Shown one piece after another: positions 1 to 64,000 of a stretch of DNA of 64,000 nt. Under the pieces are notes generated by a model. That model saw only the letters and a list, made by a program, of their open reading frames with translations, searched no databases and was not told where the DNA came from. The stretch is taken from NCBI GenBank assembly GCA_947846985.1, contig CANTUZ010000005.1, forward strand, positions 53,409,389-53,473,388, written 5' to 3'. Position numbers and translations under genes: made by a program. The stretch is from Fratercula arctica. Taxonomy: Eukaryota > Chordata > Aves > Charadriiformes > Alcidae. Numbering within the stretch: position 1 is the first letter of the stretch; the number at the start of each line of letters is the position of its first letter.

Positions 1-3000
1 ATTATCCGATTCAGACACAAAACATCACTAAATGTACTTTGTAAGAAAATCAGAAATCCTATCCACCAAATCTTTATCAATATCACTGAACACAATAATT
101 AGGAATGAAAATACCCATTTACAGGGAAAATGGGGATAATTCATTTTAGCCAATCTAGAATAACTGCAAGATAATCTGACACATCATGATATATTTTGAG
201 GAGTCTAAAGGTTTTTCAAAAAGCCTCTTCTGAGCAAATAAAAACATTCTTTTGTTTTCTAAGAAAGGCAAATTCTCTTTGGCATAATAAATATGTGAAC
301 ACATCAGTTGGTTAAGACAGAAAGAAGAACCTCAAAATTACATGAAAAGTACCTCCAAAAAAGGATCGGACCCTTTTTTAAATGTAGGGTGCTTTTTTTC
401 CTCTCCATCAAAGTTCTGGCCAAGACTCAAACTGTCTTGTTAGGCAGCAACTTAACTTAGTTGAATTTCAGCTAAATTCAGCTTCAGATACTGGGATTGA
501 ACACCAGTCTGGTAAGAGCACTGTCCTCCTCCTTCTGCCTCTAGACACTGCCTGTCCTTTATTGCAGCAGTGTCCTTGGTCATCTGCTCCTTTCTTCCCC
601 CTCCACGCAAAAGAAAGGAGTGGAACAAAATCAAGAATTCTCCACATGAAGTTGTTCCACCTTTACACAGTGTATTTCATGGGCTTCCTGTTCAAGTACC
701 CCTTATCTGTCAACAGAATTGTTGCTTTTTGTGGAGCAGGCCAGGTAGTCTTTCCTCTCTGCAGCTTTCACAATTCATATGATTTTAGTCTATTTTCTTT
801 GACAGTGCCCCCTGCCAAGATCCCTGTTTCATTGAGAAAGGGAACTCCTCTTGTTGCTCGAGCTGTGACCCAACCACAACACAAGATGCTGTTTTCAATT
901 AGCAAGTCTACTAAGACAAGGAAATCTTGGCTCAAACCCCAACCATATGGAAGATCCGTCTCTGGATTTTAGCGCTGCTGCCTTCTCCCATCAAGTACCA
1001 CCTCAGTGGGGTAAACCCTACAGTCACCTTGTACTGCAGACATTTTCCCTTTCTTCCAGGATCAATTATTTCGCAGAAAGCCAATTTACTCTGAATGAGG
1101 ATCTGGGAGCTTCCTATACACAATAGTGCTTCTAAATTCACTGCAGTTACACTCACCACACTTCCTCTCGGAACACGTTTCCCCCAAGGGTAAATTAAAG
1201 TTACTAAGGCAATCCCAGACACTATGCTTTGTACCTATAAGTAAGCAGCACCCGTCCTCTCTTAAGACTTGCTATTTTCAATTTGCCTTCAAAAAAGCAT
1301 CCTTTTGATCGTACAGTTTTAGTTCCCTTATTAACTTCCACAGCTTTAAGAGGAACAGTAGTAGCCTCTGGTGATGACACTGCTTGGGGTTTTCCCAATA
1401 GCTCCAGCATCCCAATGTCAAAGCAGACTAAAAAAATCTTGGACCCATGCACTGATCAGCCTTCCCACATGGGTGAATTCTGTTCATGAATCAGTTTACT
1501 GACTACCTCTATCATCTTGTTTTGGCTGCAATCAACTCATCATCCTGCCAGCCAGTCATCTTACCAGTAACAACGTCATCTTGTGGTATTTCTGTTGCTT
1601 GGAACCATTACTGACAATATTCCTCATTACCTCAGTGTTTCTGTATAATCCTCTTTCTTTCTGCACAAGCTTCTGAGATGCTTGGTGACAGAACAATATG
1701 CATCTCGTCTGCTTCCACTGAAAACCTCTGCCTGTGGCGAAAAAAAAAAAAGCTATTACCAATATTGCCATATATTCAAAACAGTTTTCTCTACATCCCC
1801 CTCCTTCATATACCACCATTCTTTTTGTTCTGCACACCATCCTCTCCATGGATCCTTTTGTCATCATACAGCAGCACGTTACACCCATGCAGCCTTTTCT
1901 CTTCTATGTAACAAAACTTTGAAGTATCAGTTGATAGCATCATCTCTTATATGTTTAAGACTAATGAATTCATCTATTTACGATAGAAAAACTGGAAGGT
2001 AGAATATGGAAAGGCGCGGTAAAGAACTCAAAAGGTAATTAGTCCAGTGCATTTCATGAGACATATCAGGAATTCTGTTAAAGAAACACTAACCTTCCTT
2101 GTTCAAGAAAGCATTAAGTCACAGCCACGAAACTGACACAATTCAGCTATAGTTTTAAATAGAGTTTCTACAATAATAGCCACAAACCATGAGAAGTCTT
2201 GGATCCAACCAAAACACAGTTCCAATCTGGATTCAAAAAATGCATTATTTGGTGTATGCAAAAACAAGCTGGTTCATGGACGCTATGCTTCCACACACAT
2301 TTCTTCATCAGCAGTGCTCACCTCAGCTACTACCACCATCTTCCCAAAGCTCCATCATCATGTCAGCAACCAAATCACGGTATTCTCTTCTGCAGGATTT
2401 TCATTTCTAATGTAATTATCTCCCTGCACCAGTTTACCAAATCACCCAAGGAATGTCACTGGAGGAGGGAACAGCAGCAAGAAACGGCTGCTTGCTCCCC
2501 ACAGTCAAACGCAACATGCAGTTTGACTAATATTCAGTTGGCAGAGCCTTCAAAAAAACATTCCCAGTCCCATGGGACTACAGCATGCCTACAGCAGAGT
2601 TGTCCCCTTTCATTCTAGCAGATATTTGGGAAGCCACATAGTCCTATGAGGGACCTGACTGGGCCACGGTTGTTTTCAGCCGATCCTCTTGTGTGGCTGC
2701 AACAGCCTCTGCCCTTAAGCACAGCATCGCCTCTACCTTCATTCAGTCAACTACCACTTTGAACGTAAACATCTTAATGTAAGTAGGTAGCTGTAAAACC
2801 ACTCTTGCAATATGCTATTTCTCCTACACAGCTCTTGAAAATTAACAGTAGGGAAAAATTATCTTCAAATTGTCTGCAAAGCAAGGGCAGTCCTACCAGA
2901 AGCAGGCAATTTCCACAGCAGTGGATTCATCACAGCAGTGCTCACCGAACCTCGTTAGCTGAACTGCTGTTTCTTCTTTGGCCTGGACTTCTTTTGCTCT

Positions 3001-6000
3001 GTCTCTGTGCAGTTTGTTCCTCCCTTCAATTAGGCCTTGGTTAACAACCCTTCACACAGCAGCCATTAATACTAAAGAGGGCCATGGGGGTGGTTGTTTT
3101 TTTGAAGGCTTGGAAGATTTTAAATTTGCAGTGACAGAATAAATCCGTCTAGGTATTAGTCATATGGGGGGAAAAATACAAGGCCAAGCGTATGTGTATT
3201 TTAACATATTTCCCTCAATCCAGCAAATTCCTGCAGCAGTGGGGAGAAGCTCGCTGTGTGTGCAGGACCCCCTGTCTGTCAGCTCTTCACAGATACATCA
3301 GGGTGATCTGACACTACCGCTGAAGTCAAACTGAGAGGGAGCTGTACCTGCCCCTGGCTCTGCTGCTCCAGCCAGGCGGTCTTCCTGCTTCCCCTCACGC
3401 TACATACGGATTCTATGATCACAGAACAAGTCAGTTCAGCTGGCTGCTCCATCACCCCACTGCCAGAGGGACTGACAGGTAACAGACAGGAAAAAGGGAA
3501 TTCTTGCAGGTTGCTCTGACAGTCAGCTACGACTGGAACGGGAACCCACAGCTGTTGATATGAAGAAAGCAGACTGTTGCTATTAAACTGACTCACTACT
3601 CTGCAAAACTATACCCTCGTAGTCATCCTTTTTGTCCTCTCCAAGCTCGGGCCCAGCCTCAGCCAGGCACCCTCGCCTGCCCCAGGCACATGGGCAGAGT
3701 CCTCCTCTGCAGCCGCCGCTCCTGAGGCTCAGCTTTCCGCTTTTTCCCCTCGTCTCCTCACAACATCCACAGTCATTCTCAGGCCCACTCTGCTCACTGA
3801 AGCAGGCAGCAGTACAAAAAAAAAAAAAATCAAAATGGAAAATTCATCGTGCACAGTATTTATGCAACAATTGACTCATTCAAGGTCTTGTGAACTGGTT
3901 ACGGACTGCTGCCACCCTGAACAAGTCTGAAATTCCTGTCAAACCCACAGGCTGTCTTCCCTTTATTTAGATGCTTCTAACACACAAAAACACAAATGAC
4001 ATGGTGATCTCACACCTGCTTATATAAATCAGTTATCTCTGTTTATATTAAGATTTTAACAGTTATTTCAAAGTTTTCACATTTAAAAGATTTCTCCTTT
4101 GGTTGGGCTTTTCTATATGGTCAACTTAAATTCATTAACTTTAGTGGTAGATTTCAAAAGCCACAATGACTTCAACAAGTAACATTTATATCATAACATG
4201 TGATGACAAGAAATCTTTCTATGCCATACACTTCAAAGATCTCGGTTGTTTTGACGATGGATATTTTAGTACATGCATGTACAGTAGCAAAATATACTAG
4301 TATTGCAACACTTCCCCTCACAAGCAAACTTCAGATACTTCCACAAACTGTAAGAACCCTCAAAAGTTACACCAGTAACTTTAACTGCAGTAGTTACCTT
4401 CAGTAATACCCACACTTAGATTCCGTGCAAGTGTAGCAAGAACTAAATGCTCACAAACTTTGATGTGTGTCTTCCCCAAAAACCGCAGAAATCCACTTTA
4501 AAAAGAAACAGAAAATATACTTTCTCAATGATAAAAGCAATCAATTAAGGAAGGAAACCAGCCTGATAGTTAGGCTACAATTAAGTTGGAGCTTTGTTTA
4601 CATTTTCCCCTTGGCAAGAAAAGGAAGTTATGTCTCCCAGATTTCCTGCAATAAGCTCTGTCTGCATTTATAAAGCATTCACTTTTGTCCTGTAACATGA
4701 ACATGCAAGTTTCACAGAACAGTCAAAGGAGCATTGCACATGTTGACATAACATGTTGTCCCTAAAAACACACCAATCATTTACGTAGTTCAGCACTATC
4801 CACACATACCTCATGTATGCAGACTTTTTAAGATTGCACAGTTATGAGCGCCTCTGGAGTGGCTTTTTGTTTAACTATTTGCCAAAGCAAATCTGCCCTT
4901 TGAGCAGTCTGATGATGCCTTAACTCTTCCCTCTCCCTCCACAAGATGTGAAGCTTTTCAGCTGACCCAGAACATTTGAAAAAACAGATCTTTCAAAGAA
5001 GTCAAAGAAAAGTTTCAGAAGGAAAGCCTATTGGACTGTACTAATTAGAGGAGATATGCCATTAAAGCAACCCATGGCTCTTCATCTCATTTTAGACCAA
5101 GTTTTGTGCATCTTTCTCTTATCCACGACTGTCCTTTCACACTCAAAGCAAATGGGTGCTATAGCTCTCAAATAATGGAAGAGTCAAAGGAGGTTTGGTA
5201 ATTTCATCAATATATGGAAAAAAGTCAGTATTGACACCCCACCCCACTCCCCCCCGGCCCAAAAAAGAAAAGCAACTTGACTTCCCTCTCTACCCAGATG
5301 ATCATTCCCACTCAACTCTCCATTCTCTACTAGCATGTTCGTATTCAATGAACAAGAACAGTTTTTAGCTGGATCAGTTTTCAGATTAACAAAAATAGAA
5401 GGTTCACTTTAACTTAAAGGAAACAAGTTAATCTTGTATATGTGAAAAAAAAAAAAAAAAGAAGAGGCAAGTTCCATTTTCTTCCAAACTTAAAACAAGG
5501 ATGAAACTCAGATTCACAAGATGTTTAAATAAGCATTCTTATTAGTGTTGGAGATTGCTAGTGCTTAATAACATTCAGCTTTGATACAGGTAATGCCCGT
5601 TCACAAAATGTGACATTTTAAAATTTAGGTCTCCAGAAAAATAAGAGTGTAGCTAAAAACAGAATGAAGGGAAATGGGAAGAAGGAGAAAGGAAAGAAGT
5701 TCCCTAAGATGGTGGTGGGGAAATAGGTAGATCTGCACAAATCTGTTAATCCAAACTGGCTAATTTTGAGCCAATAATCAACCAAGGAACTACACAGTAA
5801 CAAAACTACATATTCTCAGCAGAGAAACTAAAATCTCTTGAGAAACCTACAGTAAGATAAAACAAATTTTATTTTCCTTAAAATGGAAAAGCCATAGTGT
5901 GGACAGATCTTTTGGAAAGTTTGCTTTAGGACCATACTTCTGAGTAACATCATTTTCAGAAGCCTTGTAATTTAATCCTGAAAACCAACTTTAAATAGTA

Positions 6001-9000
6001 AATGTTCAGGTTACAACATCAAAGTTCTTAGTTAAATGCAGTTAAAAGACAAGCAGCTTTGATTCAGTGCAGAAATATATACAAGAGTCACTTTACCAGG
6101 GGTTACCAAGTCTTCAGGTTTCTGTCTAGAACTACAAAGTACTATTAGAGAGGGGATAATCTTATACTGTATGACAACCTTACTACACTAGAAGGATATT
6201 TTGGGATTTCAAGTCCAAATGCACATTTCCAGGAGTGTCTGAAGGACTAAACCTTTGCAGAGATTTTAATAATCAAGCAAAAAGTGGGAGGTACTTTCTG
6301 ATCCAAATTATGTATCTTTTTATTAAAAAAAAAAAAAAAGAGACAGAAAATAATTCTCTTGCTGTTATATACATTCCTTTATAGGAATTATGGTACTTAG
6401 ACCCAGCTCACCAGTAACAACTGCTACCTCTCAGGAGCTGAAAAGTACTGACACAGTTTAGATCCTTCCTCGTTCATTATCAAGGCCATCTCTACACCAA
6501 ATGATGCAAAACTTCCTGTCTTGAGTGTTCATTCTGTCAACTCAGCATTTTCTACCGTGCTAGTGTCTGAAGTACAATAAACAACCCATTTCAAAAACTT
6601 CCTAGAAGTACCTCATTACAGACTGACAAAGGTATATTCAACTTAAAATGTTGGTATAAGCAATTTGATTGTATTTCAGTGAGCTGTAGTCATTGCTAGA
6701 ATGACTTTAAAGAAATACATGAACCTATTAAAGTTACCTTCTCTGCTCGCATTCTAGAGATTCTATATGTACTTGATTTCACTTGTTGAGGCACTTGAAA
6801 TTGAGACGCCAATTACAGGATGAGACAAGATATAGGATATCAACCTTTAATATATTCCCATACTTTATTAGTCTGTGATATTATTTTTTTTAAATGACTA
6901 ACACAAAATTCCGCTACATATATGCCTACACTCCTCCCTTCTCCAAGATGAAATCTTCTGGTCATTGAGTTAAGTATCACAAGCAGCTTCAGAGGTAGTT
7001 AACCGTCTATGTATTTTAAGAAACAGACACCTGGGTGCATGAGAGAAAACCTCTTAATGTCTCCACTTGTACAAAGTACTTCAGCACAACCTCATATTAA
7101 ACACCACAGGACTTACATGGATGAGCACTATAATTACCACAGCAAAAAAGCTTCAAATAGGACTTGCATCTTCCTAGACAAAGTCAAAGATCACCAAATC
7201 CACAGCAAATCCAGTTTCTCAATTCCAATAGTCAAGGAACTACTTCCCCCCGCCCTTTACATCGAGTCATCGTGAGAACAAAGCTAAAGCAGGAGAAGAA
7301 CAAAAAAGCTGAAGTTATAAGGCAGCACAAGGCCAGAAAAACATTGTCTCATTGCATTCTGATTGGATTTGTCATTTTAGAAGGCTTTTTAGTCAGCTCT
7401 CAAGCAGCTTTTCCAATATTGGGGTCAGGATAAAGAGTAAAAAAAGGAACTTTTGTCACTCTTACTGATTATTTTTTAAGGCAATTAGAATAACCTACCT
7501 GTCAAAGAAGCATTTTACATACTTCATTGCAGTACAGAGACCTGAGGTAGCAGATAATGATAAGCAAGGCAGCATTCCAATTTCTTACTAATGCAATGTG
7601 ATCTACCTGGTCACTCAAAAAAACATTTAATTTGCATATAAGTAGGTATAATTTTACTAAGGTCTGATGCCTTCACAAGACTCTGGTATTCTTGTTCTCT
7701 GTATTCCAAGCCTTGATTGAAATCTCGGCACCAGTCTATAAGAAACAACAGTCTTCTCTGACTCAAACTAAAATCTAAAACACACACAAATATATTTTGC
7801 AGCTCTACTGATCACATAGAGCTTCTGCAAGTACCGAGTCACAAAATAACACACCCAACTAAAAGACCAAACAGCAGTCACTTATTACATTGCTGTTTCA
7901 ACCAGCTCCTTTGAGTTTAGCCATTGTTACCATCGGCAGAAGTGCAAAATGGATTGACAATTATCCTGAAACAGATCTTGGGCAACGCTTCCAAATGAGA
8001 GAGAAATCTTAGATACCATTAACTAGCTTGATCTATCTCCAAAGCACTTCTCACTACATAACACTGAAGATTTGAAGTGATGAAGAATGCCAGGAAGAAG
8101 AGATTAATCTTAAAAGCTGCAAGTTAGCATACTGAAATAATCCTGTATCAAAGAGGACAGAATAGAAATAAAAAGGCTCTTTAAGAAGATGGGGAATGGC
8201 AGTAACAGTAGCACTAGAAAGAGATTCTTTAAGAGATATTTTAAAAAAATAAATTTTATCCTTTACATTTCACTATAGTGGACTAGAAACAGGATATGAT
8301 AGGTAAGAAGAGAAAAGCAAAGAGGGACAGAAAAAAATGTCCAGTATGATCACTGAATTCAGTCAAGATTTGAGGACAAAGATCAATTAGGATTTACAAA
8401 ATGATCAGACATTTATACAAATAACACCTAGTGTTAGAACATCAAGTTGGAAAAATAAAGCAAGACCTCCAGAAGATACTTCTGAAACTTAGAAACCGAT
8501 TTAGGAAGATGTTACCCCAAAATGTTACACCCCCACACCTTACTGAAAGTTTATTCTTCTTAATCAGTTTTGATTGCTGTAAATTTTTTTTGCATGTTTT
8601 ATCACTCTGCTATAACATAGTCATTCCTATTTTTCATTTAGAGAAATAGTTTAAGCCCACTGATGACAGAAAATCCCCAACAGGCTGGACATCTGTCTGC
8701 AAGCCCACCAGTTGTTAAAGGAGACATTCAGTAGTGTTTGGTGTAACCTTGCACAACACATATACCCAAAGGAGCAATCAAATCAGATTTAAATTCAACT
8801 AAGTATATAGTTACGTATGTACTTCAATCCAACATGCTTTAGGCAACACAGTCCCACCCCCACACCCGCTTTACCTACCCGACCTTGCCTCTACACTGTG
8901 CCAGCAAACAAACTTTCCATAGCAATGTGATGACCCAGATCAGGGACCCGATCTGAAGTTATTTTGTATTTCAGTGGTTTATTTTTCAGACAGATTAGTT

Positions 9001-12000
9001 TCCTGCAACGCTTCAGGATGAAGTCGTGTAAACGGCTCTACCAACACAGCTGAGGGGACTGTGCAAGAAGCAGGAAAAAGCAGCTGTGGACTGCAAGCGT
9101 TTAAGTCAATTTTGCCGCTAAGCATCTATCAAGAAGCTCAAGGCCATCGTTACACAGTAAGAAAGCTACCCGCCATAGTCCCAAGGACAGAGAAATGAGA
9201 GACTTCAGATCCCTTTTAGTTTCAGGTGAATCTCTGCCATGATCTGATTACTTTGGTTGAACACTGGAAACTAAAACACCACAGACAGAGAATAAGATGA
9301 TAACAGCAAGATGTCAAAACTTTACAGAACTTTAGATAGCAAGGTGCGAAATAAGTGTTGCATACACCATCATTGATATTCAACTCCTTCCTATCCATTT
9401 TTCCTCTTGCCCATTTCTACTCCACCCAACACACAGTTTTCATTGTTTCTACATAAAAACACATGAGGATTTTGTGTCTCCTAGCACTCAGGAGGCATCA
9501 CTACAACTGGCATCCTTCTTGGGAGACATGCAGGACAAACAGGTTCGGCACAAGATGTAAGACTAACATCAAGCTTTGCATCTGCAGTCCCTTCTTGTCA
9601 TAGTTCAGGCATTCTGGTAAGCCAACATATGAAAGAACATTCTAAAAATCCACAATAGCTTCTGTCCAAAGATTTAAAGTTACATTGACAAGCCTTATTG
9701 TTGAAAGAACCTGGGTAACGAAACAGATCGATAACTACATGACTCACTGGAAGGTTATCTAACACTCACATCCCATCTAGGATTCCCAGTTTCCACTGCA
9801 CGCACAATGAAGTTTGTGCATCAGTTTTCCAGACTTGTGTGAAAAAGTGGTACAAGCCATTGATTTGGTAACAGAAATTAAAACTCATGTAAATGTGTTC
9901 AGAAAAAAAAAAAGATACAAAAAGAAAACTAAGAGTTGAGACTGAAACTAGCAGTTTTATACCAGGATTTGTCATAAGAGCACTAAGATTCTCGTAACTA
10001 TTATTAAGAACATGGTTATTTCTTCTTAAAAGCAATCTCATATTTTATCTATGGAACTGTTGTTTGATTAATCCAAACTACATGCAGTCCATACAAGATG
10101 TCTGTAGGATGTTTTGATTCATCTTTTTGTCTCCGAAAGGCAGTCAGTCATAACGACCTTGGTCATCACTGAGCAGCCAAGACATCACAACACAGTCCCC
10201 TTGTCTTGCATGTGGGCTGGTGTATCAAGACCAAACTAGCATGAGGGTGGCAGGAGGGACAGAGCTAGCGTCACACCTCCTCCTATGGCCACGAGCAGGA
10301 TCACAAGACACCTCAACACCAACACATCCTGCAAAGCAGGACAGGGGAAGACTTTGTCCAAGCCTAGAATTCATCTTTTAAAAGCCTCTAGGTTAATTGT
10401 CATCAGTGACAGCTGTAAACTTGACATCACGTATGCAGCAACTTAAAAGATTGCTTTCAAAACGGAGACTTAATATTTTGTTAAGTCTATTCATCAAGCT
10501 CTGACAGCCCCACTGAATTAAATTCAAACAGCTGGCTGCAAAGACAGCATATTCTACTACAAGAACAAGCTACATACCTTCACAACACAAAGTTTTGAGT
10601 TTCTCAGACAAGTTTGAAAAACAAGAGGGGAGAAAAAAAAAGTAAAAAAAAAAATAATCACTACAACAAGTCCACGCAAGTCTTCCAGGAGAGCTCATAA
10701 AAATAATTCTGTTCTTTCATGTATGACTCTTTGCAAATCAGTCAATGCCAGCTATAAGCATTACCACTACTGTATCTATGACTCAGCAAGGGAATCTGGA
10801 CATATGAAGAAAACTCACTTACATTAGTAAGAGGCAAGGATTTAAAAAAAGCCAGCAATTACAACAATGCCACAGAAAATTATCTGTAATGACTTAAGCC
10901 TATGTTTCTTGTATGTTTACACATGCAAAATTAGATTAGAGTGTCAAACCTGTTTATGTGTTGGTTAAAGTTTGAAAGCAAGTAAAACAATGCTTAGTGC
11001 AGCTGAGCCAAAATACAAAGGATTCAATAGCTTCTTTCCTCTCCAGTGAACAGAAACAAACACTGGCTGTACATTCTACAAAAAACACTGAACTCTATTT
11101 CCAAGATTAGCTGTATGTAGTCCAACTATAAAGTCTAACTTTAAATCTGAATAAAAAACAGAGAGCAATTGGCAGCTTCATGTTGTAACTTAAGACAGAA
11201 GCTTTATTCACCAACTCAGTCATCAGAGGTTTACATATAAGCATGAACAGATAGCAATATTTACACAACATTATTTGATACAGCAAAGTATCAAATGTAT
11301 CTTAAATGGCTCAATTATGCTTTGGTCCATCAACTAAGACTAGTTAGGATTAAATTATTCCAAGAGGGCACAAAACATCACAAGCCATACCTTTCCAATA
11401 CGTTATCTTCATCCAGATATTCTACAAAATAAGTGCTCAGACCTTGCCTTTTAAACACCACAGTCCAGAGAGTCTGTATTGCTAAATAAAAGATACTTGT
11501 TCCACATCCTCAAAAATAATCTCTATAGAATTAATTTTTTTATGTTGACAGCAGACTCTTAGTCAACAAGGAGAGGAGGGGAGAAAGGAGGAAGAAATAT
11601 TTTCATTGATTCCTTAAGCAAAAGGTTCAAATAAAGAGGGATATAAACTCACTGGATCTAAAAAGCAATTCCTCTCCTTGCACCTCCCCGTGTAAAAAAG
11701 AGTAGTAATGCACAACTAGGATGAAAGTGGTCCATGGTTTACATTTGAAACAATAAAGGAGAATCTTAGTAGTCTAATCCTCTTCCCTAACATCTTTCAG
11801 ACAAAGAAGATAAAGCTTTAACTCATCAGGCTTCTCAGTGCCTCGAAAAAAGTTACGAGCACCAAAAATTTTGTATCTGACTTTCTGTTTTTATTTTCTC
11901 CCTTTCTAAATGACCAAAGCGCATGCAATATGTCGTAAAACCTGAGGTGACCACATCTCAGTGGTGCATCTGCCAAACACTTTAGATTTGGGTATTATGT

Positions 12001-12894
12001 TACACGGGTCTGGAGCAAAGCCTCAAGCAATGCCACATTCACTAAGCAAAATTCTCACGCAAGTAGAGTACCATTGTATCAACACTTATTTTGCTGCCTT
12101 ACTATCACATTTTACACTAGCAGTTGACATGTGTGTCATCCTTCACCCAATGGCCTCAAACGGGATGGCAGGGGAGAGGCGAGGAGAAGCACGAACCGAG
12201 AGCACAGCGCTATCCCACCGGCGGCAGGAATATTCCAGAGGCAGGCGCAGCACCTACAAAGCTCCCCAAGTTTCTCCAGGTACACCACGGCAGCACCGAC
12301 ACGGAGAAGGGCAAGACGGAACCCCACCTCCCGGGGCCGGGCCGAACGGCCGGCTGCCCGAGCGGGACCCACAGCCAGCGGGTGCGGTACCCCTCGCACC
12401 GGCCGGACCCCAGGTCCCGCACCGGCTTCCTCCGTGAGGCGGCTCCCACAACCCCCCGGCCGAGTGCTCCGCGGGGAGCGGCTCCGGTGCCGCCCCGTCG
12501 CCGGAGAGCCACGCCGCACCGGGCTGCGGAGGGGGCGTTAGGGCAGGATCCGACGGCGAGAAGCGGCAGAGGCGAGGCCGCTGCCGGCGCGCCGGACCGG
12601 GGCCCGCCCGCTCCCCGGAGTGGCACGAGAAGGGCCGCTCCCCACGGCGGGAGGCCTTGTGAGGCGGCGGGGGCCCGCACCCCGGCCCCGCCGCAGCGGC
12701 GGAGCTGCGGGCTGGGAGCGACGAGGCGGGAGCGGGGGCGAGCCTGCCCACCGCCGGCCCGGCGGGGCGCGCACCCGGCCCCAGCTCAGGCAGCCCCGCC
12801 GCGGGGGCGTCGGCGGTCTTCGCCCCCTCCCCTCTGTGGCCGTGACACTAAGCCCGGCCCCCCTCCCGGACCACGCTCCCCGCGGCAGCCTCAC
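1..12894 (-). other. Non-coding; presumed intron 1 of BTBD7
   Basis: I found no exon, RNA gene or recognisable transposon here on either strand. Open frames are short and unlike known proteins. The composition is AT-rich, with homopolymer A runs such as 5,445-5,460 (16 A) and 6,325-6,339 (15 A). It is called an intron only because the CpG island to its right carries a minus-strand splice donor at 12,895/12,894, and because BTBD7 lies head-to-head with UNC79 in mammals. No BTBD7 coding sequence (its paired BTB domains) is visible, so the first coding exon would lie left of the window. It could instead be intergenic. Confidence 0.45.
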
Positions 12895-13000
12895 CTCCGG
12901 CAGCCCCTCGCCGCCGCCATCCTCCCCGCTCAGCACCGCCCGCTCCCCCCCGGTCCCACTCCGGCCGCCGCCATTTTGATCCAGAGCCCCGAGCTCGCCC
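12895..13000 (-). other. BTBD7: Putative non-coding first exon of a minus-strand gene (BTBD7 by synteny)
   Basis: Read on the minus strand, the sequence CCGGAG followed by GTGAGG puts a strong splice donor at the 12,895/12,894 boundary. A YY1-like AAAATGGCGGC element at 12,978-12,967 would lie at or just downstream of the start site. The 5' end is not fixed by the sequence, so 13,000 is only an estimate. The presumed exon has two ATGs. The first, at 12,974, opens a frame of 14 codons that stops at 12,930. The second, at 12,920, runs open into the donor. BTBD7 is a BTB/POZ-domain protein linked to epithelial branching; none of its coding sequence is present, so the name is inference from gene order. 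Confidence 0.4.
12964..12978 (-). promoter_or_regulatory. YY1-like site, minus orientation
   Basis: On the minus strand this reads CAAAATGGCGGCGGC, close to the AAnATGGCGGC form of the YY1 site often found at the start of CpG-island transcripts. Its orientation agrees with leftward transcription through the donor at 12,895. Confidence 0.5.
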
Positions 13001-13042
13001 GGGCAGGGGGGGGGCGGGGGGAGGGGGGAAGGAGCGGGCACC

Positions 13043-13054
13043 GCGCCTGCGCAG
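13043..13054. promoter_or_regulatory. NRF1-like site
   Basis: GCGCCTGCGCAG differs slightly from the palindromic NRF1 consensus GCGCATGCGC. It lies between the two oppositely oriented YY1-like sites, where a shared bidirectional core would be expected. Confidence 0.5.
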
Positions 13055-13074
13055 TGGCGCTGCGGCGCCCGGGA

Positions 13075-13080
13075 CACGTG
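13075..13080. promoter_or_regulatory. E-box CACGTG
   Basis: A perfect CACGTG (USF/MYC-type E-box) lies 20 bases to the right of the NRF1-like site in the centre of the CpG island. Confidence 0.4.
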
Positions 13081-13090
13081 GTCCGCGCGG

Positions 13091-13140
13091 TGGAGGCGGG
13101 AAGGGGAGGGGAGGGGAGGGGAGGGGAGGGGAGGGGCGGG
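13091..13140 (+). repeat. GGGGA pentamer tract, G-rich
   Basis: Consecutive GGGGA units run through about 13,102-13,136 with a G-rich lead-in. Many closely spaced runs of four G make a G-quadruplex on the + strand plausible. The tract lies inside the presumed bidirectional promoter and, as a short tandem repeat, is likely to vary in length between individuals. Confidence 0.75.
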
Positions 13141-13189
13141 GCGCGCGGGTGCCGCCCGCTGTGGGCGGGCTGTGCCTGCGGGGCCGCGC

Positions 13190-13200
13190 GAGATGGCGGG
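13190..13200 (+). promoter_or_regulatory. YY1-like site, plus orientation
   Basis: GAGATGGCGGG on the + strand resembles the YY1 AAGATGGCGGC element. It is the best sign of a rightward start site in this island, which would feed a non-coding first exon of UNC79. No convincing splice donor could be fixed downstream. Confidence 0.35.
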
Positions 13201-16200
13201 CCGGGCGGCGGGAGTCCTGTCAGAGCTGTGGTGTGGGAGCAGGGGAGGGGGGCGGCGCCGTGCGGTGTTACCCGTGGCTAAGGGGAGCTCACGCCTCCGG
13301 GAGGCTCCCGGTGAAGGGACCAGAAGGCGTTACTCTTGAGAGCCTTCGCGGTTTCCACTCAGCCCCGGGCTTTGGGGGGGCCTCACCCGCCAAGCGGCAA
13401 AATGGAGGAGGGTGGGCAGGGTGCCGTGGGGCTGCCCGGGCATAGGGAGCCCAAAGGCCTGGTGTCGTGAGGCAGAGCTGGGACCGCAGGCCAGGTGTGG
13501 CCCTGCCGCCAGTGCACGCGTGCGTGTTTTGCTTTGCGTGACAGATCTCACAGGTTTGTTATCCCCAGGTACAGAGGTGTTTGCAGCGTAAGTGGTTTGT
13601 CAGCACATGTTCTTTGGCCTTGAGACTTCCTTAAGCTGCTTATATTCAGCATATGTTTAGCTCCTTGCTTTGAGTTACAAACAGGCCACAGTCAGATTCT
13701 AGTTTTACTGTTCACGCCAGGAATCTATACTGTTCACCTGGAAATAAACTCCCACCATCTTCCCCATTTCTGATAACCGCTCTCAGCATCGGGAATCAGT
13801 ATTTCACACATCTAGGTGAAATACCACTCCTGCTGTATTTTCTTCAAAGAAAGGTGCATATCGGTACAGTAAGGATCACAACATACTGGCCACCATGTTT
13901 ATAAGGTCACTGTTTTATAAATCAGAGAAAGTGACCTCAAAAAAATCAAAAGTTTTATTAGAACAATAAAACCACTTAAGTAAACTAAACTACTTGTGCT
14001 TTCTAAAAGAACTAAGCACCGTGTGTCTATCTATGAGAAAGTCTGAGAAAAGAGTTTCATGCAAAGGCCAAAAGTCTGATGAATTCACATGTCAGAAAGT
14101 CTTCAGCAAGCTGAAAGCCACATCTGTGATCATTCTTGGTGGGTAAAGGCAAGCTCCGACTGATGATATCCCCTCCTGACTTTGCTGACAGTCCATTTCT
14201 GGAGGGAAGCGTTCCTCCCACTTGGCATCACGCTCTCCTCCAACCATCTCTGTAATTAACTTGCCCGAATGCAGCAGACCTCCCTAACTACCACTTGGCA
14301 TAGCATCCCATAACGCTGAGCAGCTTACCAAGAAGTTAGGAAAGAAACACCCTCTAATGTATTTGTCCACGCTGTAGGGTGTTTTCTAACCGGTTGCGGC
14401 CTAAAAATGGAGGAGAAACATAGTTTGTTGGGCTGATGGACAGAATTTTTTACTCCTTGGGGGTTTAACTGTCTTAGTTATTGATACGGTCTCCAATATT
14501 GTAGTATTCGAGAGAACCACAACCTTTGTCTTCCATATCCGCACAGAATGAGAAGAGGGAGTTTTTATAATTGCAATTTAATAGCTTAAGTTCACAGGGC
14601 CAGGGTTATGCTTGTATCTGTTCAAGGGGGACCATTTTCTGTAAATATTGTGTCTTTGCAAGTTGTTGTTGCTGTTGTCGGGAGAGCTAATAACACTGAC
14701 TGGCCTCTGAGCTGTTGCCTGCTAGAGCCTTCCCATCTTCTACTTCTGTCTCTTTCCTTGCGCCTGCCCTAAACTGCTTTCCATTCCCTGCTGTTAGGAA
14801 CCACGATCATGGAATACCACATACACAGCATTCAGCTTAGTTCTTTTTTACGCTGTTTTTCTGTAGAAAGGCAGTATATATGATCATATTGCCTGCCTGC
14901 GCATGTATGGGTTTAGCTCTATGATGTCTGTGCTAAAAATGTTTTAACTCATTGATCTGTTTCTCATTTGGGTCCTTGTAGACACTGCAACTACAGAAAA
15001 GGCTTTGTTTGTTTTAGCTATCAAAGTCCAGCAACCAACAGACACAAACCTGTAGGAAACTACACTGCAGTACTTTTAATGCACATGGAATTGTTAATTT
15101 AAATATATCTGTTAGGAGAAATGGTTGCAGCCGAGGTGCCTAAAGATCAACAGGGTGAGACAACCCCTGCCTCTATTTGCCATTCATGATTTATAATATC
15201 ATTGTTACAATTTTAGCAGTGGCTTGCCAGACCAGCATAGAAATAAGAACCAGTTGAAGCTGAATAAGTAAGATTCAGGTCACAGAGCTTTTAGACTGAG
15301 GGGAAATAGGGTGCCAGCTTGGTTTTCAGGTGATGGGAACTAGTTATGAATTTGTTGCCAAAGTTCTGTAGGTAGGTGAAAAAATCCATTCTTCCCTCCA
15401 GCGAGCCTCGCTCATAATCTTACAGGTAGCGAAAATGAGAAGAAGGGATGGAAAAGAAGAATGGATGTTTGCTTTGTTAGTGTTTTTTTATATTCTAATA
15501 TTATAAACCCACGTGTAGTCAAAATAGATGGTTAGATTGAAGTACCAAGATCCTGCTCACCAATAATCATCCTTTTAGCAGCTAAAATAAACCTCTCTCT
15601 TATGACTCAGAGACAAACGGTATGTTGGGTAACAACTTGAGGAGACATCTGGCAGGCTGAAGTGAGGACGGCCACCATGTGCTTTCACTACAGGCTTTTT
15701 AAAGCATAGAGGTCACCCCTTGACTGCAGTGTCATTACCTCTGAGGACTGTGTGGTCTCATGGGCTAGACAGCTGTGAAGCGCGCCAAAAGTAAACTGAC
15801 CAGCTCCTTCTGCCACATGGGACCTTGGTGCAGGAGACAGGTTATAAAAAAATGAGTTACAAACCTTGCTGCAGAGGAGTGGGAAATGGAAGCTAATTGC
15901 ATTTATGTGCAGGTGAATATGTTTTCTGAGATGAGAGGACAGGAGATTCACACCATCTGACAAACACCCCTAGAGCACGTGCACACACATCACTTCCCTG
16001 GTTATAATCCTCATACTGTGCTCTCGGAAATAAATTCATCTTCCATTTTTAGCAGGATTGAGATATATTTGGTTTGACTGATCTAAAGTAACCGCCTGAT
16101 GTCCTAATGAGCGAAATCCTACATATGCCTTAAGTATTGTAAAATGCCATCTCTTTACAACAAAGTACCGAATGAGATACTGCCTGAGCCACACAACGGT

Positions 16201-19200
16201 TCTCAGTACCTCCACTCATGCAGAGTGATGTAACGCTTTATTCATGTTTTTGCTGAGACTTCTGTGAAATACTTACTGATGATAATCACCATATGTACAC
16301 ATTGCATTTTATCTCCAAATTCAAGAGTGTTAGTAGGAAAAATTGATTATGTGCCACCACTTATTAAAAATAAAACCAACCCAGCTGTCTATTGTAGTTC
16401 ATTTACCCTTCATTTGCACTAGGAAGCTCAAGCTTTGAAACGCTGTCTGGATATTTATCAGAGCTTACTGAAGAGAAAATACACTTGGGAGAAAAAACCA
16501 ACAACAACAGTTCACTTGCATTGATTCATTTTTTTGACCATGATTAATTTCTTAGACTTTTGGATGTTTCATTTGCTTTTCATTCCAAATGTGTACCATT
16601 TATTATTATTAATTGTGTGTTTGTTTTGCTGTGTTGTGTGGAGGCCCTAATCAAACCCGGGGTCCTGCTGTGCTGGATGGTATGCCAAACTCAGATTACA
16701 GAACACGCTCTAGAGAGTTTACAAATTAACTGGAAGGCTTGATCATGCAGGGCACATGCAAACTAGTGAGAAAACTGGATGTGCATAATTTTCGGTGAGA
16801 GTTGGGGTCACACCACACGTTGCAGGAGGTACCTCTGAGTGCCTACTGCAGAAATAATGTCAGCTGCCGTACTTAGAGAATGCAATTCTCGTTTTATCCT
16901 GACTTCTTTTTTTAGTGTGTATACTTCAGTTCAATTTTATGGCACTCAGGGCTAAAGAGAAGCATAGTATACTTTAAAGTATTATCTGCTTATTGGTAAC
17001 TAATCCACAATAACTGAATCCTAAAGGGCTGATGCTTATTATGTTAAACAGGCTTCATTTTTATCAGTGATAATGATGAGATTCTGCAAATGTATAGATC
17101 TGGATTGTTACTAGCTCTTTAATTTTATTCTTTGTCTGTTGTCTTGCTGACTAGCTGAGCTTTTCTTGCTACCAAAACTACTTTAAAATTTCATAGAAGA
17201 AATGTATTCACCATACTCATATACACATTGCTCGTTATACACCATCCGACAGCTCCTCAAAGAATAGACTGAAGTTGACATGCAAGCCACAATAATTGTA
17301 TTTCTATAATCAGTGTTGGCAGAGCAAGATATGCGCTTCCTTGCGTGAAATGGGAGGCGTGGAAGCACAGCCATGACAGCAACATGCTCCTTCTGCCCTG
17401 ATTTTGCTCATTCCTCAAGTCACCAGATCTTCACGCAGAGACGAGGAAAGCCCTGTGATCTGGCAAGAGAGCAGAGGAAGGGAGGAGAGGGCAGAGGATT
17501 TTGTTTGCTGTTAGCAGGAGAGAAGGGGGCAGCCCTGGGGCAGCTGTGATGGGGACTGCCACGGAACTGCTCTGGGATCTCTGCCTGATCTGTGAGGAAG
17601 CAAATTCCCCGCCAGCATTTGAGGAACGCTACGGGGCACACAGCCACCCTGCGCTTCTGGGAAGCCTGGCGAATTTGATGAGGTGAAATAGCTGCATCCA
17701 GCAGGAACAAAGTACAAGCTGTTACCTTGAAGGAGGTGTTAAACAGGCCCTGCCCAGGGCAGGTTGCAGAAAATACGCATGTATCGGGAGCCTTTGAAGA
17801 AGCAGGAGGAAAAGAAGTGACATTAGAGTCCCAGGTTAAGGCGGGGAGGCCTGGGGACAGACATCTGTTTGTGGGACAACCCGGCACCTCAAGAAATGAA
17901 GACAACGGTGGTGATCTATGCCAGGAGGTTAAACCTTACAAAACTAATGGCCTGTGAAGTCTGTGGGCTGACAACGTTGGGCATCCCATGGTCATTACAT
18001 TTAGACAAACCTGCATGGGGAGACGCAATTAGGATCTCACATTTAAGCACACAAAAATAACTGTTTCGCCTTTGTGACCTTTATGTAACTAACTTCTGCC
18101 TGTGCACAGGGAAAATCTCTTCACTCTGATCACCAAGGCATATCCTAAAAGGAATATTACCTCCTTGTAAATCAAATGTCATTTGGATTAACCTTTAGTT
18201 GGGTCCTTAAAAGGGTTTTGTTGTGTGTACAGTTTGTTTGTTGTTACTGATGGTCCTGTGTCACTGATGCTTTTGGTGAGGGTATAATCACCCACCCTGT
18301 GGCTGCATTCCTTGGTAAATGTGCTTTGTAATTTGTCAGTGTAGAGAAAAATGCCAAAACCAGACCACTGCTGATGATGGCAGTTGCTTGCCTTGGCTGT
18401 GGATACCTGCACTGCTGGTCTTCTACCACTTAATATTTTATCAAATGATCCCTTTTTTTTTTTTTCCACAGGACCCATTTCGGTGAGCAATGTGCACAAT
18501 GTAAGATGGTCGCTGAATGAGCAGTTACTCAATGTATCGATCTCTCCTCAGTTCAGTATGGCACTACGCCTGCTTTGCTGCACGCTTCAACCTCTGCTTT
18601 AAATGCAGAGTTATTAACTTCCTAATGCCCTTTCTGTGGCATCAGAATGCTTCACAAACACTAATGAATTCTCAAAAAAGCAGTTGTTATATCCACCCTG
18701 TAGATTACAATGTGAGGCATGGGATTATTCAGGTGGAGAATCTGCTTGTTGTGGGGGCTCAGTTAAGGTACATGGGTGCTTACGGGTGCTTACCAGTACT
18801 GTAGCACTTACTGCGTTCAGTGCGCGTTTCCCGTGGCTCAGTTGCAGCTGTGAGTCTGCCCTTTTGCAAGTTTGGCACCAAGATTTCAAGTCAAGCAGTC
18901 AGAACATGAAGAGCTAACCACAACTTATGAGAAGTTTAAGTGATCAGCTGATTATTACATTGCAGTTCTTTGGCAGAGGCAAGGTTGGATTCCCAAGAGA
19001 GCGCTTGGCTATGAGACTGTCCTTTTTCTTCCTGGAATTGCTTGCCTAATGCCATCTGCACCTTCCAAGTTCTGCAACATGCTGAGCAAAGGTCAACATA
19101 TGGACGACATATTTTTACAATGTATATCCCTGATTTGTACCCAGAACAGGTCCATCCTATAAATTATCTATCTGGCTAGACCCTGCTATGACCCAGTTGG

Positions 19201-19879
19201 ATCTGGATGTCGTAAAGTGCAGTTACTGGTGTTTAAAATGAAAACTGAAATTTTCATGTTAAAAATCCATTGAAACCTAGGTACAGCTTTTGAAGTTACA
19301 TAGCATCAGCTAAATCCATAGCACTGGCTCGAATTTTTCTATGTGCTTAATGTATGGATAAACTAACTAACTGATAAGGAAGTTCACGCTAGAAAGATGA
19401 TAGTAGATGATTAGTGGGAAAATACATGATACAAGAACTAATGACATGCATCTAAAGCCTGTGCTTTGTATTCAAGTTGCTGAACCGGTAATCCTCCTGA
19501 GATGTTGCTTGATCAACAGTGGACGAATCTTGCAAAGTTATTACTGCTACTTGCACTACTGCCTTAATAAAGAAACCTGGATGATGAAGCTGTTGTCAAG
19601 CTGAGTGGTGTCTGGACAAGACTGAGTGAGTCTGGTTTCTGAAGGAGGTAGGATTAGAAATAAATTGAAGCAATCAATCATTGTCAGTGAAAGAGCAATG
19701 CTAACAACACCTTCAAATGCTGAAAGTTTTTGGAGTACGAAGTGAGAGCAACAGGTGGAGTAACGAGCGGTCAGAGGGAGAGGTGACCTGGAAAGAAGCA
19801 GTCAACATGATGGAGATCTCCTAACCTCCCTAAGGAGAGCTGAGCACAGTACAGGATTGCTCTCAATCAGCAAAATCAG

Positions 19880-20175
19880 CAAGTTGGAAGACAGTCACCT
19901 TCTCCCCCACTGCTCTTTTTAGACTAAACAATTCCAGTTTCTTCAGTGTTTCCCTGTGGATGTGTTTTGTAGTTCTTGATCATTCTCCTCACACTTCTTT
20001 GTTGTCTTTGTGATTAGTTGACATCTTTCTTGAAGTACAGGTCCGAAACTGGAAGCCAAATTGCAGCACAGGTTTTACCAGTAGCATGTGCTGTAGGGGA
20101 CTCCTTCAAATACTTCACAGATGATGGTTTTGTACATATCTCCCACTTCAGGAACGGCAGTGTAATGCTGACCCA
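19880..20175 (-). mobile_element. Old, diverged CR1 LINE fragment
   Basis: Read in reverse, the stretch follows the usual order of the CR1 3' half: an acquired-by-hybrid 'compared with a second copy' match to phrases such as the CR1 segment corresponding to TTTCTTGAAGTACAGG and GGTTTTACCAGTAGCATG. The same order of blocks recurs in the copies near 55.5 kb and 63.8 kb of this window. No ATTCTATG tail is present, so the copy lacks its 3' end. Divergence is high, and the limits are approximate. Confidence 0.55.
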
Positions 20176-23100
20176 AGTTTAATTTGTCGTTTAGTGCATC
20201 TCTGACATTGTCTTCAGCAAAATTATTAAGCCAACTTTTTATCTTCTTGTGTTTTATGCTATCGGTTATCCTGGATGCAGAATGTTCTGCCCTTTGTTAT
20301 TTGTCTAAATTTCGCCTTGTTTATGCCAAATTGCCTTTGACTGAGACAAGTTGGCTTCTTGTTACATGCATCTCCTGTTCTTTCTTCGCTTTGGGTTACC
20401 CTGCAACTGTGCCATTCATATTTTTCTAAGGAAGTACCAATTTTCTGAGACTCCTTTTCCCCTTGGGCACATTTTTCTTAGGATCTGTGTGTTTACTGAA
20501 TTTCATAGAAAGAGCTCACAATCTTTATTTTACTGTTCTTCCTCACTCCCTTCACGAAAACGAGGAACACTGTTATCATCTCAGATACCTTTCCTCTCCA
20601 CATTTTCAGCCAGTTCCTCCCTACTGCTTGCAATGAAAATGAAAAGTGAGCTAGCTCTCTTCTAGCTGTATTCTAAATAAACACATCACCAGTGCCTTCC
20701 AAGAGTTTGCTGGACAATCTGTTCTGTATCTTTTTTTTTTGCCTAATATATATGCAGATGGCAAAGTCTCCATTATTTCCAAATCTGGAGCTCTGGCTGA
20801 TTCTGCTAGCTGCTCTCAAAAAGTCTTGTCTTGCATGATCTGCCCTGTTTAGTGTCCCTGTGACACTACCTTGTGCATATCCTTCTTTATCATTATCCAT
20901 ACATTAATATTACAGTAACATGGATTATCCCACTCTCAGTTGTGCAAATTCAGTTGTAAGTGGGTTATTGCATTTAAGGTTCCCGAAATTTCTTCTTCCT
21001 GTGTTTCTTGCATTAATATACAGACATCTGAGACGTGCAGGGAATTTACTCACTGTCCTTCACAACCTCCTTATGACCCTTAAGAACACAAAGCAAAGAT
21101 ACCGTCCCCCCTTCTTCAGAAGGTGGGCCAAACACCTACCCAGTAATTTGTAGAACAGTGTTTCAGTGCTCAAAAAACCCAGTCCTGCTGCCGCTACCAT
21201 TTATGCAGAAAAAATGCTCATTTCCAAGATGTATCTCTCACTTCCTTGCCCTTAATTCATAACTGGAAGAAATAAAAAGAGTACAAGCTGAAATCCCTCC
21301 TGCCTCACCCTCGCTCTTTGCACCTTGCCATTGCTTCTGATCCCTTCAGGCTCTCTTCTAGCAGTATCCTTGGCACTCACACGGATGAAGAGCATGAGGA
21401 AATAATTAGTGAACTGGTGGGGCTTCTTCGTCTCTTTCCAGGAGTTTGAATGCACTTCTCTTGCAACAGCAGGACAGAGTGGTGTATGGGTCTGCCTCAT
21501 TCAAGAGAGGTTGATGCCACTTTTTGTCTCCTCCAGGGAGGTTGTGTTTCTTAGGACTTTTGGGGAACGTGGCTTTTTTTCCTTCACCCTGAGTGCTAAA
21601 TGCTTGCTTGCTGCCTGGACCCTGGCTCTTTGACTTCAAATGCAGCTGACATCTTGGAAGAGCAGCTTGTTCACCCCCAGCTACTGTTGCTTCTGCAGAC
21701 TACTCCAGCTGGCCAGCTTTCCTTCTCTGCATATTGACCTTAATAAAGAGTTTGAGAAGCAAAGTTAATTAGAAACTCCTGTCCTGAGGTGCTCTCAGAC
21801 TATGCACGAAGACCCAAATCCTGGAAAGGAGGAAGCTTTGAAGCATAATCTGAGGGGTTTTTTGCCTTAGAAGGTGAGGTGCATGAGACACCAGAGTTGG
21901 CTGTACGGCAGCTGGGACCGACCCATGTTTTGCTTCCTGACAGTAGCAGTGCTGATCGTGCCAGGGAGATCTGCAATTCCACACCGAGTCACAAGGCATT
22001 TCAGGGATAAATTAGATGGTATTAACAGGTTTTGGTTAATAATGAACAGTTAATGAAAACCTATAACTCCTATGATGAGATCCAAGATGACGTGAAGAGT
22101 GTTAGCAAAGTTTCCTCTTAGGAGAGAAAAAGGAGGAAAAGTGGACAGAAAATCACACAAATATTGACACTCAGACTCTGATGAACCTTTTACACGTGAA
22201 GATAAGATCTGAGGAGGTTGTGTATGAACTTTTATACATCATAGTAGGGTCCTGTTATTTTCACGGGATAACTGCTGGAAACGAGGGACTGTATCCCCAA
22301 GTCATCAGAACCGAGGATTAGAATTTGCTGCACCAGCCTGCCATATATAGAGTAGTATGAATATATCCAATGCAAAGCATTCAAGCTAACAGAAGGGGTT
22401 ACAGCAATTACCTGAATGAGATGGTTGCCCTGGAAGCCCCTTTTAAATAGAAGTAGATTTAAGCTGTGTCAGCTGTGTGTTCTATGTTGACTGATGATTC
22501 ACAGGTCTTTGGATGCAGAGTATAGGTGCAGATCTTCACAGATAAAGTCAGCCCCAAATGCAGTAAACTGAAACGGATAGAACATCACAGTGGTTTAAAT
22601 TATAATTTGTTGAAAGTCTGGTTTTGCTTATGTTTCAAGCTTTTGACTCCGCCTCCCCTTTTGCCTTTGAAGTTAACATTCATTGTACACTGATCTTTGT
22701 TTTCTCCCAAGCACTTTCATCCTCTGCCCCAGGCCATCCCATGCACATGGGAGGAGATCTGTGCAAAAGGCTTTTTTAAAATCCCTCCTTAAAATTAACT
22801 TCTGCTATGAATCTTATGAGCAATAGTGTGCTGCTACCGCTTGCTGTGCTGCATATGGCATTTGCCTTGTTACTCCTCGCTTTTCCCACCACATGTACAT
22901 TTATTTTTGGCTCAAGCTCTGTGCCCTTTGAAAATAAAAGAGCTTGATGTGCCAGAAGGTGTTACCTTGGTAAGACCAGCTTTTCTTCTGTAGACCTCTG
23001 CAGCTGCCTGGGGATGTGAAAGCAGAAGCTGCTTGTGAAAGTGGTGTTTCAGGGTAAAGATAGACCTCTGAGGTTTTGTTGGGACAGTGACTCCACCAAT

Positions 23101-24469
23101 TCTTTTTATGATATTGGAGAACAAAAATGGATTGATGTCAGATCCTGATAATTTCCCTCTCTGGTGTCTGATTCTCTCTGGACTTCACTTTCTGAGAGTT
23201 ATTTGGCCCGTTTAGGCTGTGGTGTAGCTCCTGCAGTAGTTTGTATGTAGATATATGGATAGTCTTGTGGCATAACATCTATTGGCAGTCCGTACCCTGC
23301 TGAATTAAACCTGTGCTGTGGAGACACCAATCCTTTCACCAAGTCTTTTCTCACAGCACTGGAGCAAGCGCAGCCGAGCTGTTACATCCACGCATCACTG
23401 CTTGGGGATATTAACCTGACTCCAAGAATAGTACAGATGTTTATCAAGATGTTGGGCATTTCCAGAGCTAACATCATCTCTACCAGCTCAGGAATATCTG
23501 CATTTCTTTGCTGTGCACCAGAGCTGTGCCCTTAGATTTCTATGGGCAGAATTCACTTTCAGTCTTTAATTCTCTGTGAGAAAACTTTGGACATAAAAAA
23601 CAAGCGTTGCAGGCAGAAGACAAAGATGTCAAAGATCACCCACCGAAACGAATCACCTGGCTCTGGTCTGGGCCCCAGGATTACATCATCATCCAGAGCT
23701 GAACGTGGCAATTACTTTGTGATACCTACCCGCAACAGAAGAAAAAGCCAAAAGGTTATGTGTTCTTGGGATATGATGAAAAAAAGAAACATGCAGTGAT
23801 TTTAAAAGTAAGTAATAAGGGTGCTGATTTTCAAAGTAGGCACAGTTCATTTCTCCAACTTGTAGGAATTGGTACTAGGACTTGCTTGCTTTTGCAAGAA
23901 TTCCTCCAGCTAACGACTACCAGCCATTGGGATCAGTTTTGTGTGTTGTCCAAAATACAGTGTGTTGAACATTGCCGTTCATGGGCTGTCCCCTCCCTCT
24001 GTCTGGGTTGGCCCAGAGCCACTGTCTTCAGTTGTACAGTGCCAGCTCATACCAGCTGGGAATCAAGACTATCATTTGCTTATTCAACAGATTCCAAGGG
24101 AAAAATATAAATAGTATTTAGCGATCTTACTGCTCCCTACAGAAAAACTAAGGAGTCTCATCTTCATTTATACAGAAGGGAAAAGTAAAATGCTGTTAAA
24201 GGTAAAGTCTTGAAATTTTAGTGTCTCAAGTAAAAGGGCAAAAAGCTGATGTTGTCCCACTAAAATTGACAGGAATATTATCACAGACTGGTGGATGTAG
24301 GATGAATCCCCAAATTGAAATGAAGGCCCTTGTGGGAAAGCAATGGAAGATCGGCGAGGAGGATTGTAAATACGCTCAAGTGACTCGCACCTGGGGTGCT
24401 GGGAAACACATATATCATACTAATTGTTGTTCAGTCTTGGGTGCTTGCAAGTAAAACACTTGCATTTAG

Positions 24470-24832
24470 ATAATGTAAGTCTGCGATGGACTCAGGGACA
24501 CCTTATCTAGCCGCTTGAGAATGCTGGCCTGTTGTTGAAGAAAATCAAAGCACAGTGGGAAAACTGTGCCTGTTTGAACCCTTTAAATACCAGCGAGAAC
24601 AGGGAGTCCGTGAGCGCTCTTGCAAACAAGGACTCTCTCGCTGCCAAGGACTCTTGCTAACTAGGACTCTCTCTCGCTCCGTGGTGCCCGCGTCCCCTGC
24701 TTGCGTGCCTCTACCTGGGTGTTGCTTCAGAGATTCCCTGGTCTGTGAGGTATCGAGATTAAACTTGTTCTTTGCCTTTCATCCATGGTTTTGTGGTTGT
24801 TCCTGCATCCTGCCTGCATTGGCTCACACATC
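24470..24832 (+). mobile_element. Possible solitary LTR of an endogenous retrovirus
   Basis: The order of elements resembles an LTR: a TATA-like TTTAAATACC near 24,580, then a GC-richer stretch with three imperfect GGACTCT-type direct repeats (24,628-24,680), then an ATTAAA polyadenylation-like signal near 24,759, followed by a T-rich stretch. A start at TGTAAG (about 24,474) and an end in CACA (about 24,830) are possible, but I found no matching target-site duplication. The open frame at 24,555-25,211 running through it looks fortuitous. A chance promoter-like stretch is the alternative. Confidence 0.3.
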
Positions 24833-27800
24833 CCTTTATGAAAGTAGAATACTTTTCAGAGGAATTCAGCATTTCATTGCTTCTACCAGCGTTAGCAACA
24901 TATTGATTATTTTTGAGATTGTAAATAAAGGCAGCAGCCAGTTTGGGCCCTTACCATATACAGAAATACCTGTTGAAAGAACTTCCAAAATGCTCAGCCT
25001 TTCTCAAAAGCAGTTGCTTTGTATTGGAGCATCTGTGGCCAGAAGCAGAAAGCAGCGTCCTCTACTGTTGCCCCTGCACTGCCCAAGAAGCCACATTCAG
25101 TCTCCGGTCGGTTCGACTGCCTGCCGGGTCCCCAGCACATCCAAGAGCAGCCTTACAGTGCTCTACCGTTCGGAGGCTCAGACTTTGAATGGGGACTTTG
25201 CTGGCATTTAGCTGTGCCAGGACAGCTGGAGAAATCCTAGCCTGGAATCACATCAACTAATCTCTGTATTCCAGCTCTTCCACCACTTGACTCTATCATT
25301 TGAGCTTACAGAACAAAAATGTTGTAGGCTATACATCAGCCAAAAGCATAGCAGAAAATATCTTTTGTCCCAGGTTGCAGGCAAGTTTTAAGTTGTTTTT
25401 CATGCTACTTACTTAGGTGGATAAAGATCTCATCCTTCAGGAGAACAAAACCAGAGCAAAGTCACTGTATACCCAACCAGACGTAGGTAACCCTGAGTTT
25501 GCTTTGTGTTGCGCAATGATTTACTGCCATCTACAGTGTGAAATGGGTCTCGAAGACCAAAAGCTGTCAGAGGTTTCAATTACAGGCAAAGCAAAACAGC
25601 ATGCACAAAAAATTACCTCATGATTTTAAAACAAAGAAAGACATGATGAAAAAACAGAAGAAATTAAATTAAAAGCTTAATATGTATGAAAATAACAGAA
25701 GATTTAGTATGGTTTAATAAGATTTGTGCTTTTGAATATGCTTGATTCCAATATAGCTTGATGTATTGATATATTATGTGGTTTTTTTTCTCAGTTGTTT
25801 TATTTTTGCTATTGTCAATTAAACTGAGCTTGAAGTAAATGACAAATGAAAAAGTCACCTGATGCCCTTCTTAATAAGGTTTATGCAACAGCATACCAAA
25901 CCTCTGGGTCCTTTGGTGTCATCGGTAGGACTTACCCAGGCTTCAGGAGCAGACAATCAGGCTTCTGCTAAGTAAATTCCATTTTGTGGAGTTTTCCTTG
26001 TTAGTGCAGTCATTCAAAACCTAGGAGCTTGTCGCCCTTTTTGAAGCGCTGTGCTCTTGACCAAAGCACATTAAGATTTTATTGGCCTTAACTTGTCACT
26101 TGTTAACTTGTCCTAATACCTAGGAAGTTCTCTCCATTATCTCTTCCCTTATGTACTCTGTTCAGGCAGTAAATCAAAAGGGTTTTTTTCCCCCCACATG
26201 ATGATAAACTGAGTTATTCACTTCTTTCTCCCATTGTACAGTCTTGCAGCGAGAGGGCTGAGCCTAGTTGCTCTTCAGCCTTTATACATCATAAATACAA
26301 TTTGGGATGGAGAATGAGTTTCTGACAAATGCATGCGGACTCATCCTGAACTCTTACACAAATTGGCAGTCGGGCTCTGAATCATTGCAAGGGGCAACTT
26401 CCCAATTTCTGCAGTACCTGAGTGCCCAACTGCAGCCTCTAGCTGTGATCTCTCAGAAGCACTGACAGGGAATGACTTCTCCAGTTGCCATTAATGATGT
26501 TTCTAAAATGAAATGGATTTGAGAATAGGAACTGAAGCAGCAGGCTCTGATCTCAACCTTCCTCGCTGCTCTCCTCTCTCTCCTTTCCTCTTCTTTGCTT
26601 ATATTCCTCCTCAATATTTGTAAGTCTTTGCAATTAGAGCCATTGTTTTCTTATGTCAGTGATATTATATTTATTGTTCTTAGGGTAATACACTGACAAA
26701 ATCAAGAACATATTTTCTCCATGTCTATACACACTATGTGGAACAGGCTTATTAAATGTTGAAGCAATGCTTGCAGTAATACCATGCACCACCCTTTCTT
26801 TCTGGTAAATTCATAAATAATTAGAAATACCAGTTTTCATCTATTAGTAGGGACATTGCTAGGTCCACGCAGAGAGCCCACACTGATTGTGACAGCCTCG
26901 TTGATTTTCTGAGCCTGGCAACAGTCAGGCATAGATTCACCCCATCAGACGTCAGTACTTCACCAAGGTATCTTCGTTAGGAGCACAGTCACTCTTAAAG
27001 TCGGTAGAGGAAGAAAGGCATCTGCGTGGTAGATTCAGATCTTCTGTGCATCTTGGTATGAAAAGAAGATCTGTACAATGAAGACATAAAAAAACAACGA
27101 CAGAAAGAATCTATGGTGTCCATACTCCTAACTTAGATATCTCAATTATGTCCAGGGAATGAATTCACTGGGAACTGGAGCTGAGAGGAAGGAATCTAGT
27201 TTTTTTTCAGAATAAAAACAGTTGTAGAATTATGAACAAGAAATTCGTTATGTCTGTATTCTAGGACACAAGAATGATTCAGCTGCTTTTCTTAAAAGAA
27301 GGATTATATTAAAGAAGTACCTGCCTTCATTTTTCTTCTGCACAGAAACAACCTGTAGAATATCAAATACTGAGTAAATGCTCAAGGCAAAATGATATCT
27401 ATAATTAGCTTGTAAATGGTTTGTTTATTCAAAATGCAATGATGACTTGAGTGTTATTAAGCCTGCTGTGGCAATGCTCCTGAGCAAATTGCGTTCTGGA
27501 TTATAAACATGCAGCATCTGATTCCAGCGTTTGGTGCCTTTCTCTGAGATCCTCTTGTAATTCAGGAGCAACTGCACTGAATTCAGTTAATGAGCTTTTC
27601 CACTTTAGAATGGGCTCAGCTCTGCAGGCCCCAGGTGGCAGCATTTGCACTGCAAAGACACAAAAAGCCCAGGTCGGGGCTGGAAGAGAACCAGAGCACC
27701 CAGTGTGTAGGGTACTGGGCTCGGGGTTATACTGGGAGATAGCGTGGCCAAGTCCCATCGCTGCCTTCAGAAGAATCCTTTACAGCCCTTTTTTCCCCAA

Positions 27801-30800
27801 ACAATGTTTCTAAGAGCCTGCGCAGCTTAAACAAGTATTCCAATAAGGTTCAGAACAAAAAGATCATGAGTTTCTGTTAAAACAGAATAGATAGATTGGG
27901 TCTATCCTAGAAACAGACATTAGAACAGTTTCTATTTGCGAAATTGGAAAGGGTGTTGTTCTGAAGAAGTGATGGAGAATGATCACCAAATCTTTTATAT
28001 TCTACTATACTTGTTATTGATCTGCAATTCATGGAAAAAAACCACAATATTCCTCATATCGGGCACATTTATAAAGATGAAGTATATTTAATTTTATTGA
28101 AGGCAGATTTTTTTGTTGTGTCCAAGCAGGAGAAATAGAATTGTTTTTCTTCCAAATATAAAACCTATGGCAAGAAAGCTACAACATTAGAAATTGGCCT
28201 TGCTCTAATTTTTCTCATAAAAAAAAAAAAAAAGAAAGAAAGAAAAAAACTTCCAAAAACCCAAGGAAATTGTATTTACTTCTTTTTCAAATTAGGTACT
28301 TAAATTTCACCATAGTTCAACTGGTTAAATACCACCAACAGTACAACTGTCCTAAATTTACATTGCTGTAAGACATCTGTTTTGAATTCCTCTGTATCTT
28401 GATGATGCATCTTTAATCTTTTATGACAGTGATGGCTCAGAAACTAGTTCACTCCGACTGAAATGTTTTCATCAGTGAAGAAGCAAAGGCAATCAGAAAT
28501 AGTCTTTCAAAGATAATATCAAGAAATTTATTTGTGGCAGTATTACTAAAGATAGATAGACCAAGGGGAAAAAAAAAAAAGTGGTTAAAAATTCTCTCTC
28601 CAATATCACTGGAGTCATTTTACCAGGACTGAAGAAACTGCAGATCTGTAGATTAGTGGTAATGAGTGGTAATTTTCAGAGCAGTTTCAACATGTGTCAT
28701 AGTTCTGTACGTTCCATTCTCTTTAAAATAAGGATTTCAATTTCAACGTCCAAGGAAAGTAAAGATTCTGTGTGCAGTAGGCTTGGTTTCCTCAGGTGAT
28801 ATTCTGAAACCAAATACCATGGAAAATATGGACCAGCATTAACTTCCTGCACGCCTGCTCCAACTCTTTAAATAAAATAAACAAGCAATCTCCTGCTGAA
28901 ATAAAACTGCCTGAAAGAGTCTTATGCTGTTATCTACAGTTTCCCCCCAGAAGCAGATGAGGAAGAAAATGAACTACAACATCAGGGGATGGGTGCTGTT
29001 GCTGCGTATGTTCATTGGAAGTGCTTTGCTGAGGCGCTGACGGGGATGTTATAACCTGTATCACTGTAGCAGTGGGGAGAGAATCTCAGCTAAGATGTGT
29101 GGAAATGGTACTAGTTAATGAACATATAAGAAGGGGCCTCAGCAGCTCAAGATTAAGCTATTCCGGTGGTAGCAGTCTAAAGAGCAAATACTCTTATACT
29201 CTTAAAAGCAGGGCTCTGAAAAAGAGAAAGAGTAAGGAACCATCCTGTGGGATCAGGTATGCTGGGAAAAATACAGAGTGTGTTATTAAGGTAGCAGAGA
29301 AGAAGAAAACTGCTGGATAAACTGTGCCAGGAGAGCTTTGGAGTCCTCCTGCCATCCTGAAGGGACCGATAACAAACGCAGGAACAGCAGAAGGCTTTTC
29401 CAATCTAAATTTAATGCAAGAAAACTCCTAGTGTTCACAAGTGGTGGATAAGTAGTGTCTGGAGGGCTGGCAACTCGAGTAAAGGTGAGGCTGGAGCAGG
29501 CTGAACGTCCCCAGGCGCTAAATGAGACACAGACTGACTGAGGAGCTAAAGGGCCAGTGCTGAGCCAAGAAAACTGAGTCTTTTTGGGGGGGACTTTGAC
29601 AAATAGCGTTCACTGCTACATGAAAATACAGAGACTGGCTGTAAATGCCGGGGTGCAGCACCACTGTGAGCAGAGAACTGTGGTCATGGGGACGAGCAGT
29701 TTGGACTTCACACCTGAGTAGTTGGCAGGTTTGCTAGAAAAATAAGATTATGTCTCATTTTCTAGTGAGCGTGCAGAAAGCTGGAAAACAATTGCCAAGC
29801 CTGGTAAGATTAATGAGAGCCACTGTTGCTATTGTAGGGCAGTGTTTGATTTCATTTTAATACAGGAATTAATGCTAGTGAGGTCTGTGCAGGAGACAGC
29901 TGGAAGATGAAAGGAGAATCTCAGTATAACTTTATGAAGTTTCTAACCCTCACCGCTGTAGAGAAAAATAAAGTTCATGTAGAAAGCATGAAACCCAAAA
30001 GCTAAATACCTTAAAATGAGTAGTAGAACTGGAAAACTGTTATTTTAAAATATATATCATATATCTAGGGCAATCTTTTGGTGTTAGAGGGTCTGTCTCA
30101 GTAAGTTTGGTTGCTCAGGGGTTACCTACAGTGTGCTTAACTGCTGTTGCCACAGCTGATGAATGCAAATCAGTCTTTTGCTCTCTAGTTACTTTAGACA
30201 CACCTCTCAGACATATTTATTTCTGGACGAATTCTGTATTTGTTACAGACAGGTAGGATATTTAGTGTTTGGAGAGGATTTACAGGAAAAAAACCTTGTC
30301 TCTTCCTCCATAAAACTGAGCAAGTAAATGTACCGAGATAACAAAACCACAGCACTGGTAAAATACATGCCAGACCTGTCTGTTTAATCATTCATCCGCT
30401 ATTGTTTGTGTAGACTGCTAAGTCTTTGCTCTTCACACCTTGCTAACATATTCCACACATTGTCAAAACCCCTCAAGCTGAGGCTCTCACCACCAGCACC
30501 GCGTCGCAGGCTGTCTTGGAAGTGAGCTTCAAGGATGTGCTCTGCTGAGAAGCCTCGAGAAGGATGTCAGGGTTGTCTGCTTCAGGGTTTGGTAATTAAA
30601 GGCAGGAGAAAGCACAGAACAAAATGTATTTAGAAACAAGTGGGAAATCTAATAAGTTGCATGTTCACTGCAGCTAAGTGAAAATCTCCATGTGTGCATG
30701 TAACAAGCACATTTAATCCAGCAAAAATGTTGGTACTGGAAATGGCGCGGTCCGTAGCTGAGGGGAGGATTATTTACTTCCCTGCCTCTTAACCTCCGAG

Positions 30801-31824
30801 TGCAGAAGTAACACATTTTATACAGATGTGCGTAGACTGTCGGACATCTGATTACTATTGGTGAAAGCTGACTAGTTATATAGTTTGCAAGCTGAATTGC
30901 TTAATTAGCGTGGTGCTGGTCCTGGGCTAATAGCCCCTAAACTTGGGCTTAGCTCCGCAGCACCGTAGCTCTCCAGCATCCACCCAGAGGAGCAGACACG
31001 TCCCTCTGCGCCTGCCCAGCTCCTTCTGTTCTTAAATAATCTCCTACCGTCGTGCTGATAATTTCTACCTTTGCCTGTTACCCTGTCACACATTCTGCTT
31101 TGATGCTGGACCCAGGCAGGTGGTTTGATGTTTCCCTGCTGTGGACGGCTGCTCTCGCCGCAGGCTGCTTCACGGCTTCTTTGTACACCTGGTTTAGCGA
31201 TGTTTTGGGTAGGATGTGGAGGAAGGAGATATACTCTGCAGTGAGGGGCAGGGAAGTATTTTATTTGAGGTATTGGTCATTTATGGGTGAGAGCATTTTT
31301 TGGATGAAGGTGGTAAGTGAACTGCAAGTGTGGGCAAATGAGAATTTCAGAGAGTATGTAATTGGGGGTGCAAATAGTTTGTGTGGAGAGGCACATGCAT
31401 ATGAGTATAGGGAAAAAAAAGACTGTTAAGGCTCTAGTAGATGGGAGGACAGACAGTTGTCTCCATTTCGCCTCACAGCATCATCATCAGCAACAGACTC
31501 CTCCCATCTGCTGGGCTCAGCAGCATCACTCAGCGAGCCCGTGGGAGGTGGCTGCATCACCCCAAGGTGCTCCTGCCCCAGAGAGCAGGCACATGCTCCT
31601 GCTCCCACTGGGGCTGACCCAGGGACAGCAGCTACTCAGGATATTTTGGTTTGTGTTGGTGCTTCTTGCGCCCAACTTAAAAATGAAGGGACCTGACTGC
31701 TAAGCAGAAGGACTCCTTGCCTTCGTTTGATAGAATTCAGCATCCTACAGGCTTTGAGCAATAGCAAATAGCAAAGGCTGGTCAGGATACCCCAGCTCTG
31801 CTCTCTCCTCACTGGGATAAAACA

Positions 31825-31932
31825 ATGGGTCCTATAACGCACCATGGATCCCGACTCTTCCGCTTCGGGTCTGCCAGTTGGAGCAGTCGCTGCATCCACA
31901 GCTCCCCACCTGAGGAAAAAGTGGGACTGGTG
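31825..31932 (+). CDS. COX8C: COX8 exon 1 (presequence and mature N-terminus)
   Basis: Thirty-six codons from ATG 31,825 to a strong GTGAGT donor at 31,933. A second GT three bases earlier (31,930) would drop one Val without changing frame, but the later donor gives the same spacing as mammalian COX8A. The ATG at 31,844 has a better Kozak context (CACCATGG) but is out of frame with the COX8 reading. Confidence 0.87.
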
Positions 31933-32863
31933 GTGAGTTCTGTCTTTGTGCCCTCACTTTTCCTTTCCTCACCCGGACCTTAGGTGGGAGTCCTACTCTT
32001 CTCAGAAGAGCTTCCTCTCGCTGTTCTCTTCCATATAGACAATACGGGTTTTCTTCATCCCAGCTAGAAGCCAGCTCTCCCCAGGAACTCCCCTCCACTC
32101 CTGGCAGAAGTTCCTCTCCTCCCACCACTTAGACGGCAAGTTTGTTCCCGAGAGGAAGGGAACACTGCCACAGCATCCTCCAGAGACGTGCGTCACAAAA
32201 TCCCATTTCTGTCCGGTTACGAGCTTTGATTATAGTCCCCAGCACAAGTACTCCAATATGTGATTATAGAAGACTTATAACTAAATTTTACCAGCAATTC
32301 TCCCTATTATATCAAGTCCCAAGTCCCAACCCAAAGCTCTTGTATATGATTAGTGGTGAGCTGCACTACTGTAACTATTAAGCAAATAATACTGTTTCTA
32401 TAAAGATTTTTATTCATAAAAAGCTCAAGAAATAGGCAAAAAAATGTACTGAATCTGTAGGAAAATAAGAAATTTTGCCATCTCTTTTAATGTGTCTTTT
32501 ATGCTTTTAAATGTGTCTTGTATAAGCATGTTTGTGCATGACATGGACTAAGATAATTTTTTTCCAGCTGCCATGGGTTACTAGGGTTCCTAGTCCAAAT
32601 ATGTAAAATAATCCTCTGTGGATTATTTTTTCCGTTAGAATCTGTCACGTCTCCGGGATTATAGCTGCAGAAGTTCAATAATATCACACAATTTGGTTGG
32701 CAATAGACTGCTTACCCTGGGAACATTCCAGTTTCTTTAGCTTTATTTAACCTTATTTCCTTTCATTTAGGAGACAATCATTGGATTCTCAGCATTTTCA
32801 CTGGCAGTTCTTGGACCAGCTGGATGGTTCGTGTGCCACCTTCCAAGCTATAAAAAGAAATAG
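31825..32863 (+). CDS. COX8C: Cytochrome c oxidase subunit 8, two-exon gene (COX8C locus)
   Basis: Subunit 8 is a small single-pass subunit of respiratory complex IV in the mitochondrial inner membrane. Exon 1 (31,825-31,932) and exon 2 (32,771-32,863) join in phase 0 to encode 66 residues. Residues 1-23 form a presequence rich in Arg and Ser with no acidic residue. The mature part starts near IHSSPPEEKVGLV, which matches the start of mature mammalian COX8A in both length and pattern. A transmembrane helix (about residues 37-57) and a basic end, SYKKK, follow. The exon boundary is where COX8 genes usually split. ATG 31,825 is the only in-frame start after the stop at 31,762. The symbol follows position, since mammalian COX8C lies at the start of UNC79; by sequence it resembles COX8A, so the isoform name is uncertain. 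Confidence 0.88.
31933..32770 (+). other. COX8 intron
   Basis: An 838-base intron running from GTGAGT to a pyrimidine-rich TTTCCTTTCATTTAG acceptor. I saw nothing else in it. Frames on the minus strand (31,832-32,196) have no recognisable product. Confidence 0.85.
32771..32863 (+). CDS. COX8C: COX8 exon 2 (membrane helix and C-terminus)
   Basis: Thirty codons and a TAG stop. It begins ETIIGF, aligning with ELAVGL of COX8A, continues through the helix with the family's PAGW turn, and ends SYKKK. The matching position of PAGW and the basic tail make the family call secure. Confidence 0.9.
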   Translation, partial: ETIIGFSAFSLAVLGPAGWFVCHLPSYKKK

Positions 32864-32898
32864 AAAACATCCCTTCAAAATTAAGATCTGAAGGCTGC

Positions 32899-32904
32899 AA
32901 TAAA
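32899..32904 (+). terminator. Polyadenylation signal AATAAA for COX8
   Basis: A canonical AATAAA lies 36 bases after the COX8 stop codon, so the 3' UTR is short, as expected for a nuclear-encoded small oxidase subunit. Cleavage would fall near 32,915-32,930. Confidence 0.75.
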
Positions 32905-35900
32905 TTGTAATATTCCTAACTTGGACTCTCTGGAGAGGGGGAACACAGTGGCTCGAGGACCAGTTTAAAACAAAATGATTGAAAAGCGTGTTGAGGTTTT
33001 ACGTATGTCACATTGCTTCTGTAAGAAAAAAAAAAACAAAATCCAGATCAAGAATATGGCTAACAAAAGTCCCAGTTCACACACTACCATCAGTCCTGTG
33101 GGACAGGTCGCGGGTCAGAAAGCTTTTGCAGATATTGTAGATCTGGACCCAGATATAAAATGGTGTAGCCATGCAAAAGAGTGGTACGTCTGCTCTTCTG
33201 TCATCTGCTGCAGCTGGATCACTCTGCATCGACTAGTCTGAATCTGTCACCAGGTACCATCCAAACTTCAATTTAAATAAATGTGAGAAAGGACAGGAAA
33301 AAAAAATTATAGTACTTTCATTTATACTCATCTCAGACAAAAACTCTGAGAGTTTAAGATGAGTTTCTTGAAAGTTTATCTTCAATCTTTACATGTGTTC
33401 TTTTGGCGTGTTCCCCCACCCAATCTACTCTTCCACTAGAATAAATGTTTTTCTGCAGGTCATGATTGTCAGATAATTCAATTTATATTCAATTTTTAGA
33501 TTAAAATTTGTGACATTTGAGAGATTTTCCCATGGTTGCTATTTATAATGAATGCTATGATAAATACTTTGAAGTCTAGACTATATTTGAAATAAGTACA
33601 ATAAATAAGACTTGTTATGCCATGTTATATGTGTTATAAAGTAATGTCTTATAATGATTTTGTGTCTGTCTTGGAAAAAATACAGAATATTAACTTTTTG
33701 TGATGCTTAAGTATTAGTAGAGTATGATTTATAACTCCATTAATTCATTTGTAATGTCTAATATCAAAACAGATTCTGAAAGTAGGACTATGAATATGTA
33801 AAAGTGTACATTCTTGCTGTATTTCTAAAGTATGATTTTCAAATAAATTGTCTGAATTCCCTTCAGTCTTTTAACCACAACTGAAGTTTTCAGAGTGAGA
33901 ATGGAGGCATTCTGACTGTTAAAAGAAAGTGGTACTGGTTTCTTTTTTTTCAAGAATTCAGCTTTGTCACTGAATCGAACAGCCTGATCTGAAAGCCCAG
34001 TTATGCATCCGGAAAGTTTCCCACAGATTTTGATGAGTTTTGGGTAGGCGCCTACATTCCTGGCAGCCAGAGAAAAACCCATGCCAGTAACTGGAATATA
34101 GCAGGGCAAGTACTCCGTGGAACTCTGCTCCTGTGAGCCATGAGCACATCCACAGAAATCAGTAAGGCTATTTTGCAGAATCTTTTGTAAAAAATGGTTT
34201 TGAACATTTCAGTGTGCTTGCTTGTCCTGCATCTGATTTTGTCATCCTTCTTGCATCTAGTAATAACTAAATAAATCAACAAAATATGACATACCAGTTG
34301 TCGTACTTATTCTCTTAAATTGTTGCAATGAATAATAAGATTGCCTAGTTATAATGTGTACTGGGAGCATGCGAGTAAAGCACTCAGAATTGCACTAGAT
34401 GAAACATGGCAACAAAGTCATCTGGTGTTTAGTTCTGGCAATGGAGATACATAGGGATGTTTATATTGAAGCAGGGATAATTTTTAGAATCTACTTACCT
34501 AAATGACTATTTTAAATGTATTTTTCATAATTTTTTTTTTTTCCAGATTTCCAGTTCACTTCAGGTATTTATTCCTAAAGGTAATACCGATTACATTTTA
34601 CAGGTATTTTAAAATATTGCTGTTTTCATGTTGCTGTCTTTACTGATGGACTGGCAAATGGATCTTTAACCCTGAGATTGGAAGCTCTGGGGAATGTGGT
34701 GCACAGAAAACCAAGATGAAAAGGAGGGAAACCAGGTCATCGCAGGCACCTTTACTGCTATTGGTGTGGTATGAGTGAGCTTTACCAAGTACAAGAGTTT
34801 TTATTTTCTGGCCTAAACAAGCCAGAGTTCAGCCAGGGCTGGGCTAAGAAATGCAGCCAGTGGTGCCTGGGGCTCCAGCTTCACCAGCTGGTTTTTCCTC
34901 AGGCTTCCTGCAGCTCCTGGAGCCGTTTGGTCAAAACAGGTGATGAGTTTTGCATTTCAGTAGCAACAACCCCATGGGTACCAGAGTGCCAGGGCTCCCT
35001 GCTAGCTCAGGGCTCCCCGAGTGATGCTGAGCTTTCCGTGCGGACATCAGCAGAGCCCTGTGCAGAGAAAGGGCAAGAGCCACCCTCCTGTGGGTCCTCC
35101 ATTCTACAGATGGGGAGGACCAAACATGAAACGTCTGCCCAAGATCAGGTGGCAGGTTAGGAGGAAACGCTGTTGGAGGAAGGTTCCCTGCTGTGTTTCT
35201 CACTGTATAGCTACATCAATGGTTTGCATTTCTTGCAGATGTGCCAAAGCTGGCTTTAAGCTGGCTATAGGCAGTAGGACAGGTAACCCATATATGCCTA
35301 AGGGTAAGTGGCTGAAGCCTGTCCTTCCATAGGAGCATAAGTAACAGCCATTCCAGCTAAGATGAAAGGTCTTGTATTGAATTAAACTCTGGCATATTTA
35401 CATGGTTTGTGATTATACCTTGAGAGGGAAGGTCTGAGTAGCCCCTTTTGCCACGTTGTACATCAATGTCCCAAGGAGAGTTTCCTCTTCTCCATCCGCA
35501 TCCACTCCCTCAGGGGCAAAGCACAAGAAGAGCAGCTCAGACTTGTCCCGACAAAGAGGGAAGACAGGTGCTGGATCAGCCCTGTTACCTACCCACCCTC
35601 TCCTGGAACTCTAGCAGTAGTCTAGCACTGGTTATGGTGGAGCCTTGAATTTTGGTCAAGAACCCCGAGGTACTTGGCCAGAACAAGTCTTAAGAGGGAT
35701 GAAATCCCTAGAGCCATTGAAGTATCCCCGTTGGGGCACTGTAGCGCTCAGGAGAGAGCAGGACACAAACCCCAGCGGATACACAAAAGCAAGCAAGACC
35801 CTGTCATGGCTTTCCCCCCGGGCCAGATCCCTGCCAGAAGTGCCCAGCAGATACTTACAAAGACAGTGCTGTCTCTGAGGGCACTGCTGATGGTTCCAGA

Positions 35901-37020
35901 TGGAAAGACTTCTTTGGAGATGTGCTGCACAGCGAGGGCGGTCAGGTGGACTCATGCTGGCAACCTGATGTACTGCAATACATATTTATCCTGAAGTACT
36001 CATTATAGCTCTGAGTAAGTAGAAGGAGAAGTTGCCATGGTGCCTTTCAGCCACTATATTGTCTCTATTCAAGAATGGATGCTCTGTGTGAGCTCACATT
36101 TAATTTAAGAGACCCACTAGTTTCTAGTCTTGGGCTTCTTGTCTTCTGTGTTCGTGTCTTAGCCTTTGGGCCACGATGCTGTAATAGGTTTAAGAAGGCA
36201 TTTTTTTTGACACTTGTCATTCTAATTCCAAAAGCATTCCTAACACAACAATGTGCTTTTACTTTAGCCATGTAGGTAGTTGGTATAGTCAATTCTGCAC
36301 AAGTCTGACATTAAAGGTAAGAAAAAAATTCAAGGTTTTTTTGGGAGATCTAATTCAGCATTCAGGGTTATGCTAATTTTCATAAACATGGCATGGTAAC
36401 TCTCAGAAATACTGTGCTGCTTAGATCGAGTAAAGCCAGTCTCTGATTTTATAATAGTCTTAGTACATGCTCATCAGGTGTGTGCTAGTTCTCTATGCAG
36501 GTCACCATTTATTTCTCAAAAATCGACTGCTATAGCAACAAATTAAGTATTTTGTTCACTTAGAGGCTAATGAGATTACTCTAGAAGAGAAATTGAGGGC
36601 ATTTATCAGAGATTTTTTTTTTACAGTGACAGATACTGACAAATGTAATAATAAAGCTAACATTCACAGAGTTAATTGAAGTAATTGTCAGAATAAGAGG
36701 AAAATTACAGATTTGTAAATACAACCAAATAACCACTGTATTTCCTAATGATTTTTTCCCCCTGAAGTCTTAATTATTCTAAATTGGGGAGGGAAAGAAC
36801 AAATATTAACATCACAAGCTGGCTACCCTGTTGGGATCACAGCACCAGCAATGAGACCCAGAGCTCTTTACTGCTCAGCCTCTCACTTTAAATCAACCCA
36901 AACCAGTGATGACTGAAATGCATTTGTCACATGCCAGATGGCATAACTGGTTGGTGGCTCCAGCCATGCTTCTGATCACATCACGATCACTTCTGCCATG
37001 ACTGCCAACATCTATCATTC

Positions 37021-37130
37021 TATTCTATTCTATTCTATTCTATTCTATTCTATTCTATTCTATTCTATTCTATTCTATCCTATCCTATCCTCTACCTTAT
37101 CCTAATTTCTATCCTATCCTATTTCCATCC
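37021..37130. repeat. TATTC pentanucleotide microsatellite
   Basis: Eleven perfect TATTC units occupy 37,021-37,075, followed by decayed TATCC-type units to about 37,130. The long perfect core suggests that the locus is length-polymorphic. Confidence 0.95.
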
Positions 37131-38854
37131 TACTATACTCTACACCCTTCTCCTCAGAATAGCTACATTCCTACAGCAGGAGGTCTGGTTGGTTTTTTTT
37201 TCTGTACATACTGCTGTGTGATAGTAACACCAAAGGCAAGACAGGAAGTTCTCCCTGCATTTTATGTCTTAGCCCAGAGGCTAAGAATGGATATCTCCTC
37301 AGAAGAAGAAATTATTTTCCTGCACAAGACTATACAAGCTGTCTGTAATATTGTGTTACTTTTGTGCATAGGCATGATTTTCTGTAAGCAAGAAGAGATG
37401 CCTCCTGTTCACTGTCTCTTGGCTAATGCTGGTTGACCCAGGTGTCTGAACCCTCAGGAGCAGCTCCAGAAATCATCCTGCATCAACCAGGATACATGCT
37501 GTGGCATATCTGAGTTGAGCCTAATGGTTCAGTTTCATCCCAGATAGATTTTTTTCCTGAAGGGATTATCTATTTGACCATCATTCATGAGGATTAATGC
37601 TTATAGAGAGCAAAGACTTAGGGACAAATTAAATTTAATGAGGTCTGACTATTGCTGTCAAATGCCCAGTTCTGAGCCTGAGGGACTCCATCTGCTGTTT
37701 GAATTTGACACGGAGGAGGTCAGTCCCTACTCAGGAGCTCCAGTCCCATGCCAAGCACCTTGTGTCTGGGTTAGTTTAGCCTGGGGTAGTGGTAGATACC
37801 CAGAGAGCACCACATGGGTTGAAAAGTCCAGAGTGCCAGAGAAGCTCACCCTCTCCTGCCGCTGCTCCAGTTGACTTGTTGTGTTTGGCTTTTCTTACTG
37901 GGATTACTGCTGACTCATCAGTCAGACTCTACTCTCGCTTGCCTCCTTTATTTCATGGCAGAGCCTTCAGTTCAGATAGGCCTGTAGTGTAGTTTGAGAC
38001 ATTCCAAGCATTTTCCCACCTCTACTGTGGCATTTAATATCCCTATCACAATGCAGTTAATGATAAACTCCTGCCAGAAATATGATCAAGTTTCAAAAAA
38101 TTGAGATATTGGTTTAAAATAAATTGAAAGTTGGCTGTCTCTATTTGTTTTGTGTTTTTTTTTTTTTTTTAAAAAACTTACAAAGCATTTAGGTCCTTGC
38201 CTCTCATTTAGGCATGGAAATACTCATTTGTTCCAAACATTGTTTATATTGCATTTGAATGTGTCAGGCAAAATTTTTTTTATTTAAAATTCAAATACAG
38301 GTTGATGTAATTACCTGACTCTGGAAGCTGAGCCGTTAAGGAGAACACCATGAAAATGTATCAAGAGTTGGTGACAGTGAACATCTCTGTATACAAACAC
38401 GTACCTGTAAACAGATACATAGATTTATTTTATATATATGCATACATGCACTTTAATTTGTGAAAAATTTAAGAAATTTTCTGTACATGATTCAAGGTAG
38501 GAGAGCTTAGGATTTTGTATTCAGAAAGGATTACCTTTCTAAAAGTAGATTTGTTAATGCTTGGAGATTACAAATGAACAATACTACATTTTGTGTGTCT
38601 GTTCAGAGTTGAATACTTGAAAATGTAATTCAAAGTGACAACAGTCACATAAAAGTGAGTTCATCTCTGGACAACTTCTTTTCTTCGTACAGGATATTTC
38701 ATTAGTTTACTCTTGAGTTTTGTTGTAATTGCAATTCACACTGTTACGGCAGATGAAGTTTTAGTTAAAAATCAGCACAAAGCACACAGTATGCTCCCCA
38801 TCCCTTCCAAACCTTATCTACCTTATCCTGCAAAACCCACAGTGGAAGGAAATA

Positions 38855-39155
38855 TTAGAATTAAGTCTCTTCTTGTCAGTGGCACTCAGTGGCAGGACCA
38901 GAGGCAGTGGGCACAAACTGAAATACAGCAAATTCCACTTAAACATAAGAAAAAAACTTTTCTACTGTGAGGATGATCAAACCTTGGAACAGGTTGCTTA
39001 GAAAGGTTGTGGGGTCTCCATCCTTGCAGGTGTTCGAAACCTGACTGGACATGGCCCCAAGCAATCTGCTCTAGTTGACCTTGTTTTGAGCAGGGAAGTT
39101 GGAGCACACAAGCTGCAGAAGTTCCTTCCAACCTCAATGATTCTATGATTCTGTG
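38855..39155 (+). mobile_element. CR1 LINE 3' end
   Basis: The segment follows the standard CR1 3' UTR-proximal order: an AAACATAAGAAAAAAACTTT block, ACCTTGGAACAGGTTGC, a GACTGGACATGG block, GTTCCTTCCAACCTCAATG, and a tail of ATTCTATG then ATTCTGTG at 39,140-39,155. It is 5'-truncated, as most CR1 copies are, and moderately diverged. Small indels break its reading frame. Confidence 0.92.
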
Positions 39156-41307
39156 GAACTTCCACTCATGAACTCAGAAAAGTACCATTTGTTCTTTTTG
39201 GTTTTCAGCAGTTGGTGTGTAAGTTTTCCATCCCCCATTCATTTATCGCTAAAAATACGTTCTTGCATTAATGACTTGCGGACTTTCAGACGCCTGCAGC
39301 TTTTATGTGTTCTCTGAACTGAGTGCATCCAGAGGTAAAAAGCATATGGACATAAACCTTAGCTGCTAAAAATGTTTCCAGTGGAGCTCTGTACCCATTT
39401 TATTAGGCAAATTCATGAGGATCTTGCTGAAAAATGGTGACTTCTATTCAGCCTTGAGAAATTAATTCCTAGAGTGCCATGTTCCTGTATTTGCTCCTTT
39501 ATGACATTTGTTCGCAATTTGAAACATGCGTCACTATACTTATAACAAACTAGGCAAATTTATCAAATTGCTTGACCAAATAACAGATTATTTCTATCAG
39601 GATTTATTTGGGGCTTAGGCATTGTTTAGGCATACAGAAGGACTCATAAGCAATAAATTGCTTTCCATATACCTGAATTACAGGACCTTGTTCAGTAAAT
39701 GCAGGCATAGCTGCAATTTTCGAGCACTTAAACCAAAGAAGAACTTCTACATGAGAAATGGAATTTATATTTTCTCAGTGTATTCTTGCTTTATCAACCT
39801 GAGTGTTCTTAACAGGCTCACCTCTGCAGTATGTGAGCACTTGGTATATTTTAAAGGATACCTATGGGAGCTCAGTTCCTCTCGGTGCACAGTTCCCTAT
39901 TGTTCTGTAACGAGCAATAAAGCAGTTCAGATTGATTTGTTGCCTCAACAGACAGAAATTCCAGATAAAGATGAGACCTGCCTTCAACGGCTTATTTCAG
40001 TGAGGTCTGAAAGCCATTTTTCTATATTTTCATCACTTATGTTCGATGTTGCGAGACCTGGGGTTGGAGGAAGTGGCGCTTGTAGCGCGATGTGACCTCC
40101 CTGGGCACCTCATTAAATTCAATAAATAATAGAAAAATTCTCACTGACTTCTGCAGGATTGGATATCACATGTCAGTTTCTAATAAAAGAGCAAACTTAA
40201 ATGTTTACTCTTAAATGTTTAGATGTAAAAGAGTAAACTCAAGTGTTCAGGTAGCAACCTACAGGATCTTGCAGCGAGCCCAAGAGGAAAGCTCTCTGCT
40301 TTTGTACAGTACTGCTCAAGGGAATGGAGGCGACACCTCTCCCAGTTAACTCATGCCTTTCAGTTGCTGATCAATCCCACTATAGTCATTGCAGCTTGTT
40401 CATACGAGCCTGTGGTAATGGTTTAAGTTGGCTCCGCTCTCTCTTTGGGGCTTGCAACCAGCAGGGAGTGTGGAAAGAACTATGGCCTCGCGGAAATGGA
40501 TTAAGAGCTCTATTTTGGACCTAATTAAGTGGTGTTGGAAAACATTGCACATTCAGTATTTTTAGAAGATTGCTTTGAGAAAAACAGCCACCCAGTAAAC
40601 AGCATCTGCCCCCTTCACCACAGTTCCCAAGATAGAATGTGCGTCACCTCCAAATCAGGGCAGCGGTAATTCGAATGCACTGCCTTGCATGATGAATAAT
40701 AAAATGTACCTGCTTTCCTCCACAGCACGGTTCTCTCCGGCTGCTGCAGGCCTACTCATCTAACGCAGCCCAGCCTTTTGAGGACAATATGTTGCAGCTG
40801 GCTTTTTATAGATAAACATCAAGGCTCCCGAGCCCTGGCTGATGAAATACCACTGCTTCCACATCCCCTTCTCAGAAGTGTGAGGATCTGAAAAACTGTT
40901 TATGGGAAGTTTCAGAGAAGAGACTCAGAGCTAGCCGTTCGCTTCTGAGACCTGGCAAGGCCAAGTCAGGATGCTGGGGAAGCTGACAGGACACACACAC
41001 TGGTGAAATAATTTCTCTCAGAGCAAATGAATAGTGATTTAGATTATACTGTTATTACTGTACTTGCACCACAACTGGTCCTTCCATCCCCCCTTCGTCC
41101 TGCACTGACGGCGCCTGGGGCAGTCACCATAGCTAGGACCTGGTGACAGAGAGGGGACATTAGGGCTGAGCTCAGTTTTTAGGGAAGAGCAGATAATGGC
41201 AGGATGCTCGGCACACCATGGAAACAAGTGGGGACACTTGGCCAGAGGCACCTGGCTGAGGTACAGAGCGAGAGCCCAGGGGCTCGAGGGGAGGAGAAGT
41301 AGTGAAA

Positions 41308-41384
41308 GAATCATAGAACGGTTTAGGTTGGAAGGGACCTTAAAGATGATCTAGTTCCAACCCCTCTGCCATGGGCAGGGGCAG
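41308..41384 (-). mobile_element. CR1 LINE 3' tail, short
   Basis: Reverse-oriented CR1 end: GAATCATAGAACGGTTTAGG followed by TTGGAAGGGACC and AACCCCTCTGCCATGGGCAG. Only about 77 bases survive, and the copy stops where the LTR-like segment begins. Confidence 0.92.
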
Positions 41385-41392
41385 AACCCACA

Positions 41393-41884
41393 ACAATTTA
41401 TTGTCATTTAGACAATTATTCTATCACCTGATAACCTCTCCCCACCTGGGAAGGGGAAACAGGGAAAACAAGGAAACATGAGGGTTGAAATATAAACAGA
41501 TTTAATAGGATAAGACCAAATAATCAACAATAATACTAAAGAACCAGTATCGATCCCGATACTAATGTAAGATATACAAAATTATACTCAGCCCATTCCC
41601 TCAGCAGAAGCTGTGCACTCCCATCAGGGGACAGCAAATGTGGGACACTGCGAGCGCTGCGGCTTTGGGAGGAAGGGAAGGGCTCAGGAGTCCGGCACCC
41701 GGGCAAGGAGTTCTCAGGATGGTGGCCACCATGGTAGGCAGAGAACTCCTCAGCAAACTTTCTAATTTATATTGAATATGACGTAAATGGTATGAAACGA
41801 TCCTGTTGGCAGCCTGGGTCAAGTGCCTGGGTCTCGCTCCTCCTCGACCCGCACCTGGTGAGCTCGAAAACACTGAGACCTGGA
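41393..41884 (-). mobile_element. Solo LTR of an avian ERVL-type endogenous retrovirus
   Basis: On the minus strand the order is typical of avian ERVL LTRs: a TCATACCATTTACGTCAT block, a TATA-like ATATAAAT (about 41,773-41,765), an AT-rich R region, and TCCTATTAAATCTG with its ATTAAA signal at 41,506-41,501. The GGTGGGGAGAGG block follows. No internal retroviral coding region or primer-binding site adjoins it, so it is a solo LTR. The 8 bases AACCCACA occur on both sides (41,385-41,392 and 41,885-41,892); this is longer than the usual 5-base ERVL duplication and may be chance. It ends about 570 bases upstream of the UNC79 start codon. Confidence 0.75.
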
Positions 41885-42049
41885 AACCCACATACAGTAA
41901 CTGGTTATAAAGTAAATATTTTCACAAATTCAGCCACTAGAATCTTCCAAAAATGCAGTTTTCCCTAGCATTGGAAGAGACCTTACTGCGAAGTAAAATT
42001 ACTGCAAGATAAATTAATCCTGTGTCGCTCAAACCGGGACATAAGCGAA

Positions 42050-42900
42050 GGATAAAGCGGAGCACGCAGGCACAGCCCCTGACAGCACCGCCGCCAGCCC
42101 GGGCCTAGCCCAGCGCTGCCCCTCCTGCAGAGCCATGGCGGCGGGCCGGGGGGGGTGGGCGCCCCCCCTCACCAGCCCCCAACACCCCCGGGGGCACCGC
42201 CGAGGCCCGGGTGAGCCTCGTCAAAATCTTCCGGCCCAGCGCTAACCTCCCTTCAGGGCCGTCCCCCTTCAAGACCACCCCCGTCCGCGGCCGCCAGACG
42301 CGCTTTCCCTTTAAGAGCCGGTTCCCGCCCTTCCCCGCCCGCCGCTCCTCGGCCCCGCAGCCTTGCGGCAGCGGCACCGCTGCTGAGGCGAAGCCGCCGC
42401 CGCTGCTTTCACCGCGGCCGGCGCTGCTGAGGGGCAGAGCGCGGGGCGGCAGCATGTCTACCAAGGCGGAGCAGTGTGAGTGGCGGGGCCAGGCGGCTGA
42501 GGGGAGCGGGGGAACGGACACGACCGGGGGGCACCTTCCCATCGATGGTGTTGCCTTGGTGCCGGCCGCCCCGGCGGGGTAGCGCCGCCCGGCCTCCTCC
42601 CGCGTTATGTGGCGGCCGCGTTGCAGCTGGGGGAAGGGGAAGGGGAAGGGGAGGCGGGGGAGGCTGCCTTCATTCTGGCTCTTTCTGTCCCGGCCGCTGC
42701 TGAGCGGCTGGTGGCGGCGGCCGTCGGAGCGCCGCGGGGAGCCCGGCTGCCGGGATGTCAGGAGCGGGGAGGCGGCGGGTTTGTGCCTGAGGGGAAGAAA
42801 GGAGGGAGCAGGGCGGAGATGGAGAGCGCCGGCTTGGCCCTCGGCCCCGCGGCGGGAAGAGTCTATCCATCCTGCCCCCTCTGTGCCCTGTCCCAAAGGA
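42050..42900 (+). promoter_or_regulatory. UNC79: CpG island around the UNC79 start codon
   Basis: CpG-dense, GC-rich sequence without a clear TATA box surrounds the first UNC79 coding exon at 42,454-42,475. A transcription start inside the island would make it a UNC79 promoter in its own right. Alternatively the coding exon is reached by splicing from the 13-kb island, and CGGCCCCGCAG ending at 42,360 is a possible acceptor. An upstream ATG at 42,135 opens a 35-codon frame that would precede the true start if transcription begins further left. A GGGGAA tract lies at about 42,629-42,660. Confidence 0.8.
42454..42475 (+). CDS. UNC79: UNC79 coding exon 1 (residues 1-7)
   Basis: Only 22 coding bases, MSTKAEQ plus one base, followed by a GTGAGT donor at 42,476. 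The ATG has an acceptable context (GGCAGCATGT). Splicing to 47,543 completes Phe8. This exon is too short to be found by open-frame length. Confidence 0.93.
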
Positions 42901-45900
42901 TGTGCCCACCTGAGACAGACCAGAGGTGACCCATGCGTTGCCATCTTGAAGATGCTCTTGCTGTGAGAGGGAGGGAGAAGAGAGGTGTGCTGTCGTTCTT
43001 GCTTGTGGCGTTTACCTTTTGGGTGAATGTAAGCCTGGTGTTACCACCTTGCCTTGTGCGCCCACACGCCTGCCAGGTGCAGCCCCCAGAGTGCCCCAGC
43101 AAGACTCCCGGGGGGGACATCCATCCCCCCGCCCGGGGCCTAGCCTGCCTTCTGGCAACCGTGGACCTTTTAACCACCTTGTTGGCTAGATCCCATCGGG
43201 GCAAAATCAGATGGCATCATGGTGGTTGGGACGTCAGCAGCTGGGCCAGGCCAGTGTTCCCCACTGTTGTTACTGCTGGTAACAACTGGTGCATCTACAA
43301 GAGCCCTGGTGGGAGGCTTAAAGAAAAAGACCAGGGTAGCTGAGCTTGTCTGCCTTATCAAAGCTGTTTTTTCTCCTGTCATGGTCGTGAGGCAGGCAGT
43401 CTGTGACCAGGAGGTTGGACTGATGTTTGTCGTGATGACATGGTGGGATCTGACACTTTAGGGGCTGAGACTTGCTGTCTCCTTCCTCCAGGTCACTGGG
43501 AAGGATCCCTGTATTTATATATACCTGTGCTGAAATGATCTAAGGAAAAGAATACTTGTAATTTTTTTTTTTTTTCCTTTAGGGTTTACTGCTTATTTAC
43601 AGTGATGGATGGTGTTGCTTTTAAAATATTACGTGGTTGCTAATTTATTGCTGTGGGGATGCAATTCTGGCCTCATAAATAGAGACACAGTGTTCTGACC
43701 GTGCAACAGCCCTGTAGTGTGCAGCGTTCGGATCTGTATTGCTCTGTTCTTTCTGCCTTCCCTGCCTGAGTTTTGTAGTTGTCTCTTCTCTCTTGTGATA
43801 CTTATACATTAATTATGCTTTTTTCACACTGACATATGGAAGAATTTCTGCTGCCTTTTGTCCCAACCCTGCCTTTGGCATTTTCTTCCTTTTCTGTTCT
43901 GCCTTGTCTGTTCCTCCGTTCCTAATGCTTTTGGTCTGCTCTGTTTGAGCTTCTCTTTCACATTTTCTCCTTAGCTGTTTTTTCTTTTCATCCCCTTGTA
44001 CTGTTCAAGACACTGCATCTTGGCCCACCATGTCCCTGTTGCTATTTTAAGATTTACTTGGGAGTCCAGGTTTCAGATCTTTCTGCTTCCTAATGTTCTC
44101 TTTCGTGATGCTCCAGGTAGAGTATTCAGTTAATGGACATATCCTGCGTGTTCTAACCTACTGAATGTATTTTGTTTACGAAGGCTGCTTCCCTGACTAG
44201 TTTTTATGACATTACCAAGTGTCTTTGTCTCTACATAACTTCAAGATTCCCTCACCTGCAATTTTTGACAAATGGTGGTGGACTTGGACAAGGATTATAT
44301 TGATGTGCACACGTCACTGTTAGGCAAACCTTCAAACCCCAGCTGTTGCTGCTGTTGCTTCTGCCCTCGTTGACTGCCAGGCAAGAACCAGAATGTCTCG
44401 GGAAGGAGTCACAAGTCATAATGAATCTCAGTTTACCAAGAACAACAGCAAAACACTATGAATGAGGAAACAGACTGATCAGAGCAGAAGAGCAAAAAGG
44501 CGCTGGTCTAAACATGAATCTGTGGCCACCCCACAGCTCTTTGGGAGGTTGTATGAACAACAGGTAAAATGGTGGCAATCTGGGAAATCATCTCGAAAAG
44601 CCTCTTTTTTGTGACATGCATCTTGTGTCTCATACCGTAGGTATTGACAGTGACTTTCATCATTCAACTTATCACAGCATGCCTGAGGTTTCTGTTATAC
44701 TCAAATAAAATGAGTTCTATTTCACCTTAAATAGCAGTAATTGGTGTTTAGTTGTGGTAAGTAATGTCCTGGGAATGCCTGATACCCACTCTGTTATTCT
44801 CGAGGACAATGGAGCAACCAAGACCATCTTTAAAGACTTCTGATGGTTTTCCTCTTGATTCAGTCAATGCTTACAAGGGGACTAGGGAGTTTAGTTAGGT
44901 CTGTGGAAAGCTGAGAGAGATACCCAGCAAAGCACTGTGGAATAACTTTTTTTTTTTTTTTTTAATTTGTTTTACGTGATGACCCTATGACAATGGCTCA
45001 GTACTTCCAGAGTGGCATCACTTTTTGAAGTGTATCTCTGGGTGCTCAGAAACTCAGAAAACTGGGTCATTCATACACTCTTATAGCTTGAAAGGTGGCA
45101 AAGTTTTGCTCTAGGACTTTTCTTTGGAAGGTTCTTTGTGTTCTGGGAGGCTGTGCTGAAATTCTCAGTGTTCTTGGAAACAGAACTGAGGTGAGGTTAA
45201 AACCTTTAGCCTAAAGCTAATGTCAATATTTAGGCTTTATAAATAAGTTTTCTGTTTTGGTATTTTGCCTGATGCAATTGCATGACAATGCTGATTAATA
45301 GAAATAAAAATATTTCCTTCTTTATATAAAAAAGTGATTCTATATATTTGATACTCTTTATTGAAAGTAAATAGTTATACAGAGGCAGACAATTCTCTGA
45401 AATACACCTAGACCTGAATTCTGACATGATCTTTGGCATTTTGTTAATCCAATTCACTTACCGATACCTGACAGCAAAATATGGCAGCCACAGTAAACTG
45501 TGCATCTTGCTGTGAATTGTTCCTTGTTGGGTACTGTGAAATGAGGTCTGTTTTCTTTGCAAATATGCCTGGCCTCATAGTCGTCTTTTTTTTTTTTTTC
45601 TCCGGCAATAGAAAGTAATGTCACAAAATACATTTATGAAGTAGTTCCTTTCTCAATCTAATATAATCTAGATTAGTTTTTATAGAGGTCTTCATGACCC
45701 CTATAAAAGTGAGGAAATACAATTAAAGTTGCTTATGCATCCTTAGTTTATTACTTCTGCATGTGCATGATGACAGTGTCCCTATTAGCATTTTAACTTG
45801 CTGATTTCCCATAGACCCCAGCCCTGTTCAGTCACACGATGGCTTTCTCCCTGTGATGGAGCAGGATGATATTGTGAGGGAGACTTTTGTCTGTAGAAGC

Positions 45901-48900
45901 TTCACTTTCTGCAGAAATCGGGAGGGTTTGGTCAGTACAGCAGGAAATGGGAGAAAGGATGATCATGATGAGGGCAGTTGAGAGCTGAAAGACTGGGCTT
46001 CTTGTCATGCAATTCAAGCAAACTGTGTTCTTTGCTTGATGACTATTTGAGTGTTCCTCATTTTATGGATAACTGACTTGAAATTGTCAAACCTCCTTTG
46101 TTGTTTGACAGACCACTCAAAGGTGCTTTTGTTTACTAGAGGTAAAGTCCAGTACATACTACCGTCTATTCTGGCAAAAATGGCTCTCAGTATCTCAAGC
46201 TGGGCCTCCAACAGCAGTTGCAGACACTTTTCTCTTGGTGTCTGTCCTTCATTTCTGCCCATTTTCCTGTAATATGGATACAGTACCACCCCTTCTCATT
46301 CAACTTGTCAATGATACAGAAAAAAAATCAGAATGCTCATGAAATGTTCAGATACAGCAGCAGTGAGAGGCCTAGGGATGTCTCTCAGGGGGACTTCATG
46401 GTATTCATTCTTTAATAAATGCTATTTGACAATGAGAATAAAACAAAGTATTGACTAATTGCTCGTTTAGGAAGCATGATTTATCTTCCACACTGAAGGA
46501 GCCCTGAGGGGAACAAGGTATATCTTGGTGTGGCGAAAGACTATCATAATCCATATGCCAAAGGCTGAGGTCATTCAGAAACATCTCCCCTTTTAACTGT
46601 CTATGACACAGTCTTGGTGTACTTTTAACATGATTAAGAGTTCCCAGCTGGCTCTGCTTTCGTTGGGGCTGTGTCCGCACAGAGTGATGCGATGAACAAC
46701 TGCTGAGCAGTCTGGCTGGAAGCGCAGTTGAGCTGGTGCAACCCTCTGCCACCACCAGTGCACTCTGTTTCTCAGCAGAGCTGATGAGCCCGAGCAGAGC
46801 AAAATAGAGTTGAGAGGCTGTCTTGTGCCATGCGGGCAATGTAAGGCGTTGCAGCTATGGTGCATAATCACTTTTTTCCAATACTGAACAAGGATCTCTA
46901 TTAAAAAATAAGCCTGCTGTTATTTCTAAAACAACTAAAAATGGTTTCAGTAAAGGTGTAGAGCTGCTACTGCTCTTTGAAATGCACTCACCTGCTTGAT
47001 CAGACTTCCTAAGGTGCTTAAATAAACAGCACAGATCTTTTCATATCTTTAATTCATTGCATGAAGCAAATGTATGGTCTGAAGTAAATCACATAAACTC
47101 TCTCTGTCTTAGCTTATATCTCTGCTTTGGCTGTGGAAATACTTCTCTGTCTCACATCAACCTCCTGTGATCCAGTGACTCATTCATTATAAATGAATCT
47201 CCAGATCTTTGGAGACACAGAAGTGCAGATTTTTTTGTTGTTGTTTTGTTTTATTGGCTTTTTTTTTTTTTTTTTTTTTTTTAAATTTCCTAGCACGAAC
47301 TTGGTCTAACTTGGCATTCACTTCTGTGCCTTTCCCTTGACACTCTTGCACTGGAGTGTTCAATTTATTCAGTCAAAATAGAAGGAATGGAGAGACTTTT
47401 CTCTGTGTGTTTTTTTTTTTTTTCTTACAGTTTAATTATTAAATTAAAAAAAAAAGAAATGGTAGGAACAGATGTGATTCTGGCAAAGTCTGCAAGAAAC
47501 CTAAATGAAAGTTTCTGTGTTTGTTTTTTGTCTTTCATGTAGTTGCTTCCAAAATCCGTTACCTTCAGGAATACCATAACCGGGTTCTCCACAACATTTA
47601 CCCTGTGCCCTCTGGAACTGACATTGCAAATACTCTGAAATACTTTTCTCAGACATTATTGAGGTAAGTTTTAACTAATGCTCTTGAAGAAAAAAGAGCT
47701 AAAGAATTGTAGGGGGTATTGATTGACTTTGAATTGGTTGCAAGATTTAATGGGACAATGCTCAGCCAAAAGGAGTCAGAGCATAATTTAAGAAAAGAAT
47801 GTTATGAATTAATCTCTTCAGTGGCTGTTGCCCAATTTGCCCAGTTGAGCTGCTTATTGAGTGGCTGATTCTAAAATAAACTTGGTTGATTACACATTTG
47901 CTTGGCCCTCCTAAGACTTAGCTGAATGCACAAACGTGCTGAACTTGTGAAGAGTGGAGTTTGTGACCTACAGAGTTTTAGATGTGTATACTGATGGCCT
48001 CCTTGGCAGTCCTGGTGCCTCAGGATCCTGGAGCAATGAGCCAGATGAGCAGAACTAGGTTCTTTCTGTGCCATAGTTCAGCTGGCTGTCAGGTTTGGGT
48101 TCTGGTTCAGTCCCTTAGAATAATGTGAGTAGACACAAAGTTTGTATACAGATCTGGATTTGGATGGCAATGACAGATCATAATTGTTCTGCCCTGGGGT
48201 TTTGATTTAGTACAATATTTAGTAAAAATATATAGTACAAAATACCATTTTGAATAGGAAATACTACCTCTTGTCTTGCTAAAAAATTAGGAAAAATTGT
48301 GAGACTTAATTAGGAATGATATACATTGCACAGTGCTACCTAGTGGATTTTCAAACTGTTTTTAAAGTGGTTTTGACAGTAAAGAGGTGATTTTTTTTTT
48401 TTATTTTTTTATTTTTGTCTGCCCAGGTTTTGGCTCTCACTAGTTTTCACACACAGAAAAATGCAGTTAAAGCTGCATTTCTATGCATAGCTTCCTGGTT
48501 TATACCTGGAAAGATTGTCCCTACTGTCAGAAGCTGTTTGGAAATACAGCTATTTGCCTTATTTGATGAGGAAACATTAACAAAATACAATTAATCCATA
48601 TATTTGTACACATACCCCTATGATGTATACAAGTTGAGAAGCAAGATTTTAAACTTGAAAGAATGACAGTAGTTCATTCTAACATTCATTTAAAGCGCAT
48701 GGGATATATCAAAATTCCTGGCCCTGTTTATAAGAAAGAAAGATACACAGACAGAAGTACTTGTTGTCAGTGGAACGCATGTCCGCTGCAAACTTAAAAA
48801 CCTCCTGTTTACTTTTGAAAATTTCAAGAGCAGAGTTGTTTAACCACTGTGAAATTTGTTTCCTTCATCATTTAGTGTTGATGAAATTTATGGCAACCAG

Positions 48901-51900
48901 TAGGACTTTTTTTTTTTTTTAAGATTAATAAATTAAATTATATCTTATTGCAGCAGTGGGAAAAAAATGTTCAGTCACTAAACATACCTCTGAAACTTGT
49001 CTCTGTTCCCACATCAGGTTGTTTTGATGGATTATTTGCACAACACACATACTTAAATAATACTTAAGTAAAAGTATGACAAAACGGCCTCTGCTTAAAT
49101 CCTGTGGGCCTTTAAGCTGTTAAAACAAGAAAGTTGGACCTGATTCTGGACAGGTATAGCTGTAGATATCTTAGCTGTAACTAAAAAGCGCTATAATGAA
49201 ATCCGTTTCTTTTTGGGCAGAAGTTCATTAGGACAGGATGGATTTAGAATCTGCTGCTTAAAGAAGTGTCTTTATACCACCCTGTTGTTTTCATCTTTCT
49301 AAGCAACACAGCTGATGTCCTGTGTGACAAATTCTTTGCATTCCTTGAGCAGTGATGTTTCTGGGCTTACTGAAAAAGCTATATACTTAGCAACTATGAG
49401 AGCAGATCAGAAATCAGGGCAGCAATTGCACAACTGAGCAACTCCATTTCTTTATTTCATGTTTAGAATGGGACTGAACCAAAATCCTGTTGTTGGTAAT
49501 GCTGAACCTCATGGGGCAGAGGTGGTACTCATATCTGATAGGCAGGTCTACACAAATGGCTTTATTCTTCATGATCTGGGATCTGCTCAGCCTCAGAGCT
49601 AAAAGAGCACCAGAAACTTAAGCCAGGACTTGGATCTAAATTTAAGCGTGCTGAGTTCTGATACTCAGCAAGGTGAAATCCACATTCTAAATCCCTGTAA
49701 CTGGGGGATTTGAACTGTTGGTCAAAGCCTGAGTGCTATGATTGAACCAGTATAAGTTTATACGCTTCCTAATGCTAAGAAAGAAGCTGGATAAAAAAGC
49801 AAAACAAAACACACCCTGTATTTAGTGTGGCAGATGGAAAGAAGGAAACTCCCACCTACTGTGTGCAGATCTCTGCAAGATTTACCCTAAAGCTAAACAG
49901 ACTGGTTAAGAACCTTTCTGAAGAGCATGTTCAGAAGTTTCTTTGAATATTCTGCATGCTGATTCTTCTTTCTGCCTCCTACACTGAGACTCCATTGTGC
50001 AAGGTTTAACATGAATAATAGAAGTACATGGTGGAGAATAATCTAGCTTGAGACAGAGCATATGCAATGAATTTGAGCTGCCGAGAGAATACTGATCAAA
50101 CAGTAGCAAAATTGCCCATTGAGTTCTGGAGATTTTGGGTCTCGTCTTCAGAATAGGTTGCTTGTGATCATCTACTCTTTAAAAACCTTAAAAAAATATT
50201 TCCCAGTTTGGTGTGTACTCTCCTTGCAGCTGAGTAATTTTAGGACAAACATTTCTTGATGAACTTATGTAGTCATAGAAATAATGGAGGAATAGTGATT
50301 AGTCAGAGAAATTCCATATGATGACTAGGTTCTAAGGTGTAGCATTTAGTGTTTATTATACTTTTTACCTTTCCTTGTTATGAACACATTGACTGTGTTC
50401 TTTTCCATGGGGCATACCCACTGTTTTGGATCACATTCATATCTGGTGTCATTCTGCTAGCGATAGTTGGATTGCACAAGGGATTAATTTGCTCCTTTGC
50501 TCTGTACATAGCCTCAATAAATCACAAGCTCAAGGGTGGGGGGGGAACTGATGTGGAATTGCTGAAAAAATTAAATTCCTTATTTCTATGAACAAACATC
50601 ACATAAAATCACCATATACAACGCATAGCACATTGATTCATTTAGTTCTTCCTTAATTTTCTCTTTGGGCAAAAGCATTTCTTTACGTTACAGCATGAAT
50701 TTGTTTCATGCCCTGCTCATTTTCAGTGTTTTCTCCCTCATTTGAGGAATGATCTAAGATTTAATAAACACCTTGCCGAACAGCTCATTCTTTCACATTT
50801 TCTTGGAGAAAATTCTCCATATGTATTTCTAAGTAAAATCTTTCACATAAAGACTGGTTATAAATGCCTAGTGGCTAATTAATGGTCAAGCTTGTTTTGC
50901 TGCCTTGGCGAGATGCAGTTCTCTTGTAAGCATTTTAGGAAACCTTTCCTGGAAGGCAGTAATTTTGGGATAGATTTGCAGCAAAGATATACAAATGTTG
51001 AAACAAGCCCTGGTAGTTTTGTCACTTGTCACAGAGCAAGTTTGTTGTGGGGTTATGATCTGCAGATGCTTCAGGTTCTCAGTACTTGGTTTGAGCAGAA
51101 ACAGGAGCAAACCACAATTCTTGTATCTTGGTCCTAGGGGACTGCCTAGATTTTCAATTTTGACACTTTTGTTTGTTGCTTTTAAAACATATGGGTTGGG
51201 CAAAAGCCTGGGTCTGGAAGTTTGTTTTTTTTTTCCCTAAATTTAGTGTGGTTGCAGCTGGAATTTAGATACAGCCTCATTGCTGTTTCTGAAGTGAACA
51301 GAAGGATGCCCTGATCAAGATACAAGATGTTGTGCTTTGGCCTCTTATCCATAGATGGGCCATAGCTCCGTGTTAAAAGGAAAGGAAGCCTGTAGTGTAA
51401 GCTCTCCATCACTGCCTTATGCTTTCCAAAGCAAGGAATAATTAATACAGTAATATCCTTTGTGGAAATAACTGTGCTTGAAGTGATGTGTTGGCAAGTA
51501 AAGGGATGGGTAATTGGTATCATCTGTTGGTAGACAGGGAAGAAATATAATTTAGTACCTTTATATCTCTAAACATGAGCTGCAAAGTATGGCAAATGAA
51601 CATCAAGCAAATTAAAAGGAATCAGCACTCTGATCATTTTTTTTTAAAGTCATACTAGATCTTAGGTGATTTTCTGATACAATTTCATAAACACTGTCAT
51701 GACAGTCACCATGTTTTACTGGACATTGGGTAACAGAAATCAAAATAATCTGCCAAATATGTAAGGCACAATAAAAAAGGAAAAAAAAAAAAGTAATTTC
51801 CTAAAACAGACTGTCTGCCATCTCTGACTGCAAATGTGATGTGATAGTAGCCACTTGGCATAGAACTGTACTTGTGAAAGTGTTTTATATATATGGCAAA

Positions 51901-54900
51901 TAAATTACACTTCTCTTATAAGCACCTTAGCAAGAGTTTAGCTTACTTGTGTAAATTGTTGAATTGACTTGTGAGATAAGATATATCTGTGCTAAGGTGA
52001 TTATATGATAGGGATTTCTGCATTGTTAAAGAGGACAGAGGTTTCCAGGAGTGCTCCCTCTTGACATAACTCTGTTTTCATTAGTCAGTGGAAATTTTAA
52101 TGCCACTGACTTGTATTTTGTAAGTTTTAACACTGACCTTGGGAACAGAGTTAAACCAACAGCATCTGCTTTTGGAAATCCCAACCACTGAGAGGTGCAA
52201 AACGTGCTTTAAAAAAAAAAAAAGCAGTATGTGTGGTTCAATATATTTAAAAGATGTATTGTATTTTATAGGCACATATGAAGGTTATGAACTAATCCTA
52301 TAATTGCCTGATAACTAAAATATAACACTGCTTAAGTAACAATTTATTTCTATTTAAAATAGTGGGGTTTATTTTTTTTAATAAATTAGATTAACATGTT
52401 TACAACCATGTACAACGTTCTTAAAACAACGTAACAAGCTGGTTGACGTATAGCCTCTATTTTGATTCCCACTAAATCCTTTTTATTTTTTGAAATTATC
52501 TCTCCTTTAGTTTATAGTGAGTTTTGTTGAATAATAACGTAAGTAACAGCAGGAATGTATGGTAACATACTGTCTGATCTGCAGTTACATAATTGGTCTT
52601 GCTTGCTTAGCCCTTAGATTTTTGAAGGTAACTATTTTACCCAAGGAGTGTTTGTATTCATAAAGTAAAGTGTTTCCTCCCTAAACATGGGCAAAATTAT
52701 AAACACACATAAACAACCATTATCATTAGCTCACAAACATATGCTAAAGACCATCTACTATATATTATTTTATAACTTTTCCAAATGTAGTTTAGTTAAC
52801 ATTTTAGAAATATTATATTATTTCTAAATCCATGTGCCTGTTTAAACTTCATTATCTCAAATGATACTGAGTGAGTGGTCATGAAACAGTATCATAAAAT
52901 ACATACAGACATTATTTTAATGCAATAAACATGTGATTTTTAAGACTATCTTAACAAACACACATGTTTATTCTTTGCTAAAACATGTTTCTGCAAGTGC
53001 CACACCTATATTTTACATGTTTTCAGTCAGTTGGTTCAAAAGATTATAGGGGGGGAAAAAATAAATCTCTCAAAATCCTCAAAAATCTCAGAACAAAATA
53101 CCAGCCTATTTTGATACAGCTATTTTTCCATAGCGAACACTTTTAATTCTCAGAATTTTTCTTAACTGTGAAACATGGGTAGGGCACTGAAACATGCATT
53201 TTTATATTTTTGCTCCTTATGAACCAGATAACACATGAGATGCAATGAAACTTTCCTAGATGTCAATTTTTAATTCTCTTACCTTGAAGCATGAAAGTAA
53301 ATGGTTGCTAGATTTGTAGACACACTGGTTTCGGTAGCGATTGCATCTTATGTGGGATGTATCTGGTGTTTTATTATTTGTTTTATAGTGTCATTTCAAT
53401 GTAATGTGCTGTTCTTTGTGTCTTTGTTGTCTCTTTTTTTTCTTTGTCCCCCCAACAGCATTTTGTCCCGCACAGGGAAGAAGGAGAATCAAGATGCCTC
53501 CAATTTGACAGTGCCCATGACCATGTGTCTTTTTCCTGTGCCATTCCCACTCACCCCATCTCTAAGACCACAGGTCAGTTCCATCAACCCTACTGTTACT
53601 CGCTCCCTCCTTTACAGCGTCCTGCGAGATGCTCCATCTGAACGTGGCCAGCAAAGTCGTGATGCTCAGTTATCAGACTACCCATCTTTGGACTATCAAG
53701 GACTTTACGTGACACTGGTGACACTGCTGGATCTAGTTCCCTTGCTACAACATGGTCAACATGGTAAGCAGGCCCTTGAACCCTTCCAGTACGCTTAACT
53801 TCAGTGCTGTGAATCCATGAGTGATGCATAAATGCAGTTGAAGAGATGGGCCTAAACTGACCTGGATCTGGAATTCAAATCTCCTGGGATGTGTTTATAT
53901 CCAAGTGTTTGGTTTGACTTTCTTAAATAAAAGATGTTTTTTTGTTAACTCTGGATTTGGGTTTGAATTCTGAGGTTGTCTGATTTCTAGTGATATGCTG
54001 GTGGTATGTAACTATAATACAATGGTATGTAACAAAAATAATACAGATGGGTCTAAAAAAATCTGGATTTTGAATTTGAATCTGCTGGGATATCCTCAGA
54101 CCGGTCTCTTTGGGGTGGCTCTCTTAAAAGGGCAAAAATTGCTTGCAAATGTGTATCTGGCCTATAATGAATATGCAGATTGAGTGTTTTGGTGAAGGTC
54201 CATCTCTAAACAGAACTTAGTATGCATTTAATTGAAGAAAAAACATGGTAATGGTGATTTGAGATGGCTTTAAAATGTTCCTGGGTAAAAAGATAGCAAT
54301 ATCTGTGTCTGACTTACAGAAAAGCCGTATATTCTTGTGTTTTGAATGAGTTAATCACAAAGGTTTTTTGTGACTGTATTGTATTTATATTGTTTTCCCT
54401 CAAGTTCTGCATATGTCTGGCTTGTTAGTCTGTAGCTTTCCATACTGGGATTCAGGAGCCCAGTGTTCTCTCTGTGTTACAGAAGCCAAATACTAATTTT
54501 CACCATGGTATCGGGGTGTATTACTCACATAGTTCGGTATAGAAGGATTGTTGTCAATCTGATAAACTGCGGAAATTCTTTAGGATGAAATTGTTTCTGT
54601 TAAATGCTGAATTCCTTTTGTGTTGGCAGCAGCATGTTTTGAATCAAAGACTACTGCGCTAGGAAATGGTATGATCATGTAAGAGGGGGGCTGCTAGCAA
54701 ATTATAGACTTGTCAACTTCAGTTTCTAGAAATGGTGGAGTTAATTATCAAAACAATCTTTTTCTAAATAGAATCATAGAATGGTTTGGGTTAGAAGGGA
54801 CCTTAAAGATCATGTAGTTCTAACCCCCCTGCCATGGGCAAGGACACCTCCCACTAGACCAGGTTGCTCAAAGCCCCATCCAGCCTGGCCTTAAACATTT

Positions 54901-57900
54901 CCAGATAACGTGGTGATAATTAACAACCAATAGAGACCTGTAAAGAATAAATAACATCGAGCAAACATAATTTCCTTTTATGGCAGCACAGTGGCTCTCC
55001 TGGTGGGGTTTTCTTGTCCTCAGTGAAACTTCTGTTGCTGTGTCACTTGACATCCTAATAGGCAATCTGGGACATACAGTCCCCACTTGAGTGAGGAAAA
55101 CACTCCAGGAGTAATTACCAGTGGCTCTTGTCAGCTGGAAGGGTATACCAAGTGTGAATCTTACAGGAGCCTGTGCTGGGTCTAGTGTTATTAAATATTT
55201 TAATTTTTTTACTTGGCTGATAAAAATGAGAGAGCACTTTGAATTGCGGGGGTTATCAAGAATGTCCTTTGTGTGAAAGGTGTCAGAATTAAAACAACCT
55301 TGGCAAATGGAAACATCTTCAAAGGGGAAATGTAAAATACTATGTTTAAGCAGGAGAAATCAAAGGCAGAAATTAAATGGGGGAAATACTAGCTTGAAAA
55401 CCATACTGCAGAGATCGAGGCGTTACATTAGATGAGACACAGACCATAATTCACTAATATATTAGTATTATTCTAGCAATATGTAAACAGGTGTTTTGTG
55501 TATGAGACATCCAAAGCATTTTGATTACTATTCTAACAGCCCTAACAAGGCCTCAGCTGGAGTAATATTTTCAGATTTGTCCATCTGGTTTCAAGAAAGA
55601 CACGGACTGTTTGGGAGGAGTCCAGGAAAAAGAAGCAAGGATGATTTGAGGACTAGGAAATGTGAACAGTGAGGAAAAACGGAAAGAACTTGGTTTGTCT
55701 AGGTTACAGAAAAATGGAAGGGAGACATGATTATCATAAACAAATATGTAAAGGCTGCTGCAAGGAGAAATAAAATAAACCGAACTGTGGTTACAGTTGA
55801 TCAGAATAAGAACTGCAGCAATGTAATTTTTATTTTTTATTTTTTTTTTTTAAAAAAGACCTTTTTCCTATAAAGATGGTTAAATATTAGGATGAATTGC
55901 CAGGAGTAGTGGTGACCTGTCTTGCGAACTTTTAAGAATAATTTAGATAAATATCTGCCAGGAATAATTTGCTTGACTCATGCTTGGGGCAAAGGGAGGT
56001 CACTTGCTATTTATTATAGTTCTGTGTACGGAGAATTAAATTTTGCAATACAACTTGTTATTTATTTTTCCCTCAGCTTAGCATTTGATTAAAAGCAATA
56101 TTTTTTTTTTTTTTATCAGAACAATCAGTGTTGTTTGGGTAAGTACAACTGGTGCACTAGGCAATTCTGAGCTTTGGTCTAATTGGATTATACAAAACTC
56201 TCAATGCTTAGCTGGTAACTGTGTATTGCAAGAGAGAAACGCTCTCTAGCATAAATGGTCTGCTTAGACCCTTGCATAGAAGACTTGCCAGAACCACTGA
56301 AATGGAGTGCTGATTTTAATTCTTACTATGACTCATGATGTTTACAGCAACAGATCCCTGAGCACTGTACAGAGGCAGTTTTACATCATCCTAGTTGTAC
56401 AGATGAGACTGAAGGCCTGTGTAACGTACTAAAGGTTACAGAGTGAGTAACAAAAGGAACCCCTCTCATGCAGGGGAAAGGCCTTCTGATGTGTTGGGAT
56501 CATCAGACAGGTTCAAACTTCGGGTTCATTGAGTGCCCTAACCCTTCTCAGAAGGTTCTTGGCCTCAGCTCAGTTCCTCATTTGGAAGAGGGTATAAAGA
56601 TGCCACAGTGCCCAGATACACATTAACCTATCCCTTCCCTTTGGATCTTGAAATGTTGCACATTTCTTAAGTACCCCTTCCAAAGAGTTATTAAATATTA
56701 ATTAGAGTTAAGTATGGAAATTCTTGATAAATATATTTTTCCTTTTAATCCTTGGCCATTTTTTGCCTCAGTGGCTTCCCAGGAAAGTGACATCCATCAC
56801 ATGTTGTTTGAAAAATACAGCGGTGCTTCCTGTAGTCTCGTTGTGGGGGGGAACTTTGCAACTCTCTTGAGGGTGATTAAGATCAAAATCTTATTTTTCT
56901 ATGGCTGATAAAGACTAGAATGCTTTTTGCAGAAGCAGGCTTTTCAATACCAAAGTGCATATCAAATTCTAATTACATCTCTGCTTTAATGCAGGCTGCT
57001 GTATATTAGTCACTGTATGAATAAAATCAACATTGATTTTAATCAGTGATTTTACTGGCTGTGGTATTTCTATTCCCTCCAAACTCTTCTGACTACTTTT
57101 GAACAGCCATTTACCTCTATTTTAGGAGGGTCTTAAAAGTGATGGGTGAAGTCTCTTATCTATAGTGAGTAACTTCACAAATTACTTTGAGGAGAAAACT
57201 TGAATTTAAATTAGTATTTTTTTTTTTACAGTTTTGTAAACTAAAAAGTACATAGTCATAATTATTTTTCCATTATAATGATTCTGTATTTATTTCATTT
57301 TATTCAACAGATCTTGGGCAGTCAATTTTTTACACTACTACATGCTTACTTCCTTTTCTCAATGATGATATTTTGAGTACTTTACCCTATACAATGATTT
57401 CAACACTAGCTACCTTTCCTCCATTTCTGCACAAGGATATTATAGAGTATCTCAGCACATCTTTTCTGCCTATGGCTATATGTAAGTAAAACTCATTCTA
57501 GTATTGTTATGTCTCAGAAAACGTGGTGCACTGCTGTAATAGTACCAGACTGTAGGAGTCAAAAGTTTGATTGGTCATAGAATGTAAAATAATTCCATGT
57601 GACTGTTTTTCAAAGGGAAATAATTCTGTAAGTTTTATTTGTTTATTATGCTCTGTTGCTGTGTGATTTTTTTCCTGAATTTAAAGGGTGAAGTTTAGCT
57701 TTTTTAAGAAAGATGCTGTTTTCAGACTTGTAGAACTTTCGGTGCCAGCAGTGGGAGTTTTGAATACAGAGTCAATGAACAAACTGATCCTGAGACAACA
57801 GATGCAATAGCAACATGCATAATTTTTGCATCTGGAGTAAATCTGCATGTACAAGAATGACTCTTCTTAATGTAGAGATGTTGTGATGAATTTCCAATTT

Positions 57901-60900
57901 TTCTCCCTCCCTCTCTTCTTGGCGTTTTCTCTTTAACTTCTGTACTAAATAGCTGCTCCTGTAATGTCTCCTATTCATAAGTGTTAAGACTGAATCTGAC
58001 AGTACCTGCCTTTTTATCTCTTGCTTTTTTTTCTCCCCCCCGCCCCCAAAGGTGTCACGTAATTACATAATGTCATATTCCCTGCAGAATGTGAATCCTG
58101 AGGTGTGTTTGGAATGCTTGTCTGTGTACCTGATAAAAAGCTTGATGGGATTTCAGCAGTAGTGAGAAATATAACCATGTTCTGTGGATGTAAGCATTAG
58201 ACCCAATATTAAAAGTCAGTTTTAACCAATGAGCCTTTTACTGTGTGGGTGATCAAACAGTGGAACAGTTTGCTAGAGAGGTTGCAGCTTCTTTATCCTA
58301 GCAGATACTCAAAACACAGCTGGACAAGGACCTGAGTACCTGCTCTAGTTGGCCTGTCTTTGAGCAGGAGGGTTGCACAAGATGATCTTCAGAGGTCTCT
58401 TCTGACATCAACCACCCCATGATTCTAAGAGAATGTCTCGTCCTTATCTGTATTCCAGACCTTTCTGGAAAAATATAACAACATTGTACAGAGATCAACA
58501 CTAATGTCATTTCAGCATGTAGAAGGTGCTGTTAGAACTTGGGAAGAAGCATGGTCCAGTGTTTTGAAATTAAGATTTTACAGAAGTTTATGATGTACAT
58601 TTTCTGTCTCTACCAGTCAGTGATCTTGGAGCAATCCCTTAGCTTTTCTGTACCTCAGCTTACCCTTGTAAGACATTACAATGATGTTTTCTCTGTTATC
58701 TTTGACAGGTCTAATAACTATGCAAATGAAAATTACTAAGATATATTTAATGCATATGTGCAATAGGTCCTCTTTGGGTTAAGAACAGAATGCTGCATTA
58801 AACTCCTTTTTCTTCCATTACTGTTACCTGTTAAAGAACAGGTGATGTACGTGGCTTATCCTCTCCTGTCCATCTTCAGATCTGTAAAACTGTTCTCCAA
58901 AACAACTGATGGAGCCAAATCCTTGGTTTTTACTTAAATATGTACTATTGCCCAACTGCCCTTGGCAGATGTTGCATTTATGTAGAGCATGGGAGCAACC
59001 TTTGTCATGTTGCCTTTTTCCTCAAACAGTTTTGGTTAGGTCTTTGTATGAAACCAGTCTGCTGCTCATTAAATTTGGATTCTAGTACTGTGTCCTACTT
59101 TTCTGGTGATGGCCACATTTGATTAGAGCTGCTGAGTATTTTGCAGTTTAAATCCATACAAATAGACCTTGCTGTAAGAATTTGGGGGCTCTTATGTGTG
59201 TGGATGAGATTCAAAAAAGAATGAATGAAGTGCAGTGAAGAGAGCCACAATAATGTTGGGTCATGTGGAGAAGTACCAGATAGAGGAATTCCATTTTCCC
59301 TTCCCTTCTTTTTTCCCAGTCGAGTGCTCTTTTAATTGGTGTCCTAGTCTTTCCCCACTGGGAATGATATGCCCCTTTGCAAGGCGAATGCAGAACCTTT
59401 TTTTCCCCTTAGTGTTTGGCTTTGAATCAAACTGAAAGGGAGGATTCAAGAGATTGTGTAAGCAGTTGGAGAGCTGGATTGGAGGGACGAAAGCATCTCA
59501 GTGAACTGGTAGCTATAGTTCTGTGCATCTATCCCAAATGCTTGGTATTTGGGTCCTGGCAGCCAGGCTTGGGAAGGTGCTGTGAGTGCAGATGGGGAAT
59601 CTCTATGTGTAGGAGGTTGCCTTCAAAGCTGTATTGCCATGTTATAGTTCAGCAAATAAACACCCACACTCTGCAGGGTTTTTCCAAGTGTACCATTTAA
59701 TAGTAACCACTTTGTAGGAGACCAGAAGGAACTCTAGTCACTTCATGTGTGAGGTCAAAGTTACAACAGTTTAGCTGCATTTCAGTGCTACTATTTATCA
59801 TTATCTTAGCACAGTCCACATAACAAGGAGGACTAATTTTTCTGGTATGTAGCTGTAACTTGAACTCATACCATGTGCTCCCTGGAAAGTAATCTGTGCC
59901 ATACACCAACAGCCAGCAGCTGCCACCAGCCCCAACCCTTCATCAGTATACCTCAACAGCAGGCTTTCCATTTTTTCTTGTTTCTTTGCCTTCCACTTCC
60001 TCCTTACCTTTCCTACAATCCAAGCCCCAGGTGCACTTGACTGTGTAAGTGACATTGTTTTGACCAGTCTGTGGGTTCTGAAGGAGAGTGTCTGAGAAGA
60101 TCACGGTCTTTGGCTAATGCGGCTCTGAGAATGAAATCTTACTGATCTGGAAAACCAGGTGTGCGCTCTGTGAATCAACATTTTTAGTCATCTTTATCTT
60201 CCATCAGAAAAGGGGTTTCACCCCCTCCAATACAGAATGTTTGTAGGATTTTTTTGGAGTTTTTTGTTTGGTGGTTTATTGTTTTTCTTTTCACAATGTG
60301 GTACTTCAGAAATTTTATTTGCATCAGTTGAAATGAGTTATATACTATTCTTGCCTTATTTTCCTTGTTATACAATAGAAAATATTTTCTTTCTTTTTTT
60401 TCCCCCTTTTCTTTTAAGTGGGATCCTCAAAAAGAGAAGGTGTTCCAGCACATGTCAATCTGTCTGCATCGTCAATGCTAATGATTGCAATGCAGTACAC
60501 ATCAAACCCAGGTACGTGTAAACATGCAACATGTTGTCATTCTCTAAAACTGTGTCATGAAGTACTGTGTCAAATGCAATCAGAAAAGTTCAGATGATGG
60601 GAAAAATTTGTCTCATCGTCCAACACAGGATGAAAAATAAATGATTTTAGTCAAAACTGGAATTTCTGAGCATCATGCTTGAAGTAATCATTATGTAGAC
60701 AAGAGATCTCATTGTGATGAAGAAATAGAATTGGGCCCAGGATTGGAGACTCTGATCTACTCTTGTTTGACATCAGAAAATAGTGTTGATACAAAACATC
60801 AGTGTTGGAGAGAAATCACTCCTAACTTCGACTATAGAAAGTCGTAATAACACTTTGTCTTATACTATGATTCATATCCCACCGAGTTCACAGCTGATAC

Positions 60901-62866
60901 TGTTTTTTTTAAAGAAGACAGATAATGCTGGCTGCAGACTCAACAGAACTATAATGAATTTAAATGTAATTATAAGTATCTAAACACAAGGCCATTCTCT
61001 CTCACTGTGGCACAGTCCCAGTTAAATCAGTGGGATATCATAACTAAATTGAAAGAAAATTAAACCTGAGGGAGCTGTTACATTGCACGATAATAAATTA
61101 TCTCCTGCTTTATGTAGGTGGGTAGATATTGTGGGGGGGGAGGAACCCCACACTGCAGTATGTGTTTGAGAAGTGTCGCATCATGCTAACGTAGTTCACA
61201 GTAGTAAATAAAAGCAGCATACCATTTTTGAAAGCTACTAGCACAAGTTAGGGTGTTTTTTTTTTTCAGGAAACGTTCTATTGTTGTGAATTCCATGTTC
61301 CAGCCATCTGAGGAAAATTTTGCCCTGTGGTTTTTGGGAAGTCAGACATGTAAAGTAGTTCATTTGGCTCTTGTGTGTGTTTGATGCAGAGTAGCTCCTA
61401 TAGCCTTTGGTATACCTAGGAATAATGTATTGTTCCATGCGACTTCCATTGCTGCCTCAAGATGAATGACAAGATACTCATTTACAGCTTTACATTGTGC
61501 CAGAGGGACAAAGTTTAAGTGAATTAGCAGGTATTTTTAAACTAGATGTGTTTGAAAAAGATCTCCATTGCTGTGTAAAAAGCTGTACACTCAGTACTCA
61601 TTATCTTACTGCATTCCTTGACAGAAACAAGTTACTAATATCTAGTTTCTAATCTTTTGTGATGACTCTCAGGGCAATGATTCTTTAGCAAACACTTTAA
61701 AATAAGAAGTAATTAAATGAGGTTTAGAGTTTAGGATGGACTAAGCAAAGCCAATCTCCTAATGACATCACTTCTATAACTTGAGTTTCCATTTCAGTAT
61801 TATGTCTATACTGTCTTTTCTCTCTCAGTGTATCACTGCCAATTATTGGAATGCCTCATGAAATATAAGCAAGAAGTATGGAAAGTAAGTTTATGATCAT
61901 ACATACTTTGTGAAAATGACTGTATTTGGATATGTAATGACTGTAATGAAAACCAGACGGCTTGAAAATTGAACTGACTATATGCCAAGAAGTTATAAAT
62001 GATCTTTATACCCAATTCTCCTTCTGGATTATGGAGAGGGAGTTCCCTCTAACTTTTAGTTTACAGAAGCAGCTACGTGTTTTATAGAACAGAGCTCAGT
62101 TTCATAAATACTGATCTTTTCTCCCAAGTAACAGGCGATAGGGCAAGCGAAAGCAGCCTCAAGTTGTGCCAGGGGAGGTGTAGACTGGATATTCAGAAAA
62201 ATTTTTACACTGAAAGGGTTATTAAGCATTGGAACAGGCTGCCCAGGGAAGTGGTTGAGGCACCATCCCTGGAGGTATTTAAAAGACAGGTAGACATGGT
62301 GCTTAGAGATATGATTTAGTGATGTTTTTTGTCAAGAGTTATGTTGATGGTTGGACTCGATGATCTGAAAGGTCCCTTCCAACCTAGGCAATTCTATGAT
62401 TCTATGGTTGTGGCTCCAATTAACAGAAATTTTAATAACCACCAATCTTCTCAGTTCATGAGGGGCTGGCTAGACAGAGGCTTCATTTGCTATATGTTAG
62501 TGTACTATGTGGGGTGGGTGGTAGCTGTTTGATGCTCTAATCAAACTCAGAAGCCGATTGTGAATATACTGAAGTTAGTCATCTAATCTACTTGTAAGAG
62601 CATGCAAAGGATGTTTGGTAGGGCACGAAATGTATATATTTTGTGTGCTCATGTAGCTTTGTGAACGCAAGTAATATGTATTGAATTGTGTTTTGTTGTC
62701 TTGCAAAATAAACATTTTGTATGTGTCTTTCCTTAGGATTTGCTATATGTGATAGCCTATGGACCATCTCAAGTTAAACCTCCAGCGGTACAAATGTTAT
62801 TTCACTATTGGCCCAATTTGAAACCCCCTGGGGCAATCAGTGAGTACAGAGGACTGCAGTACACAG
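42454..62866 (+). CDS. UNC79: UNC79, NALCN channel complex subunit (5' part, 7 coding exons)
   Basis: UNC79 is a large HEAT/armadillo-repeat-like scaffold that, with UNC80, holds the sodium-leak channel NALCN at the neuronal plasma membrane and supports resting excitability. Seven exons join (22, 121, 305, 171, 93, 56 and 130 coding bases) into an unbroken frame of 299 residues plus one base. The protein begins MSTKAEQ and continues ASKIRYLQEYHNRVLHNIY, then SGTDIANTLKYFSQTLL, with further blocks such as LLDLVPLLQHGQHDLGQS and MLFHYWPNLKPPGAISEY. As I recall the human protein, the match is close to identical throughout. All introns are GT-AG. The gene is cut by the right edge; the remaining approximately 2,300 residues are outside. 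The 5' UTR may extend by splicing to the CpG island at 13 kb. Confidence 0.96.
42476..47542 (+). other. UNC79 intron after coding exon 1
   Basis: A phase-1 intron of about 5.1 kb. Its first 400 bases belong to the CpG island. The rest is AT-rich with T runs, the longest being 24 T at 47,259-47,282. No nested gene or clear transposon was recognised. Confidence 0.9.
47543..47663 (+). CDS. UNC79: UNC79 coding exon 2 (residues 8-48)
   Basis: The acceptor CTTTCATGTAG and the donor GAGGTAAGT enclose 121 bases that read FASKIRYLQEY and then TDIANTLKYFSQTLL. The exon ends with two bases of Ser48. Confidence 0.96.
47664..53458 (+). other. UNC79 intron after coding exon 2
   Basis: A phase-2 intron of about 5.8 kb, AT-rich, with many T and A runs. 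I recognised no exon, RNA gene or clear mobile element. The open frame that begins at 53,301 is intron read-through into exon 3. Confidence 0.9.
53459..53763 (+). CDS. UNC79: UNC79 coding exon 3 (residues 48-150)
   Basis: The largest exon in the window, 305 bases between a CCCCCCAACAG acceptor and a GTAAGC donor. It carries SILSRTGKKENQDASNLTV, a proline-rich stretch around PVPFPLTPSLRPQ, and a hydrophobic helix LYVTLVTLLDLVPLLQH, typical of an alpha-solenoid. Confidence 0.97.
54680..55990 (+). mobile_element. Old CR1 LINE, interrupted by a younger CR1
   Basis: The left part (54,695-54,770) and the part from 54,905 onward read in the order of the CR1 ORF2 3' half: a CTTCAGTTTCTAGAAATGG block, then GGTGATAATTAAC, GGAAATGTAAAATACTATG, GGCCTCAGCTGGAGTAATA and an AATTGCCAGG block. 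The copy is heavily diverged, with many stops, and has lost its ATTCTATG tail. The break at 54,771-54,904 is an opposite-strand CR1 tail. Boundaries are approximate. Confidence 0.65.
54771..54904 (-). mobile_element. Younger CR1 3' tail inserted in an older CR1
   Basis: Reverse-oriented and well preserved: GAATCATAGAATGGTTTGGG, AGAAGGGACCTTAAAGATCA, CCCCCCTGCCATGGGCAAGG, and then ACTAGACCAGGTTGCTCAAA, ending at TTAAACATTTCCAG. It is 134 bases long, severely 5'-truncated, and much closer to the avian CR1 consensus than the element around it. Confidence 0.93.
57311..57481 (+). CDS. UNC79: UNC79 coding exon 4 (residues 150-207)
   Basis: 171 bases between a TATTCAACAG acceptor and a GTAAGT donor. 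It encodes DLGQSIFYTTTCLLPFLND, followed by helical, leucine-rich sequence including LATFPPFLHKDIIEYLSTS. Confidence 0.97.
57482..60418 (+). other. UNC79 intron after coding exon 4
   Basis: A phase-1 intron of about 2.9 kb. It contains the CR1 fragment at 58,195-58,430. The other open frames (59,235-60,055, both strands) show no known product. Confidence 0.9.
58195..58430 (+). mobile_element. CR1 LINE 3' end
   Basis: CR1 order is clear: CCTTTTACTGTGTGGGTGAT, then CAAACAGTGGAACAGTTTGC, CAGCTGGACAAGGACC, TTGAGCAGGAGGGTTGCACA and a degraded tail GATTCTAAG. The lost octamer copies suggest a moderately old insertion. Confidence 0.88.
60419..60511 (+). CDS. UNC79: UNC79 coding exon 5 (residues 207-238)
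   Basis: 93 bases, from a long pyrimidine tract with TTTTAAG acceptor to a GTACGT donor. It reads GSSKREGVPAHVNLSASSML and then MIAMQYTSNP. The human protein, as I recall it, has Arg where this one has Lys after GSS. Confidence 0.95.
60512..61828 (+). other. UNC79 intron after coding exon 5
   Basis: A phase-1 intron of about 1.3 kb. It has a short G run near 61,131-61,141 and T runs. Nothing else was recognised. Confidence 0.9.
61829..61884 (+). CDS. UNC79: UNC79 coding exon 6 (residues 238-256)
   Basis: A 56-base exon between a TCTCTCAG acceptor and a GTAAGT donor, encoding VYHCQLLECLMKYKQEVWK. It ends in phase 0. It is too short for open-frame detection but fits the UNC79 sequence exactly. 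Confidence 0.95.
61885..62736 (+). other. UNC79 intron after coding exon 6
   Basis: A phase-0 intron of 852 bases, about one third of which is the CR1 copy at 62,110-62,406. Nothing else was recognised. Confidence 0.9.
62110..62406 (+). mobile_element. Relatively young CR1 LINE 3' end with reverse-transcriptase C-terminus
   Basis: A 5'-truncated CR1 whose frame is still open to the natural end of ORF2. It includes HWNRLPREVVEAPSLEVF and ends with stop TAG at 62,317-62,319. Beyond it come the short 3' UTR (GGTTGGACTCGATGATCTGA, GGTCCCTTCCAACC) and two perfect ATTCTATG octamers at 62,391-62,406. The intact frame and tail make this the youngest-looking CR1 in the window. Confidence 0.95.
62737..62866 (+). 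CDS. UNC79: UNC79 coding exon 7 (residues 257-299)
   Basis: 130 bases from a TTTCCTTAG acceptor to a GTCAGT donor. It encodes DLLYVIAYGPSQVKPPAVQ and then the HYWPNLKPPGAISEYRGLQ segment, ending in the first base of residue 300. The next exon is beyond the right edge. Confidence 0.96.
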
Positions 62867-64000
62867 GTCAGTGCAGCTGGTTTTGTTTAAGCCAAAATAA
62901 ATATAAAGGAAATGATCAGGAGTGTGTTAATATCACATATTTACAGTTCTATGATGTGTTTTGAAATATTTTGTTCCATAAGTTGGTACTTTCGTAAGGA
63001 TATACAATATCCATTTCTCTGTATTATCAAAAGATGTTATGAAAAATAAAAACTGTGATTGTGGTCAGTAAATATATTGTGTTACTCCCAGTACTAACTA
63101 AACCAGAACAGGAGAAGAAATAAATACAGCGTTCCAAATGGTCTGTGAAAGTGCCTTCTTGGCCTCACAAGGGTTCTGGCTTATGTTCCTTTCAATTACT
63201 GCTTTGGTTGCTTTTGTTGTGTCAGCTGCTATCACTGCTGCTTGTTGCTAAGGCTCCTTATCTGGCTGTTACTGTCAAAAAAAAGTCAGGTGGTGTCAGT
63301 TGCAGTCAGTATAATGGATAAGTGCTCAAGGCTGATTATAGGGTGAAAATGAGAAATCCAGGAATGCAGCTGGAGCAGAGTAGGCGGATGGTACAAAGTC
63401 CTCTGTCCACCAGACTCCCTAGTGATACTGATGGGATTGTGCTTCTACAGTGGGGGCTGTCAAGCAGCAGTTCATTACTTGCTTTTCCTGCTTGCCCGTC
63501 TCGACCTGTTTCAAATAATCTTTGTCATATGGGTTATGTTTTCTTCACTTCTAAAATTTCTGGACCAGAATGCAACATTTTAATTAAAAAAAAAAAAAAA
63601 AAAAAAAAGATTGGAAGAGACCTTAGAAGACCCTCTAGACCAACTCAAGTACATACTGAATGTTCCTGATGAATGTTTGTCTGATCTGCTCTAAAGCCTT
63701 CCCTTGCAGGGTTGATAGATTTCCTTGACTTTTAAATAAATCATTCTTCTTGTACTGCTCTATATCACTTCTTTTATGCAAGCAGGTCTGTAAACCTGCA
63801 TGATATTCCATCTGAACTGTTAGCAGTACTAGGTAGACTGGAATAATTTTCCTATATAAAAATTTTCTGTTAGTGTATCCCAGAATGGCATGAGTATTAT
63901 CAGCAGTTGCATGGCATTTTGACCTGAGGGCATTCTCTATAGCGTCCAAGTGATGCCACTTGAACATACCTTTGTTGTTTGCTTCTTGTCATTACAAAGT
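62867..64000 (+). other. UNC79 intron after coding exon 7 (partial)
   Basis: The start of a phase-1 intron that continues past the window. It contains a run of 23 A at 63,586-63,608 and an old CR1 from 63,609 onward. No exon was seen. Confidence 0.9.
63609..63970 (-). mobile_element. Old CR1 LINE fragment
   Basis: Reverse-oriented CR1: GATTGGAAGAGACCTTAGAA then CTCTAGACCAACTC near the 3' end. Further right (its 5' side) are AGTACTAGGTAGACTGGAAT and TATCCCAGAATGGCATGAGT, which follow the internal CR1 order. The usual octamer tail is missing, and its place is taken by the 23-base A run. It is well diverged, and the right limit is uncertain. Confidence 0.65.

What the first reader, a model, noticed from the sequence alone, without database searches (positions are those of the whole stretch)
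31825..32863. A hidden two-exon COX8 gene lies between the BTBD7 and UNC79 promoters
Neither exon gives a long open frame, so frame-length methods miss it. Joined at GTGAGT and CATTTAG sites in phase 0, they give a complete 66-residue subunit 8: presequence, IHSSPPEEK mature start, PAGW in the membrane helix, KKK tail, and an AATAAA signal 36 bases later. If UNC79 is transcribed from 13 kb, this is a gene nested in the same-strand intron of another.
Basis: partly seen in the sequence, partly recalled or inferred. Interest (0 to 1): 0.75.

Follow-up and report, generated by a model that had tools for sequence, protein, structure and literature searches.

The report
Two-exon COX8 gene beside UNC79

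Summary
Exons 31825-31932 and 32771-32863 join in phase 0 to 66 residues. The product matches Pfam COX8 at 58.7 bits, cut-off 24, and aligns with human COX8A from its mature first residue. Relatives occur in an owl, two pigeons, a finch and a sea turtle (83, 86, 83, 74 and 70% identical). A profile built without the window's protein finds both exons at 70.6 and 67.2 bits; the best other frame reaches 10.5. BTBD7 reads leftwards on one side, UNC79 rightwards on the other. Held papers place mammalian COX8C beside Btbd7 and at KIAA1409, which is UNC79 (recalled), so by position this is the COX8C locus. By sequence it groups with teleost 'COX8A' (96/99), not with mammalian COX8C, though that union is not rejected (p 0.067). 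Nesting inside a UNC79 intron, and expression, could not be tested. Whether this genome has another COX8 stayed open: 24 genome requests did not complete. Ordinary gene, apparently little annotated in birds.

The parts
31825..31932 (+). COX8 coding exon 1: presequence (residues 1-23, inferred) and first 13 mature residues
   Evidence: HMM of relatives 67.2 bits; mature start aligned to chain 5z62_M
31933..32770 (+). intron, phase 0, GTGAGT...CATTTAG, 838 bases
   Evidence: splice-site ranks; same position inferred from records of other COX8 genes
32771..32863 (+). COX8 coding exon 2: membrane helix with PAGW, KKK tail, TAG stop
   Evidence: HMM of relatives 70.6 bits; Pfam PF02285 on joined product
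32899..32904 (+). AATAAA, possible polyadenylation signal
   Evidence: function inferred
12051..13550 (.). CpG island, presumed BTBD7 promoter (BTBD7 coding exons lie left of the window on the minus strand)
   Evidence: BTBD7 exons in L001, L003, L004 (with a recalled human sequence)
41901..43000 (.). CpG island holding the UNC79 start codon
42454..42474 (+). UNC79 first coding exon, MSTKAEQ (match to recalled human N-terminus)
   Evidence: splice-compatible with the next exon (read by eye)
47545..47661 (+). UNC79 coding exon
   Evidence: tblastn with recalled human sequence, 39 of 39 identical
53457..53762 (+). UNC79 coding exon
   Evidence: PDB chain 7wji_B 'Protein unc-79 homolog', E 6.8e-61

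Best explanation
This is an intact nuclear gene for cytochrome c oxidase subunit 8, at the position of mammalian COX8C between BTBD7 and UNC79. Shown: a two-exon reading frame, membership of the COX8 family, relatives with a kept frame in birds and a sea turtle and more distantly in crocodilians, and the neighbouring genes. Inferred: the mRNA is spliced at 31932/32771, the 66-residue precursor is imported into mitochondria by its basic presequence (net charge +3, no acidic residue), it is cut before Ile24, and the 43-residue remainder sits as a single helix in complex IV, as COX8A and COX8B chains do in solved structures. By position it is the orthologue of mammalian COX8C; sequence does not settle that.
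For: Pfam COX8 E 5.2e-16, 58.7 bits against a cut-off of 24, model positions 1-43 of 43. Human COX8A chain E 5.6e-8, aligned from its first residue; 12 of 23 listed PDB sequences are COX8 chains, the other 11 unrelated proteins at E 0.067 or worse. Relatives: owl 83%, pigeons 86 and 83%, sea turtle 70%, Gouldian finch 74%, Crocodylus 62%, Alligator 53% over the MAFFT alignments. The mature part is identical at 36 of 43 sites with the turtle and 38-40 of 43 with the owl and two pigeons. Both exons stand far above every other frame. An intron at one position in the wider family is inferred from records that read into or out of it: turtles P0005-P0007, and, typed by their sequence, P0071 (A-type), P0072 and P0053 (B-type). 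BTBD7 is on the minus strand to the left, UNC79 on the plus strand to the right. In held papers, a mouse gene list ends Itpk1, Moap1, Btbd7, Cox8c (PMC4519886, passage), and one human CpG probe is annotated to both COX8C and KIAA1409, the older name of UNC79 as I recall it (PMC5763425, passage).
Against: No transcript data. Identity to primate COX8C is only 7-9 of 43 mature residues (3 rows), lower than to mammalian COX8A (16-21, 11 rows) or COX8B (15-17, 8 rows). The tree puts the sauropsid proteins with four teleost 'COX8A' proteins (96/99) and not with COX8C. Holding the sauropsids with COX8C, apart from the teleosts, costs 8.2 log-likelihood units, p-AU 0.067. The Crocodylus record lacks the conserved Glu at the exon junction, and the Alligator record starts differently; whether these are real or prediction errors is unknown. 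No other bird locus could be compared at the DNA level.
Confidence: 0.94

Rival explanations
1. It is a decayed or processed pseudogene copy of another COX8 gene.
For: Small two-exon frame without expression data; the presequence is less conserved than the rest (16-17 of 23 residues identical with the owl and two pigeon proteins).
Against: It keeps an intron at the family position, high-ranking splice sites, an intact frame, and a mature part 36 of 43 identical to a sea turtle, which I take to need long-lasting selection on the protein.
Confidence: 0.03
2. It is a chance join, or a cryptic piece of a UNC79 5' transcript with no COX8 function.
For: It lies on the same strand upstream of UNC79; each exon alone is short.
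Against: Family match over the whole mature protein; relatives collinear over all 66 residues in owl and finch; no comparable hit elsewhere in the window or in its reversal.
Confidence: 0.01
3. It is a COX8 gene but not the orthologue of mammalian COX8C: sauropsids and teleosts share a separate COX8 lineage, and mammalian COX8C reached the same neighbourhood independently.
For: Tree grouping with four teleost 'COX8A' proteins, 96/99, and low identity to COX8C.
Against: Same neighbours, BTBD7 and UNC79. The branch to mammalian COX8C is long (1.99 and 0.97 changes per column) and so is the one to sauropsids plus teleosts (1.13 and 0.75), so the tree is unsure. The AU test does not reject a union (p 0.067). 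Only 43 columns.
Confidence: 0.15

Closest known systems
Mammalian COX8C (COX8-3)
   Same: COX8 family gene next to Btbd7 in a mouse list and sharing a probe with KIAA1409 (UNC79, recalled) in human (PMC4519886 and PMC5763425, passages). Described in mammals by Huttemann et al. 2003 (seen as a citation and in review passages of PMC5448071).
   Different: Only 7-9 of 43 mature residues identical to three primate COX8C proteins. The window keeps PAGW, HL and Y where those have PAAY or PALY, NL or NI, and F. Mammalian COX8C was found highest in testis (PMC5448071; PMC8322354); expression here is unknown.
Mammalian COX8A and COX8B
   Same: Same Pfam family, single helix with PAGW or PSGW, intron position inferred to be the same.
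   Different: 16-21 and 15-17 of 43 mature residues identical respectively; human COX8A lies on chromosome 11 (a cited title in PMC5448071).
Bird and turtle proteins without a COX8 name at NCBI (Bubo scandiacus, Patagioenas fasciata, Columba livia, Chloebia gouldiae, Caretta caretta)
   Same: Same protein, 70-86% identical, collinear over nearly the full length.
   Different: The Patagioenas and C. livia records run 7 residues past the window's stop; presequences differ.
Teleost proteins labelled COX8A, and Crocodylus porosus COX8A
   Same: Four teleosts and the sauropsids group together, 96/99.
   Different: Labels assigned by others; their chromosomal neighbourhood was not tested here.

Membership tests
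COX8 (Pfam PF02285) | profile match above the curated cut-off over the whole domain | tested here: met
   58.7 bits against 24, positions 1-43 of 43
COX8 (Pfam PF02285) | single membrane helix with P-A/S-G-W, then H-L..Y and a basic tail | tested here: met
   alignments; highest 19-residue hydropathy 1.85 at residues 33-51; no structure was predicted
COX8 (Pfam PF02285) | cleavable basic mitochondrial presequence before the conserved I/V-H-S | tested here: inconclusive
   23 residues, net +3, no acidic residue; import and cleavage not tested
COX8 (Pfam PF02285) | two coding exons with a phase-0 intron just before the conserved Glu/Asp | tested here: met
   window; other members inferred from protein records reading through or into the intron (P0005-P0007; P0053, P0071, P0072)
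COX8 (Pfam PF02285) | assembly into complex IV | not testable with these tools
   needs biochemistry
COX8C orthologue | position between BTBD7 and UNC79 | tested here: met
   for this genome (BTBD7 by a recalled human sequence); mammalian position from passages
COX8C orthologue | sequence clade with mammalian COX8C | tested here: inconclusive
   not grouped in the best tree; union not rejected, p-AU 0.067; 43 columns
COX8C orthologue | testis-enriched expression | not testable with these tools
   no RNA data; in mammals per passages of PMC5448071 and PMC8322354

The most novel reading that the evidence does not exclude
In birds, and perhaps all sauropsids that keep a COX8, this UNC79-linked gene is the only COX8 gene, so it would serve every tissue. 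Mammalian COX8C would then be the fast-evolving, testis-restricted descendant of what was the general subunit 8. Teleost genes now labelled COX8A would belong to the same lineage. All 11 records named as sauropsid in the three protein searches look like this type or a part of it: 7 of them by the tree, the other 4 fragments by eye.
Probability: 0.3. Interest if true: 0.5.

Novelty: new member of a known kind. Interest (0 to 1): 0.22.

Why it matters
If the positional orthology holds, COX8 at the BTBD7-UNC79 position goes back at least to the common ancestor of mammals and sauropsids, and two short exons are enough to make a conserved respiratory gene slip through annotation. If it is the only COX8 of birds, it would change how the isoform is read: an old general-purpose subunit that mammals turned into a germ-line one.

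Tried and rejected
Pseudogene and chance join were rejected. An RNA gene was looked for: 0 Rfam matches at gathering scores in the window. The gorilla COX8C record P0060 was set aside as intron evidence because its insert does not fit a simple alternative acceptor. None listed a paper on COX8C in birds by title or start of abstract: for example 'COX8C' with 'chicken' gave 5 papers, none with a bird in title or start of abstract (listing only), and 'COX8' with 'avian' and 'gene loss' gave 1 fish paper (listing only). A paper titled as reporting loss of COX8 in Iguanian lizards (Bar-Yaacov et al. 2013) was seen only in reference lists and is not held, so its content was not used. PMC5608375 and PMC7999090 were looked into by passage and were not on point. 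The search of the window's own genome for further COX8 genes did not complete: 21 requests by family and 3 by protein. An early 18-base pattern search of that genome with my guess at codons gave 0 matches and says nothing, since the window itself uses other codons there. No structure was predicted.

Full report
What was checked. The window is G000:C5:53409389-53473388 of an unnamed assembly of 1.21 Gb in 28 contigs. Exon 1's open frame runs 31765-31980, and exon 2's begins directly after the acceptor TAG, so a search by frame length would miss both. The splice sites rank 14 of 3471 and 16 of 4468 in the window under simple weight matrices whose frequencies I recalled.

Identity. Pfam COX8 matches over its whole length, 58.7 bits with a cut-off of 24. 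In the PDB sequence file the best match is human COX8A, E 5.6e-8, aligned from the first residue of the mature chain; 12 of the 23 listed sequences are COX8A, COX8B or COX8 chains and the other 11 are unrelated at E 0.067 or worse. Protein searches passed 7 of 8 candidates (window protein alone), 72 of 389 (with mammalian A, B, C and turtle) and 73 of 120 (sauropsids and one teleost). Relatives were found in Bubo, Patagioenas, Columba livia, Chloebia and Caretta. Partial or mis-spliced records came from three other turtles and Columba guinea, and more distant ones from Crocodylus, Alligator and many teleosts. Over the MAFFT alignments identity to the window is 83, 86, 83, 74 and 70% for the first five, 62% for Crocodylus and 53% for Alligator. 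The Crocodylus record lacks the Glu at the exon junction and the Alligator record starts differently. The Columba guinea record P0136 reads exon 2 in another frame; the window's own shifted frame gives nearly the same letters, so that exon is present there too. The Patagioenas and C. livia records read through the place of the window's stop for seven more residues. From the matches to bird proteins and the genome size I infer a bird; no tool named it.

Controls. A profile from four relatives (P0001-P0004), without the window's protein, scored all 2881 translated frames of the window (15 residues or more): the two exon frames at 70.6 and 67.2 bits, the next at 10.5. In the reversed window (2842 frames) the best was 7.4 bits.

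Neighbourhood. UNC79 exons on the plus strand lie at 47545, 53457, 57310, 60418, 61819 and 62737, with MSTKAEQ at 42454 inside a CpG island of 41901-43000. The largest of them was checked without recall against PDB chain 7wji_B, 'Protein unc-79 homolog', E 6.8e-61. BTBD7 exons lie on the minus strand left of the window, in L001, L003 and L004; this rests on a recalled human sequence. So the COX8 gene lies between the presumed BTBD7 promoter island at 12051-13550 and the UNC79 start. Whether UNC79 also has a 5' exon near 13 kb, which would make this a nested gene, cannot be told from the sequence. In humans one methylation probe is annotated to both COX8C and KIAA1409, which is UNC79 as I recall (PMC5763425, passage), and a mouse gene list ends Itpk1, Moap1, Btbd7, Cox8c (PMC4519886, passage). 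One row of a human linkage table, the row before chromosome 15, holds COX8C, UNC79 and BTBD7 (PMC6834745, passages). So the neighbourhood is known in mammals.

Which COX8. By position the gene is COX8C. By sequence it is not obviously so: of 43 mature residues it shares 36-40 with the four sauropsids then in hand, 26 and 11 with two fish, 16-21 with mammalian A (11 rows), 15-17 with B (8 rows) and 7-9 with primate C (3 rows). In a tree of 29 rows and 43 columns (the window's protein and 28 rows chosen by me out of 137 proteins in hand; fragments P0005-P0007 and P0136 left out), sauropsids and four teleost 'COX8A' proteins form one side of a branch, 96/99. Holding sauropsids with mammalian C instead, apart from the teleosts, is not rejected, p-AU 0.067. 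Both the branch to mammalian C and the one to sauropsids plus teleosts are long. A review states that COX8-3 has higher replacement rates than the other two isoforms (PMC5448071, passage). I take positional orthology as likely and unproven. Records that read into or out of the intron suggest that A-type (P0071), B-type (P0072, P0053) and this type (turtles P0005-P0007) share the intron position; this is inference from protein records, typed by eye.

How it works. Shown: the reading frame, its conservation and its family. Inferred from the family: a presequence of 23 residues with net charge +3 takes the precursor into mitochondria and is removed before Ile24, and the remaining helix lies in complex IV. 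[quoted passage not shown] Whether the bird gene is testis-bound or general is open.

Verdict. What is left of interest is whether birds have any other COX8.

Noticed in passing
41901-43000 and 42454-42474: The UNC79 start codon sits in its own CpG island, so UNC79 may have a promoter downstream of the COX8 gene rather than, or as well as, one shared with BTBD7.
   Followed up: partly
32861-32863: At the window's stop codon the Patagioenas fasciata and Columba livia records read on for seven residues; the two crocodilian records also have a longer tail.
   Followed up: partly
31844-31936: A second ATG in a CACCATGG context lies 19 bases after the COX8 start, out of frame, and opens a frame of 30 codons on the genomic strand whose stop lies just past the donor site; no relatives were sought.
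   Followed up: no
37017-37088: Tandem array of the pentamer ATTCT, 14.4 copies, 98% matches.
   Followed up: no
teleost protein records among P0065 and P0074-P0137: Teleost proteins labelled COX8A or COX8B were drawn in by the sauropsid UNC79-linked COX8; the four of them put in the tree group with it rather than with mammalian COX8A. The labels may not reflect orthology.
   Followed up: partly
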